Source of the DNA: Oscillospiraceae bacterium
Lineage (GTDB): Bacteria; Bacillota; Clostridia; Oscillospirales; Oscillospiraceae
Assembly: GCA_017542425.1 (NCBI GenBank)
Contig: JAFXXH010000073.1
Coordinates: 1 to 64,000 of the forward strand
Length of the DNA stretch: 64,000 nucleotides
Direction: 5' to 3'
The stretch's first letter is position 1. The number at the start of each line of letters is the position of its first letter. The position numbers and the translations under genes were made by a program. The notes beneath the pieces are model-generated. The model ran no database searches and was not told the DNA's origin. It saw only the letters and a list, made by a program, of their open reading frames with translations. Of this stretch, positions 1 through 64,000 are shown one piece after another.

Positions 1-930
1 ATGATCACCGGCGCTGCTCAGATGGACGGCGCAATCCTCGTTATCGCCGCTTCCGACGGCCCCATGGCCCAGACCCGCGAGCACCTGCTGCTGGCCCGTC
101 AGGTGAACGTGCCCTCCGTGCTGGTCTTCCTGAACAAGTGCGACCAGGTCGACGACGAGGAGCTGCTTGAGCTGGTCGAGATGGAAGTTCGCGAGCTGCT
201 CGACTTCTACGGCTTCCCTGGCGACGACACCCCCATCATTCGTGGCAGCGCCCTGAACGCCCTGGTCAGCGAGAGCACCGATCCCAACGCCCCCGAGTAC
301 CAGTGCATCAAGGAGCTGATGGACGCGGTTGACACCTGGATCCCCACCCCCGACCGCAAGGCCGACCAGCCCTTCCTGATGCCCATCGAGGACGTGTTCA
401 CCATCTCCGGCCGCGGCACCGTCGTCACCGGCCGTGTGGAGCGCGGCCGCGTGAAGGTCGGCGACAAGGTCGAGATCGTCGGCCTGAAGGACGAGACCAG
501 CGAGACCACCGTCACCGGCACCGAGATGTTCCACAAGACCCTGGAGTACGCTGAGGCCGGCGACAACGTGGGCTGCCTGCTCCGCGGTATCGACAAGAAG
601 AGCGTGGAGCGCGGCCAGGTTCTGGCGGCTCCCAAGTCCATCAAGCCCCTGCGCAAGTTCACCGGCCAGGTCTACGTCCTGAGCAAGGAAGAGGGCGGCC
701 GTCACACCCCGTTCTTCAACAACTATCGTCCCCAGTTCTATTTCCGCACCACCGACGTGACCGGCGTCATCAGCCTGCCCGAGGGCGTCGAGATGTGCAT
801 GCCCGGCGACAACGTGGACATGAACGTGGAGCTGATCACCCCCATCGCCATCGAGAAGGGCCTCCGCTTCGCCATCCGCGCGGGCGGCCGCACCGTCGGC
901 TCCGGCGTCGTCATCGCCACTGAGGAGTAA
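1..930 (+). CDS. tuf: Elongation factor Tu, 3' part (5' end outside window)
   Basis: GTPase that delivers aminoacyl-tRNA to the ribosomal A site. The 309 residues seen begin at an internal methionine of the G domain ([11 protein letters not shown]), so about 90 N-terminal residues, including the P-loop and switch I, lie upstream of the window. Visible motifs are NKCD at residues 45-48 and the RGSAL G5 motif, followed by the two beta-barrel domains, with the typical ending RTVGSGVV. Codon use is strongly biased to C/G-ending codons, as expected for a very highly expressed gene. It is the last gene of its unit, since a hairpin terminator follows. Confidence 0.97.
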
Positions 931-979
931 TCCAGACCTTTTCCCAGCGCAAAGCGGCTTACGGCCGCTTTGCGCGAAA

Positions 980-1024
980 AAAACAGCGACCCGTGGAGAG
1001 CAATCCATGCGGTCGCTGTTTTGT
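980..1024 (+). terminator. Intrinsic terminator after tuf
   Basis: A 12-bp perfect stem (arms 980-991 and 1011-1022) starts with four A and ends in TTTT on the plus strand. A second, G+C-rich perfect hairpin lies just upstream (arms 947-958 and 964-975) but is followed by A rather than T, so it may only protect the 3' end. Confidence 0.75.
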
Positions 1025-1155
1025 GCGTTTACGGGAGAGCGGAGGAGAGAGAAAACGCACAAACGCTTGACTTTGTGCGTTTTCGATGCGTACACGATTC
1101 GATGCAAATATATTCCGCCCAATGTCCTATTCATGGAAGGAATTGCAGTCCCCCT

Positions 1156-1230
1156 GTAGGGCGCGCCGACCCCGGCGCGCCGGACCCGGTTGTCTCCCTC
1201 CGGCATTTCGGATCAACCGAAATGCCTACA
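1156..1230 (+). repeat. Dispersed palindromic repeat, diverged copy
   Basis: It begins with the GTAGGG core followed by a GC-rich palindrome (GCGCGCCGACCCCGGCGCGCC), like the repeats at 11698, 41678 and 58755. The 3' half differs and contains its own 10-bp hairpin (arms 1202-1211 and 1217-1226). It sits between tuf and the BlaI operon, where I see no coding sequence. Confidence 0.55.
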
Positions 1231-1259
1231 TGACAGGGCAAATCCCATGCTTTCTGAAC

Positions 1260-1313
1260 TTGACAGTTGACATATGTTATCCACTGTGCTATGATGCGAA
1301 TAACAGCTGTTAT
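1260..1313 (+). promoter_or_regulatory. Promoter with two BlaI-like operators
   Basis: TTGACA (1267-1272) and TATGAT (1290-1295) are 17 bp apart. A second TTGACA lies at 1260-1265. Two dyads share the core ACA-NN-TGT: ACATATGT at 1270-1277, overlapping the -35, and a 14-bp perfect palindrome ATAACAGCTGTTAT at 1300-1313, over the expected start of transcription. Their centres are 33 bp apart, about three helical turns. BlaI/MecI-family operators are built on the same ACA/TGT dyad, so autoregulation by the repressor encoded next is likely. Confidence 0.85.
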
Positions 1314-1337
1314 CAAAACGTGCGCGAGGTGATTTTC

Positions 1338-1718
1338 ATGACAAAGCTATCCCTGTCAGACGGCGAATGGAAACTGATGAACCTGTTGTGGGACGAAAGC
1401 CCGCAGACCATCGGCGGCATGGTAGACGCGCTGCGTGCGGATACCGCGTGGACCAAGGCGACGGTCAACATCATGCTCAACCGGCTTGCGGACAAGGGGG
1501 CGGTGCGGATCGACGCCACGGGGCCGCGCAAGCGCTTTTATCCCCTGCTTGCACGGGATGACGCGGTGCGCCAGGAGGCCAGAAACACGCTGTCCCGCAT
1601 TCGGACGGGCGGGCTGGGCTTACTGGTCAGCACCATGGCGCGGGAGTGCGCGCTGAGCGAGGCGGAGATCGACGAACTGTACCGCATCCTGAAAGAGGGG
1701 AGGCGCGAACATGCCTGA
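1338..1718 (+). CDS. blaI: BlaI/MecI/CopY family transcriptional repressor
   Basis: A 126-residue winged-helix repressor. The N-terminal part (LSDGEWKLMNLLWDESPQT) and the recognition-helix region (AWTKATVNIMLNRLADKGAV) match the BlaI/MecI family, with a C-terminal helical dimerisation region. In this family a partner M56 membrane protease triggers cleavage of the repressor and opens the operon. The start is the ATG at 1338, 7 nt after GAGGTG. The gene ends 8 nt inside the downstream M56 gene, so the pair is translationally coupled. No beta-lactamase gene is adjacent, so the regulated target is unknown and the bla symbol only denotes family. Confidence 0.9.
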   Translation: MTKLSLSDGEWKLMNLLWDESPQTIGGMVDALRADTAWTKATVNIMLNRLADKGAVRIDATGPRKRFYPLLARDDAVRQEARNTLSRIRTGGLGLLVSTMARECALSEAEIDELYRILKEGRREHA

Positions 1719-4395
1719 TCTGACCTGGGTGCTGTCCTCCGCCGTGCTGATCCTGGCAGTGATCGCCCTCCGTGCGGCCTTCGGGCGGCGGATGCGGCCG
1801 GGGCTGCGCTGCGCGCTTTGGGCTTTGGTGCTGCTGCGGCTTCTGGTGCCGGTGCAGCTGTTCCCCGCGCCCTGGGGCGTTTCGGCGAAGCTGCCGGAGC
1901 GTGTGGCGGAGCAGGAGGTCTATCTCCTGCCGGTGGAGCGGGCGGAGCATCCGGCCTCCGCCGTCGTTTCCAGTGGCCCGGCGGGTGTGGCTCTGCTGGA
2001 GGACCTGCTGGACGAGCGCACGCAGCTGACCGAGCGGAACGATGAGACCTGGACCTTCACGCGCTACGCGGAAAAGCGAAGTGTGGCGGAGATCCTGCAA
2101 ATTGTCTGGCTGGTCGGCGTCGGCGTGACCGCCGCCGTGTTTGTGGGAACCAATCTGCGCTTTGCCGTCCGGCTGCGCAGACGCCGCAGGCCGCTGGCTG
2201 TGGATTGCCCGCTGCGGGTGTACGCGGTCGAGGGCCTTGCATCCTCCTGTCTGTTTGGAACTGCGATCTATGTCGCTGCGGAAACGGCGCAGAATGAAAG
2301 GCGTCTGCGCCATGTGCTTGCCCACGAGCTGAGCCACCGCCGCCACGGCGACCAGGTTTGGACGCTGCTGCGCTGTGTGGCGCTGGCGCTCCATTGGTAT
2401 CATCCGCTGGTCTGGTGGGCGGCGGCGCTGTCCCGGCAGGACAGCGAACTGTGGGCCGACACGGGCGCGCTCAGACAGTTGGGCGAGGCCGAGCGGGAAC
2501 CCTACGGTGCGACGCTGATCGCGCTATCGACAGGCCGCAGCGCAAAGTCTGCGCTGCTCTGCACGGCCACCGCCATGACCAACGGCAAGCGTTCCCTCAA
2601 AGAGCGCGTGACGATGATCGCCCAGCGCCCGCGCATGACCGCCGCCGTCGTGGCCGCGGTCACGCTGCTGGCCGCGCTGGCGGCGGGCTGCGCGTTCGCG
2701 GGGACGGAAGCGAAACCGGAGGCGGACACTGAGATGAACCATGATGCGGAGCCTGTGCAAACGTCCGGCGACGACCTCCACCCAACGGAACAGTATGATT
2801 TGGACTTGGAAGCGTCTGATGCGGCGTTGCCGCGCTATCAATATCATGGGGAAGACCCCTATCTCCCGGCGGTGTGCGCGTGGCTCGTCGGGGAATGGGA
2901 ACAGCAGGGGGCTTTCTGGCAGACGGCCGTCACGATCCCCAGTCCGCTGATCGTCGAGGTGGACGACACTGACCCACAGGACATCCGCATTTGGGGCAAT
3001 TTCTGGTGCTACAGCTACCAGCCGCGTGAGACAACGCTCTTTTGCGTCAGCGGGGGCGAGCGCCCGGGACTGCTGCACCTGAGAACCGCAGACCAAGGCT
3101 ATGAGGTATATGACGCGGCGTTTGTGCGGGACGGCACAAACTACGGACCGGATCTGCTGCGCATCTTTGGAGAAGCCCGCGTGCTGAAGCTGAACGAACT
3201 CGACGCCGACGCGGTGCGGGGACAGTTCATCGCTGACTACGTCCTCGGGAACGGGCTGCCCTTCACGCAGTATCAGGACTACGGCTGGGACCCGGTGCCG
3301 ATCCCCGGCGCCCCGGAGACGCCGGAATCGGCGCAGTTTGTCCGGTTTCAGGACCCCGCAGGATGGAGCATCGACTACGATCTGCGCGAATTTTCGCTGA
3401 ACCAATACAGTCATCTGCAACCGGGCCTGTCCGGCGTGGGCGACCTGCAGGGGATCAGCATCCTTTTTGAACTGCATCCCGACACCGGTGAAGCCGAGGT
3501 CCTGTCCGAGCTGGCGGCACAGATGGAACAGCCGGAGCAAACGGCGGCCTTCCTCGGCGCGGAGCAAACGCCCGCCACGCTGCTGCGGGACGGCGCGACG
3601 CGCCGGGAGGTCATCAAAGATACCTATGTACTGTCGCTTCCGGACGGCGGATGTCTCACCGTGACCGTGCGCAATACCTATTACAATATTCCCGGGGACC
3701 AGGTCGTACCCGGCGCGGATGCGGTGCTGGAAAAGACTCTGGCAAGCTTTCGGCTGACGGAGCCGGCTGCGGCGGAATCCCAGTCCGGGAACGGCGCAGC
3801 GCTGACGGAGGAAGCGCTGGAAGGCTGGCGCGAGGCGCTGTCGACGTTTCAGATGGAAGACACGGGTGCGGTCACTAGCACCCCGGTCAGCTGCTTCTTC
3901 ACTTCCACCTACGCCGACCCCCGCGACCTGGATCTGGCGCGATTCCTGGCCTACTGTTTCCCGCTGGAGGAGCCGGTGGAGGAGGAAGCGGAGTTTGAAT
4001 CGGTCGTCAGTGGAAGTTTTTGGGAGGAGCTTGTCAACAGCGAGGACGGCAGCACACGGAAAAGGACCCTGTCCGACATGCCCGTGCCGGTCCACCGCTA
4101 CCGCGTCTCCCGCATCAATGAGCTGCTGTCACAGTACGCGGGCATCACAGTGGACGACCTGAGCACCGACTGGCGGCACGACGGGCGGACGATCTATGTT
4201 CCGGAATATGACGCGTTTTACAACTTCACCAGCGACTTCGGTCCCGGCGTTTTCGAGCCGCGCTCCGGGGAGCGCAGCGGCGACATCGTGACGCTGCGCG
4301 GCGACCACACCGTACTCAAACTGCGCGTGACGGACGGCGGGTATCACATTCTGTCCCATCTGCCCATCGGCGCGGAATCCACGGAAGACGGGTAA
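1711..4395 (+). CDS. blaR1: M56 family (BlaR1/MecR1-like) membrane metalloprotease with large extracytoplasmic domain
   Basis: An 894-residue antirepressor-type protease. Predicted membrane segments lie near residues 5-23, 32-51, 128-149 and 309-330. The zinc motif HELSH is at 205-209, in a cytoplasmic loop as in BlaR1. The region after residue 330 (about 560 residues) should face outside. It is far longer than the penicillin-sensor domain of BlaR1, and I see no convincing SxxK...KTG active-site set in it, so the ligand is probably not a beta-lactam. The last membrane segment ends in LAAGC, resembling a lipobox, but follows internal membrane segments. It overlaps blaI by 8 nt and the pair is closed by a terminator. 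Confidence 0.85.
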   Translation: MPDLTWVLSSAVLILAVIALRAAFGRRMRPGLRCALWALVLLRLLVPVQLFPAPWGVSAKLPERVAEQEVYLLPVERAEHPASAVVSSGPAGVALLEDLLDERTQLTERNDETWTFTRYAEKRSVAEILQIVWLVGVGVTAAVFVGTNLRFAVRLRRRRRPLAVDCPLRVYAVEGLASSCLFGTAIYVAAETAQNERRLRHVLAHELSHRRHGDQVWTLLRCVALALHWYHPLVWWAAALSRQDSELWADTGALRQLGEAEREPYGATLIALSTGRSAKSALLCTATAMTNGKRSLKERVTMIAQRPRMTAAVVAAVTLLAALAAGCAFAGTEAKPEADTEMNHDAEPVQTSGDDLHPTEQYDLDLEASDAALPRYQYHGEDPYLPAVCAWLVGEWEQQGAFWQTAVTIPSPLIVEVDDTDPQDIRIWGNFWCYSYQPRETTLFCVSGGERPGLLHLRTADQGYEVYDAAFVRDGTNYGPDLLRIFGEARVLKLNELDADAVRGQFIADYVLGNGLPFTQYQDYGWDPVPIPGAPETPESAQFVRFQDPAGWSIDYDLREFSLNQYSHLQPGLSGVGDLQGISILFELHPDTGEAEVLSELAAQMEQPEQTAAFLGAEQTPATLLRDGATRREVIKDTYVLSLPDGGCLTVTVRNTYYNIPGDQVVPGADAVLEKTLASFRLTEPAAAESQSGNGAALTEEALEGWREALSTFQMEDTGAVTSTPVSCFFTSTYADPRDLDLARFLAYCFPLEEPVEEEAEFESVVSGSFWEELVNSEDGSTRKRTLSDMPVPVHRYRVSRINELLSQYAGITVDDLSTDWRHDGRTIYVPEYDAFYNFTSDFGPGVFEPRSGERSGDIVTLRGDHTVLKLRVTDGGYHILSHLPIGAESTEDG

Positions 4396-4426
4396 TCCGA
4401 AAGCCAGGTCACATGGGCCCCAATGC

Positions 4427-4458
4427 AACGGGCGAGGCCAAAGCGGCCTCGCCCGTTT
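4427..4458 (+). terminator. Intrinsic terminator after the M56 gene
   Basis: A 13-bp GC-rich stem (arms 4427-4439 and 4445-4457) with a 5-nt loop and a short T run. It lies between convergent genes. Two further dyads (GTTATGGGT/ACCCATAAC at 4480-4508, and the 12-bp palindrome GATACCGGTATC near 4550) may end the opposing minus-strand unit. Confidence 0.7.
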
Positions 4459-4568
4459 GAATGTTCGATATGTCCCGCTCGTTATGGGTATCACCGGAGA
4501 CCCATAACCGGAAAGGATTGAAGATCCGGTTTTGGCGTGGTATGATACCGGTATCAGCCGGTCAGCGG

Positions 4569-5474
4569 TCACTCCATCCCGCAGCGCAGCCGATACCCGG
4601 ATGTGCAGGATATGGCGAGCGCGTACTCTCCCCTGGCCAGGCGCAGGGGGATGTCTTTCCGGTGGAGCACCGTCTCCGTCGCCTGATACACCGTGTCCCC
4701 GGCCTCGTCCAGGATGGAGAAGGTGAGGGGTTCGGCGGCCTCGATGTCCAGGTTCAGATAGTACCAATCGGGATACCGCACCTGGAAGTCTGCCCAACTC
4801 TCGTTTTGGACGGCTTCCGTCACCGATTCCGCCGCCGTCACGGTCACAAAATGCGGCCGCAGTCCGGTCAGCGTCAGACTTCCGGCAGACCCCAGAAAAA
4901 CCACTGCCAGAAACACGGCGATGGACGGGATGCCACTCTGTCGCCGCTGATCGACATCCGACCTGCGCATCAGAAAGCCGCCCCACAGCAGAAACACGGC
5001 TTCGAACGCCGAGACCAGCAACTGCACCAGCGTGGGCAGATTCGGCATCCGCACCATCCGCACGGCACAAAACAGCGCAAACGCGGCGACGACCGCCCCG
5101 ATGATGAGCGCCACCCGCGCCCAGCGCCGGTGCATCTCCCGCAGGGATTCCCGGTCCGTGAAGATCTCATAGGCCGCCTCCGGCAGCGCCGGGTCGTAGA
5201 GCTTGCGGAAAAAGTGCCAGCCGTTGAAGGTGGAGCTGACGTACTCCCAGCCCTGTTCCCGGAAGGTTTCGATGTAGCGCCCCATCTCGGAGACCTTCCG
5301 AAAGTCCATCTGATAGCGGTAACGCACGTCCGGGTTCTTCACGAATTTGCTGGAAAAACAGCCTCCTTTGGTCAGTTGCCAGCCCTGTTCCGAGGCTTTG
5401 TTCAGGTCCTCGATCTCTTTCCGGTAGTCCCAGGCGGCGTAGGCCTTCCAGGACCGCTTTGTCTGTCGTGCCAT
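4569..5474 (-). CDS. DUF2812 domain-containing membrane protein
   Basis: A 301-residue protein of unknown biochemical function. The first ~110 residues (WKAYAAWDYRKEIEDLNKASEQGWQL ... GWEYVSSTFNGWHFFRK) form the DUF2812 domain. At least two hydrophobic stretches follow, around ALIIGAVVAAFALFCAV and IAVFLAVVFLGSAGSLTL, and the C-terminal part looks extracytoplasmic. DUF2812 genes are very often paired with PadR regulators in Bacillota. Here the PadR gene ends 5 nt upstream, so the two form one operon. Confidence 0.8.
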   Translation of the reverse strand: MARQTKRSWKAYAAWDYRKEIEDLNKASEQGWQLTKGGCFSSKFVKNPDVRYRYQMDFRKVSEMGRYIETFREQGWEYVSSTFNGWHFFRKLYDPALPEAAYEIFTDRESLREMHRRWARVALIIGAVVAAFALFCAVRMVRMPNLPTLVQLLVSAFEAVFLLWGGFLMRRSDVDQRRQSGIPSIAVFLAVVFLGSAGSLTLTGLRPHFVTVTAAESVTEAVQNESWADFQVRYPDWYYLNLDIEAAEPLTFSILDEAGDTVYQATETVLHRKDIPLRLARGEYALAISCTSGYRLRCGME

Positions 5475-5479
5475 CTTTG

Positions 5480-5791
5480 TTATACCCCCTCCGCGTGTTG
5501 CAGCATCCGCCGCAGCCGGGCGATCTCCGCGTCCAGGGCCGCCCGCCCGCTGTCCGTCAGTTGGTACAGCCGGCGGCGCGGCAGCCCGGTCTCCGTGGAC
5601 ATGATCTCCCGGATCCAGCCCTTTTTCATCATGTTCCCCGTGGCCCCGTACATGGTGCCGGAGCCGATGACGACTTCTCCGTTGGACAGGGACTCTGCCA
5701 TCTGCATGATACCGTATCCGTGATTTGCGCCCTTGGCCAGACAGAGCAGGATGTAGTAGTAGCTCTCCGACAGGGGCTCGCTTTTCTTCAT
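5480..5791 (-). CDS. PadR family transcriptional regulator
   Basis: A 103-residue winged-helix regulator. The family core is clear: SYYYILLCLAKGANHGYGIM, the wing IGSGTMYGATGNMMKKGWI, and RRRLYQLTDSGRAALDAEI. It probably represses its own operon with the DUF2812 gene. The chosen start is the ATG at 5791, which lies 8 nt after GGGAGG; an in-frame GTG at 5800 would overlap that site and is less likely. PadR-DUF2812 pairs often respond to envelope stress or toxic compounds in related bacteria; the inducer here cannot be read from sequence. Confidence 0.88.
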   Translation of the reverse strand: MKKSEPLSESYYYILLCLAKGANHGYGIMQMAESLSNGEVVIGSGTMYGATGNMMKKGWIREIMSTETGLPRRRLYQLTDSGRAALDAEIARLRRMLQHAEGV

Positions 5792-5806
5792 GTGTGACAC
5801 CTCCCG

Positions 5807-5855
5807 ATATGTCGCCTTACGACTGTATCATAGCACGACATATATCGGCTGTCAA
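5807..5855 (-). promoter_or_regulatory. padR promoter with inverted repeat operator
   Basis: On the minus strand TTGACA (5850-5855) and TATGAT (5827-5832) are exactly 17 bp apart. The 8-bp arms ATATGTCG (5807-5814) and CGACATAT (5836-5843) form a perfect inverted repeat flanking the -10. They contain the ATGT/ACAT half sites typical of PadR operators, which supports autorepression. Confidence 0.8.
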
Positions 5856-5880
5856 TACATGATATGGGTTTTTCTGTCTT

Positions 5881-6360
5881 TTATTGCTTGATCCCTACCA
5901 TGAACCCGTCCAACGCGGTGGAATGCACGTCCCCGCCCACCACCGTGCCGTCCTTGACGTAGAGCACGGCCAGCACCTCGTCGCCGGCATATTCGGCGTT
6001 GGTGACCCGGTAGCTGTACATCTCCAGTTCCATGCCGCAGTAGCGGCTCAGGTCGAAGCCCTGGGACTTCTGCAGCTCGTTGTACTCTTCAAAGACGCTG
6101 GTGAAGGTCCGGGGGATCAGCACCGTGCTGTGGCTATCGGCGGGCAGCTCCACCTCCCAGCCCAGGGCGGCCAGGTAGTCGGCCCCGCCGCGCTCGTTGC
6201 GGACGGCGGCGGGGGCGCGGGTGCCCTCCTCCAGGGCGTGGAGGGCGGCGGCCTTCTGCTGGGCCCCGATCAGCATCACCACCCCCACGATCAGCAGGGC
6301 GGCCAGTACCACCGCCAGGGCGATCTTTTTTCGGTCAAATTTGAACGTGTAGATCAACAT
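5881..6360 (-). CDS. DUF4830-like membrane-anchored protein
   Basis: A 159-residue protein with a short cytoplasmic N-terminus, one membrane segment at about residues 13-32 (IALAVVLAALLIVGVVMLIGA), and an extracytoplasmic domain of about 125 residues. The domain (YLAALGWEVE ... FEEYNELQKSQGFDLSRYCG ... VLYVKDGTVVGGDVHS) fits the DUF4830 family of clostridia, whose role is unknown. It lies upstream of, and on the same strand as, the padR operon, but the padR promoter sits between them. The family name is from memory and not checked. Confidence 0.7.
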   Translation of the reverse strand: MLIYTFKFDRKKIALAVVLAALLIVGVVMLIGAQQKAAALHALEEGTRAPAAVRNERGGADYLAALGWEVELPADSHSTVLIPRTFTSVFEEYNELQKSQGFDLSRYCGMELEMYSYRVTNAEYAGDEVLAVLYVKDGTVVGGDVHSTALDGFMVGIKQ

Positions 6361-6434
6361 ATCGCATCAACTCCCTCGTCCCATGCTTATGCGCCGGGGG
6401 AGGGGAACATACCCACGGACGAAAAGGAGGCAGC

Positions 6435-7163
6435 ATGGGACAAACGCGACTGGACAAACGCATCTGCGACAGCGGCCGCTGGACCCGCAGCGAGGCCCGG
6501 GCGCTCATTCGCGCCGGGCGGGTGCTGGTGGACGGGACAGTGGCCCGCTCCCCGGAGGAAAAGTACCCGGACGCAGCGTCTATCACCGTGGACGGCGCGC
6601 CCCTGGACTGCCGCCGGACCCGCTACCTGATGCTCCACAAGCCCGCCGGGCTGCTCTCCGCCACGGAGGACCGGGATCAGCCCACGGTGCTGGACCTGCT
6701 GAGTCCGGAGCTGCGGCGGCTGGGCCTCTTTCCGGTGGGACGGCTGGACAAGGACACCACCGGTCTGCTGCTGCTGACCAACGACGGGGACTTCGCCCAC
6801 CGGGTCACCGCCCCCAAGAGCCGGGTGCCCAAGCGCTATCTGGCGGTGGTGGACGGGGCGCTGGACGAGAGCGACGCAGCGGCGCTGGAGGCCGGGATCA
6901 CCCTGGGGGACGGGACGCAATGCTTGAGCGCGCATCTGGAGCGGACGGAGCGGGCGGACACGGGCTATGTCACGGTCTATGAGGGCCGCTACCACCAAGT
7001 CAAGCGGATGCTGGCGGCCCTGGGTAAGCCGGTGCTGCGCCTGCACCGGGCGCGCATCGGCGCGCTGGCCCTGGACCCGGCCCTGGCCCCGGGCCAGTAC
7101 CGGGAACTGACGGAGGCCGAGCGGGCTGCGCTGTTCCGGCAGACAGAAAATGGGTCAAAATGA
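6435..7163 (+). CDS. RsuA/RluB family rRNA pseudouridine synthase
   Basis: A 242-residue enzyme that isomerises uridine to pseudouridine in rRNA. An N-terminal S4 RNA-binding domain (residues 1-60, RLDKRICDSGRWTRSEARALIRAGRVLVDG) is followed by the catalytic domain with motif GRLDKDTTGLLLLTNDG (catalytic Asp105) and the C-terminal YHQVKRMLAALG motif of the RsuA/RluB/RluE/RluF branch. Length favours a 16S RsuA-like or 23S RluB-like enzyme; the target uridine cannot be decided from sequence. A strong AAGGAGG site lies 6 nt upstream of the ATG. It is closed by its own terminator and appears monocistronic. Confidence 0.92.
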   Translation: MGQTRLDKRICDSGRWTRSEARALIRAGRVLVDGTVARSPEEKYPDAASITVDGAPLDCRRTRYLMLHKPAGLLSATEDRDQPTVLDLLSPELRRLGLFPVGRLDKDTTGLLLLTNDGDFAHRVTAPKSRVPKRYLAVVDGALDESDAAALEAGITLGDGTQCLSAHLERTERADTGYVTVYEGRYHQVKRMLAALGKPVLRLHRARIGALALDPALAPGQYRELTEAERAALFRQTENGSK

Positions 7164-7195
7164 CGGGAGTTCCCCAAGGGGATTCCCGTCATTTT
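7157..7195 (+). terminator. Intrinsic terminator after the pseudouridine synthase
   Basis: A 12-bp perfect stem (arms 7157-7168 and 7184-7195) with an inner CCCC/GGGG extension, ending in ATTTT. The 5' arm overlaps the last codons of the gene. Confidence 0.8.
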
Positions 7196-7313
7196 CCAGT
7201 ATTTCATGGGGTCATTTTTAGCGCATCCAGCGAAAAAGCCAAATTGCCTTTGTGCGATTCATAGACAATTAACAGAGTAAATAGAAAATTCGATTTTATT
7301 TTCGGATTTTCTA

Positions 7314-7342
7314 TTGAAAATTGCCCAGAAATCATGTATTAT
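7314..7342 (+). promoter_or_regulatory. Promoter of the CdaR-like regulator/ftsEX unit
   Basis: TTGAAA (7314-7319) and TATTAT (7337-7342) are 17 bp apart in a clearly AT-rich island, about 130 bp before the start codon. It is the only good sigma-A type promoter I see before ftsE. Confidence 0.7.
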
Positions 7343-7471
7343 GTCAATTGTATAAGATGACTGAATCTGCCCTGCCCCAGCGGGGGCGATCCGGCGGCGC
7401 GCCGGGGAACCGGGGCGGGGGAGACCGGACGCGCACCGGATGATGCAAAAATGATGAAGGAGGATCATAGC

Positions 7472-8566
7472 ATGTCCAGTAGAATCTTTCAGAGTGTGAT
7501 GATTCAGATGAAGGACGCCACGGACCGGGTTCTGGGCGTGGTGGACCGGGACGGCTTTGTGGTGGCTTGCAGCGAACTGAGCCTGATCGGCTCCTACCTG
7601 GACGGGGTCCAGGGCCTGACGGGGGAGGTCAGCGACCAGATCGTCACCACGGCGGAGCGGACCTACAAGCTGTTGGGCGGGCCGGACGGGAAGTTCGACT
7701 ACGCGGTGTTCGTCAGCGGGCACGACGCCCTGGCGCGCACCATCTGCATCTTCGCCGGCGTCGCCATGAGCGAGGCGAAGGCCAGCTATGAGGAAAAGCA
7801 CGACCGGAGCACGTTCATCAAGAACATCATCTCCGACAACATCCTGCCGGGGGACGTGTACGTCCGGGCCAAGGAGCTGCACTTCTCCGCCGACGTGCCG
7901 CGGGTGGTCTTCCTGATCCGCCAGGCGGACAACACGGACGTGAGCGCCATTGAGGTGCTGCAAAGCCTCTTCCCCGACCGCCAGAAAGACTTCGTCCTCA
8001 GCATCTCCGAGACCGACCTGGTGCTCATCAAAGAGATGCCCCAGGACTTTGAAAACGAAGAGCTGCTGGCCCTGGCCGCCCAGATTGAGCAGGCCATGCA
8101 GCGGGAGCTGGGCATTCGCACCGTCATCGGCATCGGCACCCCCGCCCGCCATCTGCGGGAACTGGCCAACCGCTACAAGGAGGCCCAGGTGGCCATCGAG
8201 GTGGGCAAGGTCTTCGACGACAACAAGACCATCATCCACTACGAAAATCTCGGCCTTGGCCGCATCATCTATCAGCTTCCCACCACCCTCTGCGAAATGT
8301 TCCTCAGCGAAGTCTTCAAGAAGAACCCCATCGAGTCTCTGGACCAGGAGACCCTGTTCACCATCAACAAGTTCTTTGAGAACAACCTGAACGTCTCGGA
8401 GACCAGCCGCAAACTCTTTGTCCACCGCAACACGCTGGTCTACCGTCTGGAAAAGATCAAGAAGCTCACCGGCCTGGATCTGCGGGAGTTCGACCATGCC
8501 ATCATCTTCAAGGTGGCCCTGATGGTCAAGAAATATCTGAACAGCCAGAACCGCAGCAGCTTCTGA
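7472..8566 (+). CDS. CdaR/PucR-like helix-turn-helix transcriptional regulator
   Basis: A 364-residue regulator. The N-terminal ~130 residues resemble the sugar-diacid recognition domain of CdaR proteins (ATDRVLGVVDRDGFVVACSE ... TYKLLGG). The middle is a degenerate GGDEF-like fold. The C-terminus carries the PucR-type helix-turn-helix (NLNVSETSRKLFVHRNTLVYRLEKIKKLTGLDLR). Start: ATG at 7472, 8 nt after AAGGAGG; an ATG at 7451 lies upstream of that site. It directly precedes ftsE (41-nt gap). The inducer is unknown, and a control role over ftsEX is inference from position only. Confidence 0.85.
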   Translation: MSSRIFQSVMIQMKDATDRVLGVVDRDGFVVACSELSLIGSYLDGVQGLTGEVSDQIVTTAERTYKLLGGPDGKFDYAVFVSGHDALARTICIFAGVAMSEAKASYEEKHDRSTFIKNIISDNILPGDVYVRAKELHFSADVPRVVFLIRQADNTDVSAIEVLQSLFPDRQKDFVLSISETDLVLIKEMPQDFENEELLALAAQIEQAMQRELGIRTVIGIGTPARHLRELANRYKEAQVAIEVGKVFDDNKTIIHYENLGLGRIIYQLPTTLCEMFLSEVFKKNPIESLDQETLFTINKFFENNLNVSETSRKLFVHRNTLVYRLEKIKKLTGLDLREFDHAIIFKVALMVKKYLNSQNRSSF

Positions 8567-8607
8567 CGCTTGTCCCGGGCACACAAGAAGGAGAGTATAG
8601 ATAGCTT

Positions 8608-9297
8608 ATGGTACACCTCAGCGACGTTTCCATGACCTACAAGGCGGGGACCCATGCCGCCGACCACCTGAGCATGGACATACGGGACGGGGAGTTCGTC
8701 TTTCTGGTGGGGCAGTCCGGCAGCGGCAAGACCACCATCATTAAGCTCCTCACCGGCGAGGTGCGCGCCGACGAGGGGGAGATCGAGGTCAACGGCTTCG
8801 ACCTGCGCACCATCAAGCGGCGGAACCTGCCCGCCCTGCGGCGGACCCTGGGGGTCATCTTCCAGGACTTCCGCCTGATCAGCAACAAGACCGTCTATGA
8901 AAACGTGGCCTTTGCCATGCACGTCATCGGCGCCTCCCGGCAGGAGATCCGGGAGCGGGTGCCCTATGTGCTGAAGCTGGTGGGCCTGGAGGGGCGCGAG
9001 AAGCGTCTGCCCCAGGAGCTCTCCGGCGGCGAACAGCAGCGCGTCGCCATCGCCCGGGCGCTGGTGAACTCCCCCAGCCTCATCATCGCGGACGAGCCCA
9101 CCGGAAACCTGGACCCGGCCCGCAGCCTGGAACTGATGCTGCTGCTGCACAAGATCAACGAACTGGGCACCACCGTGCTGGTGGTCACCCACGAAAAAGA
9201 GCTGGTCAACGCCTTCTCCAAGCGGGTCATCACCCTGGAGGAAGGCCGCGTGGTCAGCGACGGAACGGGCGGGTATTACGGACATGAAGCTGACTAA
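8608..9297 (+). CDS. ftsE: Cell division ATP-binding protein FtsE
   Basis: ABC-type ATPase that works with FtsX at the membrane to switch on peptidoglycan hydrolases at the division site. Walker A GQSGSGKT is at residues 35-42, the signature is LSGGEQQR, and Walker B with the FtsE/MacB-type tail is IIADEPTGNLDP. The D-loop and the switch His (VTHEKEL) are present. Length (229 residues) is normal for the family. It overlaps ftsX by 14 nt, and the hydrolase they should control follows two genes on. Confidence 0.96.
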   Translation: MVHLSDVSMTYKAGTHAADHLSMDIRDGEFVFLVGQSGSGKTTIIKLLTGEVRADEGEIEVNGFDLRTIKRRNLPALRRTLGVIFQDFRLISNKTVYENVAFAMHVIGASRQEIRERVPYVLKLVGLEGREKRLPQELSGGEQQRVAIARALVNSPSLIIADEPTGNLDPARSLELMLLLHKINELGTTVLVVTHEKELVNAFSKRVITLEEGRVVSDGTGGYYGHEAD

Positions 9298-10171
9298 AAT
9301 CTTCTATCTCATCAAAGAGGGCGTCAAAAGCATCTTCACCCACGGGTTCATGTCCTTCGCCTGCGTGCTGGTCATCGTAGCCTGCCTGCTCATCATGGGT
9401 AACTTCGCCCTGCTGTCCCTGAACATCGACCACAACATCGAGCAGCTGGAGAACCAGAACGAGATCCTGGCCTTTGTGGACGAATCTCTCAGCATGGACG
9501 ACGCCAAAGCCATCGGCCCCCGGCTGCGGACCCTGGACAACGTGCTGGACGTGCAGTTCGTCACCCGGGAGGAGGCCATGGAGAGCTTCGTCTCCAAGTA
9601 CGATGACGAGGAGATGTTCTCCGACCTGACCCCCAGCACCTTCCGCAACCGCTATCTGGTCTTCCTGGAGGACCTGAGCCGCATGGAGACCACCCGGAAC
9701 GACATCGAGCAGGTGGAGGGCATCGCCGAGGTCAGCGCCTCTTTGGAGGTCAGCCGGGGCTTCATCCTGGTGCGCAACGTGGTCACCATCGTCTCCGTGG
9801 CGCTGATTCTGATCCTGTTTGTCATCTCCATCTTCATCATGCAGAACACCATCAAGCTGGCCACCTTCTCCCGCCGGGAGGAGATCGCCATTATGAAGAT
9901 GGTGGGCGCGGGCAACGCCTTCATCCGCTGGCCCTTCATCATCCAGGGCCTGGTGCTGGGAATGCTGGGCGGCGTCATCGCTTTCCTGCTGCAAATGGGC
10001 ATCTATGAGGTGCTGACCCGCCGCATTGCCGAAAGCTCCCTGGCCATGATGGTGGAGGTGCTGCCCTTCAGCAGCCTGATGGGCCCGCTGCTGGCGGTGT
10101 TCCTGGGGCTGGGTCTGCTGGTGGGCACCTTCGGGAGCAGCATCGCCATCCGCAACTATCTGAAAGTCTGA
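9284..10171 (+). CDS. ftsX: Cell division protein FtsX
   Basis: The 295-residue permease-like partner of FtsE. The N-terminal cytoplasmic tail and first membrane segment (FMSFACVLVIVACLLIMGNFALL) are followed by the large extracytoplasmic loop (about residues 45-160) that binds the hydrolase coiled coil. Three further membrane segments form the FtsX/MacB permease domain (VVTIVSVALILILFVISIFIM; WPFIIQGLVLGMLGGVIAFLL; MGPLLAVFLGLGLLVGTF). The motif REEIAIMKMVGAGNAFIRWPF between segments 2 and 3 is characteristic of FtsX. Translation is coupled to ftsE by the overlap. Confidence 0.95.
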   Translation: MKLTKIFYLIKEGVKSIFTHGFMSFACVLVIVACLLIMGNFALLSLNIDHNIEQLENQNEILAFVDESLSMDDAKAIGPRLRTLDNVLDVQFVTREEAMESFVSKYDDEEMFSDLTPSTFRNRYLVFLEDLSRMETTRNDIEQVEGIAEVSASLEVSRGFILVRNVVTIVSVALILILFVISIFIMQNTIKLATFSRREEIAIMKMVGAGNAFIRWPFIIQGLVLGMLGGVIAFLLQMGIYEVLTRRIAESSLAMMVEVLPFSSLMGPLLAVFLGLGLLVGTFGSSIAIRNYLKV

Positions 10172-10200
10172 ATCCCCCTGCGGGGAAGGAGGTCCGGTCT

Positions 10201-11598
10201 ATGTCGAAACGAATGATCCGAATGATTTGCATCCTGCTGGCCGCGCTGATGGTCGGCGGTCTGTTGGCTGCGGCGCTGACCACCCAGGCCCACGCCGTGA
10301 CCCAGGCGGAGATCGACCGGCTCCAGGCCCAGCGCAGCGTCATCCAGTCCCAGAAGCGGGACGTGCAGGAGCAGATCCAGATGCTCCGCAGCGAAAAGGC
10401 CGGGGCTTTGGAGCGGAAAGAGGCCCTGGACGAGGAAAACGAGCTGAACTGGCAGGAGATCCAGCTGATCGACCAGCAGATCACGCTTTATGACGAGATG
10501 ATCGAGGAAAAGGGCGTGGACGTGGACGAGGCCAGGGACGCGGAGGAGCGCCAGTATGAGCGCTATCTGGCCCGGGTCCGCACCATGGAGGAGACCAACG
10601 CCCTGACCTATCTCTCCGTGCTGCTGAAAGCCAACAGCCTGACGGACTTCCTGGGCCGCCTGAACGACATCATGGACATCGTGCGCACCGACCAGAACGT
10701 GAAGGCCGAGTACATCGCCGCCCGGGAGCACCTGGAGGCGGTGAAGGCCGAGTACGAGCAGGTGCAGGAGCAGCAGAAGGAAAAGCGAGAGGAGCTGCAG
10801 GAGCAGCGGGACGAGCTGACCGAAAAGCTGGAGTACGCCCAGCTGGTCATCAACCAGCTGGAGGACGACCTGTCCAACTATGAGGCCGCCTTCAACGCCA
10901 AGGCTGCGGAAGAAGTGGCCATCCAGAACCAGATCGACGCCAAGGTGGAGGAACTGCGGCGGCAGCAGGAGGCCGAGGAGCGGGCCAGACAGGCCTATCT
11001 GGAGGCCCAGCGCCGCGCCCAGGCGGCTGCCAACCAGGGCAGCAGCGGCGGAACCAGCACCGGCGGCGGCACCGGCAGCGGCGGCGGCACGACCACCGGC
11101 GGCGGCACGACCGGCGGCACCACCACAGGCGGCGGCACCACCACCGGCGGCGGGACCAGCAGCGGCGGCAGCTACGGCTATTTCACCTGGCCGGTGCCCG
11201 CCAGCAGCTACATCACCTCCCGCTTCGGCTACCGCATCCACCCGATCCTTGGCACCTCGAAGTACCACGCGGGCGTGGACATCGCCGCCAGCTACGGCAC
11301 CGCCATCAACGCGGCGGCGGGCGGCACGGTGCAGGTTTCCACCTACAACAGCTCCTACGGCAACTACTGCGTGATCTATCACTCCAACGGCACCACCACC
11401 CTCTACGCCCACATGAATTCCCGCCCCATCGTCTCCGTGGGCCAGACGGTCTACGCGGGCCAGCAGATCGGCTATGTGGGCTCCACAGGCCTGTCCAACG
11501 GCCCACACTGCCACTTTGAAGTCCGCGTCAACGGCGCAAACGTAAACCCCCTCAGCTATTTCAGCGGCATGGGCTTCACCTTCTCCCCCAGCGCCTGA
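10201..11598 (+). CDS. PcsB/EnvC-like murein hydrolase: coiled coil plus M23 peptidase
   Basis: A 465-residue secreted protein. It has a signal peptide (residues 1-30, ending AHA), a long charged coiled coil (about 31-280), a low-complexity Gly/Thr/Ser linker (about 281-325, GGGTTTGG repeats) and a C-terminal M23/LytM endopeptidase domain. The domain keeps the zinc ligands HAGVD and HCHFE and the catalytic His of LYAHM. The coiled coil is the part that FtsX engages in homologues, so this is the probable FtsEX-activated division hydrolase. It follows ftsX by 29 nt with AAGGAGG upstream. An intact LytM site suggests it cuts murein itself, unlike E. coli EnvC. Confidence 0.92.
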   Translation: MSKRMIRMICILLAALMVGGLLAAALTTQAHAVTQAEIDRLQAQRSVIQSQKRDVQEQIQMLRSEKAGALERKEALDEENELNWQEIQLIDQQITLYDEMIEEKGVDVDEARDAEERQYERYLARVRTMEETNALTYLSVLLKANSLTDFLGRLNDIMDIVRTDQNVKAEYIAAREHLEAVKAEYEQVQEQQKEKREELQEQRDELTEKLEYAQLVINQLEDDLSNYEAAFNAKAAEEVAIQNQIDAKVEELRRQQEAEERARQAYLEAQRRAQAAANQGSSGGTSTGGGTGSGGGTTTGGGTTGGTTTGGGTTTGGGTSSGGSYGYFTWPVPASSYITSRFGYRIHPILGTSKYHAGVDIAASYGTAINAAAGGTVQVSTYNSSYGNYCVIYHSNGTTTLYAHMNSRPIVSVGQTVYAGQQIGYVGSTGLSNGPHCHFEVRVNGANVNPLSYFSGMGFTFSPSA

Positions 11599-11651
11599 GG
11601 ACGGAAAAAGACAACAATACAGCCCCGTCTCCGACGGAAGCGCAAATCAGC

Positions 11652-11683
11652 GCGCGCTGCAAAGCCAAAGCTTCGCAGCGCGC
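11652..11683 (+). terminator. Hairpin downstream of the M23 hydrolase gene
   Basis: A 14-bp stem with one mismatch (arms 11652-11665 and 11670-11683) and a 4-nt loop, followed by CTTTGCTTCC. The T run is weak, so termination is probable but not certain. Confidence 0.5.
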
Positions 11684-11697
11684 CTTTGCTTCCTCCA

Positions 11698-11938
11698 GTA
11701 GGGGCCGGCGTCCCCGACGGCGCCGCAGCAACACCCCGGTTTTCACAAAACGTCGGGCGAATTTGCAAACACCTCCCTGTAGGGAACGCCGTCCCCGGCG
11801 TTCCGCGCAGCAACACCCCGGTTTTTGCCAAACCTCCGGCGAATCTGCACCCGCCCCCCGTAGGGAACGCCGACCCCGGCGTTCCGCGCAGCAACACCCC
11901 GGTTTTCGCAAAACGTCGGGCGAATCCGCAGCCGCCCC
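11698..11938 (+). repeat. Three tandem copies of an 81-bp palindromic repeat
   Basis: Copies start with GTAGGG at 11698, 11779 and 11860, exactly 81 bp apart. Each has a GC-rich palindrome (AACGCCG-TCCCC-GGCGTT type), then GCAGCAACACCCCGGTTTT, then a CAAAC(G/C)TC(G/C)GGCGAAT block. The palindromic part varies while the flanking block is conserved. Related single copies are at 41678 and 58755, and diverged ones near 1156 and 12145. No coding frame is supported. Confidence 0.9.
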
Positions 11939-11939
11939 T

Positions 11940-12134
11940 TCCTTCCCCCAGCGGGGGAAGGTGGCATCCGCCGATCCCGCGCGAGGCGGATGACGGAAGA
12001 GGGAGAACGTGACCGCTTGCAAGCGGCAAAATCACCCGCTTTTCTTACGGCTGCCTGTCATTTCTACGGCGCGGTCCCGTCACGTTCTCCCTCTCCCGCC
12101 GCTGCGCGGCACCCTCCCCCGCTGGGGGAGGGAA
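11940..12134. repeat. MITE-like large inverted repeat
   Basis: The left arm (about 11940-12010) contains CTTCCCCCAGCGGGGGAAG and ends GAGGGAGAACGTGAC. The right arm (about 12076-12134) begins GTCACGTTCTCCCTC and ends CCTCCCCCGCTGGGGGAGG. The arms are inverted, imperfect copies around a spacer of about 65 bp. No transposase is present, so this is a non-autonomous palindromic element or remnant of the kind common in intestinal clostridia. Confidence 0.7.
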
Positions 12135-12144
12135 TGGGTGAGGG

Positions 12145-12215
12145 CATCTGTGGATTCGCCGGGCGCTTTTCCATGCCGCGGCTGCTGCGCGGAAAAGGCC
12201 AAGCCCGGCATTCCC
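12145..12215 (-). repeat. Degenerate copy of the 81-bp repeat family, inverted
   Basis: Read on the minus strand this stretch carries CCGCGCAGCAGCC and then CCGGCGAATCCACAG in the same order as the tandem copies at 11698, but with many changes and indels. Confidence 0.45.
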
Positions 12216-12242
12216 AAGCCTTACTCCTGCCCAAACAAAACG

Positions 12243-12287
12243 AATCCCCCTGCCCAAAGCGCGCTCCGCGCCTTGGGCAGGGGGATT
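12243..12287 (-). terminator. Intrinsic terminator of the flippase/glycosyltransferase gene
   Basis: A 15-bp perfect outer stem (arms 12243-12257 and 12273-12287) with an inner GCGCG/CGCGC stem. On the minus strand it is followed by CGTTTTGTTT. It lies just past the stop codon of the minus-strand gene. Confidence 0.85.
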
Positions 12288-12309
12288 GCCAATGATTCGT
12301 TTGTCCGCT

Positions 12310-14607
12310 TCACCGCCGTGCGGCCGGTACCAGCTCGCTCCGGTATGCCTCCGTCACGCGCTGTACCACGTCGTCCCAGCTGACGGGCAGGGTCTCCTTC
12401 GCCCGCTGCCCCACCTGTGCCCGCTCCGGGTCGTCCAAAATCTGCTGTACCCGGCCTGTCATGCGCGCTACGTTCTCCGGGGCGGTGTAGCCGTTCTCGC
12501 CCTCCCGGATGGGGGCGGCGGCGGGGCTGTCGGTCACCAGCAGGGCGGGCAGGCCCGCCAGGGCCGCCTCCCGCAGCGCCGGGGGGGAACTGTCGGCGGT
12601 GGAGGGGAAGAAGAACAGGTCGCTGAGCAGGTAGAGGCCGAAGCGCAGCTCCCGGCTGCTCACCTCGCCGGGGAAGCGGATGCGCTCCCCCAGGCCCAGC
12701 TTCTCGGCGTACTTCTGGATGTCGGCGCTGTTGTAGCCGCTGCCCACCACCACGGTCAGGCAGTCGTCCCGCAGGTCCATCAGATAGCGGCTCACGTCCA
12801 GCACCATGCGCAGATTCTTCTGCCAGAGCAGCGGCCCCACATAGAGCAGGACGCGCTTGCCCTCCGGGATGCGGAAGGTCTCTCTGGCCAGGCGTTTCAG
12901 TTCCTCCGGGGCGATGACCGGGGCGGCCTCCGCGCCGTTTTCCATCATGCGGATCTCGCCGTGGTAGCCGTGGACCCGCAGGGACTCCGCCGCCGCCTCG
13001 CTGCTGGCCCAGACCCGGTCGGCCTTGGAGTAGAAGTCCACCACCCGGTTGGCCGTGGCGTTGGCCAGGAAGCGGCTGTGGCTCTGGCGCAGCGCGTCGT
13101 CAAAATAGTCCCGATGGGCGCTGGCCACCACGGGAATCCGCAGCTTGCGCCCCAGCTGATAGGCGATGTCGCCCTGGGCGAAGGGGGTGTGGGCGTGGAG
13201 CAGGTCGAAGTGCTGGTGGCGGAAATAGCGGGTGATCCAGCCCCGGACGAAGGGCACGGGCAGGACGCTCTTGAACAAAGGGAAGCGGACGGCGGGGGTC
13301 CGCAGCACCGGATAGCCGAAGCGGTCGTCGCTGGGCCCATCCTGCCGGGGGCAGACCACGCAGACCTCGTGTCCGGCGGCGGTCAGTTCACGGGCGTAGG
13401 CCCCCACGGCCTGGGCCACCGGGTCGGCGGAGGGCAGGAAGCGGTCGGTGAACAGGGCGATGCGCAGCCGTCCCTCCGCCGGGACCGCCTGTTTGGATTT
13501 GGGCGGCTTGGCGGAGGCGCTGCGGGCCACCACGATGATGCCCAGAATCAGCCAGAGGTAATAGACGATGAAGCGCCAGGCGATCATGGACCAGAAGAGG
13601 AAGCCCCCCTCCAGGGAGGAGAACACGGCGTAGAAGCTGCCCTCCGCCGCCCCGGCGTTGCCCGGGGTGGGGATCAGGGTGATGGCCGCGTAGATGTAGA
13701 CCACCAGGGAGAACACGGTCCACCAGTCGTTGCTGCCCCCGAAGGCCAGGAGCATGAAGAAGGGCACCGAGAGGATCGCCGCCTGGTACAGCACGGAGAA
13801 CAGCAGCAGCTTCAGGAAGAAGTGGGGCCGCTTGTTCATCACCTTGAGGCTGACCACATACTCGTCCAGGGAGTTCAGCAGACTGTTGGCGGTCATCGAA
13901 GCGTCTTTGAGGATGCCGATCTGGCCCAGGAAGCCGGTGACCTTGGCCACCAGGGCCCGGACGCCGCTGGGGAAGAAGGCGAAGAAGATGATGCCCAGGG
14001 GCAGGGCCGCGTACATCAAAAGCCCCAGATAGGCGGTGTAGCGAATGGCGGGGGCGATGCTGATGACGCTGCGGTTGGCCACGAACACCACGGCGGCGAT
14101 GAGGACGAAGGCGAACTGGAGCATCATGAAGCCCGCCACCGGAATGGCGGCGCTGTTCCCGGCGGAGAGGCCCTTGCGCCGGAGATAGAGGATCTGGAAG
14201 GGCTGGCCGCCCGCGCCGAAGGGGGTCACGTTGTCGTAGTACTTGCCCAGCACCGCGCACTCAAAGGCGCTCCGCCGGTCGTCCCGCCCCTCTGTGGCCA
14301 GGATCATCCGGCGGTACTTGACGTACTCCATGTACACCGCCAGCACGAAGCAGAGAACGCCCAGGCCGACGTAGACCCAGCGCACGTCCGAAAGGGAGAT
14401 CATGCGCACGTTCTCCGCGTCGCCCAGGAACTCCCGGCCCGCGATGTAGCCCACAATGCCGATGTTGATGAGCAGCGTCAGCAGCAGCGTCAGGCGGTTG
14501 CGCTTTTTTTCCGGCTTCTGCTCCGGCTCCGCCTCCACGGGGAAGGGGACGATGTTTTCAGCCTCAGGGGGGGATTCCGGCCTGGGCTGCAAGTTGTTCT
14601 GTTTCAA
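12310..14607 (-). CDS. Fusion: LPG-synthase-TM/flippase-like membrane domain plus GT4 glycosyltransferase
   Basis: A 765-residue two-domain protein. Residues ~1-45 are a charged cytoplasmic tail. About 45-380 form a UPF0104/LPG_synthase_TM (flippase-like) domain with multiple membrane segments and the family motifs TPFGAGGQPFQI and TPGNAGAAEGSF. The C-terminal ~370 residues are a GT-B, GT4-type glycosyltransferase (RIALFTDRFLPSADPVAQAV ... LLYVGPLLWQKNL ... SSPPALREAALAGLPALL). This suggests synthesis or export of a glycolipid or lipoteichoic-acid anchor; the substrate is unknown. The start is uncertain: I prefer the TTG at 14607 (AGGAG 9 nt upstream). An in-frame ATG at 14727 would be almost leaderless relative to the promoter and adds an Arg/Gly/Pro-rich, non-conserved-looking stretch. 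Confidence 0.88.
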   Translation of the reverse strand: MKQNNLQPRPESPPEAENIVPFPVEAEPEQKPEKKRNRLTLLLTLLINIGIVGYIAGREFLGDAENVRMISLSDVRWVYVGLGVLCFVLAVYMEYVKYRRMILATEGRDDRRSAFECAVLGKYYDNVTPFGAGGQPFQILYLRRKGLSAGNSAAIPVAGFMMLQFAFVLIAAVVFVANRSVISIAPAIRYTAYLGLLMYAALPLGIIFFAFFPSGVRALVAKVTGFLGQIGILKDASMTANSLLNSLDEYVVSLKVMNKRPHFFLKLLLFSVLYQAAILSVPFFMLLAFGGSNDWWTVFSLVVYIYAAITLIPTPGNAGAAEGSFYAVFSSLEGGFLFWSMIAWRFIVYYLWLILGIIVVARSASAKPPKSKQAVPAEGRLRIALFTDRFLPSADPVAQAVGAYARELTAAGHEVCVVCPRQDGPSDDRFGYPVLRTPAVRFPLFKSVLPVPFVRGWITRYFRHQHFDLLHAHTPFAQGDIAYQLGRKLRIPVVASAHRDYFDDALRQSHSRFLANATANRVVDFYSKADRVWASSEAAAESLRVHGYHGEIRMMENGAEAAPVIAPEELKRLARETFRIPEGKRVLLYVGPLLWQKNLRMVLDVSRYLMDLRDDCLTVVVGSGYNSADIQKYAEKLGLGERIRFPGEVSSRELRFGLYLLSDLFFFPSTADSSPPALREAALAGLPALLVTDSPAAAPIREGENGYTAPENVARMTGRVQQILDDPERAQVGQRAKETLPVSWDDVVQRVTEAYRSELVPAARR

Positions 14608-14740
14608 AATGGCACGCTCCTGTCTGCGGGCGGTGGGCCCGGAGATGCAAACACCCCCGGCCCGATGGCGGCGGGGCGGCGCTGCGCGGCCAGCCCCGGT
14701 TGGCTCAAGCAAATCTGCGGTTTCCATAAAACCTTCTATT

Positions 14741-14768
14741 ATTATATTCATCCCACCCCCGTTGTCAA
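14741..14768 (-). promoter_or_regulatory. Promoter of the flippase/glycosyltransferase gene
   Basis: On the minus strand TTGACA (14763-14768) and TATAAT (14741-14746) are separated by 16 bp. Expected transcription start is near 14734, which argues against any translation start upstream of that point. Confidence 0.8.
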
Positions 14769-14934
14769 GTCCGAGCGGGGAGAGCGCGCCGTTCCAAATC
14801 CCGGCGCACAGCGCCGCCGCTTTGGCTTCCTTGCCAAGGGGCGAAGTCAAATCGCGTCCCCCGCAAGCGATTAGACTGAGGGTATCCTCCGTCTTTGCAC
14901 CCCCAAAATCCCCCAAAAGCTGTGCATTCTGCAC

Positions 14935-14963
14935 TTGCAATTCCTGGAAAACGGTGGTATAAT
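14935..14963 (+). promoter_or_regulatory. Aquaporin promoter
   Basis: TTGCAA (14935-14940) and TATAAT (14958-14963) are 17 bp apart, about 30 bp before the start codon. A ribosome site AAGGAGG lies between. Confidence 0.85.
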
Positions 14964-14994
14964 TTGGAGTATCTCATAAAGGAGGGAACGTACT

Positions 14995-15684
14995 ATGAGA
15001 AAATTCCTTGCCGAATGCATCGGCACCGCCACCCTGGTGATTCTGGGCTGCGGCACCGCCATGCTGGTGGGCTGCGACGCGGCCTCCGGCAGCGGCTATC
15101 TTCTCACCGCTCTGGCCTTCGGCCTCACCATCGTCGCCATGGCCTACTCCATCGGCAACGTCTCCGGCTGCCACATCAACCCGGCGGTGAGCCTGGGCGT
15201 GCTGCTGTCCGGCGGCATGAAGGTCGGGGAGTTCTGCGGCTATGTGCTCAGCCAGATCGTCGGCGCCCTGGCCGGCGCGGGCGTCCTGGCCCTGATCTTC
15301 AACCTGGGCGGCGTGACCGATCAGACCGGCGGGTTCGGTTCCAACGGCCTGGCCGGCGTGGGCGGCAATGCCGTGGCCGGTCTGGTGGTGGAGATCGTCC
15401 TGACCTTCATCTTCGTCATCGCCATCCTGGGCGTGACCAGCAAAAAGGCCGGACACGGCTCCTTCGGCGGTCTGGTGATCGGCCTGACCCTGGTGGTGGT
15501 TCATATCCTGGGCATCGGCCTGACCGGCACCAGTGTCAACCCCGCCCGCTCCATCGGTCCGGCTCTGGTGGCCATGTTCACCGGCAACGCCGCCCCCTTG
15601 GGCGAGCTCTGGGTCTTCATCGTCGGCCCCCTGGTGGGCGCGGCCCTGGCCGCCCTGGTCTACAAGGTCCTGGAGAAGAAATAA
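14995..15684 (+). CDS. aqpZ: Aquaporin, water-selective AqpZ type (MIP family)
   Basis: A 229-residue channel with six membrane segments and two half-helices. The NPA boxes are at 62-64 (HINPAVS) and 182-184 (SVNPARS). The selectivity filter can be read by position: Phe42, His170, Thr179 and Arg185, matching E. coli AqpZ Phe43/His174/Thr183/Arg189, so water rather than glycerol is the predicted substrate. It is monocistronic, with its own promoter upstream and terminator downstream. The role is osmotic water movement across the cytoplasmic membrane. Confidence 0.95.
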   Translation: MRKFLAECIGTATLVILGCGTAMLVGCDAASGSGYLLTALAFGLTIVAMAYSIGNVSGCHINPAVSLGVLLSGGMKVGEFCGYVLSQIVGALAGAGVLALIFNLGGVTDQTGGFGSNGLAGVGGNAVAGLVVEIVLTFIFVIAILGVTSKKAGHGSFGGLVIGLTLVVVHILGIGLTGTSVNPARSIGPALVAMFTGNAAPLGELWVFIVGPLVGAALAALVYKVLEKK

Positions 15685-15707
15685 GCCCCCCGCAAACACC
15701 CCCGACA

Positions 15708-15745
15708 AGGCTCCGCCGCTCCCCTTCGGACGGCGGAGCCTTTCC
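15708..15745 (+). terminator. Intrinsic terminator after the aquaporin gene
   Basis: An 11-bp perfect stem (arms 15708-15718 and 15731-15741) with a 12-nt loop and a short TTT tail. Confidence 0.75.
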
Positions 15746-15774
15746 GCGCCCTTTGCGTCCGCCGGGACTGGAAG

Positions 15775-17037
15775 GGCGCGGTTTTTTGCCCGGCAGAGCG
15801 GCTTTGCCGCCACCAGCGACGCGGCCCGGTCCTGGTACAATCCGGCCATGTTCGAGGCGCACCCGGACATCGCGGGCACCACCGTCACCTTTGCCAACAT
15901 CATTCTGGACGACAACTTCCTCCATGAGGGCACAGACTTCTCGGACCAGCCGACGGCGCCTGCGGACACTTCCGCCAATCTGACCAGGGTCCAGGACGGC
16001 ATCGTCTCCCTGTACAATGATCCCGCCAATACATATCTGTGTACTCTGATTCTGGAGGACGGCTGCACGCTGCAGAACTTCGGCGGCATGAACGGCGTCA
16101 ACATCGAGGGCCACAGCGAGCTGATCATGAAAGACGGCAGCCTGATCACCAACGGAGGCACCGCCACCAGCGGCAGCGCGTCCGGCGTCTATCCGCTGAG
16201 CGGCGGCAAACTGACCATGGAGCCGGGCTCCCGCATCACCGGGATCAGCGGTTCCAATGCGGTTTTTGCCAACGTCGGCACGGCGTACATCAACGGCGAG
16301 ATCGACAACTGCTCCGGCACGAGTCCGCTCCGGGCGACCCATGCCACGTTCGAGATTGGCCCCGAAGGCAATGTCCACGACATCACCGGAAATACCGCTG
16401 CCTACTATGATATGGGCGCTTCCACCATCACCGTGCGGGGCAAGCTGACCGACTGCTCCGGCGTGGGTCTCTACCCCTCCTGCAACAGCGGGATCAGCAC
16501 GGTCTATGTGGAGGACAGCGCGGAGATCGCCCGCTGCGGCGGATACCAGGCTGGCCGCGCAGGTCACCGCGATCAATTCCTACAGCACGGTGCTGGCCAC
16601 CTGGTTTGCCCAGGTCCCGGAGAAGGCGCTGCACCTGACCGTGGCGGACCTGGCCGCGCAGACCGATCCCGTCTACGTCATCAGCTATCCCGTGGACGCC
16701 GCCGGCGCGATCGCCGACGACAGCGAGCCCGTCATCTACGCGGTGACGCAGGACACGACGGACGCCCGCAATCCCATCGACGTGCTGGCCTCCGCCGGCA
16801 GCGCCAACGGCAGAGCCTACGCCCTGTTTACCAGCCCCGATCCCATGTTCGCCGTCTCCTATGAGTCCCACGGCGGCTCTCTTGTGCCCCCCGAGGCCGT
16901 GCCGGAGAACGGCAAGGCCACAGAGCCCCCACGGGCCTGACGCTGCACTTCGACATGGTCGTCATCCTGGCGCTGGCGTGCTGGCGCTGGTGGGAGGCTT
17001 CTTCCTGAACCGCAAGCTGCGCAGCATCCGCAAGTAA
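15775..17037 (+). pseudogene. Decayed beta-helix surface protein with C-terminal membrane anchor
   Basis: Three reading frames must be joined to read one protein. The first part (to about 16545) has repeats of the right-handed beta-helix type (CTLQNFGGMNGVNIEGHSELIMKDGSLITNGGT; SGGKLTMEPGSRITGISGSN; STITVRGKLTDCSG). The second (about 16545-16935) continues QVTAINSYSTVLATWF to VSYESHGGSLVPPEAVPENG. One extra base in a C run near 16925 and another indel near 16977 separate it from an anchor (MVVILALA...VLALVGGFF) and a basic tail ending at 17037. No start codon or 5' end is visible. It lies just upstream of a sortase operon, so it is probably a former sortase substrate. Sequencing errors could mimic some frameshifts. 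Confidence 0.7.
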
Positions 17038-17062
17038 GCGCGGAGCGGAAGGGAGGCCAGGC

Positions 17063-17635
17063 ATGAGAAAGGGACTGCTGTACTGTGTCACGGCAGGCTT
17101 CCTGATGCTGCTGCTGTGCCTGTCCGTCCGGGCGGAGGGGACGGCGCTGACCGTCTCCCTCCCCCTGCGCCAGCATGTGACCAACGGCTTGCCCGTCCGC
17201 GTGCTCTATACCCTGACGGCGGACACGCCCGACGCGCCGATGCCGGAGGGCAGCGCGAACGGCGTCTTCCGTATGCTGCTGCAAAACGAGCAGGACACAG
17301 CGCTCCCGCCCATCACCTACACCGCGCCGGGGGTCTGGACCTACACCCTGCGTGCGGAGACGACGGGGGGGACGCTGAGCCCGGAACGGCTGCGCATCCA
17401 GGTGGAGATCGTGGAGACGGCGGGCGAGCTGCTTCCCATGGTCGTGGCCCTGCTGGAAAACGGGGAGAAGACGGAGCTGCTCTTTCTCGTCACGCCGGAG
17501 CAGCCGCCTCCCCCGCCCGGCTACGGCACCGAAACGGGCGGGCCGGGCGTCGGCGGGACGACGGCGTGCGGCGTGGGACTCTGCCTCGTCGCTCTGGCGG
17601 CGCTGGCCCTGCGCGGACGGAAACAGAGGACTTGA
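17063..17635 (+). CDS. Small pilin-like (FctA/Spy0128-type) surface protein, tentative
   Basis: A 190-residue exported protein with a signal peptide (about residues 1-24, ending VRA), one beta-rich domain (about 25-140; LTVSLPLRQHVTNG ... FRMLLQNEQDTALPP ... GVWTYTLRAETTGG), a Pro/Gly-rich linker, a C-terminal membrane segment and a basic tail RGRKQRT. The pattern of PITYTAPGVWTYTL resembles the FctA domain of minor pilins. Only a non-canonical TETGG precedes the membrane segment; no LPxTG or NPxTN is evident. It lies directly upstream (1 nt) of a class B sortase gene, which supports a wall-anchoring role. Confidence 0.6.
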   Translation: MRKGLLYCVTAGFLMLLLCLSVRAEGTALTVSLPLRQHVTNGLPVRVLYTLTADTPDAPMPEGSANGVFRMLLQNEQDTALPPITYTAPGVWTYTLRAETTGGTLSPERLRIQVEIVETAGELLPMVVALLENGEKTELLFLVTPEQPPPPPGYGTETGGPGVGGTTACGVGLCLVALAALALRGRKQRT

Positions 17636-17636
17636 C

Positions 17637-18521
17637 ATGCGTGAGAACCGAACTGTGCGGGCGCGGACGCTCGCAAAATGGCTGTTACGGGAGACAGACC
17701 GCCTTCTGAGCGCGGTCTGTCTCATCGCGCTTCTGGCGGTGGGCGGCCTGGCCGCCTACATCGTCGTGGACACGGGCCGCCTGATGCGCGAGGCCGACAG
17801 CGCCCAGTACCAGGCGCTGCGCCCCGACGCGGCGGGCGGCGCGGCCTCCTTCGGGCTGCTGGTGGCCCGCAACCCGGAGGTGGTGGCCTGGCTGACGCTG
17901 GAGGACACCGGCGTGGACTACCCCGTGACCCAGGGAAAGAACAACCAGAAATACATCAACACCTCCGCCCTGGGGGAGTTCTCCCTGTCCGGGGCCATCT
18001 TCGCCGACGCCCGCAACGCGCCGGACTTCTCGGACACGCTGACCATCCTCTACGGGCACAACATGACCGGGGAGGCCATGTTCGGCAGCCTGGACCGCTA
18101 CGAGGACGGGGACTATTTCGCAGGCCATCTGCATGGGACAATGTACCACGGCGGGCAGTATGACGCGCTGGACATCTACCGCCCGGAGCTGGGGCAGGAG
18201 GAGCTGGGCGACTGGCTGGAGCTTGTCCGGGCGCGGGCCGTCCACTACCGGGAGGGCGTGGCCGAGGGCGGCCCGATTCTGCTGATGAGCACCTGCGCCG
18301 TGGGGGAGACCGAGGGCCGCCGCCTGGTGGCTGCGCGGATCCTGCCGGGCGCGGGCCGGCCCGCTGCGGAGGCGACGGGGGATGGGGGCCAGGCGGCGCG
18401 GCTGGTGCAGCGCCCGCAGCGCGCCGGGGGCGTCCCCTGGCTGCCCCTGGCGGCAGCCTTCCTGGCGCTCAGCGCGCTGAGCTGGCTGGCCTGGAGACGG
18501 AAAAGGAGGCGCGGAACATGA
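17637..18521 (+). CDS. srtB: Class B sortase
   Basis: Membrane-bound cysteine transpeptidase that joins surface proteins to the wall or to each other. It has 294 residues, with an N-terminal membrane segment at about 23-43. The catalytic set is visible: His141 in YGHNM, Cys220 in MSTCAV, and Arg228/229 in EGRRLVAARI. The YGHNMTGEAMFGSLDRY block and the length before it are class B features. Unusually, a second membrane segment lies at the C-terminus (about 268-286, LPLAAAFLALSALSWLAW), followed by a basic tail. It overlaps the signal peptidase gene by 4 nt (ATGA). Confidence 0.9.
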   Translation: MRENRTVRARTLAKWLLRETDRLLSAVCLIALLAVGGLAAYIVVDTGRLMREADSAQYQALRPDAAGGAASFGLLVARNPEVVAWLTLEDTGVDYPVTQGKNNQKYINTSALGEFSLSGAIFADARNAPDFSDTLTILYGHNMTGEAMFGSLDRYEDGDYFAGHLHGTMYHGGQYDALDIYRPELGQEELGDWLELVRARAVHYREGVAEGGPILLMSTCAVGETEGRRLVAARILPGAGRPAAEATGDGGQAARLVQRPQRAGGVPWLPLAAAFLALSALSWLAWRRKRRRGT

Positions 18522-19084
18522 ACGAGACGGAGCGGGAGCGGTTGCAGCCGGGCGGGGAGCGCCCGGAGACGGCGCGGCCGCCCGCCGGCGGCTCGCTGTT
18601 GGGCGATGCGCTGGCATTGCTGCTGAAGCTGGGCTGGATCGCCTTGGTGCTGGCGCTGGCGCTGGTGTTCGTGGTGGGGCTGTTCACCCAGCGGGGGGAC
18701 AGCATGGACCCGGCCTTTCAGGAGCGGGACATCGTGATCTTCTTCCGCCTGGACTGGAAGCCGGAGGCCGGGGAAGCCGTGGTCTTCCGGGACGCGGACG
18801 GCGCCCCACGGGTGGGACGGGCCGTGGCCGTGGCCGGGGACACGGTGGAGATCGACGAACTGGGCCTGAGAATCAACGGCTTCTATCAGGACGAGCCCTA
18901 TGTCACCGGCCAGACCCTCCGCTTCGAGGACGGGCCGGACTACCCCCTGCTGCTGGGGGAGGGGGAGGTCTTCGTGCTCTTCGACGTGCGTGAGGCCGGG
19001 GGCGACAGCCGCAGCCTCGGCCCGCTGGAGGCCGGACAGCTCCTGGGCCGGGTCATGCTTCTGCTGCGCCACCGGGGCTTTTGA
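18518..19084 (+). CDS. Signal peptidase I-like protein (S26) lacking the usual catalytic lysine
   Basis: A 188-residue protein with one membrane segment at about 34-56 and the S26 fold. The nucleophile region RGDSMDP is intact (Ser62). In the second box, which normally reads KR-x4-GD, the sequence is RVGRAVAVAGDTVEID, so Gly100 stands where the general-base lysine should be. A Ser/Lys mechanism therefore looks impossible. Pilus loci of streptococci encode SipA, an S26-like protein with replaced catalytic residues that helps pilus assembly; a similar chaperone role is plausible here because the gene overlaps a sortase gene. Confidence 0.82.
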   Translation: MNETERERLQPGGERPETARPPAGGSLLGDALALLLKLGWIALVLALALVFVVGLFTQRGDSMDPAFQERDIVIFFRLDWKPEAGEAVVFRDADGAPRVGRAVAVAGDTVEIDELGLRINGFYQDEPYVTGQTLRFEDGPDYPLLLGEGEVFVLFDVREAGGDSRSLGPLEAGQLLGRVMLLLRHRGF

Positions 19085-19114
19085 AGACGCGGGGGCGCAG
19101 TTTTGATTTTTTGC

Positions 19115-19143
19115 TTGCAATGCGGGAGAATCTGTTGTAAAAT
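19115..19143 (+). promoter_or_regulatory. efp promoter
   Basis: TTGCAA (19115-19120) and TAAAAT (19138-19143) are 17 bp apart, about 40 bp before the efp start codon. Confidence 0.75.
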
Positions 19144-19184
19144 CAACTGAATGATTTTGAACACACATAGGAGGAATACCTGTT

Positions 19185-19742
19185 ATGATTACCGCAGGCG
19201 ATTTCAGAAACGGCGTGACCTTTGAGATGGACGGCAACGTGATGCAGGTCGTCGAGTTCCAGCACGTCAAGCCCGGCAAGGGCGCGGCCTTTGTGCGCAC
19301 CAAGATGCGGAACGTCATCACCGGCGCCGTCACCGAGACCAGCTTCAACCCCACCGCGAAGTTCGAGAACGCCACGGTGGACCGCCGGTCCATGGAGTAC
19401 AGCTACAACGACGGCGACCTGTACTACTTCATGGATCAGGAGACCTATGAGCTGGAGCCCATCGACAGCCATGTGCTGAACGACAACTTCAAGTTCGTGA
19501 AGGAGAACATGGTCTGCACGGTGCTGAGCTACAAGGGCAAGGTCTTTTCCGTGGAGCCCCCCTTCTTCGTGGAACTGGAGGTCACCGACACCGACCCCGG
19601 CTTTGCCGGCAACACCGCCACCAACGCCCTGAAGCCCGCCACCCTGGAGACCGGCGCGGAGATCAAAGTCCCCCTGTTCATCGAGCGGGGCGAAGTGATC
19701 CGCATCGACACCCGCACCGGCGAGTACCTCAGCCGCGCCTGA
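19185..19742 (+). CDS. efp: Translation elongation factor P
   Basis: A 185-residue factor that relieves ribosome stalling at polyproline. It has the three beta-barrel domains: the KOW-like N-domain with loop [10 protein letters not shown] (tip Lys32, the modified position in Bacillus EF-P), the central OB domain, and the C-terminal signature ([37 protein letters not shown]). AGGAGG lies 8 nt upstream of the ATG. No modification enzyme (EpmA or YmfI type) is next to it. It is followed by the CD1247-type gene, a common clostridial pairing. Confidence 0.97.
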
Positions 19743-19786
19743 GCAAACGAACGCCTTTCCCGATTCTGTGACAGGAGGATATGACC

Positions 19787-20242
19787 ATGACCAGTTCTGA
19801 AAAAGTAGCCTATCTCAAGGGCCTGATGGAGGGCATGAAGCTGGACGACAGCACCGACACCGGCAAGCTCCTGAAGGTCATCGCCGACATTCTCGGCGAC
19901 ATGGCGGAGGACATCGAGGATGTGGAGAGCGATCTCTACGACCTGAGCGAAGAAGTGGACGCCATCAGTGACGAGCTCGGCGACCTGGAGGAATACCTGG
20001 GCGTCGAGGACGACGAGGACGAGGACGAGCTGGACTGGGACGACGAGGACGAGGAGGACGACGAGGATGACGACGCCGAGCCCGTCTTTTACGAGGTCAC
20101 CTGCCCGGCCTGCAAGAAGACCATCACCGTGGACGAGGACGTGCTGGCCCTGGGGAGCATCCAGTGTCCCAACTGCGGCGAGATGATGGAATTTGAGATC
20201 GAGGACGCGGAGGCGGACGAGGACGGGGAGCCGGAGGACTGA
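19787..20242 (+). CDS. CD1247 N-terminal domain protein with acidic linker and zinc ribbon
   Basis: A 151-residue cytoplasmic protein of unknown function. The N-terminal ~60 residues (SSEKVAYLKGLMEGMKLDDSTDTGKLLKVIADILGDMAEDIEDVE) are a helical domain shared by clostridial proteins next to efp. A very acidic stretch (about residues 68-100, almost all Asp/Glu) follows. A C-terminal zinc-ribbon-like module has CPAC and CPNC spaced by about 20 residues. The start is the ATG at 19787, 8 nt after AGGAGG; an ATG at 19781 would be too close to that site. Confidence 0.82.
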   Translation: MTSSEKVAYLKGLMEGMKLDDSTDTGKLLKVIADILGDMAEDIEDVESDLYDLSEEVDAISDELGDLEEYLGVEDDEDEDELDWDDEDEEDDEDDDAEPVFYEVTCPACKKTITVDEDVLALGSIQCPNCGEMMEFEIEDAEADEDGEPED

Positions 20243-20269
20243 AAGCCCCCCGGATTTTCCAAAAAATCC

Positions 20270-20298
20270 TTGCATATCCACCGGGCCTGTGTTATAAT
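20270..20298 (+). promoter_or_regulatory. secG promoter
   Basis: TTGCAT (20270-20275) and TATAAT (20293-20298) are 17 bp apart, 60 bp upstream of secG. Confidence 0.8.
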
Positions 20299-20358
20299 AC
20301 CGTTTTGCCGGGCGCAGCGCCTTTGCCGCGCCCATACCGCTGAAAGGAAGAAGAAACC

Positions 20359-20652
20359 ATGTCAATTGCCCTGATGATCGTGCAGCTTCTCTGCGCCCTG
20401 TTCCTGATCGTTGTCATCATGCTCCAGTCCGGCAAGAACGCCGGCCTGGGCGGCAGCTTCGGCCAGAGCCAGACCGGCTTCGGCGCGGCGGCCAAGAGCA
20501 AGACCTGGGACGCGAAGTTTGCCCGCATGACCAAATGGGTCGCGCTGGCTTTCGTGCTCCTGACCCTGGTGCTGTTCCTGCTGCCGAAGAACCAGACCGC
20601 GACGGCGACGACCACCGACCAGATCGAATCCAGCGAGCTGGCCGACTATTGA
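20359..20652 (+). CDS. secG: Preprotein translocase subunit SecG
   Basis: A 97-residue subunit of the SecYEG channel. Two membrane segments (residues 4-20 and 58-76) flank the conserved cytoplasmic loop MLQSGKNAGLGGSFG. Slightly longer than Bacillus SecG, with a Thr-rich, acidic C-terminal tail. It has its own promoter and a strong terminator, so it is monocistronic. The rnr and smpB genes that usually follow secG in Bacillota are not here. Confidence 0.93.
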   Translation: MSIALMIVQLLCALFLIVVIMLQSGKNAGLGGSFGQSQTGFGAAAKSKTWDAKFARMTKWVALAFVLLTLVLFLLPKNQTATATTTDQIESSELADY

Positions 20653-20666
20653 GCAAAAGCAACATC

Positions 20667-20696
20667 AAAAAACGCCGCCGTCAGGCGGCGTTTTTT
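20667..20696 (+). terminator. Intrinsic terminator after secG
   Basis: A 13-bp perfect stem (arms 20667-20679 and 20684-20696) with loop GTCA, A6 on the 5' side and T6 on the 3' side. It is a strong bidirectional terminator. Confidence 0.92.
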
Positions 20697-20716
20697 GGTC
20701 ATCGGATGGAATCAGA

Positions 20717-20769
20717 TTTTTCATCTATCATTTTTCATCCATCAAAAACTGATTTTTGATGGATGAAAA
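20717..20769. promoter_or_regulatory. Large palindrome upstream of fic, probable operator
   Basis: Two 17-bp perfect arms (20732-20748 and 20753-20769) built on TTTTCATCCATCAAAAA surround the 4-nt centre CTGA. A third, direct half copy TTTTTCATCTATCA lies at 20717-20730. The element is 35 bp before the preferred fic start and overlaps the weak upstream ATG codons, which speaks against those starts. Confidence 0.75.
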
Positions 20770-20803
20770 GCAAGAATCGGAAAGCGGGAGCGCGGGGTGT
20801 GCC

Positions 20804-21787
20804 ATGAAAAACCCTCCTTTTGAAATTACACAGGCGATGCTGACCGACGCGGCGGAGATCTCCGAACTGGTTGGCCGCCTCTCTGCGGAGAAACTGTCAT
20901 CCGGCCCGATCCTGCGGCGCACAAATCGCATCCGCACGATCCAGGGCACGCTGGCGATTGAGCAGAACAGCCTGAGCGTCGAGCAGGTCACGGCGGTGCT
21001 GAACGGCAGGCACGTGATCGCGCCGCCCCGGGACATTGCTGAGGTTCAAAATGCGTTTGCGGTTTATGAATCGCTGGCCCGGCTGGACCCCTACTCCGTC
21101 GCGTCCCTGCTGGACGCGCACGGCAGGATGATGCGCGGGCTGATGGAAGAGGCGGGGCAGTTTCGCTCCGGCGCGGTGGGCGTCGCGGACAGCGCAGGCA
21201 ACATCCTGCACATGGGCACCCTGCCCCGATATGTGCCGGAGAGCGTGGAGCGGCTTTTGCAGTGGGTGCGGGACAGCGAGCTGCCTATGGTGATCAAAAG
21301 CTCTGTGTTCCACTATGAGTTTGAACTGATCCACCCCTTCGCCGACGGCAACGGGCGCATGGGAAGACTGTGGCACACGCGGCTTCTGGCCGAGTGGAAT
21401 CCGCTGTTTGCCTGGCTCCCGGTGGAGTCCATCATTCACAAGCGGCAGCGGGCGTATTATGACGCGATCAACGCCTCCAACTGTGCCGGGGCGTCCACAG
21501 TCTTCATCGAGTTCATGCTCTCGGCCATCAAGGCTGCGCTGCTGGAAGCCTCCGGTTTACAGGCAAGACCCCTCGGCAGGAACGCGCAGAACGCGGCGCT
21601 CCGGCGGCAGTTTGTCTTGGATTATCTCAAAGAAAACGAGCGCATCCGCAACGCCGATCTCTGCGATGGTCTCGGCGTTTCTCCGGCGACGGCAAGCCGG
21701 ATTTTGCGGGAATTGTGCGAGGACGGTACGCTGGAACGGGTGAGAGACGGCAAGTTCCGGGTGTACCGCCTGGCGAAACAAGCGTGA
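20804..21787 (+). CDS. Fic family protein with C-terminal helix-turn-helix
   Basis: A Fic domain enzyme that probably transfers AMP to a target protein. The active-site motif HPFADGNGRMGR is complete. An N-terminal inhibitory-helix-like motif TLAIEQNSLS (consensus S/T-x3-E-G/N) places it in the class with an intramolecular block. The last ~65 residues (RRQFVLDYLKENERIRNADLCDGLGVSPATASRILRELCEDGTLERV) form a winged helix, so it likely binds DNA, possibly the palindrome just upstream. The start at 20804 is chosen because earlier ATGs fall inside that palindrome; GGGGTG precedes it. No separate toxin or antitoxin gene is adjacent. Confidence 0.88.
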   Translation: MKNPPFEITQAMLTDAAEISELVGRLSAEKLSSGPILRRTNRIRTIQGTLAIEQNSLSVEQVTAVLNGRHVIAPPRDIAEVQNAFAVYESLARLDPYSVASLLDAHGRMMRGLMEEAGQFRSGAVGVADSAGNILHMGTLPRYVPESVERLLQWVRDSELPMVIKSSVFHYEFELIHPFADGNGRMGRLWHTRLLAEWNPLFAWLPVESIIHKRQRAYYDAINASNCAGASTVFIEFMLSAIKAALLEASGLQARPLGRNAQNAALRRQFVLDYLKENERIRNADLCDGLGVSPATASRILRELCEDGTLERVRDGKFRVYRLAKQA

Positions 21788-21833
21788 GACAAGCGGTTTG
21801 AAGCCGTGCAGAAGCGAAAGGGAGGTGCAGTCC

Positions 21834-22382
21834 ATGGAGCTGCGCAAGCTGGGGGAGCTGTTCCTCTGCTTTGCCCGGGTGGGCGTGATGACCTTCGGCG
21901 GCGGCTACGCCATGCTGCCCATCCTCCAGCGGGAGCTGGTGGAGCGCCGGGGCTGGGCCACGGCGGAGGAGCTGGGGGACTACTACGCCGTGGGCCAGTG
22001 TACCCCCGGCGTCATCGCGGTCAACACCGCCACCTTCGTGGGCTTCAAGCGCGGCGGCCCGGCGGGGGGCGTGGCGGCCACCCTGGGGGTGGTGACGCCC
22101 TCTCTTGTCATCATTACGGCCCTGGCCGCCCTGCTCAGCCGCTTTGCCGAACTCCCGGCGGTGCAGCACGCCTTCTCCGGCATCCGGGTCTGCGTCTGCG
22201 TCCTGATCTGCAACGCGGTGACGAAGCTCTGGAAAAGCGCGGTGATCGACGGGCCCACCCTTTGCATCTTCCTGGGAACCCTGGCCCTGTCGCTGCTCAC
22301 CAAACTGTCCCCGGTGGTCTATGTGCCCGCCGCCGCGCTGATCGGCATTCTGGTCCATGTGCTGCGGAGGGACAGGCCATGA
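21834..22382 (+). CDS. Chromate transporter family protein, first half-subunit
   Basis: A 182-residue short-chain CHR protein. Family motifs near the N-terminus are clear: FARVGVMTFGGGYAMLPILQREL and YYAVGQCTPGVIAVNTATFVGF. Five or six membrane segments are predicted. In bacteria with split CHR proteins, two homologous halves are encoded in tandem and probably form a heterodimer that exports chromate or a related anion. Start: ATG at 21834, 6 nt after GGAGGTG. It overlaps the second half-gene by 4 nt (ATGA). Substrate cannot be told from sequence. Confidence 0.88.
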   Translation: MELRKLGELFLCFARVGVMTFGGGYAMLPILQRELVERRGWATAEELGDYYAVGQCTPGVIAVNTATFVGFKRGGPAGGVAATLGVVTPSLVIITALAALLSRFAELPAVQHAFSGIRVCVCVLICNAVTKLWKSAVIDGPTLCIFLGTLALSLLTKLSPVVYVPAAALIGILVHVLRRDRP

Positions 22383-22957
22383 TTTATTTGCAGCTCTACT
22401 GGGAGTTTTTCAAGACCGGCCTGTTCGCCGTGGGCGGCGGCATGGCCACGGTGCCCTTTTTGCAGGAGATGGGGCTGCGCACGGGCTGGTTCAGCCCCGC
22501 CACCCTGGCGGACATGCTGGCGGTCAGCGAGTCCACCCCCGGCCCCATCGGCATCAACATGGCCAGCTACGCGGGCTTCACGGTGGCGGGTGTGCCCGGC
22601 GGCGTCGTGGCCACCCTGGGGGAGATCAGCCCCAGCGTGCTCATCATTCTGCTCGTCGCGGCCATGCTCCGGGCCGTCCGGGGGAACCGGACCGTGGAGC
22701 GGGCCTTCTACGGGATGCGCCCGGCCTCCCTGGGCCTGATCGCGGCGGCGGGAATCGGGGTGCTGCGGCTCTGTCTGCTGGACGAGGCGGCCTTCGCGGC
22801 CGGCGGGCAGCTCTCCGACCTGCTGCCCTGGAAGCCGCTGCTGCTTTTCGCGCTGCTCTGGGGCCTGACCAATCTGGTGAAGCCCGCGAAACGGCTGCAT
22901 CCGCTGACCTGGATTGCCGTCAGCGCCGCCGTGGGCGTCCTGGCGGGGGGCTTTTGA
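22379..22957 (+). CDS. Chromate transporter family protein, second half-subunit
   Basis: A 192-residue partner of the preceding protein, in inverted or related topology. It carries the matching motifs FFKTGLFAVGGGMATVPFLQEM and MLAVSESTPGPIGINMASYAGF, and similar hydrophobic segments after them. Translational coupling through ATGA suggests equal amounts of both halves. The downstream MacAB-like export genes begin about 100 nt later and may be co-transcribed; I see no terminator between. Confidence 0.88.
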   Translation: MIYLQLYWEFFKTGLFAVGGGMATVPFLQEMGLRTGWFSPATLADMLAVSESTPGPIGINMASYAGFTVAGVPGGVVATLGEISPSVLIILLVAAMLRAVRGNRTVERAFYGMRPASLGLIAAAGIGVLRLCLLDEAAFAAGGQLSDLLPWKPLLLFALLWGLTNLVKPAKRLHPLTWIAVSAAVGVLAGGF

Positions 22958-23062
22958 GGAAAAAAGATCCGGCGCTTGTGCGGGAACTTTTTTCCCGCAA
23001 AACCGTCTTGGATAAAATGGCAGGGCAACTCCCGCCCGAAGGGGAGAGGAAGGAGAACGCAC

Positions 23063-24829
23063 ATGGACGATACGACACACGCGGCCACCCCTACGCCCGA
23101 CGCGGCGCAAAAGCGCAAACGCCGGAAACGGAAAAAGGTTCTGAAAGGTCTGCTGATCGGCCTGATTTCCGCAGCGGCGCTGGGGGCGGGCGTCTACGGC
23201 CTGGTCCGTCTGCTGGGCACGGAGGACGCCGCCGGGCCGGAGGTCATGACGGCTTTCGTCACCCGGGGGGCCATTACCAGCCGGGTGGAGGGCAGCGGCG
23301 TGGCCGTGGCCAAGGATTCCGCCAGCGTCAGCATCCCCGCGGCGGGCAGCATCCTGGAGGTCTTCGTCAGCGAGGGGGACCGGGTCGCGGCGGGGGACCG
23401 GCTCTACGCGGCGGCCAGCCCCGAACTGGAAAGCCGCCTGAAATCGGCCCAGGACGCGCTGAACGACGCCCTTGAGGGCGTGGCAAGGGCGCAGCAGAAC
23501 CGGGACGAACAGGCGCGGAAGGTCAGCCGGGTCTACAGCGAGCTGCAAAAGCTGAACGCCGAGCCCCGCAGCCGGACCGCCACGGCGGACTACGCCGGCG
23601 TGCTGACGGAAGTGGCGCGCCTGCGCCCCGGCGACAGCGTCAGCCAGGGGGACGCCCTGGCCACGCTGATCGACGACAGCCGCTATCTGCTGCGGCTGTA
23701 TTTCAGCTATACATACGAAGATGAAATCTCCGTGGGCCAGTCCGCCCAGGTCTCCGTCCCGGTGCTGATGAGCCGTCTGCCGGGCACGGTGGCGGAGATC
23801 CACAAGGTCGAGCGCATCTCCCCGGAGGGCAGCAAGCTCTTTGAGGTGCTGATCGAAGTGCCCAACCCCGGCACGCTGACGGCGGAGATGGAGGCCGGCG
23901 CCACGCTGGAGGGGGCGGAGGGCGAACTCTACCCCTATGAGGGCGGCGCGCTGGAGATCTACCGCAGCACGAAGATCACCGCCCCCATGGACGGCACGGT
24001 GGAGGCCATGGACGTGTACGACTATTCCCGCGTCAGCGCCGGACAGGCGATCTGCACCGTCCGGGGCGCGGGGCGGGACGCGGAGATCCAGACGCTGCGG
24101 GAGCAGCTGGAGAGTGAGCAGGCTTATCTCCGGGACCAGGAGGAAGCCATCGTCCGGGCAAACGCCCAGGTGGCGGAGGCCCAGGCGGGCGTGGCCCAGG
24201 CCCAGGAGAACCTGGCGGGGCTGGACGCCGTGGCCCCCATCGGCGGCACGGTGCTGGCGCTGGGCATCTCCCCCGGCGACGAGGTGACGACCGGCCATGT
24301 GGCCGTCAGCATCGCGGACACCTCCACCATGGTCATCAACGCCAGCGTGGACGAGATGAACGTCAGCAGCGTCCGGGCGGGTATGGACGTGGAGATCGAC
24401 CAGTGGGGCCAGACGGCCTGGGGCGTGGTGGAGTCCGTCAGCCTCTCCGGCGAGTACGAAAACGGCGTCAGCCGCTTCCCGGTGGTGATCTCCGTGGACA
24501 ACAGCGAGGACCTGCTGCTCCCCGGCAGCTATGTGAACTACAGCTTCACCGCCAGCCAGAGCGAGGACTGCCTGCTGGCGCCCGTCCAGTGCGTGAAGTA
24601 TGTGGAGACGGAGGAAGGGCGGCAAAAGGCGGTCTTCGTCCGCGCCGACACGCCGCCGGAGGACGCGGCAGAGCTGCTGACGGACCTGGCCGAGATCCCG
24701 GAGGGCTTCTGGCCGGTGCTGGTGGAGACCGGCATCTCCGACAGCAGCAACGTGGAACTGCTGTCCCCCTGGTTCGAGGAGGGCACGGAGCTGTACCAGA
24801 CCCAGGTGCGGCCGGATATGAACGGGTGA
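23063..24829 (+). CDS. MacA/HlyD-like membrane fusion protein with duplicated adaptor module
   Basis: A 588-residue adaptor of a MacB-type ABC exporter. A basic N-terminus and one membrane segment (about residues 29-51) are followed by two successive adaptor units. Unit one has a lipoyl half (SIPAAGSILEVFVSEGDRVAAGDRL), a coiled coil, the other lipoyl half (RLRPGDSVSQGDALATL) and a beta-barrel region. Unit two repeats this (KITAPMDGTVEAMDVYDYSRVSAGQAI, coiled coil, APIGGTVLALGISPGDEVTTGHVAVSI). Usual family length is about 380-420. Start: ATG at 23063, 7 nt after AAGGAG. It ends 6 nt before the ATPase gene. Confidence 0.85.
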   Translation: MDDTTHAATPTPDAAQKRKRRKRKKVLKGLLIGLISAAALGAGVYGLVRLLGTEDAAGPEVMTAFVTRGAITSRVEGSGVAVAKDSASVSIPAAGSILEVFVSEGDRVAAGDRLYAAASPELESRLKSAQDALNDALEGVARAQQNRDEQARKVSRVYSELQKLNAEPRSRTATADYAGVLTEVARLRPGDSVSQGDALATLIDDSRYLLRLYFSYTYEDEISVGQSAQVSVPVLMSRLPGTVAEIHKVERISPEGSKLFEVLIEVPNPGTLTAEMEAGATLEGAEGELYPYEGGALEIYRSTKITAPMDGTVEAMDVYDYSRVSAGQAICTVRGAGRDAEIQTLREQLESEQAYLRDQEEAIVRANAQVAEAQAGVAQAQENLAGLDAVAPIGGTVLALGISPGDEVTTGHVAVSIADTSTMVINASVDEMNVSSVRAGMDVEIDQWGQTAWGVVESVSLSGEYENGVSRFPVVISVDNSEDLLLPGSYVNYSFTASQSEDCLLAPVQCVKYVETEEGRQKAVFVRADTPPEDAAELLTDLAEIPEGFWPVLVETGISDSSNVELLSPWFEEGTELYQTQVRPDMNG

Positions 24830-24835
24830 GCGCCC

Positions 24836-25527
<692 letters not shown>

Positions 25528-25531
<4 letters not shown>

Positions 25532-26730
25532 AACTGACGCAGGCGGTCAAAATGGCCCTCAAGTCCATCCTGGGCAAGAAGGGCCGCAGCTTTCTGACCA
25601 TGCTGGGCATCATCATCGGCATCGCCTCCGTGATGACCATCGTCTCGGTGGTCAGCGGCCAGAACCAGAAAATGCTGGACTACTACGCCGCCATGGGCAC
25701 CAACCGCATCACCTGCTACGGCGGCCTGTATAACGGCGAGAGCATGTTTGAAAAGGTCTATGCCTACTGCCAGAGCCTGGACGAGCTGGTGGTGGGCGTG
25801 ACGCCGGAGGTCCAGTGCGGGAACAACGTGCGCTACGGCGTGAAGAACACCGCCTCCATGGACTGGGAGGACCAGCCCCGGGTGATCCTGGGCAGCAGCC
25901 AGTATGCGGTGTGCAACAACTTCGCCCTGGCAAAGGGCCGGGACCTGACGGAGCTGGACGTGGAGGAATACCACCGGGTCTGCGTCCTGGGCGCCCGGGC
26001 GGCCCGGGTGCTCTTTGACTACACGGACCCGGTGGGAGAGACCCTGACGGTGGACGGCGTGCCCTTCACGGTGCTGGGCGTCTACCGGGAGAAGGACCCG
26101 GACAACAGCTATTCTCTGGACAACGTCATCATCCTTCCCTACACCGCCGGGCGCTTCCTGAATGCCGGCATGGAGTGGGCGGAGTTCACGGTGAAGGCCA
26201 AAGACGCCGCCGCCGTGCCCCGGGTCATGGCCCTGCTGCGGGACTACATGAACGGTCTGACCCAGGACGGCCAGACCGGCTACGGGGACTGCTACTCCAC
26301 GCAGCAGTGGCAGGAGCAGGAAAACGAGCAGACGCGGATGATGAGCCTGGTGCTGGGCGGCATCGCGGGCATCAGCCTTCTGGTGGGCGGCATCGGCATC
26401 ATGAACATCATGCTGGTGACGGTGACGGAGCGGACCCGGGAGATCGGCATCCGCCGGGCCATCGGCGCGGAGCGGAGCAGCATCGTCCTGCAATTTCTGG
26501 TGGAAGCGGCCATGATCTGCGGCATCGGCGGGATTCTGGGCATCGCCCTGGGCTTCCTGGCCACGCAGTTGGCGGGCAAGCTGATTCTGGACGGCCTCTC
26601 GCTGCTGCCGGACCTGCGCATCACCCTGGGGGCCTTTGGCTTCAGCGTGGTGCTGGGACTGCTGTTTGGGATGTACCCGGCCATCAAAGCCTCCGGGCTG
26701 CCTCCGGTTGCCGCCCTGCGCGCCGAATGA
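25528..26730 (+). CDS. MacB-type ABC transporter permease
   Basis: A 400-residue permease. An N-terminal membrane segment (FLTMLGIIIGIASVMTIVSVVSG) precedes a large extracytoplasmic MacB_PCD-like domain (about 45-270), then three membrane segments with the FtsX/MacB signature ERTREIGIRRAIGAERSSIVLQFLVEA. The start is taken as the GTG at 25528 giving a GTGA overlap with the ATPase stop; a TTG at 25522 is 4 nt after AGGAGGTG and is possible. Together with the adaptor and ATPase it forms a complete three-gene exporter. Confidence 0.92.
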
Positions 26731-26733
26731 TTT

Positions 26734-26893
26734 CGATTCAGAACCGCTTCGCTGGGTTCTGAATCGAGGAATTGCGCTGCGCGGGCGCGCCCTGCGGGGG
26801 AGGGCACACCCGCTCCGCGAGAAGTATTTTTGCCGAAAACGCGGTTTTCGGCAAAAATGGATTTTGAATTTTTTTCGCGCCTTGGGCGCGAAA
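26734..26893 (+). other. Three stacked perfect hairpins between the exporter and the SLH gene
   Basis: Hairpin 1: 12-bp arms 26734-26745 and 26755-26766. Hairpin 2: 15-bp arms 26826-26840 and 26844-26858, built on TTTTTGCCGAAAAC. Hairpin 3: 9-bp arms 26873-26881 and 26885-26893 (TTTCGCGCC), preceded by a T run. None has a normal plus-strand T tail except weakly. They may end the exporter transcript, protect its 3' end, or control the SLH gene that starts 45 nt on. Confidence 0.65.
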
Positions 26894-26937
26894 CTCTGCG
26901 AGGCTGCGGGGATTTCTTGTTTTTGGGGAGAACTTCG

Positions 26938-28947
26938 ATGAAAAAGATTTGGATCGCATTGCTTTTGACCCTGGTCTTGCTGCTGGGGGCCGTCCCGGCA
27001 TACGGGGCGTTGGGGACCTCGCCCCTTCCGGGCGGCGGGTTCCCGGACATCGCCGACCCGGTCATTGCCCGCAGCGCGGAACTGCTGCGGCTGATGGGGG
27101 TGCTCCAAGGGGACGAACAGGGCCTGTTCCGCCCGGCGGAGGGCCTGACCCGGGCCCAGTTCTGCAAGATGTGCGTGGTGCTGCTGGGACGGCGGGAGGA
27201 GGCTGCCCGCTACGCCGGGCGCACGATCTTCCCGGACCTGCGGGGCGAGCACTGGGCTGCGGGCTATGTGAACTTCGCCGCTGCCAGCGACGTGAAGTTT
27301 GTCCACGGCAGACCCGACGGCAGCTTCGGCCCCGACGAGCCCATCCGCTACGGCGAGGCCGTCACCATCCTGATGCGCCTGCTGGGCTACACGGACGGCG
27401 ATGCCGGGCCCATCTGGCCGGAGGGCTATCTGGTCCTGGCCCGGGCAGCAGGGGTCTCGGAGGGACTGGCCTTGGGCGGGGACGACGCCATCCGCCGCAG
27501 CCAGGCGGCGACGCTGTTTCGCAATTGCCTCTTTGCCGCCAAAAAAGAGGGCGGCAGTTTCCTGGAGACCCTGGGCACAACCGGGGAGGAGACGGTGCTG
27601 CTGCGGGTGAACCGGCGCGAGGGTATGGTCACCGAAGCGCAGCCCCAGGGGGTCCCCATGGTCTGGCCGGCGGAGGACAGCCTCTTTGCGGGCTTGCCCG
27701 GCCGCGTGGTCACGGACGCGGCGGGCCGGGCCCTGACCTTCCTGCCCGCGGAGCGCAACGGCACAGGCGGCCGGCCGGACGCGGCGGTGATCCTCTCCGC
27801 CGACGGCAGCGACCTGGGGCTGGACATCCTAACCGGCGGAGCCATAGGCTGGAAGGTCTACCGCAACGGCGTTCCCGCCGCCCTGTCGGAGCTGCGGCGC
27901 TATGACGTGGTGCAGTATCGCCCGGCGGACAACACGCTCCAGGCCGGCGACACCCGCGTGGCGGTGGTCTATGAGGACTGCGCCCCCTCTCCCGCCGCTC
28001 CCACAGAGATCGAGGTGCTGGGCGGGACGCGCCTGACGGTACTGCCCACGGCCCAGGAGAGTCTGCGCCGCTTCCGTCCGGGGGACGCCATGGTGCTGCT
28101 GCTGGCCGCCGACGGCCGCGTGGCCGGGGCAATGCCCGCCGACGGGGAAGCGCCGGAGAACGCCCTGGCCCTGGTGGACCTGGACGGCGGCGTGAACCTG
28201 CTCTGCGGCGGGGGCTTGCTGCCCCTGGAGCTGGCGGGGGCGGACACCCTGGCGCTGCGGGGAGACCTGGTGCGTCTGCGCCAGCGGGCCCCGGGCGCGA
28301 GACCGGAAAAGCAGTTCCGTCTGGAGCGCCAGTCCGGCGGTGTTGTCGCGGCCTGGGACACGGTGGCCATGACCCTGGGCAAGTTCCCGGTCAGCCCTTA
28401 CGTTCAGGTCTTTGACCACGGGACCAAGATCGACAAAAAGCAGCTCACAGGCACGGTCCCGGCCAGCCAGCTCAGCTACGCCAGGCTGAACGGAGAGGGC
28501 GTCGTGGACCTGATCGTGCTGAACACCGCCTCCCATGACGGGGTCTACTACGGCCTGGCCAGCCTGTCGGTGGAGATGTCCGACGACCCCTGGCTGGGGG
28601 AGATGCACTACCTGACCGTGGACTGCGGCAACGGCAGACAGGTGAAGCTGCAATATATGGGCACAGCCCCCGACGGCGTGTTCGTCTGGGCCGAAGTGCG
28701 CCGGGAGCGCTACAGCGCGCTGGAGGAGCTGACGGCCCATGTGGGCGTCCCCGCCTCCGCCTGGCTGGGCGACGGCGCTGTGATGCTGGAGGGCCTCACC
28801 TGGCCCGTCCCGGCGGACCTGCCCTGCTATAACCGGGACACGGGCCGCTGGCTGTCCGGCGTGAAAGCGGCCAAAGCCTACAGTGACGCCGTGGACCTCT
28901 ACACCGCCGACGGCGCGCTCCGCATCCTGGCGGTGGGGGGACGCTAA
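26938..28947 (+). CDS. S-layer homology (SLH) domain surface protein
   Basis: A 669-residue exported protein. It has a signal peptide (residues 1-24, ending AYG) and N-terminal SLH repeats (about 32-200): FPDIADPVIARSAELLRLMGVLQGDEQGLFRPAEGLTRAQF, FPDLRGEHWAAGYVNFAAASDVKFVHGRPDGSFGPDEPIRYGEAVTIL and a third, less typical one. SLH repeats bind pyruvylated wall polymers, so the protein should sit at the cell surface. The remaining ~460 residues are beta-rich and I do not recognise an enzyme in them. A GGGGAG site lies 8 nt upstream of the ATG. The convergent ylbJ gene ends 3 nt downstream. Confidence 0.88.
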   Translation: MKKIWIALLLTLVLLLGAVPAYGALGTSPLPGGGFPDIADPVIARSAELLRLMGVLQGDEQGLFRPAEGLTRAQFCKMCVVLLGRREEAARYAGRTIFPDLRGEHWAAGYVNFAAASDVKFVHGRPDGSFGPDEPIRYGEAVTILMRLLGYTDGDAGPIWPEGYLVLARAAGVSEGLALGGDDAIRRSQAATLFRNCLFAAKKEGGSFLETLGTTGEETVLLRVNRREGMVTEAQPQGVPMVWPAEDSLFAGLPGRVVTDAAGRALTFLPAERNGTGGRPDAAVILSADGSDLGLDILTGGAIGWKVYRNGVPAALSELRRYDVVQYRPADNTLQAGDTRVAVVYEDCAPSPAAPTEIEVLGGTRLTVLPTAQESLRRFRPGDAMVLLLAADGRVAGAMPADGEAPENALALVDLDGGVNLLCGGGLLPLELAGADTLALRGDLVRLRQRAPGARPEKQFRLERQSGGVVAAWDTVAMTLGKFPVSPYVQVFDHGTKIDKKQLTGTVPASQLSYARLNGEGVVDLIVLNTASHDGVYYGLASLSVEMSDDPWLGEMHYLTVDCGNGRQVKLQYMGTAPDGVFVWAEVRRERYSALEELTAHVGVPASAWLGDGAVMLEGLTWPVPADLPCYNRDTGRWLSGVKAAKAYSDAVDLYTADGALRILAVGGR

Positions 28948-28950
28948 GAA

Positions 28951-29925
28951 CTAAAAGAAAAATTGCGCGGCAAAGAAGACCATCCCCGCGCTCAGGACGC
29001 CATGTATCAGCCTCCCGGCGAAATGCCGGGAGGTTTTGATGTCTGTCCCCTCCAGCGCGGCCAGGGTCTGACAGTGGACCGAAAGGGAACCGAAGCCCAG
29101 CAGGAAGGCGGCCAGGGCCAGGTTCCCCGGCGTGGGGGCCAGCCCGTCCATTGCCGCCACGCCGCCGCCCAGCTCCAGCAGCCCGGTGAGCAATGCCCGG
29201 GCGGCGTGCAGTTCCAGGCCGAAGCAGGCGCTGAGGGCCCCGGCGGTCTGGGGAAGCAGCCCGGCGGCCTCCGCCAGGGCCGTGAGGACGGAGAAAAACA
29301 CCACGAAGCCGGAGATGTTCAGCGCCGCCGTCACCGCCCCCCGGACGCTCTCGGGCAGGGCAGTGGACAGAGGCCGGGGCGCGGGCGGTGCGGTCAAAGG
29401 CTCCTGCACCCGCCGGGACTTCCCGATGGAGCCCAGCAGCCCCAGGATGAGCGCCGCCAGGGCGTGGGCGGCGTAGAGCAGGGCCCCCGCCGCCCCGGAG
29501 CCGAAGACCCCCAGCCCCACGGCCCCCAGGAGGAAGGCCGGGCCGGTGTTGTTGCAGACCGGCAGCAGCCGCCCGGCCTCCTCCGCCGTCAGCGCCCCGT
29601 CCCGCACCAGCCCGGCCAGGGAGGCGGCCCCCACCGGGTAACCCCCGCAGAGTCCCAGCAGAAAGGGCGCGGCCACGCAGCCGGGGGCGGCGAAGAGCCG
29701 GGCCAGGGGCCGGGACAGCGCCCCGGCCAGTCCGTCGGCCAGCCCCAGCGCCCCCACCAGCCCGGACAGCACCAGAAAGGGCAGCAGCGCGGGGATGATG
29801 CGCGCCCCGCAGACGGCCAGTCCCTGCCGCGCCCCCTCCAGCGCCGCTTGGGGACTGCGCAGCAGGGCCAGCAAAAAGAGCAGCGCCAGGGCGGGGGCGG
29901 GCAGGGCGGCGAGTTTTTTCAGCAT
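28951..29925 (-). CDS. ylbJ: Sporulation integral membrane protein YlbJ
   Basis: A 324-residue, very hydrophobic protein of the nucleoside-recognition (Gate) domain superfamily. The family motifs are visible: GARIIPALLPFLVLSGL, PFLLGLCGGYPVGAASLAGLV and LLPVCNNTGPAFLLGAVG. In B. subtilis YlbJ is made in the mother cell under sigma-E and is needed for heat-resistant spores. The start at 29925 follows GGAGGTG by 8 nt. A sigma-E-like promoter lies just upstream, facing away from the divergent yqfC gene. Confidence 0.92.
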   Translation of the reverse strand: MLKKLAALPAPALALLFLLALLRSPQAALEGARQGLAVCGARIIPALLPFLVLSGLVGALGLADGLAGALSRPLARLFAAPGCVAAPFLLGLCGGYPVGAASLAGLVRDGALTAEEAGRLLPVCNNTGPAFLLGAVGLGVFGSGAAGALLYAAHALAALILGLLGSIGKSRRVQEPLTAPPAPRPLSTALPESVRGAVTAALNISGFVVFFSVLTALAEAAGLLPQTAGALSACFGLELHAARALLTGLLELGGGVAAMDGLAPTPGNLALAAFLLGFGSLSVHCQTLAALEGTDIKTSRHFAGRLIHGVLSAGMVFFAAQFFF

Positions 29926-29953
29926 GTTCGGGCACCTCCAGGTCGTTTGGCAC

Positions 29954-29983
29954 AGTGTATGGACTGCCCAGGGCGGACTAGAC
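29954..29983 (-). promoter_or_regulatory. Probable sigma-E-type promoter of ylbJ
   Basis: On the minus strand CATACACT (29954-29961) fits the sigma-E -10 consensus CATACAHT exactly. GTCTAGT (29977-29983) lies 15 nt upstream as a weaker -35. This agrees with known sigma-E control of ylbJ. Confidence 0.6.
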
Positions 29984-29993
29984 CCGGGGGCGC

Positions 29994-30023
29994 GTATGTT
30001 TCCCCGGCATACCAGCATAGGAT
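29994..30023 (+). promoter_or_regulatory. Probable sigma-E-type promoter of yqfC
   Basis: GTATGTTT (29994-30001) and CATAGGAT (30016-30023) are 14 nt apart, the spacing of mother-cell sigma-E promoters. yqfC-yqfD are sigma-E genes in B. subtilis. The match to the -35 is partial. Confidence 0.5.
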
Positions 30024-30044
30024 GACCGGAGAGGTGATCGACGG

Positions 30045-30308
30045 ATGACGGGTTTGCTGGAAAAACTGTCGGAGCGGCTGGACCTGCCCGCAGAGGCTCT
30101 GGCCGGAGCGCCCCGGGTGACGCTGACCGGATCGGACCGGGTGCTGGTGGAAAACCACAGGGGGCTGCTGAACTATACGGAGACGGAACTGGAGATCGCC
30201 TGCGGCCACGGGCATGTCCGGGTGCGGGGGGCGGAATTGCTGCTGCGGGCGATGGACGAGCGGATGCTGCTCATCACCGGCCGCGTCACCGGCGTGGACG
30301 TGGACTGA
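30045..30308 (+). CDS. yqfC: Sporulation protein YqfC
   Basis: An 87-residue protein of the YqfC family. The conserved core runs through GAPRVTLTGSDRVLVENHRGLLNYTETELEIACGHGHVRVRGAELLLRAM, with the ending LLITGRVTGVDV. In Bacillus it is made in the mother cell and acts with YqfD in a late sporulation step that is not understood in molecular terms. It lies 3 nt upstream of yqfD in the normal order for Bacillota. Confidence 0.93.
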   Translation: MTGLLEKLSERLDLPAEALAGAPRVTLTGSDRVLVENHRGLLNYTETELEIACGHGHVRVRGAELLLRAMDERMLLITGRVTGVDVD

Positions 30309-30311
30309 GCC

Positions 30312-31505
30312 ATGGGGGTCTATGATCTCTTCAACCGCGCAGCGGACTGGCGTGAACTGCGCGTGCGGGGCCTGCTGCCCGCAGCCTTCCTGAACGGCTG
30401 CGTCCGGGGCGGGGTGGAGCTGCTCTCCGCCGTCTCCGAGGACGCCTACACCCTGCGGGTGCGGCTGCGGAAGCGGGATGTGCAGCGCGCCGTGCGCATC
30501 GCCCAGAGGACGGACTGCACCGTGGAGCCCTGCGCCGCCGGGGGCGCCGGCCACGCCCTGCGGCGGCTGCGGAGAAGGGGCTTCGCCGCGCTGGGTCTGT
30601 TGCTGGCCGTGGCGGCGCTGTTCTGGTCTAGGATCTACATCTGGGAGATCGAAGTGATCGGCACGGAGACGGTGTCCGAAGGGCGCATCCTGGACGCGCT
30701 GGCGGAGTGCGGCGTGGGCATCGGCAGCTGCTGGCTGGGCATCACCAGCGACAATCTGCGCAGCGAGCTGCTGGAGCGGACGCCGGAGCTGGGCTGGGCC
30801 ACGGTGAACATCTACGGCTCCCGGGCGGAGGTGCTGGTGCGCGAGCGCATCCCCAAGCCCGCCATCTGGAAGCCGGAGGAGCCGGTGGAGCTGCTGGCCC
30901 GGCGCAGCGGCTATGTCACAAAGGTGACGGCCCTGAACGGCACGGCCCGGGTGCAGCCCGGCATGGCGGTGGATGCGGGGGAGGTGCTGATCGCCGGGGA
31001 GACCCAGAGCGCCTTTGGCGGCACGCGGCAGCTCCACGCGGCGGGCACGGTGACGGCGGAGACCTACTACGAGCTGCGCGCCGCCACCCCCCTGCGCCGG
31101 ACGCAAAAGACCCCCGCCGGAGCCGCCCGGAGCCGCTGGGCCATCGTGGTCGGAAAAAATCGCCTGAATCTTTATCGAAACAGTAGCATTTCCGGGGAGA
31201 ACTGTGATATGATAAGCACAGTCTGGACGCTGTCCGTCCCCGGCCTCTTCACCCTGCCTCTGCGTCTGGTCCGGGAGACGGAGACGCCCTGGACCCCCAC
31301 GGAGACGGAGCTGGACTGCAACCTGGCCCGGCAGGGCATGGAGGCGCAGCTGCACGAACGGCTGCTGCGGGAGCTGGGCGCGGAGGGCGTGATCTGTACG
31401 GAGGAATATTCCGCAGTGCGTGCCGACGGCAGCCTCACCGTAGTCCTGCGGGCCACCTGCATCGAAAACATCGCCGTGGAAGCGCCCATCAAGCTGGAAG
31501 AATAG
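30312..31505 (+). CDS. yqfD: Sporulation protein YqfD
   Basis: A 397-residue single-span membrane protein. The cytoplasmic N-terminal ~88 residues are followed by one membrane segment (about 91-106) and a large extracytoplasmic domain starting with IWEIEVIGTETVSEGRILDALAECGVGIGSCWLGI, related to spore stage IV YqfD/SpoIV proteins of Bacillus. In the mother cell this domain would face the space around the forespore. The operon continues into housekeeping RNA genes (phoH, ybeY, era), so those genes may gain extra transcription during sporulation. Confidence 0.93.
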   Translation: MGVYDLFNRAADWRELRVRGLLPAAFLNGCVRGGVELLSAVSEDAYTLRVRLRKRDVQRAVRIAQRTDCTVEPCAAGGAGHALRRLRRRGFAALGLLLAVAALFWSRIYIWEIEVIGTETVSEGRILDALAECGVGIGSCWLGITSDNLRSELLERTPELGWATVNIYGSRAEVLVRERIPKPAIWKPEEPVELLARRSGYVTKVTALNGTARVQPGMAVDAGEVLIAGETQSAFGGTRQLHAAGTVTAETYYELRAATPLRRTQKTPAGAARSRWAIVVGKNRLNLYRNSSISGENCDMISTVWTLSVPGLFTLPLRLVRETETPWTPTETELDCNLARQGMEAQLHERLLRELGAEGVICTEEYSAVRADGSLTVVLRATCIENIAVEAPIKLEE

Positions 31506-31520
31506 AGGGAAGAGAGACAA

Positions 31521-32537
31521 ATGACAGAACGCATCATTGCGGTAGATCGGATCGAAAACATCATCAACGTATTCGGCTCCTTTGACCAGAATGTGCATCT
31601 CATCGAGGACGCGCTGAAGGTGCAGGTGACGGACCGGGAGAGCGAGCTGCGCATCAGCGGCGAGGCGGAGAACGTCATCCTGGCGGAAAAGGCCGTCAGC
31701 GGACTGCTGGCCCTGGCCGCCCGCGGAGAGCGCATCGACAGTCAGAGCGTGCGCTATGTGCTGAATCTGGTGCGCGAGGGGCGCGAGGCCAAGATCGGCG
31801 AACTGGCGGAGGACGTGATCTGCGTCACCGCCAAGGGCAAGCCGGTGAAGGCCAAGACCCTGGGCCAGCGGGCCTACTGCGAGGCCATCGCCAAAAACAC
31901 CGTCACCCTGGGCGTGGGTCCGGCGGGTACGGGCAAGACCTATCTGGCCGTGGCGGCGGCGGTGGCTGCCTTCCGGGCCAAGGAGGTCAACCGCATCGTG
32001 CTGACCCGCCCGGCGGTGGAGGCGGGGGAGCGGCTGGGCTTTCTGCCCGGGGACCTGCAAAGCAAGGTGGACCCCTACCTCCGCCCCCTCTACGACGCGC
32101 TGTTCGACATGTTCGGCGCGGAGACCTACAACAAATATCTGGAGCGGGGTAACATCGAAGTGGCCCCCCTTGCCTATATGCGCGGGCGCACATTGGACGA
32201 CAGCTTCATCATCCTGGACGAGGCACAGAACACCAGCCGGGAGCAGATGAAGATGTTCCTGACCCGCATGGGCTTTGGCAGCAAGATGGTCATCACCGGG
32301 GACATCACCCAGATCGACCTGCCGGGGGACAAGCCCAGCGGCCTGAAGGAGGCCATGCGGGTGCTGGACGGCATCGAGGACATCGCCATCTGCCGCCTGA
32401 CGGCGGCGGACGTGGTGCGCCATGTGCTGGTCCAGCGCATCATCGAGGCCTACGAGAAAAAGGCCGAGCGGGAGGCGCGGGCGAAGCGCGAGCACCCCGC
32501 GCCCCCGGCCAGGCGGACGGGAAGGAGGAAGGGCTGA
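31521..32537 (+). CDS. phoH: PhoH family ATPase (YbeZ type)
   Basis: A 338-residue P-loop protein. An N-terminal KH-like domain of ~100 residues precedes the ATPase core with Walker A GPAGTGKTYLAVAAAV and Walker B DDSFIILDEAQNTSREQMKMFLTRMG. PhoH/YbeZ is a putative RNA helicase-like ATPase that is encoded next to, and interacts with, YbeY in several bacteria. Here the ybeY start overlaps the phoH stop by one base (TGATG), so the two are translationally coupled. Confidence 0.95.
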   Translation: MTERIIAVDRIENIINVFGSFDQNVHLIEDALKVQVTDRESELRISGEAENVILAEKAVSGLLALAARGERIDSQSVRYVLNLVREGREAKIGELAEDVICVTAKGKPVKAKTLGQRAYCEAIAKNTVTLGVGPAGTGKTYLAVAAAVAAFRAKEVNRIVLTRPAVEAGERLGFLPGDLQSKVDPYLRPLYDALFDMFGAETYNKYLERGNIEVAPLAYMRGRTLDDSFIILDEAQNTSREQMKMFLTRMGFGSKMVITGDITQIDLPGDKPSGLKEAMRVLDGIEDIAICRLTAADVVRHVLVQRIIEAYEKKAEREARAKREHPAPPARRTGRRKG

Positions 32538-33037
32538 TGCACCGAATTGAGATCCGGCGGGACAAGCGCGCCCTGGGCTACCCCCAGGCCGCCCGGCTGC
32601 TGCGCCATGCCGTCCGCAAAGCCCTGGACGCCCAGGGCGTGACAGAGCAATGTCAGATCAGCGTCCTGTTCACCGACGACGCGGGCATCCGCCGCATCAA
32701 TCGGGAACTGCGGCACTTGGACGCGGCCACGGACGTGCTGAGCTTCCCCATGAGCCAGCAGCGGGAGGGGCAGTTCGACCCGGCCCTCTGCCCCCGGGAC
32801 TGGGAGACCGGGGCGCTGGCGCTGGGGGACATGGTGCTCTCCCTGGAGCGCTGCGCCAGTCAGGGGATGCGCTACGGCCACGGCTTTGCAAGGGAGCTGA
32901 GCTATCTGACGGTCCACTCGGTCCTGCACCTGCTGGGCTATGACCACCTGGACGAGGGGCCGAGAAAGCGCGCCATGCGGGAGCGGGAGAAGGCCGTCAT
33001 GGCCATGCTGTGGCCTTACGGACCCGGAAAGGAGTGA
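32537..33037 (+). CDS. ybeY: Endoribonuclease YbeY (rRNA maturation factor)
   Basis: A 166-residue metalloenzyme that trims rRNA, especially the 16S 3' end, and takes part in ribosome quality control. The zinc motif H-x3-H-x5-H is present as HSVLHLLGYDH, and the conserved fold element INRELRHLDAATDVLSFPM is clear. Length is normal. The gene lies between phoH and an MNT gene; dgkA and cdd, which often follow ybeY in Bacillota, are missing. Confidence 0.96.
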   Translation: MHRIEIRRDKRALGYPQAARLLRHAVRKALDAQGVTEQCQISVLFTDDAGIRRINRELRHLDAATDVLSFPMSQQREGQFDPALCPRDWETGALALGDMVLSLERCASQGMRYGHGFARELSYLTVHSVLHLLGYDHLDEGPRKRAMREREKAVMAMLWPYGPGKE

Positions 33038-33044
33038 TGCGGCC

Positions 33045-33335
33045 ATGCCCACGGTGGAACAGGTGAGAGAGCGCCTGAGCCCGGTCTTTGACCGCTACGG
33101 GGTCCGGCGGGCGGTGCTCTTCGGCTCCGTGGCCAAAGGCACGGCCACGGAGCGGAGCGACGTGGACCTGCTGGTGGACAGCAGACTGCGGGGGCTGCGT
33201 TTCGTGGGACTGATGGAGGCGGCCCGGGACGCGCTGCACCGTCCGGTGGATATGCTGGACGTGCCCCACATCGAGAAAGGTTCCAGGATCGACCGGGAGA
33301 TCCGGGAGACGGGAGTGATGATCTATGGAAATTAA
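33045..33335 (+). CDS. MNT-type minimal nucleotidyltransferase
   Basis: A 96-residue protein with the nucleotidyltransferase signature GSVAKGTATERSDVDLLVD (GSx10DxD), so the metal-binding Asp pair is intact. Small proteins of this type usually act as antitoxins that AMP-ylate a partner HEPN toxin. No HEPN gene lies in the window. The ATG at 33045 follows AGGAG by 10 nt and the gene overlaps era by 11 nt, so it is a full member of the ybeY-era operon. Confidence 0.85.
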   Translation: MPTVEQVRERLSPVFDRYGVRRAVLFGSVAKGTATERSDVDLLVDSRLRGLRFVGLMEAARDALHRPVDMLDVPHIEKGSRIDREIRETGVMIYGN

Positions 33336-34230
33336 CAAAACCGCCATGATCACCGTCTGCGGGCGGCCCAATGTGGGGAAGTCCACCCTGACCAACGCCC
33401 TGGCGGGGCAGAAGCTGGCCATCGTGTCCGCCAAGCCTCAGACCACCCGCAACCGGATCACCGCCGTGGTGAACCGGGAGAGATCGAAGACCCAGTTGGT
33501 CATCGTGGACACGCCGGGCTTCCACCGGCCAAGGACCAGGCTGGGGGACTACATGGTGAACGTGGTGCGGGAGAGCATCCCGGACGTGGAGCTGGTGGTG
33601 CTGGTGGTGGAGCCCATCCCGGCCATCGGCCCCCAGGAGCAGGGCCTGATCGACAGCATCCGCAAGAGCGGCTGCCCGGCGGTGCTGGTCATCAACAAGA
33701 TCGACACGGTGGAAAAGCAAGCGCTGCTGGAGGTCATGGCGGTTTACGCCGGGGCCTTTGACTTCGCCGCGATTCTGCCCGTCTCCGCCCAGCGGCGGGA
33801 GGGCACGGAGGAACTGCTGCGGGAGATGGAGCGCTACGCCGTCCCCGGCCCGGCCTATTTCCCCGAGGGGGTGGACACGGACCAGCCGGACCGGCAGGTC
33901 TGCGCCGAGCTGGTACGGGAGAAGCTGCTGCGCTGCCTGGACCGGGAGATTCCCCACGGCACGGCGGTGGAGGTGACCCGTTTTTCCGAGCGGGACGACG
34001 GCATCATCGACCTGGACGTGACCATCTACTGCGAAAAAGCCAGCCACAAGGGCATCATCATCGGAAAAAACGGCGCGATGCTGAAAAAGATCGGCGAGGC
34101 GGCCCGCCGGGACATCGAGCGCTTCATGGGCACCAAGGTCTTTCTCAGCACCTGGGTGAAGGTGAAGGAGAACTGGCGGGACAGCGACGCCATGCTGAAA
34201 AACTTCGGCTACGGCGGCGCAAAGGGCTGA
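33325..34230 (+). CDS. era: GTPase Era
   Basis: A 301-residue GTPase for 16S rRNA/30S assembly. The G motifs are GRPNVGKST (G1), DTPGFH (G3) and NKID (G4). The C-terminal KH domain (GIIIGKNGAMLKKIGEAARRDIERFMGTKVFLSTWVKVKENW) binds the 16S 3' end. The start overlaps the MNT gene by 11 nt. The length and the conserved C-terminus show an intact gene. Confidence 0.97.
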   Translation: MEINKTAMITVCGRPNVGKSTLTNALAGQKLAIVSAKPQTTRNRITAVVNRERSKTQLVIVDTPGFHRPRTRLGDYMVNVVRESIPDVELVVLVVEPIPAIGPQEQGLIDSIRKSGCPAVLVINKIDTVEKQALLEVMAVYAGAFDFAAILPVSAQRREGTEELLREMERYAVPGPAYFPEGVDTDQPDRQVCAELVREKLLRCLDREIPHGTAVEVTRFSERDDGIIDLDVTIYCEKASHKGIIIGKNGAMLKKIGEAARRDIERFMGTKVFLSTWVKVKENWRDSDAMLKNFGYGGAKG

Positions 34231-34324
34231 CAGCATTTCCCTTTCATATCCCACCCCGGCGGGTCCATACTGATCCCTGAGGGGGTTTCCCCGCAGCTGA
34301 GAGGGAAGGACGGGGCGCAGGGAC

Positions 34325-34483
34325 ATGAAGGACGCTCAGCTTTGGCAGATGTTTCAGAAGACTGGGGACCCGATGGACTATCTGCGCTACCGGGCACAGC
34401 AGTCCGGCGGCGCAGCGCGGGAGACAAAGCCCGGTACGGAACGGCAGAAGCCCCCGCCCACCGGGGCGGAGGCGCAGATGTGA
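34325..34483 (+). CDS. yqzL: YqzL family small protein
   Basis: A 52-residue protein between era and recO, the same place yqzL has in B. subtilis. The N-terminal core LWQMFQKTGDPMDYLRYR fits the YqzL pattern (W-x-x-F-x-x-TG-x-x-x-x-YL). The rest is Pro/Gln/Gly-rich and longer than in Bacillus. AAGGACGGGG precedes the ATG. It ends 3 nt before recO. Its function is unknown throughout the family. Confidence 0.75.
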   Translation: MKDAQLWQMFQKTGDPMDYLRYRAQQSGGAARETKPGTERQKPPPTGAEAQM

Positions 34484-34486
34484 ACG

Positions 34487-35263
34487 ATGTATGTGACGAC
34501 GAAAGCGCTGGTGCTGCGCGAGGTAAAATACAAGGACGCGGACAAGATCCTCACGGTGCTGACCCCCGGGGAGGGCAAGCTGACCGTCCGGGCCAGGGGG
34601 GCGCTGCGGAAAGGCTGCAAGTACGGAGCGGCGGCCCAGCAGCTCTGTTACAGTGAGATGACCCTGTTCGGCAACGCGGGCCGCTGGAGCCTGAACGAGG
34701 CGGGGACGCTGGAACAGTTTCTGCCCCTGCGCGCCGACCTGGGCCTGCTGGCCCTGGGGAGCTATTTCGCCGAACTGCTGGAGACCGTCAGCGACATGGA
34801 CGAGCCGGACCCGGCCCTGCTGCAATTGGGCCTGAACAGCCTCTACGCCCTGGGGACGGGGAAGTGGACGCCGGAGCACGTCAAGGCGGTGTTCGAGCTG
34901 CGGCTGCTGAGCCTTGCCGGCTTCCGGCCCAGGCTGGAGACTTGTCCGGTCTGCGGAAAAGAGCCGGAGGAGGCGCTGTTCTCCTTAAACGGCGGCGTCC
35001 TCCACTGTCGGGGCTGCCCCCCGGGGACGGCGGGTGTCTCCCTGCCCCTGGGCCGGGAGACCCTGGCGGCGCTGCGCTATCTTCTGGGGGCCGAGCCGAA
35101 ACGCATCTTTTCGTTCCGCGTTTCCCCGGAAACGGAACGGGAGCTGGGCGCGCTGGCGGAGGCCTATCTGAGGGCGCAGCTGGAGCGGGGCTTCGGCTCC
35201 CTGGACTATTGGAAGCTGGTGGCGCGCACCGGCAAGGCAAAACAGGAGACAAAGGGTACTTAG
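34487..35263 (+). CDS. recO: DNA repair protein RecO
   Basis: A 258-residue protein that loads RecA on gapped DNA with RecF/RecR. The N-terminal OB fold begins TTKALVLREVKYKDADKILTVLTPGEGKLTVRARGALRK. The C-terminal helical domain carries a four-Cys zinc finger, CPVC then CRGC about 24 residues on. It stops 1 nt before mutS2, so the two repair genes are coupled. Confidence 0.95.
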   Translation: MYVTTKALVLREVKYKDADKILTVLTPGEGKLTVRARGALRKGCKYGAAAQQLCYSEMTLFGNAGRWSLNEAGTLEQFLPLRADLGLLALGSYFAELLETVSDMDEPDPALLQLGLNSLYALGTGKWTPEHVKAVFELRLLSLAGFRPRLETCPVCGKEPEEALFSLNGGVLHCRGCPPGTAGVSLPLGRETLAALRYLLGAEPKRIFSFRVSPETERELGALAEAYLRAQLERGFGSLDYWKLVARTGKAKQETKGT

Positions 35264-35264
35264 C

Positions 35265-37643
35265 ATGGACAGATATGAAAAATCGCTCCAGACGCTGGAG
35301 CTTCCGGCGGTGCTGGAGCTGCTGGCCGGGCAGGCCAGCGGGGAGGCGGCCAAGGCCGCCTGCCGCGCCATCCGCCCGGCGGAGATGGAATACGACGTGA
35401 GGAAGCGCCTGGGGGAGACCAGCGCGGCCAAAGCCATGATGGTGCTGCGCGGCGCGCCGGGCTTTTCCGGCGTCCGGGACGTGCGCGGGGCCCTGGCGCG
35501 GGCGGACATGGGCGGCGTCCTGAACACCCGGGAGCTGCTGCAGATCGCCTCCACCCTCCAGTGCGCCCGGACGGTCCGGGCCTACGGCGAGGGGGACGAG
35601 AGCGGCCGGAGCGAGCTGGGGGTCTACTTCCACGGCCTGAGCCCCAACCGCTATCTGGAGGAGAAGATCAGCACCTCCATTCTGGGCGAGGACGAACTGG
35701 CGGACACGGCCAGCGGCGACCTGGCGGACATCCGCCGGAAGCTGCGGGTGGCCTCGGCCAAAGTCCGGGAAGCCCTGCAGAAGATTATCAGCTCCCCCGG
35801 CTACGCCAAGGCCCTGCAGGAGCCCATCATCACCACCCGCTCGGACCGCTTCGTGGTGCCGGTGAAGGCGGAGCAGCGCTCCGCCGTGCCCGGCCTGGTC
35901 CACGACGTGTCCGCCTCCGGGGCCACGGTATTCATCGAGCCCATGGCGGCGGTGAAGGCCAACAACGACATCCGGGAGCTGCGGGCCAAGGAAAAGCTGG
36001 AGATCGAGCGCATCCTGGCGGAACTCAGCGCCGAGTGCGCCTCCTTCCGGGAGGGCATCGAGCGGGACTTCGCCATTCTGACGGAGCTGGATGTGATCTT
36101 CGCAAAGGCGAAGCTGAGCTACAACATGGACGCGGACGAGCCGGAACTGAGCGAGCGGGAACTGCGCCTGCGCCGGGCGCGGCATCCCCTGCTGCCCAAG
36201 GGCAGCGCCGTGCCCATCGACGTGGTGCTGGGGGGCGACTTTGACAGCCTGGTCATCACCGGCCCCAACACCGGCGGCAAGACCGTGAGCATCAAGACCA
36301 TGGGCCTGCTCAGTGTCATGGCCCTCTGCGGGCTGCACATCCCGGCCGCCGACGGCAGCTGTGTCCCCCTCTACCGCAAGGTGCTGGCCGACATCGGCGA
36401 CGAGCAGAGCATCGAACAGAATCTCTCCACCTTCTCCGCCCACATGACCAACATCGTGGAGATTCTGGCCGAGTGCGGCGAGGGGACGCTGCTGCTCTTC
36501 GACGAGCTGGGCGCGGGCACGGACCCCACCGAGGGTGCGGCCCTGGCCATCGCCATCATCGAGCGGGCGCGGGCCATGGGCGCGTCGGTGGCCGCCACCA
36601 CCCACTACGCGGAGCTGAAGGTCTACGCCACCACCCAGAAGGGGGTACAGAACGCCTGCTGCGAGTTCGACGTGGAGACCCTGCGCCCCACCTACCGGCT
36701 GCTGCTGGGCATCCCCGGCAAGTCCAACGCCTTTGCCATCTCCCGCCGCCTGGGGCTGCCGGAGGACATCATCGCCGACGCCCGCAGCCGGGTGAGCACG
36801 GCCAGCGCCAGCATGGAAGAGGTGCTGGAGAAGCTGGAGTACCAGCGCCAGCTGCTGGAGCGGGACCGGCTGGAGGAATCCAAAAAGCGCCGGGAGGCGG
36901 AGGAGAGCGCGAAAAAAGCCGCCCAGCTCCGGGCGGAGCTGGAGGTCCGCTACGAAAAGGCGGACGAAAAGGCCCGGCGGGAGGCCCAGCGCATCCTGGA
37001 CGACGCCCGCCGCCAGGCGGAGGCGGTGTTCGACGAGCTGGACCGCATCCGCAAGCTGGAGGCGAAAAACGAGGACCACCGGGAGGTCAACGAGCTGCGG
37101 GCCGCCCTGCGCCGGGGCATGAACGAGGCCGACGAGCGCCTGGCGGCGGCCACCGCCCACGGCCTGCCCCAGCCGGAGCAGCGCAGCGCCCGCCCGGCCA
37201 AAGCCGGGGACACGGTGCGCATCAAGTCCATGGGCGTCACCGCCACGGTCATCTCCGCCGCCCCGGACGGCTCCCTGCAGCTCCAGGCGGGCATCATGAA
37301 AGTGAACGCCAAACAGGACGAGGTGGTGCTGCTGAACGAGTCCGCCGCCGAGCGCAAGCCCGGCGTCAGCCGCCCCAGCGCCACGCTCCGTTCATCCTCC
37401 CTCTCCCCGGAGATCGACCTGCGGGGCATGATGAGCGACGAAGCGGTGCTCTCGGCGGAGCGCTACCTGGACGCGGCGGTGATGGCCAAGCTGAAACAGG
37501 TCACCATCATCCACGGCAAGGGCACCGGCGCCCTGCGCACGGCGGTACAGGCCATGCTGAAAAAGAACCGCCTGGTCAAGTCCTACCGCCTGGGCGTCTA
37601 CGGCGAGGGGGAGACGGGCGTCACCATCGTGGAGCTGAAATGA
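35265..37643 (+). CDS. mutS2: Endonuclease MutS2
   Basis: A 792-residue MutS homologue of the MutS2/RqcU type. It lacks the mismatch-recognition domain I. The ATPase has Walker A TGPNTGGKTVS and Walker B LLLFDELGAGTDP. A long coiled coil (about 515-640) is followed by a KOW-like stretch and the C-terminal Smr nuclease domain (EIDLRGMMSDEAV; IIHGKGTGALR). MutS2 suppresses recombination and, in Bacillus, splits collided ribosomes. No clear terminator follows before the HPr-like gene, whose own promoter is 160 nt downstream. Confidence 0.95.
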   Translation: MDRYEKSLQTLELPAVLELLAGQASGEAAKAACRAIRPAEMEYDVRKRLGETSAAKAMMVLRGAPGFSGVRDVRGALARADMGGVLNTRELLQIASTLQCARTVRAYGEGDESGRSELGVYFHGLSPNRYLEEKISTSILGEDELADTASGDLADIRRKLRVASAKVREALQKIISSPGYAKALQEPIITTRSDRFVVPVKAEQRSAVPGLVHDVSASGATVFIEPMAAVKANNDIRELRAKEKLEIERILAELSAECASFREGIERDFAILTELDVIFAKAKLSYNMDADEPELSERELRLRRARHPLLPKGSAVPIDVVLGGDFDSLVITGPNTGGKTVSIKTMGLLSVMALCGLHIPAADGSCVPLYRKVLADIGDEQSIEQNLSTFSAHMTNIVEILAECGEGTLLLFDELGAGTDPTEGAALAIAIIERARAMGASVAATTHYAELKVYATTQKGVQNACCEFDVETLRPTYRLLLGIPGKSNAFAISRRLGLPEDIIADARSRVSTASASMEEVLEKLEYQRQLLERDRLEESKKRREAEESAKKAAQLRAELEVRYEKADEKARREAQRILDDARRQAEAVFDELDRIRKLEAKNEDHREVNELRAALRRGMNEADERLAAATAHGLPQPEQRSARPAKAGDTVRIKSMGVTATVISAAPDGSLQLQAGIMKVNAKQDEVVLLNESAAERKPGVSRPSATLRSSSLSPEIDLRGMMSDEAVLSAERYLDAAVMAKLKQVTIIHGKGTGALRTAVQAMLKKNRLVKSYRLGVYGEGETGVTIVELK

Positions 37644-37804
37644 GGCACTTTTGAGCTGCCATCTGAATGGGAATGGGAGCGAAAAATCTGCCTTCTGGCG
37701 ACAGCCCGTTTCCCGGCATACGAGGACCGATTCAGAAAAAACGCACAGCCCCGGCCCCAGGCTTCGGAAGGCTTCTGTCAGAAACGACAAAACACAAAAA
37801 ACAA

Positions 37805-37833
37805 TTGACGGAAAGCAAAAGTTTTGGTATGAT
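37805..37833 (+). promoter_or_regulatory. Promoter of the HPr-like gene
   Basis: TTGACG (37805-37810) and TATGAT (37828-37833) are 17 bp apart in an AT-rich stretch, 37 bp before the start codon. Confidence 0.8.
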
Positions 37834-37869
37834 ATCTGCGTAATTCCTATGGAAGGGTAGGGGTAGATC

Positions 37870-38133
37870 ATGGTCGTCAAACGCATCACCATCAAAAATC
37901 CGGTGGGTCTCTATGCCAGACCTGCGACCTTTTTCATTCAGAATGCCAACGACTTCAGCTGCAGCATCTGGGTGGAGAAGGAGAACCGCAAGGTCAACGC
38001 CAAGAGTCTGCTGGGCGTCCTGTCCCTCGGCATCGTCTGCGGTACGGAGATCACGCTCTATGCTGACGGCGCGGATGAGCAGCAGGCGGTGGAGGCTCTG
38101 GCCGCGCTGGTGAACAGCGATCTCGGTGCATGA
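37870..38133 (+). CDS. HPr-like protein with Tyr in place of the phosphorylatable His15 (Crh-like)
   Basis: An 87-residue HPr-fold protein. The active-site loop reads GLYARPAT, so residue 15 is Tyr instead of the His that takes phosphate from enzyme I. Ser46, the HPr kinase site, is kept in the context NAKSLLGVLSLGI. Loss of His15 with retained Ser46 is the hallmark of Crh, the regulatory HPr paralogue of Bacillus (Gln15). A role in carbon catabolite control with CcpA rather than sugar transport is likely. It is monocistronic, with its own promoter and terminator. Confidence 0.88.
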   Translation: MVVKRITIKNPVGLYARPATFFIQNANDFSCSIWVEKENRKVNAKSLLGVLSLGIVCGTEITLYADGADEQQAVEALAALVNSDLGA

Positions 38134-38162
38134 GCGTACACAGCGATTTCGTCCGATCGAAC

Positions 38163-38194
38163 GGGACGTGTAGGCACACTACACGTCCCATTTT
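38163..38194 (+). terminator. Intrinsic terminator after the HPr-like gene
   Basis: An 11-bp perfect stem (arms 38163-38173 and 38179-38189) with a 5-nt loop and the tail ATTTTC. Confidence 0.85.
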
Positions 38195-38230
38195 CATCCC
38201 CCGGCCTGGCCGGGGAGCGGGGAGGGGAGC

Positions 38231-40054
38231 ATGGCCAATCTGGAGCCGCTGCTGAAAAAGGCCAACCAGCTCCCGCTGCTGCCCGGCGTCTATCTGATGC
38301 GCGACGCGGCGGGGGAGATCATCTATGTGGGCAAGGCCAAGCGCCTGAAAAACCGGGTCAGCAGCTATTTCCACGGGGAGCATCTGCCCAAAGTGGCGGC
38401 CATGGCGGAGAAGGTTGCGGACTTCGAGGTGGTGGTGGTCAACTCCGAGTTCGAGGCCCTGGTGTTGGAAAACGCCCTGATCAAGCGCCACCAGCCCCAC
38501 TACAACATCCTACTGAAGGACGACAAGGGCTACCCCTTCGTGCGCGTGGACCTGCGGGAGGCCTATCCGCGCTTTTCCGTGGTGAACCGGGTAAAGGACG
38601 ACGGGGCACGCTATTTCGGCCCCTTCGGGGGGCGGAGCGCCACCTTCGACATCCTCACCGCCCTGCGCAAGGCCCTGCTGCTGCCCACCTGCTCCCGCCG
38701 CTTCCCCCGGGACGTGGGGCGGGAGCGGCCCTGTCTGCAATACCACCTGGGGGCCTGCGCCGGCTGGTGCCGCAGCGAGGCGGACCCGGCGGCCTACAAA
38801 AAGAGCGTGGACCAGGCGGTGCTGGTGCTCTCCGGCCGGACGGCGGAGCTGAAAGCCGAGCTGACGGCCCAGATGGAGCGGGCCGCCGAGGACCTGCGCT
38901 TCGAGGCTGCGGCGGCGGCCCGGGACCGGCTGCGGGCCATGGACCAGCTGGGCAACCGGCAGAAGGTCATCGCCACCGCCTTTGCGGACACGGACGCGGT
39001 GGGCTTTTTCCGGGGGGCCAAGACCGGCTTTGCCGTGCTCCACTACGCCGACGGCGGCCTGGTGGACAAGGAATTTGAGCTGCTGGATGAGCCATTGGAA
39101 TGTGACAGCGAGGCGGTGAGCCGCCTGGTGCTGCAATTCTACACCCGCCGGGGCGCCTGGCCCCGTACCGTGCTGCTGCCCCTGGAGCTGGAGGACCGGG
39201 AGGACCTGGAACAGCTTCTGACGGAACAGGCGGGGCGCCGGGTCAGGCTGGAAACGCCAAAGCGCGGGGACAAGGCCAGCCTGACGGAGACGGCCTGCCT
39301 GAACGCAAGGGAGGAGGTCCAGCGGGCCACCACCCAGACCGAGCGGAGGAACAAGACCCTGGAGTGGCTCCGGCGAACCCTGGAGCTACCCACTGCGCCG
39401 AGGCGCATCGAGGCTTACGATATCTCCAACACGGGAGATTTTGGCATCGTGGCGGGCATGGTGGTCTTCGTCGGGGGCAAGCCCCTCAAGCGGGACTACC
39501 GCCGCTTCAAGATGAAGACGGTGGAGGGCGCGGACGACTACGCCAGCATGTACGAGACCCTGAGCCGCCGCTTCGCCCGGGCCGTGGAGGGGGACGAGAA
39601 ATTTGCCGAGATCCCGGACCTGCTGCTCATCGACGGGGGCGTCACCCACGCCCGGACGGCGGAGCGGGCACTGGCGGACCTGGGGCTGACGCTTCCGGTG
39701 TTCGGCATGGTGAAGGACGAGCACCACCGCACCCGCGCCCTGGTCACCGCCGACGGGCGGGAGATCGGCATTGTGGGCAATCAGGCGGTCTTCTCCTTCA
39801 TCGGGACCATCCAGGAGGAGGTCCACCGCTACGCCATCGCCTACCACCGCAGCCTCCGGTCCGGGACCATCGCCTCGGCGCTGGACGCCATACCCGGGGT
39901 GGGGGAGGTCCGCCGGAACGCCCTGCTGCGGCGTTTCAAGAGTTTGAAAGCCATCCGCGCCGCCGGCGTGGAGGAGCTGGCCGAGGCGGTGCCGAGAAGC
40001 ACGGCCCAGGCGGTGTACGACTATTTTCACGGGCAGGAGGACAGCCAGGCATGA
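38231..40054 (+). CDS. uvrC: Excinuclease ABC subunit UvrC
   Basis: A 607-residue nuclease that makes both incisions in nucleotide excision repair. It has the N-terminal GIY-YIG domain (GVYLMRDAAGEIIYVGKAKRLKNRVSSYF), a UVR motif near residues 205-235, the RNase H-like domain starting EAYDISNTGDFGIVAGMVVF, and a C-terminal helix-hairpin-helix region (ALDAIPGVGEVRRNALLRRFKSLKAIRAAGVEELAEAV). A GGGGAGGGGAG site precedes the ATG. It overlaps rsmD by 4 nt. I see no sigma-A promoter between the upstream terminator and the gene. Confidence 0.96.
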   Translation: MANLEPLLKKANQLPLLPGVYLMRDAAGEIIYVGKAKRLKNRVSSYFHGEHLPKVAAMAEKVADFEVVVVNSEFEALVLENALIKRHQPHYNILLKDDKGYPFVRVDLREAYPRFSVVNRVKDDGARYFGPFGGRSATFDILTALRKALLLPTCSRRFPRDVGRERPCLQYHLGACAGWCRSEADPAAYKKSVDQAVLVLSGRTAELKAELTAQMERAAEDLRFEAAAAARDRLRAMDQLGNRQKVIATAFADTDAVGFFRGAKTGFAVLHYADGGLVDKEFELLDEPLECDSEAVSRLVLQFYTRRGAWPRTVLLPLELEDREDLEQLLTEQAGRRVRLETPKRGDKASLTETACLNAREEVQRATTQTERRNKTLEWLRRTLELPTAPRRIEAYDISNTGDFGIVAGMVVFVGGKPLKRDYRRFKMKTVEGADDYASMYETLSRRFARAVEGDEKFAEIPDLLLIDGGVTHARTAERALADLGLTLPVFGMVKDEHHRTRALVTADGREIGIVGNQAVFSFIGTIQEEVHRYAIAYHRSLRSGTIASALDAIPGVGEVRRNALLRRFKSLKAIRAAGVEELAEAVPRSTAQAVYDYFHGQEDSQA

Positions 40055-40587
40055 GAGTCATCACAGGCAAGGCCCGGGGCCGGAAACTCCGGGAACCTGC
40101 GGGCATGGACATCCGCCCCACCACGGACCAGGTGAAGGAGGCCATGTTCAACATTTGCCAGTTCGACCTGGAAGGGCGGCGGGTGCTGGATCTGTTCGGC
40201 GGCACCGGCCAGCTGGGCATCGAGGCGGCCAGCCGGGGGGCGTCGGAGGTGACGGTGGTGGACCAGAGCCGGGAGGCCCTGGCCCTGATCCGGGAGAACG
40301 TGCGCCGCGCCGGACTGTCGGTGCAGGTGCGCCAGAGCGAGGCCCTGAGCTTCCTGGCAAGCTGCGGCAGCTACGACCTGATCTTCCTGGACCCGCCCTA
40401 TGACAGCGAACTTGCAAAAAACGCGCTGTTTCGCGTGAAAACCTTTGACAAACTGACCAAAGGTGGTATAATCATCTGTGAATCACGCGCAGAGACGGTC
40501 CTGCCGGAGCTGGAGGCTCCATACCGCAAGCTGCGGGAGTACCGTTACGGGCGTGTCAAGCTGACAACCTACACAAAGGATGCGTGA
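40051..40587 (+). CDS. rsmD: 16S rRNA (guanine966-N2)-methyltransferase RsmD
   Basis: A 178-residue SAM-dependent methyltransferase. It has the N-terminal RVITGKARGRKLREPAGMDIRPTTDQVKEAMFNI signature of RsmD, motif I VLDLFGGTGQLGIEAASRGA, and the catalytic DPPY motif IFLDPPYD. It acts on G966 of 16S rRNA in E. coli numbering. It is coupled to uvrC by an ATGA overlap and followed 3 nt later by coaD, the usual clostridial rsmD-coaD pair. Confidence 0.95.
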   Translation: MRVITGKARGRKLREPAGMDIRPTTDQVKEAMFNICQFDLEGRRVLDLFGGTGQLGIEAASRGASEVTVVDQSREALALIRENVRRAGLSVQVRQSEALSFLASCGSYDLIFLDPPYDSELAKNALFRVKTFDKLTKGGIIICESRAETVLPELEAPYRKLREYRYGRVKLTTYTKDA

Positions 40588-40590
40588 GAG

Positions 40591-41094
40591 ATGACGACTG
40601 CGATTTGTCCGGGCAGCTTTGATCCCATCACTTTGGGACACCTGAACATCATCCGCCGCGCCAGCCAGATCTTTGACCGGGTCGTGGTCTGCGTGACGGT
40701 CAACAGCAGCAAAAAATCCCCCCTGTTCCGCCTGGAAGAGCGCATGGAGCTGATCCGGCGGGTGGTGGCCCACCTGCCCAACGTCTCCGTGGACTGCTCC
40801 GACCGACTTCTTGCGGACTATGCCAGACAGTTTGAAGGGGCGGTGCTGGTGAAGGGGCTGCGGGCGGTCTCCGACTACGAGAGCGAGGCCCAGATGGCCC
40901 TCATCAACCAGACCGTCAACCCCCAGCTGGAGACCCTGTTCCTGACCAGCAGCGCGAAATACACCTACATCAGCTCTTCCGTGGTGAAGGAAATGGCCCG
41001 CTACGGCGCGGATCTGCGGCCCTTTGTCCCGGCGGAGATTCTGCGTGACGTGGAGGAAAAAATAAAACAACAGGAGGTTTCGGGGAATGGATAA
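40591..41094 (+). CDS. coaD: Phosphopantetheine adenylyltransferase
   Basis: A 167-residue nucleotidyltransferase that makes dephospho-CoA from 4'-phosphopantetheine and ATP, the fourth step of CoA synthesis. The HxGH-class motif is PGSFDPITLGHLNII, and the second signature is the conserved YISSSVVKEMARYG. The length is normal. Its last 8 nt overlap the next gene. Confidence 0.97.
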   Translation: MTTAICPGSFDPITLGHLNIIRRASQIFDRVVVCVTVNSSKKSPLFRLEERMELIRRVVAHLPNVSVDCSDRLLADYARQFEGAVLVKGLRAVSDYESEAQMALINQTVNPQLETLFLTSSAKYTYISSSVVKEMARYGADLRPFVPAEILRDVEEKIKQQEVSGNG

Positions 41095-41596
41095 CGATGT
41101 GCTGGAGCTGATCGAAATGCTCTATACGATGGTCACAGAGGCCTGGGGCGTCCCGCTGGGCAACGAAAAGTGCATCGTGGAGCGGGACAAGGTGCTGAAC
41201 CTGCTGGACGAGATCCGGGCGCGGCTGCCGTCTGAGTTCTCCGAGGCCCGCCGCCTGGTGGGCACCCGGGACGAGATGATCAGCTCCGCCAAGCGGGAGG
41301 CCGACGCCATCCGCCGCGCCGCCGAAGAGCGCAGCGCCGAGCTGGTGGAGCAGCAGGAGATCGTCCGCGCCGCCCGCAACCGCAGCAACGAACTGCTGAC
41401 CACCGCCGAGACCCGCGCCCGGGAGCTCTACCGCGTGGCCAACGACTACGTGGACGACGCCCTCAAGCGCACGGAGGAGGCCATCACCGCCGCCCTGAAC
41501 GAGGTCAGCAAGTCCCGCGCAAGCTTCCGCAGCGCCGCCGGCGTCAACAAGCCCGCCCAAAACGAACGCGCCCGGAATATCAACATCGAGACCTGA
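41087..41596 (+). CDS. Coiled-coil protein, DivIVA/ATP-synthase-b-like
   Basis: A 169-residue, strongly helical and charged protein with no membrane segment. After an N-terminal ~50 residues (LIEMLYTMVTEAWGVPLGNEKCIVERDKVLNLLDEIRARLPSEF), the sequence from about 60 to 145 is heptad-like (EMISSAKREADAIRRAAEERSAELVEQQEI). Such proteins next to coaD in clostridia are often annotated as ATPases, but I see no P-loop, so that name would be misleading. A scaffold role is possible; function is not known. It closes the uvrC-rsmD-coaD unit. Confidence 0.72.
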   Translation: MDNDVLELIEMLYTMVTEAWGVPLGNEKCIVERDKVLNLLDEIRARLPSEFSEARRLVGTRDEMISSAKREADAIRRAAEERSAELVEQQEIVRAARNRSNELLTTAETRARELYRVANDYVDDALKRTEEAITAALNEVSKSRASFRSAAGVNKPAQNERARNINIET

Positions 41597-41610
41597 ACGG
41601 ATATGAAACT

Positions 41611-41653
41611 ATGACGGCTCCTTTGAGAAACGCCTCAAAGGAGCCGTCATTTG
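41611..41653 (+). terminator. Intrinsic terminator after the uvrC-coaD operon
   Basis: A 17-bp perfect stem (arms 41611-41627 and 41634-41650) with a 6-nt loop, followed by TTG. The stem is strong but the T run is minimal; it lies between convergent operons. Confidence 0.75.
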
Positions 41654-41677
41654 TACGGGCCAATGTCCCCAAATCCT

Positions 41678-41752
41678 GTAGGGCGCGCCGACCCGGCGCG
41701 CCGCCTGCAACGCCGAGATAACGCCAAATCTCCGGCGAATCCGCAGCCGCCT
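41678..41752 (+). repeat. Dispersed palindromic repeat copy
   Basis: GTAGGG start, a perfect GCGCGCCG/CGGCGCGC palindrome, then CTCCGGCGAATCCGCAGCCGCC, matching the family at 11698 and 58755. It touches the last codons of lgt on the other strand. Confidence 0.8.
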
Positions 41753-42531
41753 CAAGCCCCCGCGCCCGGCGTCCCCTCCCGTCTCCGCGCCCAAAGCAAC
41801 AAGCCCACACTCACAACCAACAGGCCCAAACTGATCCACTGCGAAGTAGACAAGCCCCCGGCCACGCCCCGAATCAGATCCCCACGCAAAAACTCCAGCC
41901 CGAACCGCAGCACCGCATACCCCGCCAGATAGAGATACAGCAGCCGAAACCCCGCGTCGGGCCGGCGTTTCGCATATGCAAGCAAAGCCAGAAACAGCAG
42001 CAGATCCGCCCCCGCCGCCACGATCTGCGCCGGGAACACCGTCCCGGGCACCCCGGCCTCCGCCAGACACACGGCCCCGAAGCCCGCATAGGGAAAGCCA
42101 TAGCAGCAGCCCCCAAAGAGGCAGCCCACGCGCCCAATGGCCTGCCCCAGGGGGATGCAGGGCACAATGGCGTACAGAAAAATGGCATAGTTCCGCTCTT
42201 TCACGATGCGAAAGCCCAGCAGCGTCCCGGCAATGCCGCCGACCAGCCCGCCGTAAAAGACCTGGCCCTCGGCGGTCAGGCAGGAAAAGTCCCCCTGCCG
42301 CAGCTCCGCCCAGGCCCGGGCAGCGTCATAGGAGACCAGGAGATACAAAAGCCGCGCCCCAAGCAGCGCCAGCCCCACGGCGCAGGCGGCGACGAGCAGC
42401 AGCGTGTCCCCGTCCCCGCCCCGTCGGCGCAGCCGAACCCAGGCCAGGGCGCAGCCCACCACCAGGGCCAGAGCCATGAAGGTCCCATAGGCGGGGATGC
42501 GCAGAGAGAAGATGTGAAAATACGGATGCAT
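41752..42531 (-). CDS. lgt: Prolipoprotein diacylglyceryl transferase
   Basis: A 259-residue integral membrane enzyme that moves diacylglycerol from phosphatidylglycerol to the lipobox Cys of prolipoproteins. The N-terminus (HIFSLRIPAYGTFMALALVVG) and the core signature GQAIGRVGCLFGGCCYG are typical of the clostridial branch, where GR-x-GC replaces the GR-x-GN form. Seven membrane segments are plausible. Start: ATG at 42531 after GAGGGAG. A terminator separates it from the two small membrane protein genes upstream. Confidence 0.93.
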   Translation of the reverse strand: MHPYFHIFSLRIPAYGTFMALALVVGCALAWVRLRRRGGDGDTLLLVAACAVGLALLGARLLYLLVSYDAARAWAELRQGDFSCLTAEGQVFYGGLVGGIAGTLLGFRIVKERNYAIFLYAIVPCIPLGQAIGRVGCLFGGCCYGFPYAGFGAVCLAEAGVPGTVFPAQIVAAGADLLLFLALLAYAKRRPDAGFRLLYLYLAGYAVLRFGLEFLRGDLIRGVAGGLSTSQWISLGLLVVSVGLLLWARRREGTPGAGA

Positions 42532-42610
42532 GACGGCAAAAACTCCCTCACATGGAAATGACAGCGCCATGTGCGCCGAAAAAGGCAAGCACAGGCGCTG
42601 AGCGACGCAC

Positions 42611-42657
42611 ATGAAAAGATTGCCAATGCCGCTTCTTGGAGGGCATTGGCAATCTTT
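42611..42657 (-). terminator. Intrinsic terminator after the small membrane protein genes
   Basis: A 16-bp perfect stem (arms 42615-42630 and 42642-42657). Read on the minus strand it is followed by TTTTCATGT. It ends the unit of the two paralogues and separates it from lgt. Confidence 0.85.
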
Positions 42658-42664
42658 CCGAGAT

Positions 42665-42970
42665 TCAGCCGGCGGAAGCGGCGGTCTCCAGCTGGGAGAG
42701 TGCTTCCTGCAGTTCGCCAGATTCGATGGCGCCCTGCACGGCGGCAGCGGCGGCGGCGCAGGCGATGTACAGGACAACGCACAGCACCAGGCCGATGATG
42801 GAGCAAACCAGACCGGCGGTGGCCATGCCCTTCTTCTCGCCCTTCTTCTTGGCCAGGACAGCCAGAACAATGCCGACGACGCCGGCAATCGCGCCGTAGA
42901 TGCCCAGGTAGGGGAAGACAGCGCCGATGACCAGGGAGACAATGCCGAGAACCAATGATGCGACAGCCAT
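42665..42970 (-). CDS. Small DUF4190-like membrane protein (paralogue B)
   Basis: A 101-residue protein with three hydrophobic stretches: ASLVLGIVSLVIGAVFPYLGIYGAIAGVVGIVLAVLA, then the charged loop KKKGEKKG, then MATAGLVCSIIGLVLCVVLYIAC and a soluble tail. The pattern of ASLVLGI near the start and ATAGLVCSIIGL later matches DUF4190-type proteins. AGAGGAG lies 7 nt before the ATG. It is clearly homologous to the gene just upstream (43055-43318). Function unknown. Confidence 0.78.
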   Translation of the reverse strand: MAVASLVLGIVSLVIGAVFPYLGIYGAIAGVVGIVLAVLAKKKGEKKGMATAGLVCSIIGLVLCVVLYIACAAAAAAVQGAIESGELQEALSQLETAASAG

Positions 42971-43054
42971 GATGTTTCTCCTCTCTCAAAATATTTATGT
43001 AAGCAGCCGCAGAGCGCAGACCCCGCGCCTGGATACATACCGGACGGAACCAGC

Positions 43055-43318
43055 TCAGCCGGTGACCAGGGAAGCGACGCCCCGCACCGTGCGGACCAGC
43101 AGGGAACAGGCCAGGAACATCACGGCGCTGAGGCAGAGGCCCACAATGGAGCAGACCAGCCCGGCGGTGGCGAGGCCGCTGTCCGGGTTCTCCTTCCGCG
43201 CCAGCACCGCCAAAACGATGCCCACCGCGCCCAAAATGGCGCCGATCCAGCCGTGAACGCCCATGAAGACGCCGATGACCAGGGAGATGATGCCCAGCAC
43301 CAGGGATGCAGCAGCCAT
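43055..43318 (-). CDS. Small DUF4190-like membrane protein (paralogue A)
   Basis: An 87-residue paralogue of the next gene downstream. It shares ASLVLGI(I/V)SLVIG, GAVGIVLAVLA and LATAGLVCSIVGL. The loop is RKENPDSG instead of KKKGEKKG and the C-terminal tail is short. GAGAGGAAAG precedes the ATG, and a perfect sigma-A promoter lies about 65 bp upstream. A local duplication gave the pair. Function unknown. Confidence 0.78.
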   Translation of the reverse strand: MAAASLVLGIISLVIGVFMGVHGWIGAILGAVGIVLAVLARKENPDSGLATAGLVCSIVGLCLSAVMFLACSLLVRTVRGVASLVTG

Positions 43319-43379
43319 GTGCTTTCCTCTCTTTCTCTCAGGGGGGCATATCTGCCCATGAAACTCCAAGATCAAAAGC

Positions 43380-43408
43380 ATCATATCATTGTGGCAAAAC
43401 TTTGTCAA
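43380..43408 (-). promoter_or_regulatory. Promoter of the small membrane protein pair
   Basis: On the minus strand TTGACA (43403-43408) and TATGAT (43380-43385) are 17 bp apart. Confidence 0.85.
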
Positions 43409-43415
43409 GAACAAG

Positions 43416-43663
43416 AAAATATTTATGCGTTTTCGCCAAAATACCCACCGCAATGCGATGACATCGCCAAAATCACGGCGCAGCGCCGTCGCCTCCCCCC
43501 ACCGGACCCCCGCTGCGGGGGGCAAACAGGCAGCATGACGAACTTTGACAAAAAAAACGGACGGGCTTTGTGGCAGCGCCATATCTTGTGCCGTTTCCCC
43601 ATGCTTCGGCTATAATTTGCGTCCTTCGCACCTTGTAAGTGCGGTCGGAACGGAAAAAACCCC
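43416..43663 (+). other. Intergenic leader region before mraZ, no gene seen
   Basis: No coding frame is supported between the divergent promoter at 43408 and the mraZ promoter. The stretch holds a GGACCCCCGCTGCGGGGGG-type hairpin near 43502-43522, a possible -10 TATAAT at 43611-43616, and a small CGCAC/GTGCG hairpin near 43627-43643. A transcript starting near 43620 would run into the CCCCTTG/CAAGGGG hairpin that overlaps the mraZ -35. Confidence 0.4.
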
Positions 43664-43692
43664 TTGATTTTTGCAAGGGGTGCTTTTATAAT
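43660..43692 (+). promoter_or_regulatory. mraZ (dcw cluster) promoter
   Basis: TTGATT (43664-43669) and TATAAT (43687-43692) are 17 bp apart. The -35 lies inside a perfect dyad CCCCTTG/CAAGGGG (43660-43666 and 43674-43680) that is followed by TGCTTTTAT, so the same bases could also end a transcript coming from upstream. Confidence 0.8.
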
Positions 43693-43700
43693 AAAAGCCA

Positions 43701-43730
43701 AAGTGGGGAGAAGTGGGAGAAAGTGCATCG
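43701..43730 (+). promoter_or_regulatory. MraZ-binding box: three direct repeats at 10-bp spacing
   Basis: AAGTGGGGAG (43701), AAGTGGGAGA (43711) and AAGTGCATCG (43721) repeat at exactly 10 bp, just after the -10. MraZ proteins bind tandem GTGGG-type repeats in their own promoter region, so autorepression of the dcw operon is expected. Confidence 0.8.
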
Positions 43731-43822
43731 GCCGCCCATACAGATGGGGGAAAAGGCCAGGATCTGCCGCCCGATTCCCACGGAACGGGGCATCACGCGC
43801 CCGCTGCCGGAGGTGAGAGGTC

Positions 43823-44239
43823 TTGACCGGGGAATATCAGCACAATCTGGACGCCAAGGGCAGACTTTTCATCCCCGCCCGGCTGCGGGAGGAACTGGGA
43901 GAGGTGTTTTTCCTCACCCTGAGCCGGGAGCGCTGCCTCACGGCCTACAGCGAACAGAGCTGGAGGGACTTCTGCGACAAGGTCAACGCCATGCCCTACG
44001 GCAAGCAGAGCAAGATGCGCCCGCTCTTCGCCTACGCCGCCAAGTGCGAGCTGGACGGCCAGGGCCGCATCCTGATCCCGCAGTTTTTGCGGGACTTCGC
44101 CCGGCTGACGAAAAACGTCACCGTGATCGGCTGCAACAACCACGCGGAGTTCTGGGACAGCGAGGCCTGGCGGCAGATCAACGCCGTGGAGACCACGCCG
44201 GAGAACATCGCCGCCGTGATGGAGGAACTGGACTTTTGA
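43823..44239 (+). CDS. mraZ: Transcriptional regulator MraZ
   Basis: A 138-residue double-SpoVT/AbrB-fold DNA-binding protein. The two halves are recognisable from GEYQHNLDAKGRLFIPARLREEL and CELDGQGRILIPQFLRDFA. It represses its own operon in other bacteria; the matching repeat box lies about 100 bp upstream. The start is a TTG at 43823, 7 nt after GGAGGTGAGAG; no ATG gives the conserved N-terminus. rsmH follows with a one-base overlap. Confidence 0.94.
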   Translation: MTGEYQHNLDAKGRLFIPARLREELGEVFFLTLSRERCLTAYSEQSWRDFCDKVNAMPYGKQSKMRPLFAYAAKCELDGQGRILIPQFLRDFARLTKNVTVIGCNNHAEFWDSEAWRQINAVETTPENIAAVMEELDF

Positions 44240-45174
44240 TGGAGGACTACGGCCACACCAGCGTCCTGCTGGGCGAATGCATCGAGGCCTTGCAGATCCG
44301 CCCCGATGGGGTCTACGTGGACGGCACCCTGGGCATGGGCGGCCACAGCGCCGAGATCGCCCGCCGCCTGAGCACGGGACGGCTCATCGCCATCGACCGG
44401 GACGCGGAGGCCATCCGCCGGGCCAAAGTCCGTCTGGCACCCTTCACCGCGCGCATCACCTTCGTCCACGGCAACTTCCGGGACCTGCCGACCCTGCTGG
44501 ACGGCGCGGGGGTGGACCGGGCCGACGGGATGCTCTTCGATCTGGGGGTCAGTTCCCCCCAACTGGACGAGACAGAGCGGGGCTTCTCTTATATGTCGGA
44601 CGCGCCTTTGGATATGCGCATGGACAGCGACCAGGGCCTGACGGCCTATGAGGTGGTCAACCAGTGGCCGGAGGAGCGTCTGCGCGCCATCCTCTATGAA
44701 TTCGGCGAGGAACGCTACGCCCGGAACATCGCCGCCGCCATCGTCCGGCGCAGAGCCCAGCAGCCCATCCGGCGGACCGGAGAACTCTCCGACCTGATCC
44801 GCAGCGCCATGCCCCCGGCTGCCCGCAGAGAAAAACAGCACCCGGCCAAGCGCAGCTTTCAGGCCATCCGCATCGCGGTGAACGACGAGCTGGGCGCGAT
44901 CTCGGACCTGATGGACCACGCAGCGGACCGGCTGGCCCCCGGCGGACGGCTGGCGGTGATCTGCTTCCACTCCCTGGAGAGCCGCATCGTCAAAAACGCC
45001 ATCGCGGCCCGGGAGCACGGCTGCACCTGCCCCCGCGAGTTTCCGGTCTGCATCTGCGGTTTCCGCCAGACCCTGAAAAGCGTATACCGGAAGCCCATCG
45101 TCCCCTCGCAGCAGGAGCTGGAGGAAAACCCCCGCGCCCGCAGCGCCTCCCTCCGGGTGGCAGAACGGGTATAG
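44239..45174 (+). CDS. rsmH: 16S rRNA (cytosine1402-N4)-methyltransferase RsmH
   Basis: A 311-residue SAM-dependent methyltransferase (MraW). It shows HTSVLLGECIEAL at the N-terminus, motif I YVDGTLGMGGHS, the substrate region DLGVSSPQLDETERGFSYMSDAPLDMRMD and HSLESRIVKNA. It methylates C1402 of 16S rRNA near the P site. The stop of mraZ and the ATG share one base (TGATG). Confidence 0.96.
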   Translation: MEDYGHTSVLLGECIEALQIRPDGVYVDGTLGMGGHSAEIARRLSTGRLIAIDRDAEAIRRAKVRLAPFTARITFVHGNFRDLPTLLDGAGVDRADGMLFDLGVSSPQLDETERGFSYMSDAPLDMRMDSDQGLTAYEVVNQWPEERLRAILYEFGEERYARNIAAAIVRRRAQQPIRRTGELSDLIRSAMPPAARREKQHPAKRSFQAIRIAVNDELGAISDLMDHAADRLAPGGRLAVICFHSLESRIVKNAIAAREHGCTCPREFPVCICGFRQTLKSVYRKPIVPSQQELEENPRARSASLRVAERV

Positions 45175-45256
45175 CATAAAAATCCGCATTTTTCAACATC
45201 ACAGTTTGATGATATACCCCCCTTTTTTGTGGGGGAACGGAGAAAGGAAGGGCATC

Positions 45257-45799
45257 ATGGCAGAGATGACCAGAAAGTTCGGCGAGGTCCCCGTGTACGG
45301 CAGCCTGGCATACGACCTGAACTACCCCGGATTCTACCAGAACGACAGTTACGCCGCCCCCCGCACGCCCACGGCCCGACCGGAGACACGAGAGCGCACG
45401 GAGACGGCGCGCCGCGTGCGCAGCCAGCGGCGCAGCAGACAGAGCATCGCCCCCACGGCCATCATCGGCCTGGTGGCGGCGGCCTTCCTGTTCGTCACCG
45501 GCATCACGGCTCAGGTGAACCTGCTGCGGGTCAGCAACGAGAGCGTGGAGCTGGAGAGCCGTCTGCGCGAGCTGAAAGAGGAAGAGGCCAAACTGCGCAT
45601 CGCCTATGAGAGCGCCTTCAACCTGGCGGAGATCGAGGAGTACGCCACCCTCCGCCTGGGGATGCAGAAGCCCAACGCCAGCCAGATCGCCTACATCGAC
45701 ACCTCCGCGCCGGACAAGGCCGTGGTGGTGACGGAGGAGGACAGCGGTTTCGTGGATCGGGTGAGCGATTTCCTCTCCGGCCTGGGCGCATACTTCTGA
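45257..45799 (+). CDS. ftsL: FtsL-type septum protein
   Basis: A 180-residue bitopic membrane protein. A cytoplasmic N-terminal ~75 residues, rich in Arg and Thr, is followed by one membrane segment (about 76-95, PTAIIGLVAAAFLFVTGITAQVNLL) and a short extracytoplasmic coiled coil (ESVELESRLRELKEEEAKLRIAYESAFNLAEIEEYATLRLGMQKP), the FtsL/DivIC pattern. Its place between rsmH and the PBP is the standard ftsL position. Start: ATG at 45257 after AAGGAAGG. Confidence 0.85.
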   Translation: MAEMTRKFGEVPVYGSLAYDLNYPGFYQNDSYAAPRTPTARPETRERTETARRVRSQRRSRQSIAPTAIIGLVAAAFLFVTGITAQVNLLRVSNESVELESRLRELKEEEAKLRIAYESAFNLAEIEEYATLRLGMQKPNASQIAYIDTSAPDKAVVVTEEDSGFVDRVSDFLSGLGAYF

Positions 45800-45902
45800 G
45801 CCGCCGGAGCATACATTGTTTCGACCAGCGTGGGGGACCGGGCGGCTTTGCCGCTGTCCCCCCGCGCCAAGCGTATGGCCCAACGGGGACGGGAGACAGA
45901 CT

Positions 45903-48206
45903 ATGGCATCCAAATCAAATCCGAAAAACAAGGGCGGCAGCCCGCCCAACCAGTTGATGCTGAGCCGCACACTGACACTGATGATCGTGTGCGGCGTCGC
46001 TGCTTTTTTGGTCCTGGTGGGAAAGCTCTATCAGATCCAGATCCAGGAGCATGAGCGCTACGAATCCGCGGCCATCAGCCAGCAGGTGCGCCCCACCACC
46101 CTGTCCTCCAAACGGGGGACCATCTATGACCGCAACGGCAAGATCCTGGCCATGAGCGCCACGGTGGACACCATCTACATCTCCCCGGCGGAGATCGCCA
46201 TGTACGACGAGGACCCCCTCCTCATCGCCCAGTCCCTCTCCAACATCCTGGGGGTGGACGCCGGGAAGATCCTGGAGATGACGGATGACACCCGCAGCTG
46301 GTACAAGACCGTAGCCCGCAAGGTGGACGACGAACTCAGCGCCCAGGTGCGGGAGTTCAAAAACGAATACAACCTGAAAGGCATCAAGATCGAGACCGAC
46401 TCCAAGCGCTATTACCCCTACAGCTCCCTGGCCTGTCATGTGGTGGGCTTCGTGGGCTACGACAACAACGGGCTGCTGGGCATCGAGCTGAGCCTGGATA
46501 AGCTGCTGACCGGTTCCTCCGGTCGCATCGTCCGGGCCAAGAACGCCTACGGCACCGACATGCTCTACACCAAGTACGAGGACTACTACGACGCCGAGGA
46601 CGGCTACGACGCGGTGCTGACCATCGACACCACGGTGCAGTACTACATGGAAAAGCATCTGCAGCAGGCCATGGACGACTACGGCGCGAAAAAGGCCGCC
46701 GCCATTGCCATGGACCCCAATACCGGCGAGGTGCTGGGCATGGTGTCCCTGGAGAACTTTGACCTGAACGACTACCAGGCCGTCAGCAAAAAGACCCAGG
46801 AGGCCATGGAGTCCACCGAAGACCCGGTGGTGCGCGAAAGCCTCCTGACCCAGGCCCAGCAGTCCCAGTGGCACAACAACGCCGTGGAGGACATGTACGA
46901 GCCGGGCAGTACCTTCAAGCCTTTCACCGTGGCCATGGCTCTGGAGGAGGGCGTGGTCAGCCGGGACTCCAGCCTCTACTGCGGCGGCGTCTACAAGGTG
47001 CCGGGCGACCTGGACGAGGGCCGCCACTGCTGGCAGCGGGCGGGCCACGGGATGCAGACCCTGCAGCAGACCCTTCAGCACAGCTGCAACGTGGCCATGA
47101 TGCAGATCGCCCAGAAGGTGGGCGCGAAGAAATATTATGAATATGTGGACGCCTTTGGCTTCAACAGCAAGACCGGCATTGAGCTGGCGGGAGAGGCCGG
47201 GAGCATCTGGTGGGACGAGGAACTGTTCTGCAACCCCTACAACCAGACCCAGCTGGCGGCGGCCTCCTTTGGCCAGACCTTCAACATCACCCGGCTCCAG
47301 CTCATCCGCGCCATGTGCGCGGTGGTGAACGGCGGGCGGCTGATGCAGCCCTATCTGGTGAAGGAAGTGCGCGACAGCGAAGGCAACACCGTCTCCAAAG
47401 CCGAGCCCACCGTCATCCGCCAGGTCATCAGCGAGGAGACCAGCGCCGCCATGCGGGAGATGCTGGAGAGCGTGGTGGGCGACATGGCCGAGGGCACGGG
47501 CAAGAACGCCTATGTGGCGGGCTACCGCATCGGCGGCAAGACCGGCACCAGCACCGACACGGTCTGGGAGGCCCAGACCGAGCAGAAGCGCTACATCGTC
47601 TCCTTCATCGGCTTCGCCCCGGCGGACGACCCCAAGATCTGCATCCTGGTGACACTGGAAAACCCCGACCCCCTCTGCGGCGTGGCCGTCTCCGGCGGCG
47701 CCATGGGCGCCCCCACCGTGGGCAACATGATGCGGGACATCCTGGCCTATCTGGGCGTGGAGCCCATCTACACCGAGAGCGAGAAGAAGAACATCGACCG
47801 CAGCGTCCCCAGCGTGACGGGTCTGCCCCTGGACGCGGCCATGGGCCAGCTCCAGGCCCAGGGCCTGGACTACCGGACCTTCGGCAACGGCGCGCTGGTG
47901 ACGGCGCAGCTTCCCGCCCCGGGCACCGTGGTGGCGGCCAAGAGCCAGATTCTGCTCTACTGCGGCAGCGAGCCCTCCACGGACCAGGAGCTGGTCCCGG
48001 ACCTCACGGGCCTGACCTATGAGGTGGCACGCATCCGCCTGGGCTATCAGGGCCTGTACATCAGCACCGACTTCAACAACATCACCAATTCCAACTGGAT
48101 TACCGTGAAAAAGCAGAGCATCGTGCCCGGCACGCCGGTGGAGCACGGCACCGTCATCAAGGTCACGCTGGCCAACAGCGAGGCCGCCGCCACGGCGCAG
48201 TTCTAA
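45903..48206 (+). CDS. ftsI: Class B penicillin-binding protein with PASTA domains (FtsI/SpoVD type)
   Basis: A 767-residue peptidoglycan DD-transpeptidase of septum or spore cortex. It has an N-terminal membrane segment (about 28-48), the dimerisation domain with RGTIYDRNGKILA, and the transpeptidase motifs Ser336 in STFK, Ser394 in SCN and Lys546 in KTGTS. Two C-terminal PASTA repeats follow (VPSVTGLPLDAAMGQLQAQGL; VPDLTGLTYEVARIRLGYQGL). Partner of the FtsW encoded downstream. FtsI and SpoVD are hard to tell apart by sequence; PASTA domains favour neither. Confidence 0.93.
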   Translation: MASKSNPKNKGGSPPNQLMLSRTLTLMIVCGVAAFLVLVGKLYQIQIQEHERYESAAISQQVRPTTLSSKRGTIYDRNGKILAMSATVDTIYISPAEIAMYDEDPLLIAQSLSNILGVDAGKILEMTDDTRSWYKTVARKVDDELSAQVREFKNEYNLKGIKIETDSKRYYPYSSLACHVVGFVGYDNNGLLGIELSLDKLLTGSSGRIVRAKNAYGTDMLYTKYEDYYDAEDGYDAVLTIDTTVQYYMEKHLQQAMDDYGAKKAAAIAMDPNTGEVLGMVSLENFDLNDYQAVSKKTQEAMESTEDPVVRESLLTQAQQSQWHNNAVEDMYEPGSTFKPFTVAMALEEGVVSRDSSLYCGGVYKVPGDLDEGRHCWQRAGHGMQTLQQTLQHSCNVAMMQIAQKVGAKKYYEYVDAFGFNSKTGIELAGEAGSIWWDEELFCNPYNQTQLAAASFGQTFNITRLQLIRAMCAVVNGGRLMQPYLVKEVRDSEGNTVSKAEPTVIRQVISEETSAAMREMLESVVGDMAEGTGKNAYVAGYRIGGKTGTSTDTVWEAQTEQKRYIVSFIGFAPADDPKICILVTLENPDPLCGVAVSGGAMGAPTVGNMMRDILAYLGVEPIYTESEKKNIDRSVPSVTGLPLDAAMGQLQAQGLDYRTFGNGALVTAQLPAPGTVVAAKSQILLYCGSEPSTDQELVPDLTGLTYEVARIRLGYQGLYISTDFNNITNSNWITVKKQSIVPGTPVEHGTVIKVTLANSEAAATAQF

Positions 48207-48236
48207 AACGAGCGCCCACAGCAGGAGGCAAGTCCC

Positions 48237-49697
48237 ATGAAATTAAACGAACTTCTCAGCGGCGTTCCGCTGCTGGACGCCGCGGCGGACCTGGAGACCG
48301 AGATCACGGGGGTCAGCTACGACTCCCGCCAAACCCGGCCCGGGGACCTCTTCGTGGCCATGGCGGGTTACGCTACGGACGGACACAACTACATCCCCGC
48401 CGCCCTGGAAAAGGGCGCGGCGGCCGTCCTCTGCGAGACGCCCCCGGAGGGGGCGGGCCTTCCCTGGATCCGGACGGCGGACAGCCGCCTGGCCCTGGCC
48501 CTGGTGAGCCGGACCTGGTTCGGAAACCCGGCGGGGGCCATGCGCGTGATCGGCGTCACCGGCACCAACGGCAAGACCACCTCCACGCTGCTGATCAAGC
48601 ACATCCTGGAGGAGACGCTGGGGGCGAAGGTGGGCCTGATCGGCACCAACGGCAGTCTGATCGGAGACCGGGCCCTGCCCGGGGAGCGCACCACCCCGGA
48701 GAGCTATGAACTGCAAAAGCTGTTCCGGGACATGGCCGACGCGGGCTGCACCCATGTGGTGATGGAGGTCAGCTCCCACGCCCTGGTGCTCCATCGCGTG
48801 GCGGGCGTCCGCTTCGCCGTGGGCGCGTTCACCAATCTGACCCAGGACCATCTGGACTTCCACGGCACCATGGAGGCCTACGCCGAGGCCAAGGCCCTGC
48901 TGTTCCGGCAGTCCGACCGGGCGGTGCTGAACCTGGACGACGCCTGGTCCGGCTTCTTCCTGACCCGGAGCGCCTGTCCGGTGCTGGGCTTTGCCGTGGA
49001 GCGCCCCGAAGCGGCGCTGCGGGCGCGGGATCTGCGGTTGCTGCCCGACCGGGTGGAGTTCACCGCTGAGGCGGAGGACGGGGCGCGCTGCTCCGTGCGC
49101 CTGGGCATTCCGGGCCGTTTCTCCGTCTACAACGCCCTGACCGCCCTGGGCTGCTGCCAGGCCCTGGGGGTCCCCCTGGACCGGGGTGCTGCGGCCCTGG
49201 CCACGGCAAAGGGCGTGAAGGGCCGGGTGGAGACCGTGCCCACCGACGGGGACTATACCATTTTAATTGACTACGCTCACACCCCCGACGCGCTGGAAAA
49301 CGTGCTGCGCGCCGTGCGGGAGACCGCGCCGGGGCGCGTCGTGGCCCTCTTCGGCTGCGGCGGCGACCGGGACCGGGGCAAGCGGCCCATCATGGGGCGC
49401 ATCGGCACGGAGCTGGCCGACTTTGCGATCATCACCTCCGACAATCCCCGCACGGAGCGGCCGGAGGACATCATCGCGGAGATCCTGGCCGGGGTAAAGG
49501 CCGAGCCTGCCCGCTGGACGGCCATCACGGACCGGGTGGAGGCCATCGCCTACGCCATCGAGCAGCACCGGCCCGGGGACGTGATCGTCCTGGCGGGCAA
49601 GGGACACGAGACCTATCAGGAGATCGACCATGTGAAGCACCACATGGACGAGCGGGAGATCGTGGCAGACATTCTGGAGAGAAGGAAACAGAGATGA
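48237..49697 (+). CDS. murE: UDP-MurNAc-tripeptide synthetase, meso-DAP type
   Basis: A 486-residue Mur ligase that adds the third amino acid to UDP-MurNAc-L-Ala-D-Glu. The ATP motif is GVTGTNGKTT and the conserved region EVSSHALVLHR is present. The specificity motif DNPR at residues 402-405 is that of meso-diaminopimelate enzymes, which predicts A1gamma-type peptidoglycan. AGCAGGAGG precedes the ATG. It overlaps mraY by 4 nt. murF, which normally lies between murE and mraY, is absent. Confidence 0.96.
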   Translation: MKLNELLSGVPLLDAAADLETEITGVSYDSRQTRPGDLFVAMAGYATDGHNYIPAALEKGAAAVLCETPPEGAGLPWIRTADSRLALALVSRTWFGNPAGAMRVIGVTGTNGKTTSTLLIKHILEETLGAKVGLIGTNGSLIGDRALPGERTTPESYELQKLFRDMADAGCTHVVMEVSSHALVLHRVAGVRFAVGAFTNLTQDHLDFHGTMEAYAEAKALLFRQSDRAVLNLDDAWSGFFLTRSACPVLGFAVERPEAALRARDLRLLPDRVEFTAEAEDGARCSVRLGIPGRFSVYNALTALGCCQALGVPLDRGAAALATAKGVKGRVETVPTDGDYTILIDYAHTPDALENVLRAVRETAPGRVVALFGCGGDRDRGKRPIMGRIGTELADFAIITSDNPRTERPEDIIAEILAGVKAEPARWTAITDRVEAIAYAIEQHRPGDVIVLAGKGHETYQEIDHVKHHMDEREIVADILERRKQR

Positions 49698-50725
49698 ACC
49701 TGAGTATCCGTCTGATTTTGTCCTTCGTCCTGGGCTTCGGCCTGGCGGCGGGGGTGGGAGCCTGGCTGGTGCCCTATCTGCGGCGCATCAAAGCCGGACA
49801 GTCCATCAAAGAGATCGGCCCCACCTGGCACCGCAGCAAGGAGGGCACCCCCACCATGGGCGGCCTGATGTTCATCGCCGCCACCACCGTGGCGGTGCTG
49901 GCCCTGTGCTGGAGCGAGTTCCAAAAGGGCGAGTGGGCCGCCGCCTTCGTGCTGATTTTCGCCCTGATCTACGGGGCCATCGGCTTTTTGGACGACTTCG
50001 AGAAGCTCCGCCACAAGGAGAACCTGGGCCTGACCGCCCGGCAGAAGTTCCTGCTCCAGCTGGCCGTGGCGGTGGCCTTCCTCTACCTGCTGCGCTTCTT
50101 CGGCCTGCAGCGCAGCAGCGCCCCCGGCACCGTGGACGTGTATCTGCCCTTCTGGAACCAGACCTTCGCGGTGAACGAGATCCTCTATGTGGTCTGCGCC
50201 GCCTTCGTCATCGTGGGCACCGTGAACGCGGTGAACATCACCGACGGGGTGGACGGCCTGTGTACGGGCACGAGCCTGCCGGTGTTCCTGTTCTACACCG
50301 CCCTGTGCTACCGCTTCGGCGAGCGCTTCCTGGGCCTGGGGGTCTTCGCCTCCGCCCTGACCGGCGCGCTGCTGGGCTTTCTGATCTGGAACTTCAATCC
50401 GGCAAAGGTGTTTATGGGCGACACGGGCAGCCTCTTTCTGGGGGGCGCGGTGGTGGCCATGGCCTTCGCCTACGACATGCCCCTGATCCTCGTCACCCTG
50501 GGCATTGTCTTCCTGTGGGAGACCCTCAGCGACATCATCCAGGTGATCTACTTCAAGCTGACCCACGGCAAGCGCATCTTCCGTATGGCCCCCTTCCACC
50601 ACCATCTGGAGATGGGCGGCTGGACCGGGAAAAAGTGGACGGAGAAGCAGCTTTTTGTGCTGTTCACCTGCGTGTCGGCGCTGTTCGCGCTGCTGTCCTT
50701 CTTCGGCGTGGACGCGAGATACTGA
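49694..50725 (+). CDS. mraY: Phospho-N-acetylmuramoyl-pentapeptide transferase
   Basis: A 343-residue membrane enzyme that transfers phospho-MurNAc-pentapeptide to undecaprenyl phosphate, giving lipid I. About ten membrane segments. Diagnostic sequences are GGLMFIAATTVAVL, FLDDFEK (catalytic Asp pair region), NAVNITDGVDGLCTG, FNPAKVFMGDTGSLFLGG and the C-terminal PFHHHLEMGGW. Its start overlaps the murE stop. murD, the usual next gene, is absent and ftsW follows. Confidence 0.97.
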   Translation: MNLSIRLILSFVLGFGLAAGVGAWLVPYLRRIKAGQSIKEIGPTWHRSKEGTPTMGGLMFIAATTVAVLALCWSEFQKGEWAAAFVLIFALIYGAIGFLDDFEKLRHKENLGLTARQKFLLQLAVAVAFLYLLRFFGLQRSSAPGTVDVYLPFWNQTFAVNEILYVVCAAFVIVGTVNAVNITDGVDGLCTGTSLPVFLFYTALCYRFGERFLGLGVFASALTGALLGFLIWNFNPAKVFMGDTGSLFLGGAVVAMAFAYDMPLILVTLGIVFLWETLSDIIQVIYFKLTHGKRIFRMAPFHHHLEMGGWTGKKWTEKQLFVLFTCVSALFALLSFFGVDARY

Positions 50726-50776
50726 TTTAACGTTTTTTGAGATTTGACCTGCTGCGGGCAGGGGAGGGGAGGAAGC

Positions 50777-51967
50777 ATGGATTACAGCAATCAACGCCTG
50801 GCCGACTACCGGGAGGAGACGGGCAGCGCCCGGGGCTCCATCGACGTGCCCTTCCTGCTGCTGACGCTGCTGCTGCTGCTCATCGGCGTGGTGATGGTGC
50901 TCTCCGCCAGTTTCGCCCGGGCCTATTACAGCGAGTCCACCAACCACAACGCCACCTATTTCTTCTCCCGCCAGCTCTTCTACGCCCTCACCGGCGTGGC
51001 CATCATGCTCTTTGCCAGCCGCTTCCCCATCGGCTTTTACCGCCGCTTCGCCCAGATCCTGCTGTTGTTCTCCCTGGCGCTGCTGGTGCTGGTGCTGCTG
51101 GGCGGCACCCGCGTCAACGGGGCCAAGCGCTGGTTCGGCGTGGGCGACTCCTTTTCCTTCCAGCCCTCGGAGATTACGAAAATCGCCGTCATCCTCTATG
51201 ACGCGGAGCTGATCTGCCGCAACCGGGACAAGATGAAGACCTTCCGTTCCGGCGTCCTGCCCTTCGCGGCGGTGGCGGGGCTGGTCATCTTCCTGCTGGT
51301 GCTGGAGCCGCACCTGAGCGCCTCCATCATCATCATCCTGATCACCGCCACCATGATGTTCCTGGGCGGGACCAAACTGCGCTGGTTTGCCCTGGGCGCG
51401 GGCGCGGTGGGCCTGGGCCTCCTGCTGGCCACCAGCGTCCTGCACTACTCCTCCGAGCGCATCAGCGCCTGGCGGGACCCCTTTGAAGACACCTCCGACA
51501 CGGGCTATCAGATCATCCAGTCCCTCTACGCCATCGGCTCCGGCGGCCTCAGCGGCCTGGGCCTGGGGGCCAGCCGCCAGAAGTACCTCTATCTCCCGGA
51601 GGAACACAACGATTTCATCTTCTCCGTGGTCTGCGAGGAACTGGGCTTCATCGGCGCGGTGCTGATTCTGGCCCTGTTCGCCCTGCTGATCCTGCGGGGC
51701 TTCTACCTGGCTTTGCACTGCCGGGACCGCTACAGCTTCCTGGTCTGCGCCGGCATTACCGCGCTGCTGGCCTTTCAGGTGATTCTGAACGTGGCGGTGG
51801 TGACCAACCTGGTCCCCTGCACCGGCATCTCCCTGCCCTTCTTCTCCTACGGCGGCACGGCGCTGTGGATTCAGCTGGCGGAGATGGGGATCATTCTGTC
51901 CATCTCCAGGGACATCCCGGAAAAGAAATTCATCGGGCGGCGGCGCAAAACGCCGCAAAACGGCTGA
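50777..51967 (+). CDS. ftsW: Lipid II polymerase FtsW (SEDS family)
   Basis: A 396-residue SEDS glycosyltransferase that polymerises lipid II at the septum with its class B PBP partner. It has about ten membrane segments and the family signatures GGTRVNGAKRWFGVG, FQPSEITKIAVILY, VLEPHLSAS, and NLVPCTGISLPFFSYGGTALW. SpoVE, the spore paralogue, is similar. The start at 50777 follows GGGGAGGGGAGG. Confidence 0.95.
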   Translation: MDYSNQRLADYREETGSARGSIDVPFLLLTLLLLLIGVVMVLSASFARAYYSESTNHNATYFFSRQLFYALTGVAIMLFASRFPIGFYRRFAQILLLFSLALLVLVLLGGTRVNGAKRWFGVGDSFSFQPSEITKIAVILYDAELICRNRDKMKTFRSGVLPFAAVAGLVIFLLVLEPHLSASIIIILITATMMFLGGTKLRWFALGAGAVGLGLLLATSVLHYSSERISAWRDPFEDTSDTGYQIIQSLYAIGSGGLSGLGLGASRQKYLYLPEEHNDFIFSVVCEELGFIGAVLILALFALLILRGFYLALHCRDRYSFLVCAGITALLAFQVILNVAVVTNLVPCTGISLPFFSYGGTALWIQLAEMGIILSISRDIPEKKFIGRRRKTPQNG

Positions 51968-51980
51968 TGGGGAGGCGCCT

Positions 51981-53096
51981 ATGAAATTCCTGTTCACCTG
52001 CGGCGGAACCGCGGGACACATCAACCCGGCCCTGGGACTGGCCGGACGGCTGCGGGAACTGATGCCGGACGCGGAGTTCCTGTTCATCGGCGCAAAAGGC
52101 CAGATGGAGGCGGAACTGGTCCCAAGAGAGGGCTTTCCCATGGAGACCGTGGAGATCAGCAACCTGAGCCGAAGCCTGAGCCTGGCCGGTCTGAAGCACA
52201 ACGCCCGCACGGCGCGCCTGCTGCTGAAAAGCCGGGGCGAGGCGCGGGCCATACTGAAGCGCTTTCAGCCCGACGTGGCGGTGGGCACCGGGGGCTACGT
52301 CTGCTATCCTGCCCTGCGCCAGGCCCACGCCCTGGGCATTCCCACCCTGGTCCACGAGGCCAACGCCGTGCCCGGCCTGACCACAAAGATGCTGAGCCGG
52401 AGCGTGGACCGGGTGCTGCTGGGCTTTGAACAGGCCGCGCAGAACTATCCCAAAGGGGCAAAGACTGTGTTCACCGGCACCCCCGTGCGCCGGGACTTTG
52501 CCAGACTGGACCGGGCTGCGGCCCGGCGCGCCCTGGGCCTGGACCCGGCGCGGCCCCTGGTGGTCAGCGTCTGGGGCAGCCTGGGCAGCGACCACATCAA
52601 CGGCCTGATGCCGGACTTTGTCAGGCTTGCGGCTCAGCGCCGCAGCTTTGACCTGATTCACTCCGCCGGGCAGCGGGGCTTCCCCAGGCTCAGCGCGGCG
52701 GTGGGCGACCTGGAGGCCCTGCGGCGCGAGGGCATTGACCTCCGGGCGTATATCTATGATATGCCGGTGGTCATGGCTGCTGCCGACCTGGTGCTCTGCC
52801 GCAGCGGGGCCTCCACCCTGGCGGAGCTGGCGGTGCTGGGCAAACCGGCGCTGCTGGTGCCCTCTCCCAACGTGACGGCCCACCAGCAGGAGCGCAACGC
52901 CGCCCTGATGGAGCGCCTGGGCGCGGCCAGGGTGCTGCTGGAGGGCAGCTTCGACGCAGCCGGGCTTTACGACGCGGCGGAAGCCCTGGTCCGGGACCGG
53001 TCGGCTCTGGAGGCCATGAGCCGTGCCATGCGGGAAAGCGGCAACGCCGACGCCACGGAGCGCATCTGCGATCTCATCCTCAGTTTTGTGACATGA
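51981..53096 (+). CDS. murG: UDP-GlcNAc-lipid I glucosaminyltransferase MurG
   Basis: A 371-residue GT28 enzyme on the inner membrane face; makes lipid II from lipid I. Signatures: FTCGGTAGHINPALGLAGRL (N-terminal G-loop 1), VGTGGYVCYPALRQAH, HEANAVPGLTTKMLSR, and the donor-site region DLVLCRSGASTLAELAVLGKPALLVPSPNVTAHQQERNA. Gap of 13 nt to ftsW with GGGGAGG upstream. It precedes murA, another clostridial feature of this cluster. Confidence 0.96.
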   Translation: MKFLFTCGGTAGHINPALGLAGRLRELMPDAEFLFIGAKGQMEAELVPREGFPMETVEISNLSRSLSLAGLKHNARTARLLLKSRGEARAILKRFQPDVAVGTGGYVCYPALRQAHALGIPTLVHEANAVPGLTTKMLSRSVDRVLLGFEQAAQNYPKGAKTVFTGTPVRRDFARLDRAAARRALGLDPARPLVVSVWGSLGSDHINGLMPDFVRLAAQRRSFDLIHSAGQRGFPRLSAAVGDLEALRREGIDLRAYIYDMPVVMAAADLVLCRSGASTLAELAVLGKPALLVPSPNVTAHQQERNAALMERLGAARVLLEGSFDAAGLYDAAEALVRDRSALEAMSRAMRESGNADATERICDLILSFVT

Positions 53097-53226
53097 TCCG
53101 CCGCCGACCCCGGGCGCGGCGGGGACAGCGATACGCCAGAAAAGCCCCCGGCGCAGCGCGTTCCGATTGTCACCGTCTCCCGATGATGCATAGGATGGCA
53201 TGAATTTGACAACGGAGGGGTTCGTT

Positions 53227-54483
53227 ATGCCGGTTTGGAAGGTCTGCGGAGGAAAACGACTGGAGGGCGCCCTGGACGTGCAGGGCTCCAAGAATGCCGT
53301 GCTGCCCATTTTGGCGGCCAGCCTGCTCTCCGGCGGCGTGACGCGGCTGTCCAACTGCCCGGAGCTGCTGGATGTCAGGGCCTCGGCGGATATTTTGCGC
53401 CACCTGGGCTGCGGCGTGATGCAAAATGGCGGGGAAATCCTGGTAGACTCCTCCCGCATGACGGAAAACCACATCCCCCACGCCCTGATGGAGCGGATGC
53501 GCTCCTCGGTGATGTACCTGGGCGCGATCCTGGCCCGCTGCGGCGAAGTGCGCCTGAGTGCGCCGGGGGGCTGCGAGCTGGGTGCGCGCCCCATCGACCT
53601 CCACCTGAAAGCCCTGGAGGAGATGGGCGCGGAAGTGCGCCAGTCCGGGGGCGAGGTGGTCTGCCGGGCCGCCCGGCTCCACGGGGCCCACATCAACCTG
53701 GCCTTCCCCAGCGTCGGCGCGACGGAGAACGTCATGCTGGCCGCCTGTGCGGCGGAGGGGGAGACCGTGCTGACCAACGCGGCCCGGGAGCCGGAGATCG
53801 TGGACCTGGCGGGCTACCTGAACGCCGCCGGGGCCCAGGTCAGCGGCGCGGGCAGTGCGGAAGTGCGCATCGCCGGACAGATGCCGGGGAACGCCTTTAC
53901 CGAATACCGGGTCATGGCCGACCGCATCGCGGCCTGTACCTTCCTCTGCGCGGCGGCCTGCGCCGGGGGCGAACTGCGCCTGGGCGGCGTAGTCCCGGCC
54001 CACTTCGCCACGGTGACGGAGGCGTTGCGGGAGCTGGGCTGCGCGCTGCTGACCGGGGAGGACAGCGTGCTGATCCGGGCGGACCGGCCCCTCCACGCGG
54101 GCAAACCCGTGGTCACGCGGCCCTATCCCGGCTTCCCCACGGACGCCCAGGCGCTGCTGATGAGCGCCTGTCTGAAAGCCCGGGGCACCAGCGTCTTCGT
54201 GGAGAACATCTTTGAAAACCGCTACCGCCATGTCCCGGAGCTGCGCCGCCTGGGCGCGCAGATCCAGGTGGAGGGCCGGGTGGCCATGGTCACCGGCGTG
54301 GGCAGCCTGAGCGCCGCCCCGGTGACGGCCACGGATCTGCGGGGCGGCGCGGCCCTGATCCTGGCGGCCCTGGGCGCGGAGGGGGAGACCCACATCGCCG
54401 ACAGCGGCCACATCATGCGCGGCTATGCCGACCTGGACGCGGCCATGCGGAGCCTGGGCGCGGACATTTCCGTAGCGGATTAA
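53227..54483 (+). CDS. murA: UDP-N-acetylglucosamine 1-carboxyvinyltransferase MurA
   Basis: A 418-residue enolpyruvyl transferase for the first committed step of peptidoglycan synthesis. The N-terminal QGSKNAVLPILAASLL and the active-site Cys116 in GGCELGARPIDLHL (Cys115 in E. coli, the fosfomycin target) are intact, as are RVMADRIAACTFLCAAA and the C-terminal DLRGGAALILAALGAEGETHI. The ATG at 53227 follows GGAGGGG by 6 nt. A second murA copy elsewhere is usual in Bacillota. Confidence 0.96.
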   Translation: MPVWKVCGGKRLEGALDVQGSKNAVLPILAASLLSGGVTRLSNCPELLDVRASADILRHLGCGVMQNGGEILVDSSRMTENHIPHALMERMRSSVMYLGAILARCGEVRLSAPGGCELGARPIDLHLKALEEMGAEVRQSGGEVVCRAARLHGAHINLAFPSVGATENVMLAACAAEGETVLTNAAREPEIVDLAGYLNAAGAQVSGAGSAEVRIAGQMPGNAFTEYRVMADRIAACTFLCAAACAGGELRLGGVVPAHFATVTEALRELGCALLTGEDSVLIRADRPLHAGKPVVTRPYPGFPTDAQALLMSACLKARGTSVFVENIFENRYRHVPELRRLGAQIQVEGRVAMVTGVGSLSAAPVTATDLRGGAALILAALGAEGETHIADSGHIMRGYADLDAAMRSLGADISVAD

Positions 54484-54508
54484 ACGAGTACAAAGGAGGC
54501 GCTGCACC

Positions 54509-55249
54509 ATGGCGCAGGCCAGACGCAGGAAAAAGCGCAGCGCGCTGTTTGCCCCGATCGCCTTTGCGCTGATCGTGATCGCGCTGTTTTTCGGCATCTC
54601 GGTGTTCTTCCGGGTGAACAACATCGAGGTGCAGGGCAACAGCTTCTATTCCGACGAGGAGATCGTCGCCGCCAGCGGCATCGAGCGGGGCGACAACCTG
54701 TTCTTCATCAACCGCTTTGCGGTCATCTCCCGCATCTACGCCCGGCTTCCCTATGTGGAGCGGGCCACCATCCGCCGCAGTCTGCCCAACCGCCTGGTGA
54801 TCGAAGTGGCGGAGAGCAGCGCCCTGGCCTATGTGGTGTCCGAGGACGACATCTGGGCCATCGACCGCAACTGCAAGCTCCTGACCCGGGTGGGCGAGAA
54901 CGAGCTGAGCGGCCTGATCCGGGTGGTGGGCCTGACCGCGCTGCTGCCGGAGCAGGGGGAGCTGGTCTCCGCCGGGGAGGCGGAGTCGCCGAAGGTGAAC
55001 TACCTCAGCGCCATCCTGCGCCAGATCTCCGACCTGGGGCTGCGGGAGAACGTGAGCTGGATCGACCTGAGCAACGTCTCCAACCCCAGCTTTGATTACC
55101 TGGGCCGCTTCACCGTCAAGCTGGGCACCGGGGAAAACGTGGAGTACAAATTCCAGTGCCTGCTCAGCGCCGTGGAGGCGCTGGAGCCGGGGGATCGGGG
55201 CACCCTGGACCTGAGCATCGACCGCCAGGCCCATCTGACCTATGACTGA
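54509..55249 (+). CDS. ftsQ: Cell division protein FtsQ/DivIB
   Basis: A 246-residue bitopic division protein. A short basic cytoplasmic tail (QARRRKKR) is followed by one membrane segment (about 13-32), then a POTRA domain (VNNIEVQGNSFYSDEEIVAASGIERGDNLFFINRFAVISRIYARLPYVERATIRRSLPNRLVIEV) and the beta domain. It connects FtsL/DivIC with the septal synthases outside the membrane. AAAGGAGG precedes the ATG. ftsA, which usually lies before ftsZ, is absent. Confidence 0.93.
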   Translation: MAQARRRKKRSALFAPIAFALIVIALFFGISVFFRVNNIEVQGNSFYSDEEIVAASGIERGDNLFFINRFAVISRIYARLPYVERATIRRSLPNRLVIEVAESSALAYVVSEDDIWAIDRNCKLLTRVGENELSGLIRVVGLTALLPEQGELVSAGEAESPKVNYLSAILRQISDLGLRENVSWIDLSNVSNPSFDYLGRFTVKLGTGENVEYKFQCLLSAVEALEPGDRGTLDLSIDRQAHLTYD

Positions 55250-55294
55250 GCGCGCCGAAGCGGGAAAATGTTTGCGAAAATGTGTATAAAGGTA

Positions 55295-55323
55295 TTGACC
55301 TGGTGAGAGAATCGTATTAAAAT
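55295..55323 (+). promoter_or_regulatory. ftsZ promoter
   Basis: TTGACC (55295-55300) and TAAAAT (55318-55323) are 17 bp apart in an AT-rich 130-bp leader, giving ftsZ its own transcript beside read-through from the dcw operon. Confidence 0.75.
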
Positions 55324-55389
55324 AAACTGAATTATCACATAAAACAGCCTTTTCGAAACTGTTGATAAAAAGATTTGGAGGAAACAGAT

Positions 55390-56523
55390 ATGGCAGCATT
55401 CGTACCTGAAACCGGGCCGGATAATGTAGTTACCATCAAAGTCGTCGGCGTGGGCGGCGCCGGAAATAACGTGGTGAACCGGATGGTCGCCTCCGGTACG
55501 AAGGGCGTGGAATTCATCGCCGTCAATACCGACAAGCAGGCGCTGGCCGTCTCCAACGCGGATGTCACCGTGCAGATCGGCGAGAAGCTCACCCACGGTC
55601 AGGGCGCGGGCAGCGACCCGGAGGTGGGCAAGCGCAGCGCGGAGGAGAGCCGCAACAACATCTCCAAGTGCATCGAGGACAGCGACATGGTCTTCATCAC
55701 CGCCGGCATGGGCGGCGGCACGGGCACCGGCGCGGCCCCCACCGTGGCGGAGACCGCCAAGGAGGCCGGAATCCTCACCGTCGGCGTGGTCACCAAGCCC
55801 TTCTCCTGGGAGGGCAGACGGAGAATGACCCGTGCCGAGCAGGGCATTGAGACCCTGCTGAGCCATGTGGACAGCCTCATCATCATCCCCAACGACCGGC
55901 TGAAATACGCCACCGACCAGAAGGTCACCCTGGCCAACGCCTTTGAGATTGCGGACGACGTGCTGCGTCAGGCGGTGGTCAGCATCTCCGACCTCATCAA
56001 AAACACCGGCTTCATCAACCTGGACTTTGCCGACGTGACCACCATCATGAAGGACGCGGGTTACGCCCACATGGGCGTGGGCACCGCCGTGGGCAAGAAC
56101 AAGGCCGAGGAAGCCGCCCGGGCCGCCATCGAAAGCCCCCTGCTGGAGACCAGCATCAACGGGGCCCACGGCGTGCTCATCAACATCACCGGCTCCCAGG
56201 ACATGGGCCTGGAAGAGGTGGAGATCGCCGCCAGCCTGGTGCAGGAGGCCGCCCACCCCGACGCCAACATCATCTTCGGCGCCACCTTCGACGAGAGCTT
56301 TGAAGACCAGATCCGCGTGACGGTCATCGCCACCGGCTTTGAGGAAAACGCCAAGACCCGTGGCACCGAGGCCAGACAGGAGCAGCTGTTCAGCAGCGCC
56401 GCAGAGAAGGCCGCCCAGGCCGCCCCCCAGCCCGCCGCCCAGAAGCCCGCTCCCGCCGCCGCCGGCACCCCCTCGGACGACGACCCCTTTGACAGCATCT
56501 TCAAGATTTTCAACAGCAAGTGA
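55390..56523 (+). CDS. ftsZ: Cell division protein FtsZ
   Basis: The 377-residue tubulin-like GTPase that forms the Z ring. GTP-binding signature [12 protein letters not shown], conserved N-terminal [15 protein letters not shown], and T7 loop [22 protein letters not shown] are intact. A disordered Ala/Pro-rich linker is followed by the C-terminal conserved peptide [12 protein letters not shown], which binds membrane anchors. With ftsA missing here, SepF or an FtsA elsewhere must tether the ring. Start: ATG at 55390, 8 nt after GGAGG. Confidence 0.98.
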
Positions 56524-56543
56524 GTCCAGGGCACGCCCGGAAG

Positions 56544-56580
56544 CCAAAGCCCCCGCCGCAGCATACGGCGGGGGCTTTGG
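56544..56580 (+). terminator. Intrinsic terminator after ftsZ
   Basis: A 15-bp perfect stem (arms 56544-56558 and 56566-56580) rich in G+C with CTTTGG at its end; the T run is short. Confidence 0.8.
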
Positions 56581-56589
56581 GGGTCTTGG

Positions 56590-56656
56590 GAGTGAAAACT
56601 GAAGATTGAAGAGTGATAATTGAAGAATGATAAGTGAAGAGGGAAGAATGAAGCGT
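56590..56656 (+). repeat. AT-rich GAAGAATGA-type degenerate repeat
   Basis: A purine-rich run of GAAAACTGAAGATTGAAGAG, TGATAATTGAAG and similar units. On the other strand the same motif (CAGTTTTCAGTATTCATTCTTC) recurs at 61480-61560 and 62680-62720, again in gaps between genes. Confidence 0.65.
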
Positions 56657-56685
56657 GAAAAGATTTTTCTGTCCGGGAGGTGGCC

Positions 56686-57543
56686 ATGAACCAAAAGCGT
56701 TTGCGAAGCCTGTATGACGCCCTGCGGCGGCTGCTGCGGGACAACCACTTTCCCCGGGCGGCGGCGGGCCTGTCCTATTTTCTGATGATGACCCTGTTCC
56801 CGCTGCTGATCTGTCTGTATCAGATGCTGGGCGGGCTCTTTCCCGCCCCGGCGGAGATCCGGGAGTTCTTCTCCGGCATCCTCCCGCCGGAGACGGTGGA
56901 GACGGTGCTGGACTTTCTCCGCTATGTGGCCGAGCACCACAGCAGCGCCATGTTTGTCCTGGCGCTGACCGTGGTGGTGACCGCCGCCGCCAGCGCCTAC
57001 CGCATCATCGACGACGTGATCGACGAGCTGCGCCGGGTGCGCCGTCGGCGGCGGCTGGCGGACTATCTGGCCAGCTTTCTGATGAGTCTGCTCTTCCTGG
57101 CCTCCGTCTACGCCGCCGCCATGCTGGTGCTGACGGGCCGCTGGTTCCTGAACCTGCTGGATCGCTCCATCATGTTCATGAACATCTCCGACGTCTGGCG
57201 CTATCTGCGCTATCCGCTGCTGCTGGGGCTGATTTTCGGCCTGTTCTGCGGGGTCTACCGCATGACCGCCCCCCGGGGCGCGGCGGGGCTGCGCATCGTT
57301 CCGGGGGCGGCGGCGGGGGCGCTGTCGTTGCTGCTGGTGAGCATGGTCTTCTCCCACTTCCTGAGCGAGAGCGTGAAATACCCCCTGCTCTACGGTTCCA
57401 TCGCCAGCGTCATCCTGATGATGCTCTGGCTCTACCTCTGCGGCATTGTGCTGTTTCTGGGCGCGGCGGTGAACGTAGCATTGGAGCGCACGGCCTATCG
57501 CAAGCGCCGGGTGAAACGGATTGCCGAAGTGAAAGAAGCCTGA
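56686..57543 (+). CDS. YihY/BrkB family inner membrane protein
   Basis: A 285-residue protein with about six membrane segments. Family sequences include the N-terminal FPRAAAGLSYFLMMTLFPLLICLY, the region IIDDVIDELRRVRRRRRLADYL and the C-terminal YGSIASVILMMLWLYLCGIVLFLGAAVNVALE. The family was once called RNase BN in error; its real function is unknown, with transport suggested. The ATG at 56686 is preceded by GGGAGGTGG; a GTG at 56680 would overlap that site. Confidence 0.9.
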   Translation: MNQKRLRSLYDALRRLLRDNHFPRAAAGLSYFLMMTLFPLLICLYQMLGGLFPAPAEIREFFSGILPPETVETVLDFLRYVAEHHSSAMFVLALTVVVTAAASAYRIIDDVIDELRRVRRRRRLADYLASFLMSLLFLASVYAAAMLVLTGRWFLNLLDRSIMFMNISDVWRYLRYPLLLGLIFGLFCGVYRMTAPRGAAGLRIVPGAAAGALSLLLVSMVFSHFLSESVKYPLLYGSIASVILMMLWLYLCGIVLFLGAAVNVALERTAYRKRRVKRIAEVKEA

Positions 57544-57549
57544 ATCGGT

Positions 57550-58623
57550 TCAGCCGAGCACGCTCCGGGCGATTTCCCGCTCGGCCAGGGCGTCGGCCCC
57601 GGCGAAGTCCACATGGCCCCGGTAGACGGCTTCCAGCTCGTCGTGCAGGGCCTTGGCCCGGGCCAGGGTGTCCACGGCGGCGGCCAGCACTTCCGCGCTC
57701 TCCCGCTTGCGTTGCCGCAGCAGGGGACGCAGGCCGTGGGAAACCTCTGCCCGGACCAGACCGTCCAGCCGCAGGTGGCGGCCCTCCGGCACAGCGCCCC
57801 CCAGCACCGGATCTACGGCCAGCACCGCCATATCCGCCTCCGGCAGCAGCAGGGCTTCCAGCCGCTCCGGCTCCAGCGGGTCCGGGCACAGCACAGCGTC
57901 GTAGCCCCTGGCCAGCGCCGCCCGGGAAAGGGTCTCCAGATAGACCTGCCCCAGCCCCAGCGCGTTTTCCAGCAGCAGCCGCCTGGGATAGCGCTCCAGC
58001 GTTTCGACCTGGCGCAGACAGCCCTGACAGCTGACGGCGGTGAGGAAGCGCCGCCGCGCCGTGCCCGGCTTGCCCAGGGGCGGCAGCAGCCGCCGGGCCA
58101 GCCCACCGGCACGCCGGGCCGCCCGCGCCGCGGCCCCGTTGTCCCCCAGCCCCGGCAGATTGCGGGGCAGCAGGCCCACAGCCGCCGCCAGCTGGCGGTA
58201 GGCCAGGGCGTACTGGGCCTGATAGCGGCGGGTGATGTCCGCGATCTCCGCCAGAGCGGGCCGCAGCGCCGCACTGTCCAGAAAGCGGCTCATGTCCAGA
58301 TAGTCCGCCGCCGCGCCGGGATAGACCGCCTCGATGACGTGGGGCGCGGTGCCGTCCACATAGCCCACGCGCCGCGTGGGCAGCCACACGGCGTCCAGGG
58401 AGTCCGGGTCGCCGGAGCAGTGGACGTACTCCACCGGCAGCCCCGCCGCCTCCGCCGCCGCTCCCACCCGCCGCATCAGGGTGCTCTTCCCGCAGCCGGG
58501 CCCGCCCTTGATGACGTGGAGGAAGTCGCCCGCCAGGGGGTCCGTGAAGCCGTCATAGAGAGAAAAAAAGCCGCCCCCGGTGTTGGCTCCGAGAAAATAG
58601 CGGCTGACAGTGCCCTGTTCCAT
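57550..58623 (-). CDS. P-loop ATPase/nucleotide kinase-like protein (PRK06851 type)
   Basis: A 357-residue soluble protein. Walker A is GGPGCGKSTLM at about residues 39-49 in the context FFSLYDGFTDPLAGDFLHVIKGGPG, the start region of the PRK06851 family, whose members often carry two P-loop-like halves; the second half here has no clear Walker A. The conserved VEYVHCSGDPDSLDAVWLP and PHVIEAVYPGAA are typical. Start: ATG at 58623, about 8 nt after AAGGAAGG. It is convergent with yihY. Function unknown. Confidence 0.82.
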   Translation of the reverse strand: MEQGTVSRYFLGANTGGGFFSLYDGFTDPLAGDFLHVIKGGPGCGKSTLMRRVGAAAEAAGLPVEYVHCSGDPDSLDAVWLPTRRVGYVDGTAPHVIEAVYPGAAADYLDMSRFLDSAALRPALAEIADITRRYQAQYALAYRQLAAAVGLLPRNLPGLGDNGAAARAARRAGGLARRLLPPLGKPGTARRRFLTAVSCQGCLRQVETLERYPRRLLLENALGLGQVYLETLSRAALARGYDAVLCPDPLEPERLEALLLPEADMAVLAVDPVLGGAVPEGRHLRLDGLVRAEVSHGLRPLLRQRKRESAEVLAAAVDTLARAKALHDELEAVYRGHVDFAGADALAEREIARSVLG

Positions 58624-58689
58624 GCCTGCATCCTTCCTTTTCTGATTGATGTTTTCCTTCCAATCTATGCTGAAAGGCGAAACAATGAC

Positions 58690-58734
58690 AAAAAGGCTGT
58701 CCGCTCCGACGCATTTGCCTTGGAGCGGACAGCC
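58690..58734 (-). terminator. Terminator of the ffs-dnaX-ebfC region
   Basis: A 13-bp perfect stem (arms 58695-58707 and 58722-58734). On the minus strand TTTTTGTC follows. It lies downstream of ebfC and the repeat at 58755. Confidence 0.88.
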
Positions 58735-58754
58735 ATAACGATAGCAGATGTTTT

Positions 58755-58828
58755 GTAGGGGACGGCGTCCTCGACGTCCCCGCAGCAATGCCGCGTTTTC
58801 GTTCAAGTCCGGCGAATCCGCAGCTGCC
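58755..58828 (+). repeat. Dispersed palindromic repeat copy
   Basis: GTAGGG start, GGGGACGGCGTCC/GACGTCCCC palindrome, then GCAGCAATGCCGCGTTTTCG and TCCGGCGAATCCGCAGCTGCC. It is the closest single-copy relative of the tandem units at 11698. Confidence 0.85.
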
Positions 58829-58839
58829 AAATTGAGAAC

Positions 58840-59175
58840 TCAGAACCCGAATCCCAGGCCCCCGGTCAGCTTGCCCATGCTCTGATTGGCGCTGTCCTCG
58901 GCCTTGCGCATGGCCTCGTTCACCGCCGCAATGATCAGGTCCTGCAGCATCTCCACGTCGTCCGGGTCCACGGCTTCCGGCTGGATGGAAAGGCCGATCA
59001 GTTCCCGCTTGCCGCTGACCGTGGCGCTGACCACGCCGCCTCCGGCGGCGGCGCTGTACTGGGCCTGCTCCAGCTCCTCCTGCACCTTCAGCATCTCCTG
59101 CTGGAGCTTCTGCGCCTGCTTGATCATCTGCATCTGGTTCATGCCGCCCATGCCGCGGAAATTGCTCTTGCCCAT
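58840..59175 (-). CDS. ebfC: Nucleoid-associated protein EbfC/YbaB
   Basis: A 111-residue DNA-binding dimer. The coiled-coil N-terminus (NQMQMIKQAQKLQQEMLKVQEELEQ) and the core GGGVVSATVSGKRELIGLSIQPEAVDPDDVEMLQDLIIAAVNEAMRKAEDSANQSM are typical. It lies 25 nt after dnaX in the usual order; recR, the normal third gene, is absent. Confidence 0.95.
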   Translation of the reverse strand: MGKSNFRGMGGMNQMQMIKQAQKLQQEMLKVQEELEQAQYSAAAGGGVVSATVSGKRELIGLSIQPEAVDPDDVEMLQDLIIAAVNEAMRKAEDSANQSMGKLTGGLGFGF

Positions 59176-59200
59176 GTCGTCGTCCTCCTGAAAAGTAGAG

Positions 59201-60856
59201 TCATTGAAATTTTACAATCGGAAAGCGGCCCAGCTCCGCCAGCTTCCGGTCCCGTTCGCCCTCGGACACGGCGGAGGTCAGTTCCTCCTCCGCCACCTCC
59301 ACCCGGACGCTGCGCCCCAGCACTGCGGAAGCGTTCTTTGCCAGCAGCCCGGTCACATCCTGGCGGTCCAGCATATTCTTCGCAAAGGGGTTGTCCACGC
59401 TCAGGCGCAGGGTGTCCCCCACGAGCCGCCCCATGGCCTGACTGGGATCTTCCAAAATCAGGGAAATGCCCGCCGGAAGCTGCGCGGCGGTCTGCGCCCG
59501 GACCCGCTGCCAGAAGTCGCCCGGTTCGGGGGCGGTCTGCGCCGGGGCAGGGGAGGGGGGCGCTTTTTCCTCTGCCATCGGAGTGGCAGGGGGCGGAACG
59601 GGTTCCGCCTCCCGCAGCTCCGCTTGCAACGTCAGTTCCGGCGCGGCTTCCACAGGGATGCTTCGCGCTTCCGCGTCCGCTGCGAGGACCGGGACCTGTG
59701 CTGCTGCCGCCGGGACCCCCTGCCGCAGCTGCCGCTCCAGCGTCTCCACCCGGGCGCGCAGCATGGGCAGGGTATCGCTGAGGCCGGGTTCGCAGAGGGT
59801 GATGAGGCACAGCTCGCAGATCATCCGCGCCTGGCCCGCCCGCATCTCCGCCAGGGCCGCCTGGATGCAGCCGATGTGGGCGATCAGCTCCGCTTTGGAA
59901 AAGGCCGTGCGGAAGGAGTCCAGCAGCGCGTCGTCATAGTTGCCCGAGCGCAGCGCCCGTCCGCCTTTGGGGGCCACGGCGCACATCAGCAGATCCCGCA
60001 GCAGGCCGGAGAGCTCCCCCAGCAGCGTGGCCGGGTCCTTCCCGTCCTGCCAGAGCCGCCCGAAGCGGGCCACGGCCCCGGCGCTGTCGTGCCGGGCGAC
60101 GTGCTCCAGCAGCGCCGCGATCTCCCGGTTGCCCGCCAGACCCAGGGTGTTGTAGACCGTGTCGGTGTCGATGTCCCCGTGTCCGGCGCACTGGTCCAGC
60201 ATACTCAGGGCGTCCCGCATCCCGCCCTCGCTGAGTCCCGCCAGCAGCGCCGCCGCGTCGTCCGTCAGGTTCAGCCCCTCCTGCCCGGCCACATAGCGCA
60301 GCCGGTCCATGATGACCCCGGTGTCCAGCCGCTTGAAGGCGTGGCGCTGGCAGCGGGACAGGATGGTGGCCGGGACCTTTTGCAGTTCCGTGGTGGCCAG
60401 GATGAACATCAGATGCTCCGGCGGCTCCTCCAGGATCTTCAACAGGGCGTTGAAGGCGGGGGTGGAGAGCATATGCACCTCGTCGATGATGTAGACCCGC
60501 TTTTTCGCCATGGCGGGGGAGAACAGCGCTTCGTCCCGGAGCTGGCGCACGCTGTCCACGCCGTTGTTGCTGGCCGCGTCCAGCTCCACCACGTCCGTGA
60601 CGCTGCCGTCGTCGATGCCCCGGCAGAAGCGACAGGCGTTGCAGGGACTGCCGTTCACCGGCTGGACGCAGTTCACGGCCTTGGCCAGGATGCGGGCGCA
60701 GGTGGTCTTTCCCGTGCCCCGTGTGCCCACAAAGAGATAGGCGTGGCTCAGGTGCCCGGTGATGACCTGCTGCTTGAGGGTCTCCGTGATGTGGGTTTGT
60801 CCCACGACCTCGTCAAAGGTCCTGGAACGCCATTTTCGATAGAGCGCCTGATACAT
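59201..60856 (-). CDS. dnaX: DNA polymerase III subunits gamma/tau
   Basis: The 551-residue clamp-loader ATPase. Signatures: YQALYRKWRSRTFDEVVGQTHI, Walker A GTRGTGKT, the four-Cys zinc module between CVQPVNGSPCNACRFC, the Walker B/DExx box YIIDEVHML, sensor ATTELQKVPATILSRCQRHAFKRL. The C-terminal part has a Pro/Ala/Glu-rich linker and a small tau-like domain. The ATG at 60856 follows GGGAGGTGA; a longer reading to 60886 lacks a site. SRP RNA lies directly upstream. Confidence 0.96.
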   Translation of the reverse strand: MYQALYRKWRSRTFDEVVGQTHITETLKQQVITGHLSHAYLFVGTRGTGKTTCARILAKAVNCVQPVNGSPCNACRFCRGIDDGSVTDVVELDAASNNGVDSVRQLRDEALFSPAMAKKRVYIIDEVHMLSTPAFNALLKILEEPPEHLMFILATTELQKVPATILSRCQRHAFKRLDTGVIMDRLRYVAGQEGLNLTDDAAALLAGLSEGGMRDALSMLDQCAGHGDIDTDTVYNTLGLAGNREIAALLEHVARHDSAGAVARFGRLWQDGKDPATLLGELSGLLRDLLMCAVAPKGGRALRSGNYDDALLDSFRTAFSKAELIAHIGCIQAALAEMRAGQARMICELCLITLCEPGLSDTLPMLRARVETLERQLRQGVPAAAAQVPVLAADAEARSIPVEAAPELTLQAELREAEPVPPPATPMAEEKAPPSPAPAQTAPEPGDFWQRVRAQTAAQLPAGISLILEDPSQAMGRLVGDTLRLSVDNPFAKNMLDRQDVTGLLAKNASAVLGRSVRVEVAEEELTSAVSEGERDRKLAELGRFPIVKFQ

Positions 60857-60891
60857 GGCGTCACCTCCCGGCGCAAACGCGGACAAAGCTG

Positions 60892-60933
60892 AAAAAAGCG
60901 ACCCAGCCCCCCGCAGGGGCGGGGGGCTGGGTC
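60892..60933 (-). terminator. Intrinsic terminator of the SRP RNA gene
   Basis: A 13-bp perfect GC-rich stem (arms 60900-60912 and 60921-60933). On the minus strand it is followed by GCTTTTTTC. It lies about 12 bp past the end of the RNA and 35 bp before dnaX. Confidence 0.92.
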
Positions 60934-60944
60934 AAAATACGATC

Positions 60945-61236
60945 CTTGGCGAGACTGCACACCCATCTTTGAGAGAAATGATCCATCCGTTACAACGGCA
61001 GCCAACTCGGCTCCGGCACCCTCGCGGCACACGGAGTGACCCGCTTAGTGCTGCTCGGTTCCCCGCCTGACACGGTTCACGGGGCTCCGTTGCGCAAGAC
61101 CGAAACGTCAGCATCGCTTACCGAGGTCAGTCAACACACCATTTTCCCTGGGATGGGGATTCATCCCTGCTATAGCGGATTGCAGGCGACAGGGCACCGC
61201 TGGCTCCCCGACTAGTGCAGCCTTGCCAAAGACCGC
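60945..61236 (-). ncRNA. ffs: Signal recognition particle RNA, large (Bacillus/Clostridium) type
   Basis: Read on the minus strand it shows the Alu-domain core (GGGGAGCCAGCGGTGCCCTG then GCAATCCGCTATAGCAGGG), a long central helix, and the Ffh-binding helix 8 region (GTGTCAGGCGGGGAACCGAGCAGCACTAAG split by its loop). The two ends, 61216-61228 and 60948-60960, pair to form the closing stem (GGC..CTGCAC/GTGCAG..GCC). About 290 nt, as in Bacillus scRNA. Exact ends are estimated from the promoter and terminator. It works with Ffh/FtsY in membrane protein targeting. Confidence 0.93.
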
Positions 61237-61242
61237 TTGATT

Positions 61243-61271
61243 ATTCTACACCATGCTCCGGCTTTTAGCAA
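61243..61271 (-). promoter_or_regulatory. SRP RNA promoter
   Basis: On the minus strand TTGCTA (61266-61271) and TAGAAT (61243-61248) are 17 bp apart, placing the start near 61236. Confidence 0.75.
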
Positions 61272-61301
61272 GATTTTTTTTGCCGAAGCGTAAAATTTTT
61301 C

Positions 61302-61329
61302 TTTACAAATCAAAAATCTGTGCTATACT
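61302..61329 (+). promoter_or_regulatory. tRNA-Ala promoter
   Basis: TTTACA (61302-61307) and TATACT (61324-61329) are 16 bp apart, about 30 bp upstream of the mature tRNA. Confidence 0.75.
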
Positions 61330-61359
61330 ATCCTTGTTCGCTGCTGCGGACAAGCATAC

Positions 61360-61435
61360 GGGCGATTAGCTCAGCTGGGAGAGCGCCAGGTTCGCAATCT
61401 GGAGGTCAGGGGTTCGATCCCCCTATCGTCCACCA
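61360..61435 (+). tRNA. tRNA-Ala (anticodon CGC)
   Basis: A 76-nt cloverleaf with CCA encoded at 61433-61435. The anticodon loop TTCGCAA between CCAGG and TCTGG gives anticodon CGC (codon GCG). The acceptor stem GGGCGAT/ATCGTCC has the G3:U70 wobble pair that marks alanine tRNAs. The T arm has GGTTCGATCC. A strong terminator follows immediately. Confidence 0.96.
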
Positions 61436-61484
61436 AAGCGAAAATCCTGTCACGCAAGTGGCAGGATTTTCGCTTTGTATTCTT
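61434..61484 (+). terminator. tRNA-Ala terminator, left copy of a 51-bp direct repeat
   Basis: A stem of about 18 bp (AAAGCGAAAATCCTG.../...CAGGATTTTCGCTTT) begins at the last base of the tRNA. The 51 bp 61434-61484 recur at 62631-62681 with one mismatch, flanking the AT-rich islet. Confidence 0.88.
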
Positions 61485-61562
61485 AAGTTTTCAGTTTTCA
61501 GTATTCATTCTTCAGTTCCCCGACAGGATTTTCTAAATGAATACTGAAGAATTAAGACTTAA
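61485..61562 (+). repeat. AT-rich CAGTTTTCAGTATTCATTCTTC-type repeat
   Basis: Degenerate units such as TTTTCAGTTTTCAGTATTC, and the reverse GAATACTGAAGAATTAAGAC, fill the space after the tRNA terminator. It is the same family as 56590-56656 (opposite orientation) and 62682-62720. Confidence 0.6.
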
Positions 61563-61575
61563 AAATGAATAATTG

Positions 61576-61604
61576 TTGCAAAATCGGGCGTTTTCCGATA
61601 TAAT
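61576..61604 (+). promoter_or_regulatory. Promoter of the islet genes
   Basis: TTGCAA (61576-61581) and TATAAT (61599-61604) are 17 bp apart, only 15 bp before the start codon. Confidence 0.8.
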
Positions 61605-61619
61605 TTGACTGGTGATGAT

Positions 61620-61985
61620 ATGAAGGAAAACATTTTAATTGATAAATCTATTGATTTCGGCGCCAGGATCGTGAAGCTGTCCCGTTTTCTTGTCAATACA
61701 AAGCATGAAAACATACTTTCCAAGCAAATTCTCCGCAGCGGGACTTCCATCGGTGCAAACATAAACGAGGCACAATACGGAAACAGCAAGGCTGACTTCA
61801 TTGCAAAACTTCATATCGCGCTGAAAGAAACGGCCGAAACGGAGTATTGGCTGCACATTTTAGAAAAGTCTGATTATCTGGATGAGAAAATGGCTTCTTC
61901 TATGTTGAATGACTGTCTGGTAATCAAGCGAATTCTGATTGCCTCTATCAATACGGCAAAAGATGGACAGGACAAGCGTCCATAA
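61620..61985 (+). CDS. Four-helix bundle protein (23S rRNA intervening-sequence protein family)
   Basis: A 121-residue helical protein. The family pattern is clear: SIDFGARIVKLSRFL, SKQILRSGTSIGANINEAQYGNSKADFIAKLHIALKETAETEYWLHIL. The family was first seen as ORFs in intervening sequences of 23S rRNA genes and occurs widely as stand-alone genes. Function is unknown. It is much AT-richer than the neighbouring core genes. ATG at 61620 with GGTGAT upstream. The next gene starts 11 nt later, so they form one unit. Confidence 0.88.
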   Translation: MKENILIDKSIDFGARIVKLSRFLVNTKHENILSKQILRSGTSIGANINEAQYGNSKADFIAKLHIALKETAETEYWLHILEKSDYLDEKMASSMLNDCLVIKRILIASINTAKDGQDKRP

Positions 61986-61996
61986 AGGGTGAATCG

Positions 61997-62566
61997 ATGA
62001 CAACTGTGTTCTTTGTGCGGCATGCCGAGCCAAATTACAAAAATCACGACGATCTGACAAGAGAACTCTCTGCAAAGGGAATGAAGGATCGACGCCTTGT
62101 TACATATTTCCTGCAGGCAAAGAAGATCGATGTTATTCTCTCCAGCCCGTATAAGAGGGCAGTTGACACAATATCTGACTTTGCTCAAAAGCGTGCATTG
62201 GAGGTTCATCTAATAGAAGATTTCCGGGAACGCCGTGTGGGAGGCTGGATCGAGAATTTTGATTCTTTCTGTCAGCGCCAGTGGAGCGAGTTTTCCTATA
62301 AATTATCAGGAGGAGAGAGCCTCAAGGAGGTTCAGGATCGGAACATCAATGCTTTGGCCGATGTTCTTCTAAAATATACGGGAAAAAATATTGCGATTGG
62401 CAGTCATGGAACAGCTTTGAGTACGATCATCAACTATTATGATCGCCGCTTTGGGTATACTGATTTTATGAAGATCAAAGATTTGATGCCTTGGGTTGTC
62501 CAGTTTGATTTTGAGGGGAAAGAATGCAGATCAATCCGGGCGTTCAATCTGTTTGATATATCATGA
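61997..62566 (+). CDS. Histidine phosphatase family protein
   Basis: A 189-residue member of the phosphoglycerate mutase-like superfamily. The catalytic RHAE motif is near the N-terminus (FFVRHAEPNY); the second Arg lies in SSPYKRAVDT; the C-terminal catalytic His is in GSHGTALS; the acid is in EDFRERRVGGW. The substrate is unknown. Like the preceding gene it is AT-rich compared with the chromosome, suggesting that both came by transfer. Confidence 0.9.
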   Translation: MTTVFFVRHAEPNYKNHDDLTRELSAKGMKDRRLVTYFLQAKKIDVILSSPYKRAVDTISDFAQKRALEVHLIEDFRERRVGGWIENFDSFCQRQWSEFSYKLSGGESLKEVQDRNINALADVLLKYTGKNIAIGSHGTALSTIINYYDRRFGYTDFMKIKDLMPWVVQFDFEGKECRSIRAFNLFDIS

Positions 62567-62630
62567 AACTTTCCGTGGGTTTGAATCCATCTATCAAAAA
62601 CGCAAATCCATCTTTTTCGTACCCCATTGA

Positions 62631-62681
62631 CAAAGCGAAAATCCTGTCACGAAAGTGGCAGGATTTTCGCTTTGTATTCTT
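62631..62681 (+). repeat. Right copy of the tRNA-Ala terminator (51-bp direct repeat)
   Basis: It matches 61434-61484 in 50 of 51 positions (the loop is GAAA instead of GCAA). It still folds as a terminator for the histidine phosphatase unit. It is followed by the same kind of AT-rich CATTCTTC repeat as the left copy (62682-62720). Confidence 0.9.
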
Positions 62682-62727
62682 CATTCTTCGGTTTTCAATA
62701 TTCATTGTTCATTCAAAGCGATAGAGC

Positions 62728-62802
62728 GAACGAAGTAAATAGTAAATATCGAAAACTTAACAAAGAATAATAATTGTAAAAACTAACTTTTTTACTTCGT
62801 TC
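62728..62802. repeat. Inverted repeat in AT-rich gap
   Basis: 12-bp arms GAACGAAGTAAA (62728-62739) and TTTACTTCGTTC (62791-62802) enclose 51 bp of AT-rich sequence. No gene is seen between the phosphatase gene and the amidohydrolase gene. Confidence 0.6.
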
Positions 62803-62852
62803 CCGTTCAAATCCACATCATCCGGGTGCATCCGCACAGCTCCATAAACCCC

Positions 62853-64000
62853 TTATCTCCCCAGCATCGCCTGCAGCTCCCGCTGGGCCTCCGCGTAGAT
62901 CCGCTCCGGGCTGTCGGGCAGGTGAAATTCTCCGTCCTCATACAGCACCCGCCCGGCGATCATGGTCAGCTTCACGCAGTCCCGGCCACCGGAGTAGACC
63001 AGGTTTTGGGGGATGTTGACGATGGGGCGCATGGAGGGGCGGTCCAGGTCGATGACGATCAAATCGGCCTGCTTGCCCACGGCGATCACGTCGCAGTCGC
63101 GCAGCCCCATGGCCCGGGCGGAGCCCACCGTGGCCGCCCGGAGCACGGTCTCTGCGTCCAGGGCGGCGGCGTCGTGGCAGAGGAGCTTTTGCAGCACGGC
63201 GGCCAGGTACATCTCCCGGAACATATCCAGGGCATTGTTGCTGGAGGGCCCGTCGGTGCCCAAGGCCAGGCGGATGCCCGCGTCGGCGTAGCGCCGGAGG
63301 GGGGCGATCCCACTGGCCAGCTTGGCATTGCTGGCCGGGCAGCTTACGACGAAGAGGCCCTGGTCCCGGAAGATTTGCATATCGTGGTCGGACAGGTGGC
63401 AGCAGTGATAGCCGCCGCCGCCGTAGTCGAAGAGGCCCAGTGAGTCGAACAGCTCCGTGGGCGTCATGCCGTGCCGCGCTAGGCACTCCGCCTGTTCCCG
63501 CTCCGTCTCGGAGATGTGGGTGAAAAAGGGGGCGCGGTGGCGGTGGACCAGCTCGCTGACGACGCGCATTTCCTCCACGCTGGTGGTGTACTCCGCGTGG
63601 AAGCCGGGGATGAGGCTGACCAGCGGGTGCAGGGCGTTCAGTTCCGTATACTCCCCCTCCACCTGCTCCGGCGTCCCGCTCATGCCGCAGAGGACATAGC
63701 GGAAGCCCTGCTGCGCGGCGCAGGCGGCCCCCTCCGGGCGGTGGTAATACATATCGAAGGCGGCGGTGACGCCCCCGGCCAGATACTCCAGAATCGCCAG
63801 CCGGGTGAAGGCGCAGACCCGCTCCGGCGTCAGCTTTGCCTCCAGGGGGAAGATGTGGTCGAAGAGCCAGGGCTGCAGGGGCATGTCGTCCGCCAGGGAG
63901 CGGCAGAAGGTCATGGCCGAGTGGGCGTGGGCGTTTTTGAAGCCGGGCATCAGCAGATTGCCCCCCAGGTCGATCTCCCGGTCAAAGGCGGGCAGGGTCT
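62853..64000 (-). CDS. Amidohydrolase, Atz/Trz or MtaD (5-methylthioadenosine/SAH deaminase) type; 5' end outside window
   Basis: About 382 C-terminal residues are seen. The frame stays open to the window edge, and the family HxH metal motif appears as GNLLMPGFKNAHAHS at 63930-63955, so roughly 55-60 residues are missing. Further ligands are visible in PGFHAEYT, FFTHISETERE and GTDGPSSNN. The MtaD/Atz family deaminates methylthioadenosine, S-adenosylhomocysteine or related purines and triazines. Substrate is not fixed by sequence. It returns to the GC-rich composition after the AT-rich islet. Confidence 0.88.
   Translation of the reverse strand, partial: TLPAFDREIDLGGNLLMPGFKNAHAHSAMTFCRSLADDMPLQPWLFDHIFPLEAKLTPERVCAFTRLAILEYLAGGVTAAFDMYYHRPEGAACAAQQGFRYVLCGMSGTPEQVEGEYTELNALHPLVSLIPGFHAEYTTSVEEMRVVSELVHRHRAPFFTHISETEREQAECLARHGMTPTELFDSLGLFDYGGGGYHCCHLSDHDMQIFRDQGLFVVSCPASNAKLASGIAPLRRYADAGIRLALGTDGPSSNNALDMFREMYLAAVLQKLLCHDAAALDAETVLRAATVGSARAMGLRDCDVIAVGKQADLIVIDLDRPSMRPIVNIPQNLVYSGGRDCVKLTMIAGRVLYEDGEFHLPDSPERIYAEAQRELQAMLGR

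What the first reader, a model, noticed from the sequence alone, without database searches (positions are those of the whole stretch)
18518..19084. Signal peptidase-like protein with Gly in place of the catalytic lysine, coupled to a sortase
Ser62 is kept in RGDSM but the lysine position before the R-x5-GD box is Gly100. In streptococcal pilus loci the S26-like SipA also lacks the dyad (Asp and Gly at these places) yet is needed for pilus assembly. This gene could be a clostridial, half-way inactivated counterpart.
Basis: partly seen in the sequence, partly recalled or inferred. Interest (0 to 1): 0.6.

Follow-up and report, generated by a model that had tools for sequence, protein, structure and literature searches.

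The report
Dyad-less signal-peptidase-like pilus assembly factor
A gut bacterium's gene that automatic annotation would call a protein-cutting signal peptidase is really a clostridial relative of the streptococcal helper protein SipA: it has lost the catalytic lysine, keeps a serine that varies freely among its relatives, and is encoded head-to-tail with the sortase enzyme that links pilus subunits.

Summary
Observation confirmed. ORF 18518-19084 (188 aa) has the signal peptidase I (S26) fold with Ser62 in RGDSM and Gly100 where the catalytic Lys belongs. Its start overlaps the stop of a class B sortase by 4 nt. The best PDB match by sequence and by fold is Streptococcus pyogenes SipA, ahead of every true signal peptidase.

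The SipA comparison holds, but "half-way inactivated" is not a special state. In 64 dyad-less relatives the Lys slot is almost never Lys, while the Ser slot is Asp, Ser, Ala, Gly, Asn, Arg or Met. Twenty keep Ser; the window's two nearest tree neighbours have Arg and Ala. With the active-site columns removed, the tree puts the loss of the dyad on one branch (moderate support), with at least 12 changes at the Ser slot. All 43 dyad-less genes with 3 kb of flank sit beside a class B sortase; 0 of 16 intact ones do. SipA D61A and D61S mutants still build pili (published), so Ser62 is probably idle.

Best reading: a non-catalytic membrane cofactor of a pilin-polymerising class B sortase. One relative carries both as a single ORF. 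The backbone pilin beside the window gene is broken; an intact second locus lies elsewhere in the genome.

The parts
18518..19084 (+). SipA-like S26-fold protein, 188 aa: N-terminal membrane helix (27-51), extracytoplasmic domain 52-188; Ser62 kept, catalytic Lys replaced by Gly100, SPase Gly272 position is Phe155
18504..18509 (+). Shine-Dalgarno AGGAGG of the SipA-like gene, inside the 3' end of the sortase gene
18518..18521 (+). ATGA overlap of SipA-like start and sortase stop (translational coupling inferred)
17637..18521 (+). class B sortase, 294 aa, catalytic His141, Cys220, Arg228 present, C-terminal membrane helix
   Evidence: TIGR03064 115 bits, PF04203 35.6 bits; residues
17063..17635 (+). 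190-aa secreted, membrane-anchored pilin-like protein (FctA/Spy0128-domain type: PMPEGS motif, C-terminal sorting-signal-like tail)
   Evidence: phmmer matches proteins of at least 20 sipA/sortase loci, E 1e-22 to 3e-5; relatives L079 and L107 carry PF12892 and L107 TIGR03786
15848..17034 (+). broken gene of a large surface protein or backbone pilin: coding in successive different frames, no intact start; the C-terminal piece resembles the sorting tail of the L090 backbone pilin

Best explanation
The protein is a SipA-type pilus assembly factor: a signal-peptidase fold that no longer cuts peptides. It sits in the membrane next to a class B pilin sortase encoded by the overlapping gene, and most likely acts as a non-catalytic scaffold or cofactor. 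It probably uses the inherited peptide cleft or the SipA-specific surface (Tyr/Phe76-Arg77, Arg184, Gly54) to present the pilin or its sorting signal to the sortase, so that subunits are polymerised. Signal peptides are cut by the separate intact signal peptidase I of the same genome. Shown here: fold, loss of the Lys, free variation at Ser62, constant company of a class B sortase, overlap with the sortase gene, one relative with both in one ORF. Inferred: absence of peptidase activity, physical contact with sortase and pilin, need for pilus assembly. Whether this particular copy is still in use is unsure, because the backbone pilin gene beside it is broken.
For: Best PDB match is SipA by sequence (4n31, 3.9e-16, against SpsB 1.7e-9) and by fold (Foldseek 6.3e-12; Z 21.2 against at most 15.7 for true SPases). 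Own genome has one canonical Ser/Lys SPase I (C23:2500-2967) and a second SipA-like gene (Ser->Arg, Lys->Ser) in an intact locus ordered sipA-pilin-srtB-LPXTG protein, the order published for S. pyogenes sipA-fctA-srtC-fctB (PMC4049620). Survey: 64 dyad-less S26 proteins, none with both Ser and Lys; Lys slot R 25, G 16, S 7, A 5, L 5, E 2, M 2, C 1, K 1; Ser slot D 22, S 20, A 7, G 6, N 5, R 3, M 1. With the active-site columns removed the dyad-less rows are one side of a branch; K/non-K needs 2 changes, S/non-S 12. 43 of 43 dyad-less genes with at least 3 kb of flank are beside a class B sortase, 0 of 16 Ser/Lys genes (Fisher p 9e-15). From the sortase side: of the 14 best matches to the window's sortase in 150 family genomes, all but G022 (rank 13) lie in sipA loci; 20 further class B sortase loci (G022 included) had no SipA-like gene and one SipW-type S26. 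Sortase and SipA-like domain form one 471-aa ORF in L105 (TIGR03064 140 bits plus TIGR02227 82 bits, continuous coding frame). SipA D61A, D61S and D61A/K98A keep pilus polymerisation and deletion abolishes it (PMC4049620).
Against: No contact between SipA and SrtC, FctA or peptides was found in published pulldowns with soluble domains, and a V99R cleft mutant still worked (PMC4049620), so the cleft-presentation step is weak. The fusion is seen in one metagenome-assembled contig only (L076 and L105 are the same contig). The branch separating dyad-less from Ser/Lys proteins has only moderate support (69/72; 67% of bootstrap trees). The window's backbone pilin is broken, and Phe155 is unique among the 64, so this copy may be drifting.
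Confidence: 0.75

Rival explanations
1. A decaying remnant: the locus once built a pilus, but the backbone pilin is broken and the SipA-like gene and sortase are on their way out, with Phe155 as an early sign.
For: Region 15848-17034 reads as a large surface protein in successive different frames. Phe155 is unique among 64 relatives. The locus is missing upstream of efp in 4 congeneric genomes with readable flank.
Against: Sortase, small pilin and SipA-like ORFs are intact with normal codon bias, and the SipA-like gene has a good ribosome site. The dyad loss itself is shared by the whole family, so it is not decay of this copy. Frame shifts could be assembly errors in GC-rich sequence.
Confidence: 0.15
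2. A signal-peptide decoy: the inactive cleft binds pilin signal peptides without cutting, holding precursors at the membrane until the sortase has acted; the intact SPase I cuts afterwards.
For: Fold and cleft framework of SPase I kept; Met63, Pro65, Arg101, Asp156, Asp163-Arg165 invariant; an intact SPase I present in the same genome.
Against: Published peptides of pilin signal-peptide C-regions did not bind recombinant SipA, and a cleft-blocking mutant still assembled pili (PMC4049620).
Confidence: 0.15
3. A still active peptidase in which Ser62 works with another base (Lys81, His185, substrate assistance).
For: Ser62 is kept; the only Lys or His outside the membrane helix are Lys81 and His185.
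Against: Ser varies freely in the family and in both nearest tree neighbours. Lys81 and His185 do not occupy the general-base position. The SPase Gly272 position is Phe and the Ser278 position Gly. SipA shows no activity, and its Asp/Lys pair is dispensable (PMC4049620).
Confidence: 0.04

Closest known systems
SipA/LepA of Streptococcus pyogenes FCT-2/3/4 pilus loci (PDB 4n31, 4k8w; PMC4049620)
   Same: S26 fold with one membrane helix, Lys replaced by Gly at the same position, encoded with a class B sortase and Spy0128-type pilins; closest solved structure by sequence and fold.
   Different: Ser instead of Asp at the nucleophile position; Phe155 where SipA has Asn140; gene lies directly behind the sortase (ATGA overlap) instead of before fctA; about 34% identity.
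Clostridium perfringens VR-10B pilus locus (PMC8088525)
   Different: The published locus is intact and proven to make pili; the active-site state of its signal peptidase was not examined here; the window locus has a broken backbone pilin.
Type I signal peptidase (SpsB, LepB; TIGR02227)
   Same: Fold, framework of the conserved boxes, Ser62; scores above the TIGR02227 cut-off.
   Different: No catalytic Lys (Gly100), SPase Gly272 position is Phe155, Ser278 position is Gly161; none with intact flanks of 3 kb lay beside a class B sortase in this survey.

Membership tests
SipA-type pilus assembly factor | signal peptidase I fold on a single N-terminal membrane helix | tested here: met
   PF10502 67 bits; AF2 model pLDDT 86, helix 27-51; Z 21.2 to 4n31
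SipA-type pilus assembly factor | no intact Ser-Lys dyad | tested here: met
   Gly100 at the Lys position; Ser62 kept
SipA-type pilus assembly factor | encoded with a class B sortase and pilins | tested here: met
   ATGA overlap with class B sortase; Spy0128-type small pilin upstream
SipA-type pilus assembly factor | same clade as S. pyogenes SipA, apart from true SPases | tested here: inconclusive
   Best trees place both among 64 dyad-less rows on one side of a branch, support 80 (quick) and 69/72 (careful), 67% of bootstrap trees
SipA-type pilus assembly factor | required for pilus polymerisation, no peptidase activity | not testable with these tools
   needs experiment
Type I signal peptidase | nucleophile serine in GxSM | tested here: met
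   Ser62 in RGDSM
Type I signal peptidase | catalytic lysine before R-x5-GD | tested here: not met
   Gly100
Type I signal peptidase | Gly in the GDNR box next to the lysine | tested here: not met
   Phe155
FCT/VR-10B-type class B sortase pilus locus | intact backbone pilin in the same operon | tested here: not met
   15848-17034 broken over several frames; the intact set is at C23 of the same genome
FCT/VR-10B-type class B sortase pilus locus | class B sortase with intact catalytic residues | tested here: met
   TIGR03064 115 bits (below the curated 153.75), PF04203 above cut-off, His141, Cys220, Arg228

The most novel reading that the evidence does not exclude
In clostridia the dyad-less signal-peptidase fold has become a built-in subunit of pilin-polymerising class B sortases: always encoded with the sortase, overlapping with it in one subclade, and fused into one polypeptide in one member. 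The two would work as a single two-domain membrane machine, which would answer the open question of what SipA does.
Probability: 0.3. Interest if true: 0.6.

Novelty: new member of a known kind. Interest (0 to 1): 0.36.

Why it matters
What SipA does in pilus assembly has been open since 2008. A family of more than 60 dyad-less proteins in Bacillota and Actinomycetota gives material to answer it: the Lys slot is lost throughout, the Ser slot is free to vary, a few surface residues are strictly kept, and the sortase is always next door or even fused. It also flags a naming trap, since TIGR02227 scores this protein well above cut-off and would label it 'signal peptidase I'. As a single gene the finding is modest: the system type, including a clostridial example, is known.

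Tried and rejected
Housekeeping signal peptidase: rejected, because the genome has its own Ser/Lys SPase I beside ylqF-like DNA and this protein lacks the Lys. SipW-type (Ser-His) peptidase: rejected, because the Lys position is Gly; the one SipW-type S26 met in the survey (L208) looks different. Sequencing error in the Gly codon: rejected, because relatives in separate assemblies have Gly, Arg, Ser or Ala at the same place. Decay of the dyad in this copy only: rejected, because the loss is shared by the whole family. A scan with the 11-row alignment A1 failed for want of conserved stretches, so A2 was used. Coordinates of the model are not given out, so the Lys81-Ser62 and His185-Ser62 distances could not be measured. 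A second structure job, on the sortase-SipA fusion, was not run because no inter-domain confidence or coordinates are returned. L160 (Anaerovorax) holds a further dyad-less S26 outside the SipA-like score range; with other rows under about 85 bits on the SipA-like profile, and a few partial ones, it was left out of the tree.

Full report
What is there. The ORF at 18518-19084 (+) encodes 188 residues. It starts inside the end of a class B sortase gene (ATGA overlap, 18518-18521) and has a ribosome site AGGAGG at 18504-18509. The sequence belongs to the S26 signal peptidase fold (PF10502 67 bits, TIGR02227 75 bits, both over their cut-offs), so automatic annotation would name it signal peptidase I.

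Closest solved structure. By sequence the best PDB entry is S. pyogenes SipA 4n31 (3.9e-16), followed by the second SipA entry 4k8w; staphylococcal SpsB follows at 1.7e-9. An AlphaFold2 model from 11 related sequences (pLDDT 86, one membrane helix 27-51) gives the same order: Foldseek 6.3e-12 for SipA, and VIA-align Z 21.2 for SipA against at most 15.7 for true signal peptidases. In the alignment Ser62 sits on SipA Asp48 and Gly100 on SipA Gly85.

State of the active site. [quoted passage not shown] roles from PMC4049620). Outside the membrane helix the protein has only one Lys (Lys81) and one His (His185). Distances could not be measured because model coordinates are not released.

Same genome. 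The genome (2.04 Mb, 100% complete) holds three S26 proteins. One is a canonical Ser/Lys signal peptidase (L003). Another (C23, L002/L011) has Arg at the Ser slot and Ser at the Lys slot and stands in an intact locus in the order sipA-like, 495-aa pilin, class B sortase, LPXTG protein. That is the published S. pyogenes order sipA-fctA-srtC-fctB (PMC4049620).

Survey. Searches of family genomes, of the class and of named genome contigs gave many relatives, and the profile separates two groups. After removing near-copies, 95 rows were compared: 64 without the dyad and 31 with Ser/Lys. In the dyad-less set the Lys slot is R 25, G 16, S 7, A 5, L 5, E 2, M 2, C 1, K 1, and the Ser slot is D 22, S 20, A 7, G 6, N 5, R 3, M 1; none has both. 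The single Lys (L118, Catenisphaera) comes with Met at the Ser slot. Both slots rank among the more variable columns in this set (90th and 99th of 140 by entropy) while being invariant in the Ser/Lys set. 'Ser kept, Lys lost' is therefore ordinary: 12 Ser/Arg, 6 Ser/Gly, 1 Ser/Leu, 1 Ser/Met.

Tree. With the four active-site columns removed, dyad-less and Ser/Lys proteins fall on two sides of one branch (SH-aLRT 80 in the quick tree, 69/72 in the careful tree, 67% of bootstrap trees), with S. pyogenes SipA on the dyad-less side. Lys against non-Lys needs 2 changes, Ser against non-Ser 12. The window's two nearest neighbours are L090 (Arg/Gly) and L092 (Ala/Gly). This fits one early loss of Lys and later drift at the Ser; the direction is inferred. 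A caution: rows were collected by likeness to dyad-less members, and support is moderate.

Company. All 43 dyad-less genes with at least 3 kb on both sides have a class B sortase in the fetched stretch; none of 16 Ser/Lys genes does (p 9e-15). The six dyad-less genes without a sortase lie on short contigs or close to a contig end. Searching from the sortase side, 13 of the 14 sortases most like the window's are in sipA loci, and 20 further class B sortase loci had no SipA-like gene, with one distant SipW-type S26. In the window's subclade (L074, L090, L092) the sortase lies directly upstream of, or overlaps, the SipA-like gene, and in L105 (roe deer rumen Oscillospiraceae, same contig as L076) both are one 471-aa ORF with unbroken coding bias and no ATG in the linker. 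Fusion of two proteins elsewhere is a classical hint of joint action, but this is one metagenome contig.

Marks of the family. Residues kept in the dyad-less set but not in Ser/Lys proteins include Gly54, Leu72 (Ile in the window), Tyr/Phe76-Arg77 and Arg184 (100% of 64), plus an Arg at 185 that is His in the window. These are candidates for the working surface.

The locus itself. The 190-aa protein at 17063-17635 is homologous to small proteins of at least 20 such loci (1e-22 to 3e-5), some of which carry the Spy0128/FctA domain PF12892 or TIGR03786. Upstream, 15848-17034 reads as a large surface protein with a sorting-type tail but in several successive frames and without a start, so the backbone pilin is broken or mis-assembled. 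In four congeneric genomes with readable flank, efp is conserved (89-93% identity) but no piece of this locus lies upstream of it, so the locus is accessory.

How it most likely works. Published work shows SipA is needed for polymerisation of class B sortase pili, cuts nothing, and works with Asp61 changed to Ala or Ser (PMC4049620). The family data here say the same for the clostridial branch: the catalytic positions drift and the sortase link is constant. I take it to be a membrane cofactor of the sortase that presents pilin or its sorting signal. The presenting step is inference; published pulldowns with soluble domains found no contact, which may reflect missing membrane parts, as those authors and the review PMC7900414 note.

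Novelty. SipA-like proteins are known, and a clostridial pilus operon with a 'signal peptidase' and class B sortase is known (VR-10B, PMC8088525). This is a new member of a known kind. The family-wide pattern and the natural fusion are the parts I did not find in the papers searched.

Noticed in passing
L105:4267-5682 (same contig as L076): Class B sortase and SipA-like domain in one 471-aa ORF, no ATG in the linker; possible natural fusion, one metagenome contig only.
   Followed up: partly
window 15848-17034: Remnant of a large surface protein or backbone pilin, coding in successive different frames; the end resembles a sorting tail.
   Followed up: partly
L107:2401-2976: Lacrimispora celerecrescens has an intact Ser/Lys signal peptidase about 3 kb upstream of a SipA-like gene on the same strand; a similar protein is L097.
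   Followed up: no
L091:6535-10725, L138:6478-8844, L142:6621-8849, L145:4463-6094: SipA-like gene followed by an unusually long sortase ORF: class B sortase with long repetitive or proline-rich extensions and a multi-helix C-terminus.
   Followed up: no
L104:5995-7234 and L108:5126-6376: Two SipA-like genes in tandem, with Ser/Met and Ala/Met at the two slots.
   Followed up: no
L160:4761-6453: Anaerovorax odorimutans: three overlapping S26 genes, one of them without the dyad (Ala/Gly) and outside the SipA-like score range.
   Followed up: no
L118:5950-6462: Catenisphaera SipA-like protein keeps the Lys but has Met at the Ser slot, the only one of 64.
   Followed up: no
L012 (G000:C67:1-8000): A third surface locus in the same genome with two Pfam-sortase proteins and LPXTG proteins, without a SipA-like gene in the stretch read.
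   Followed up: no
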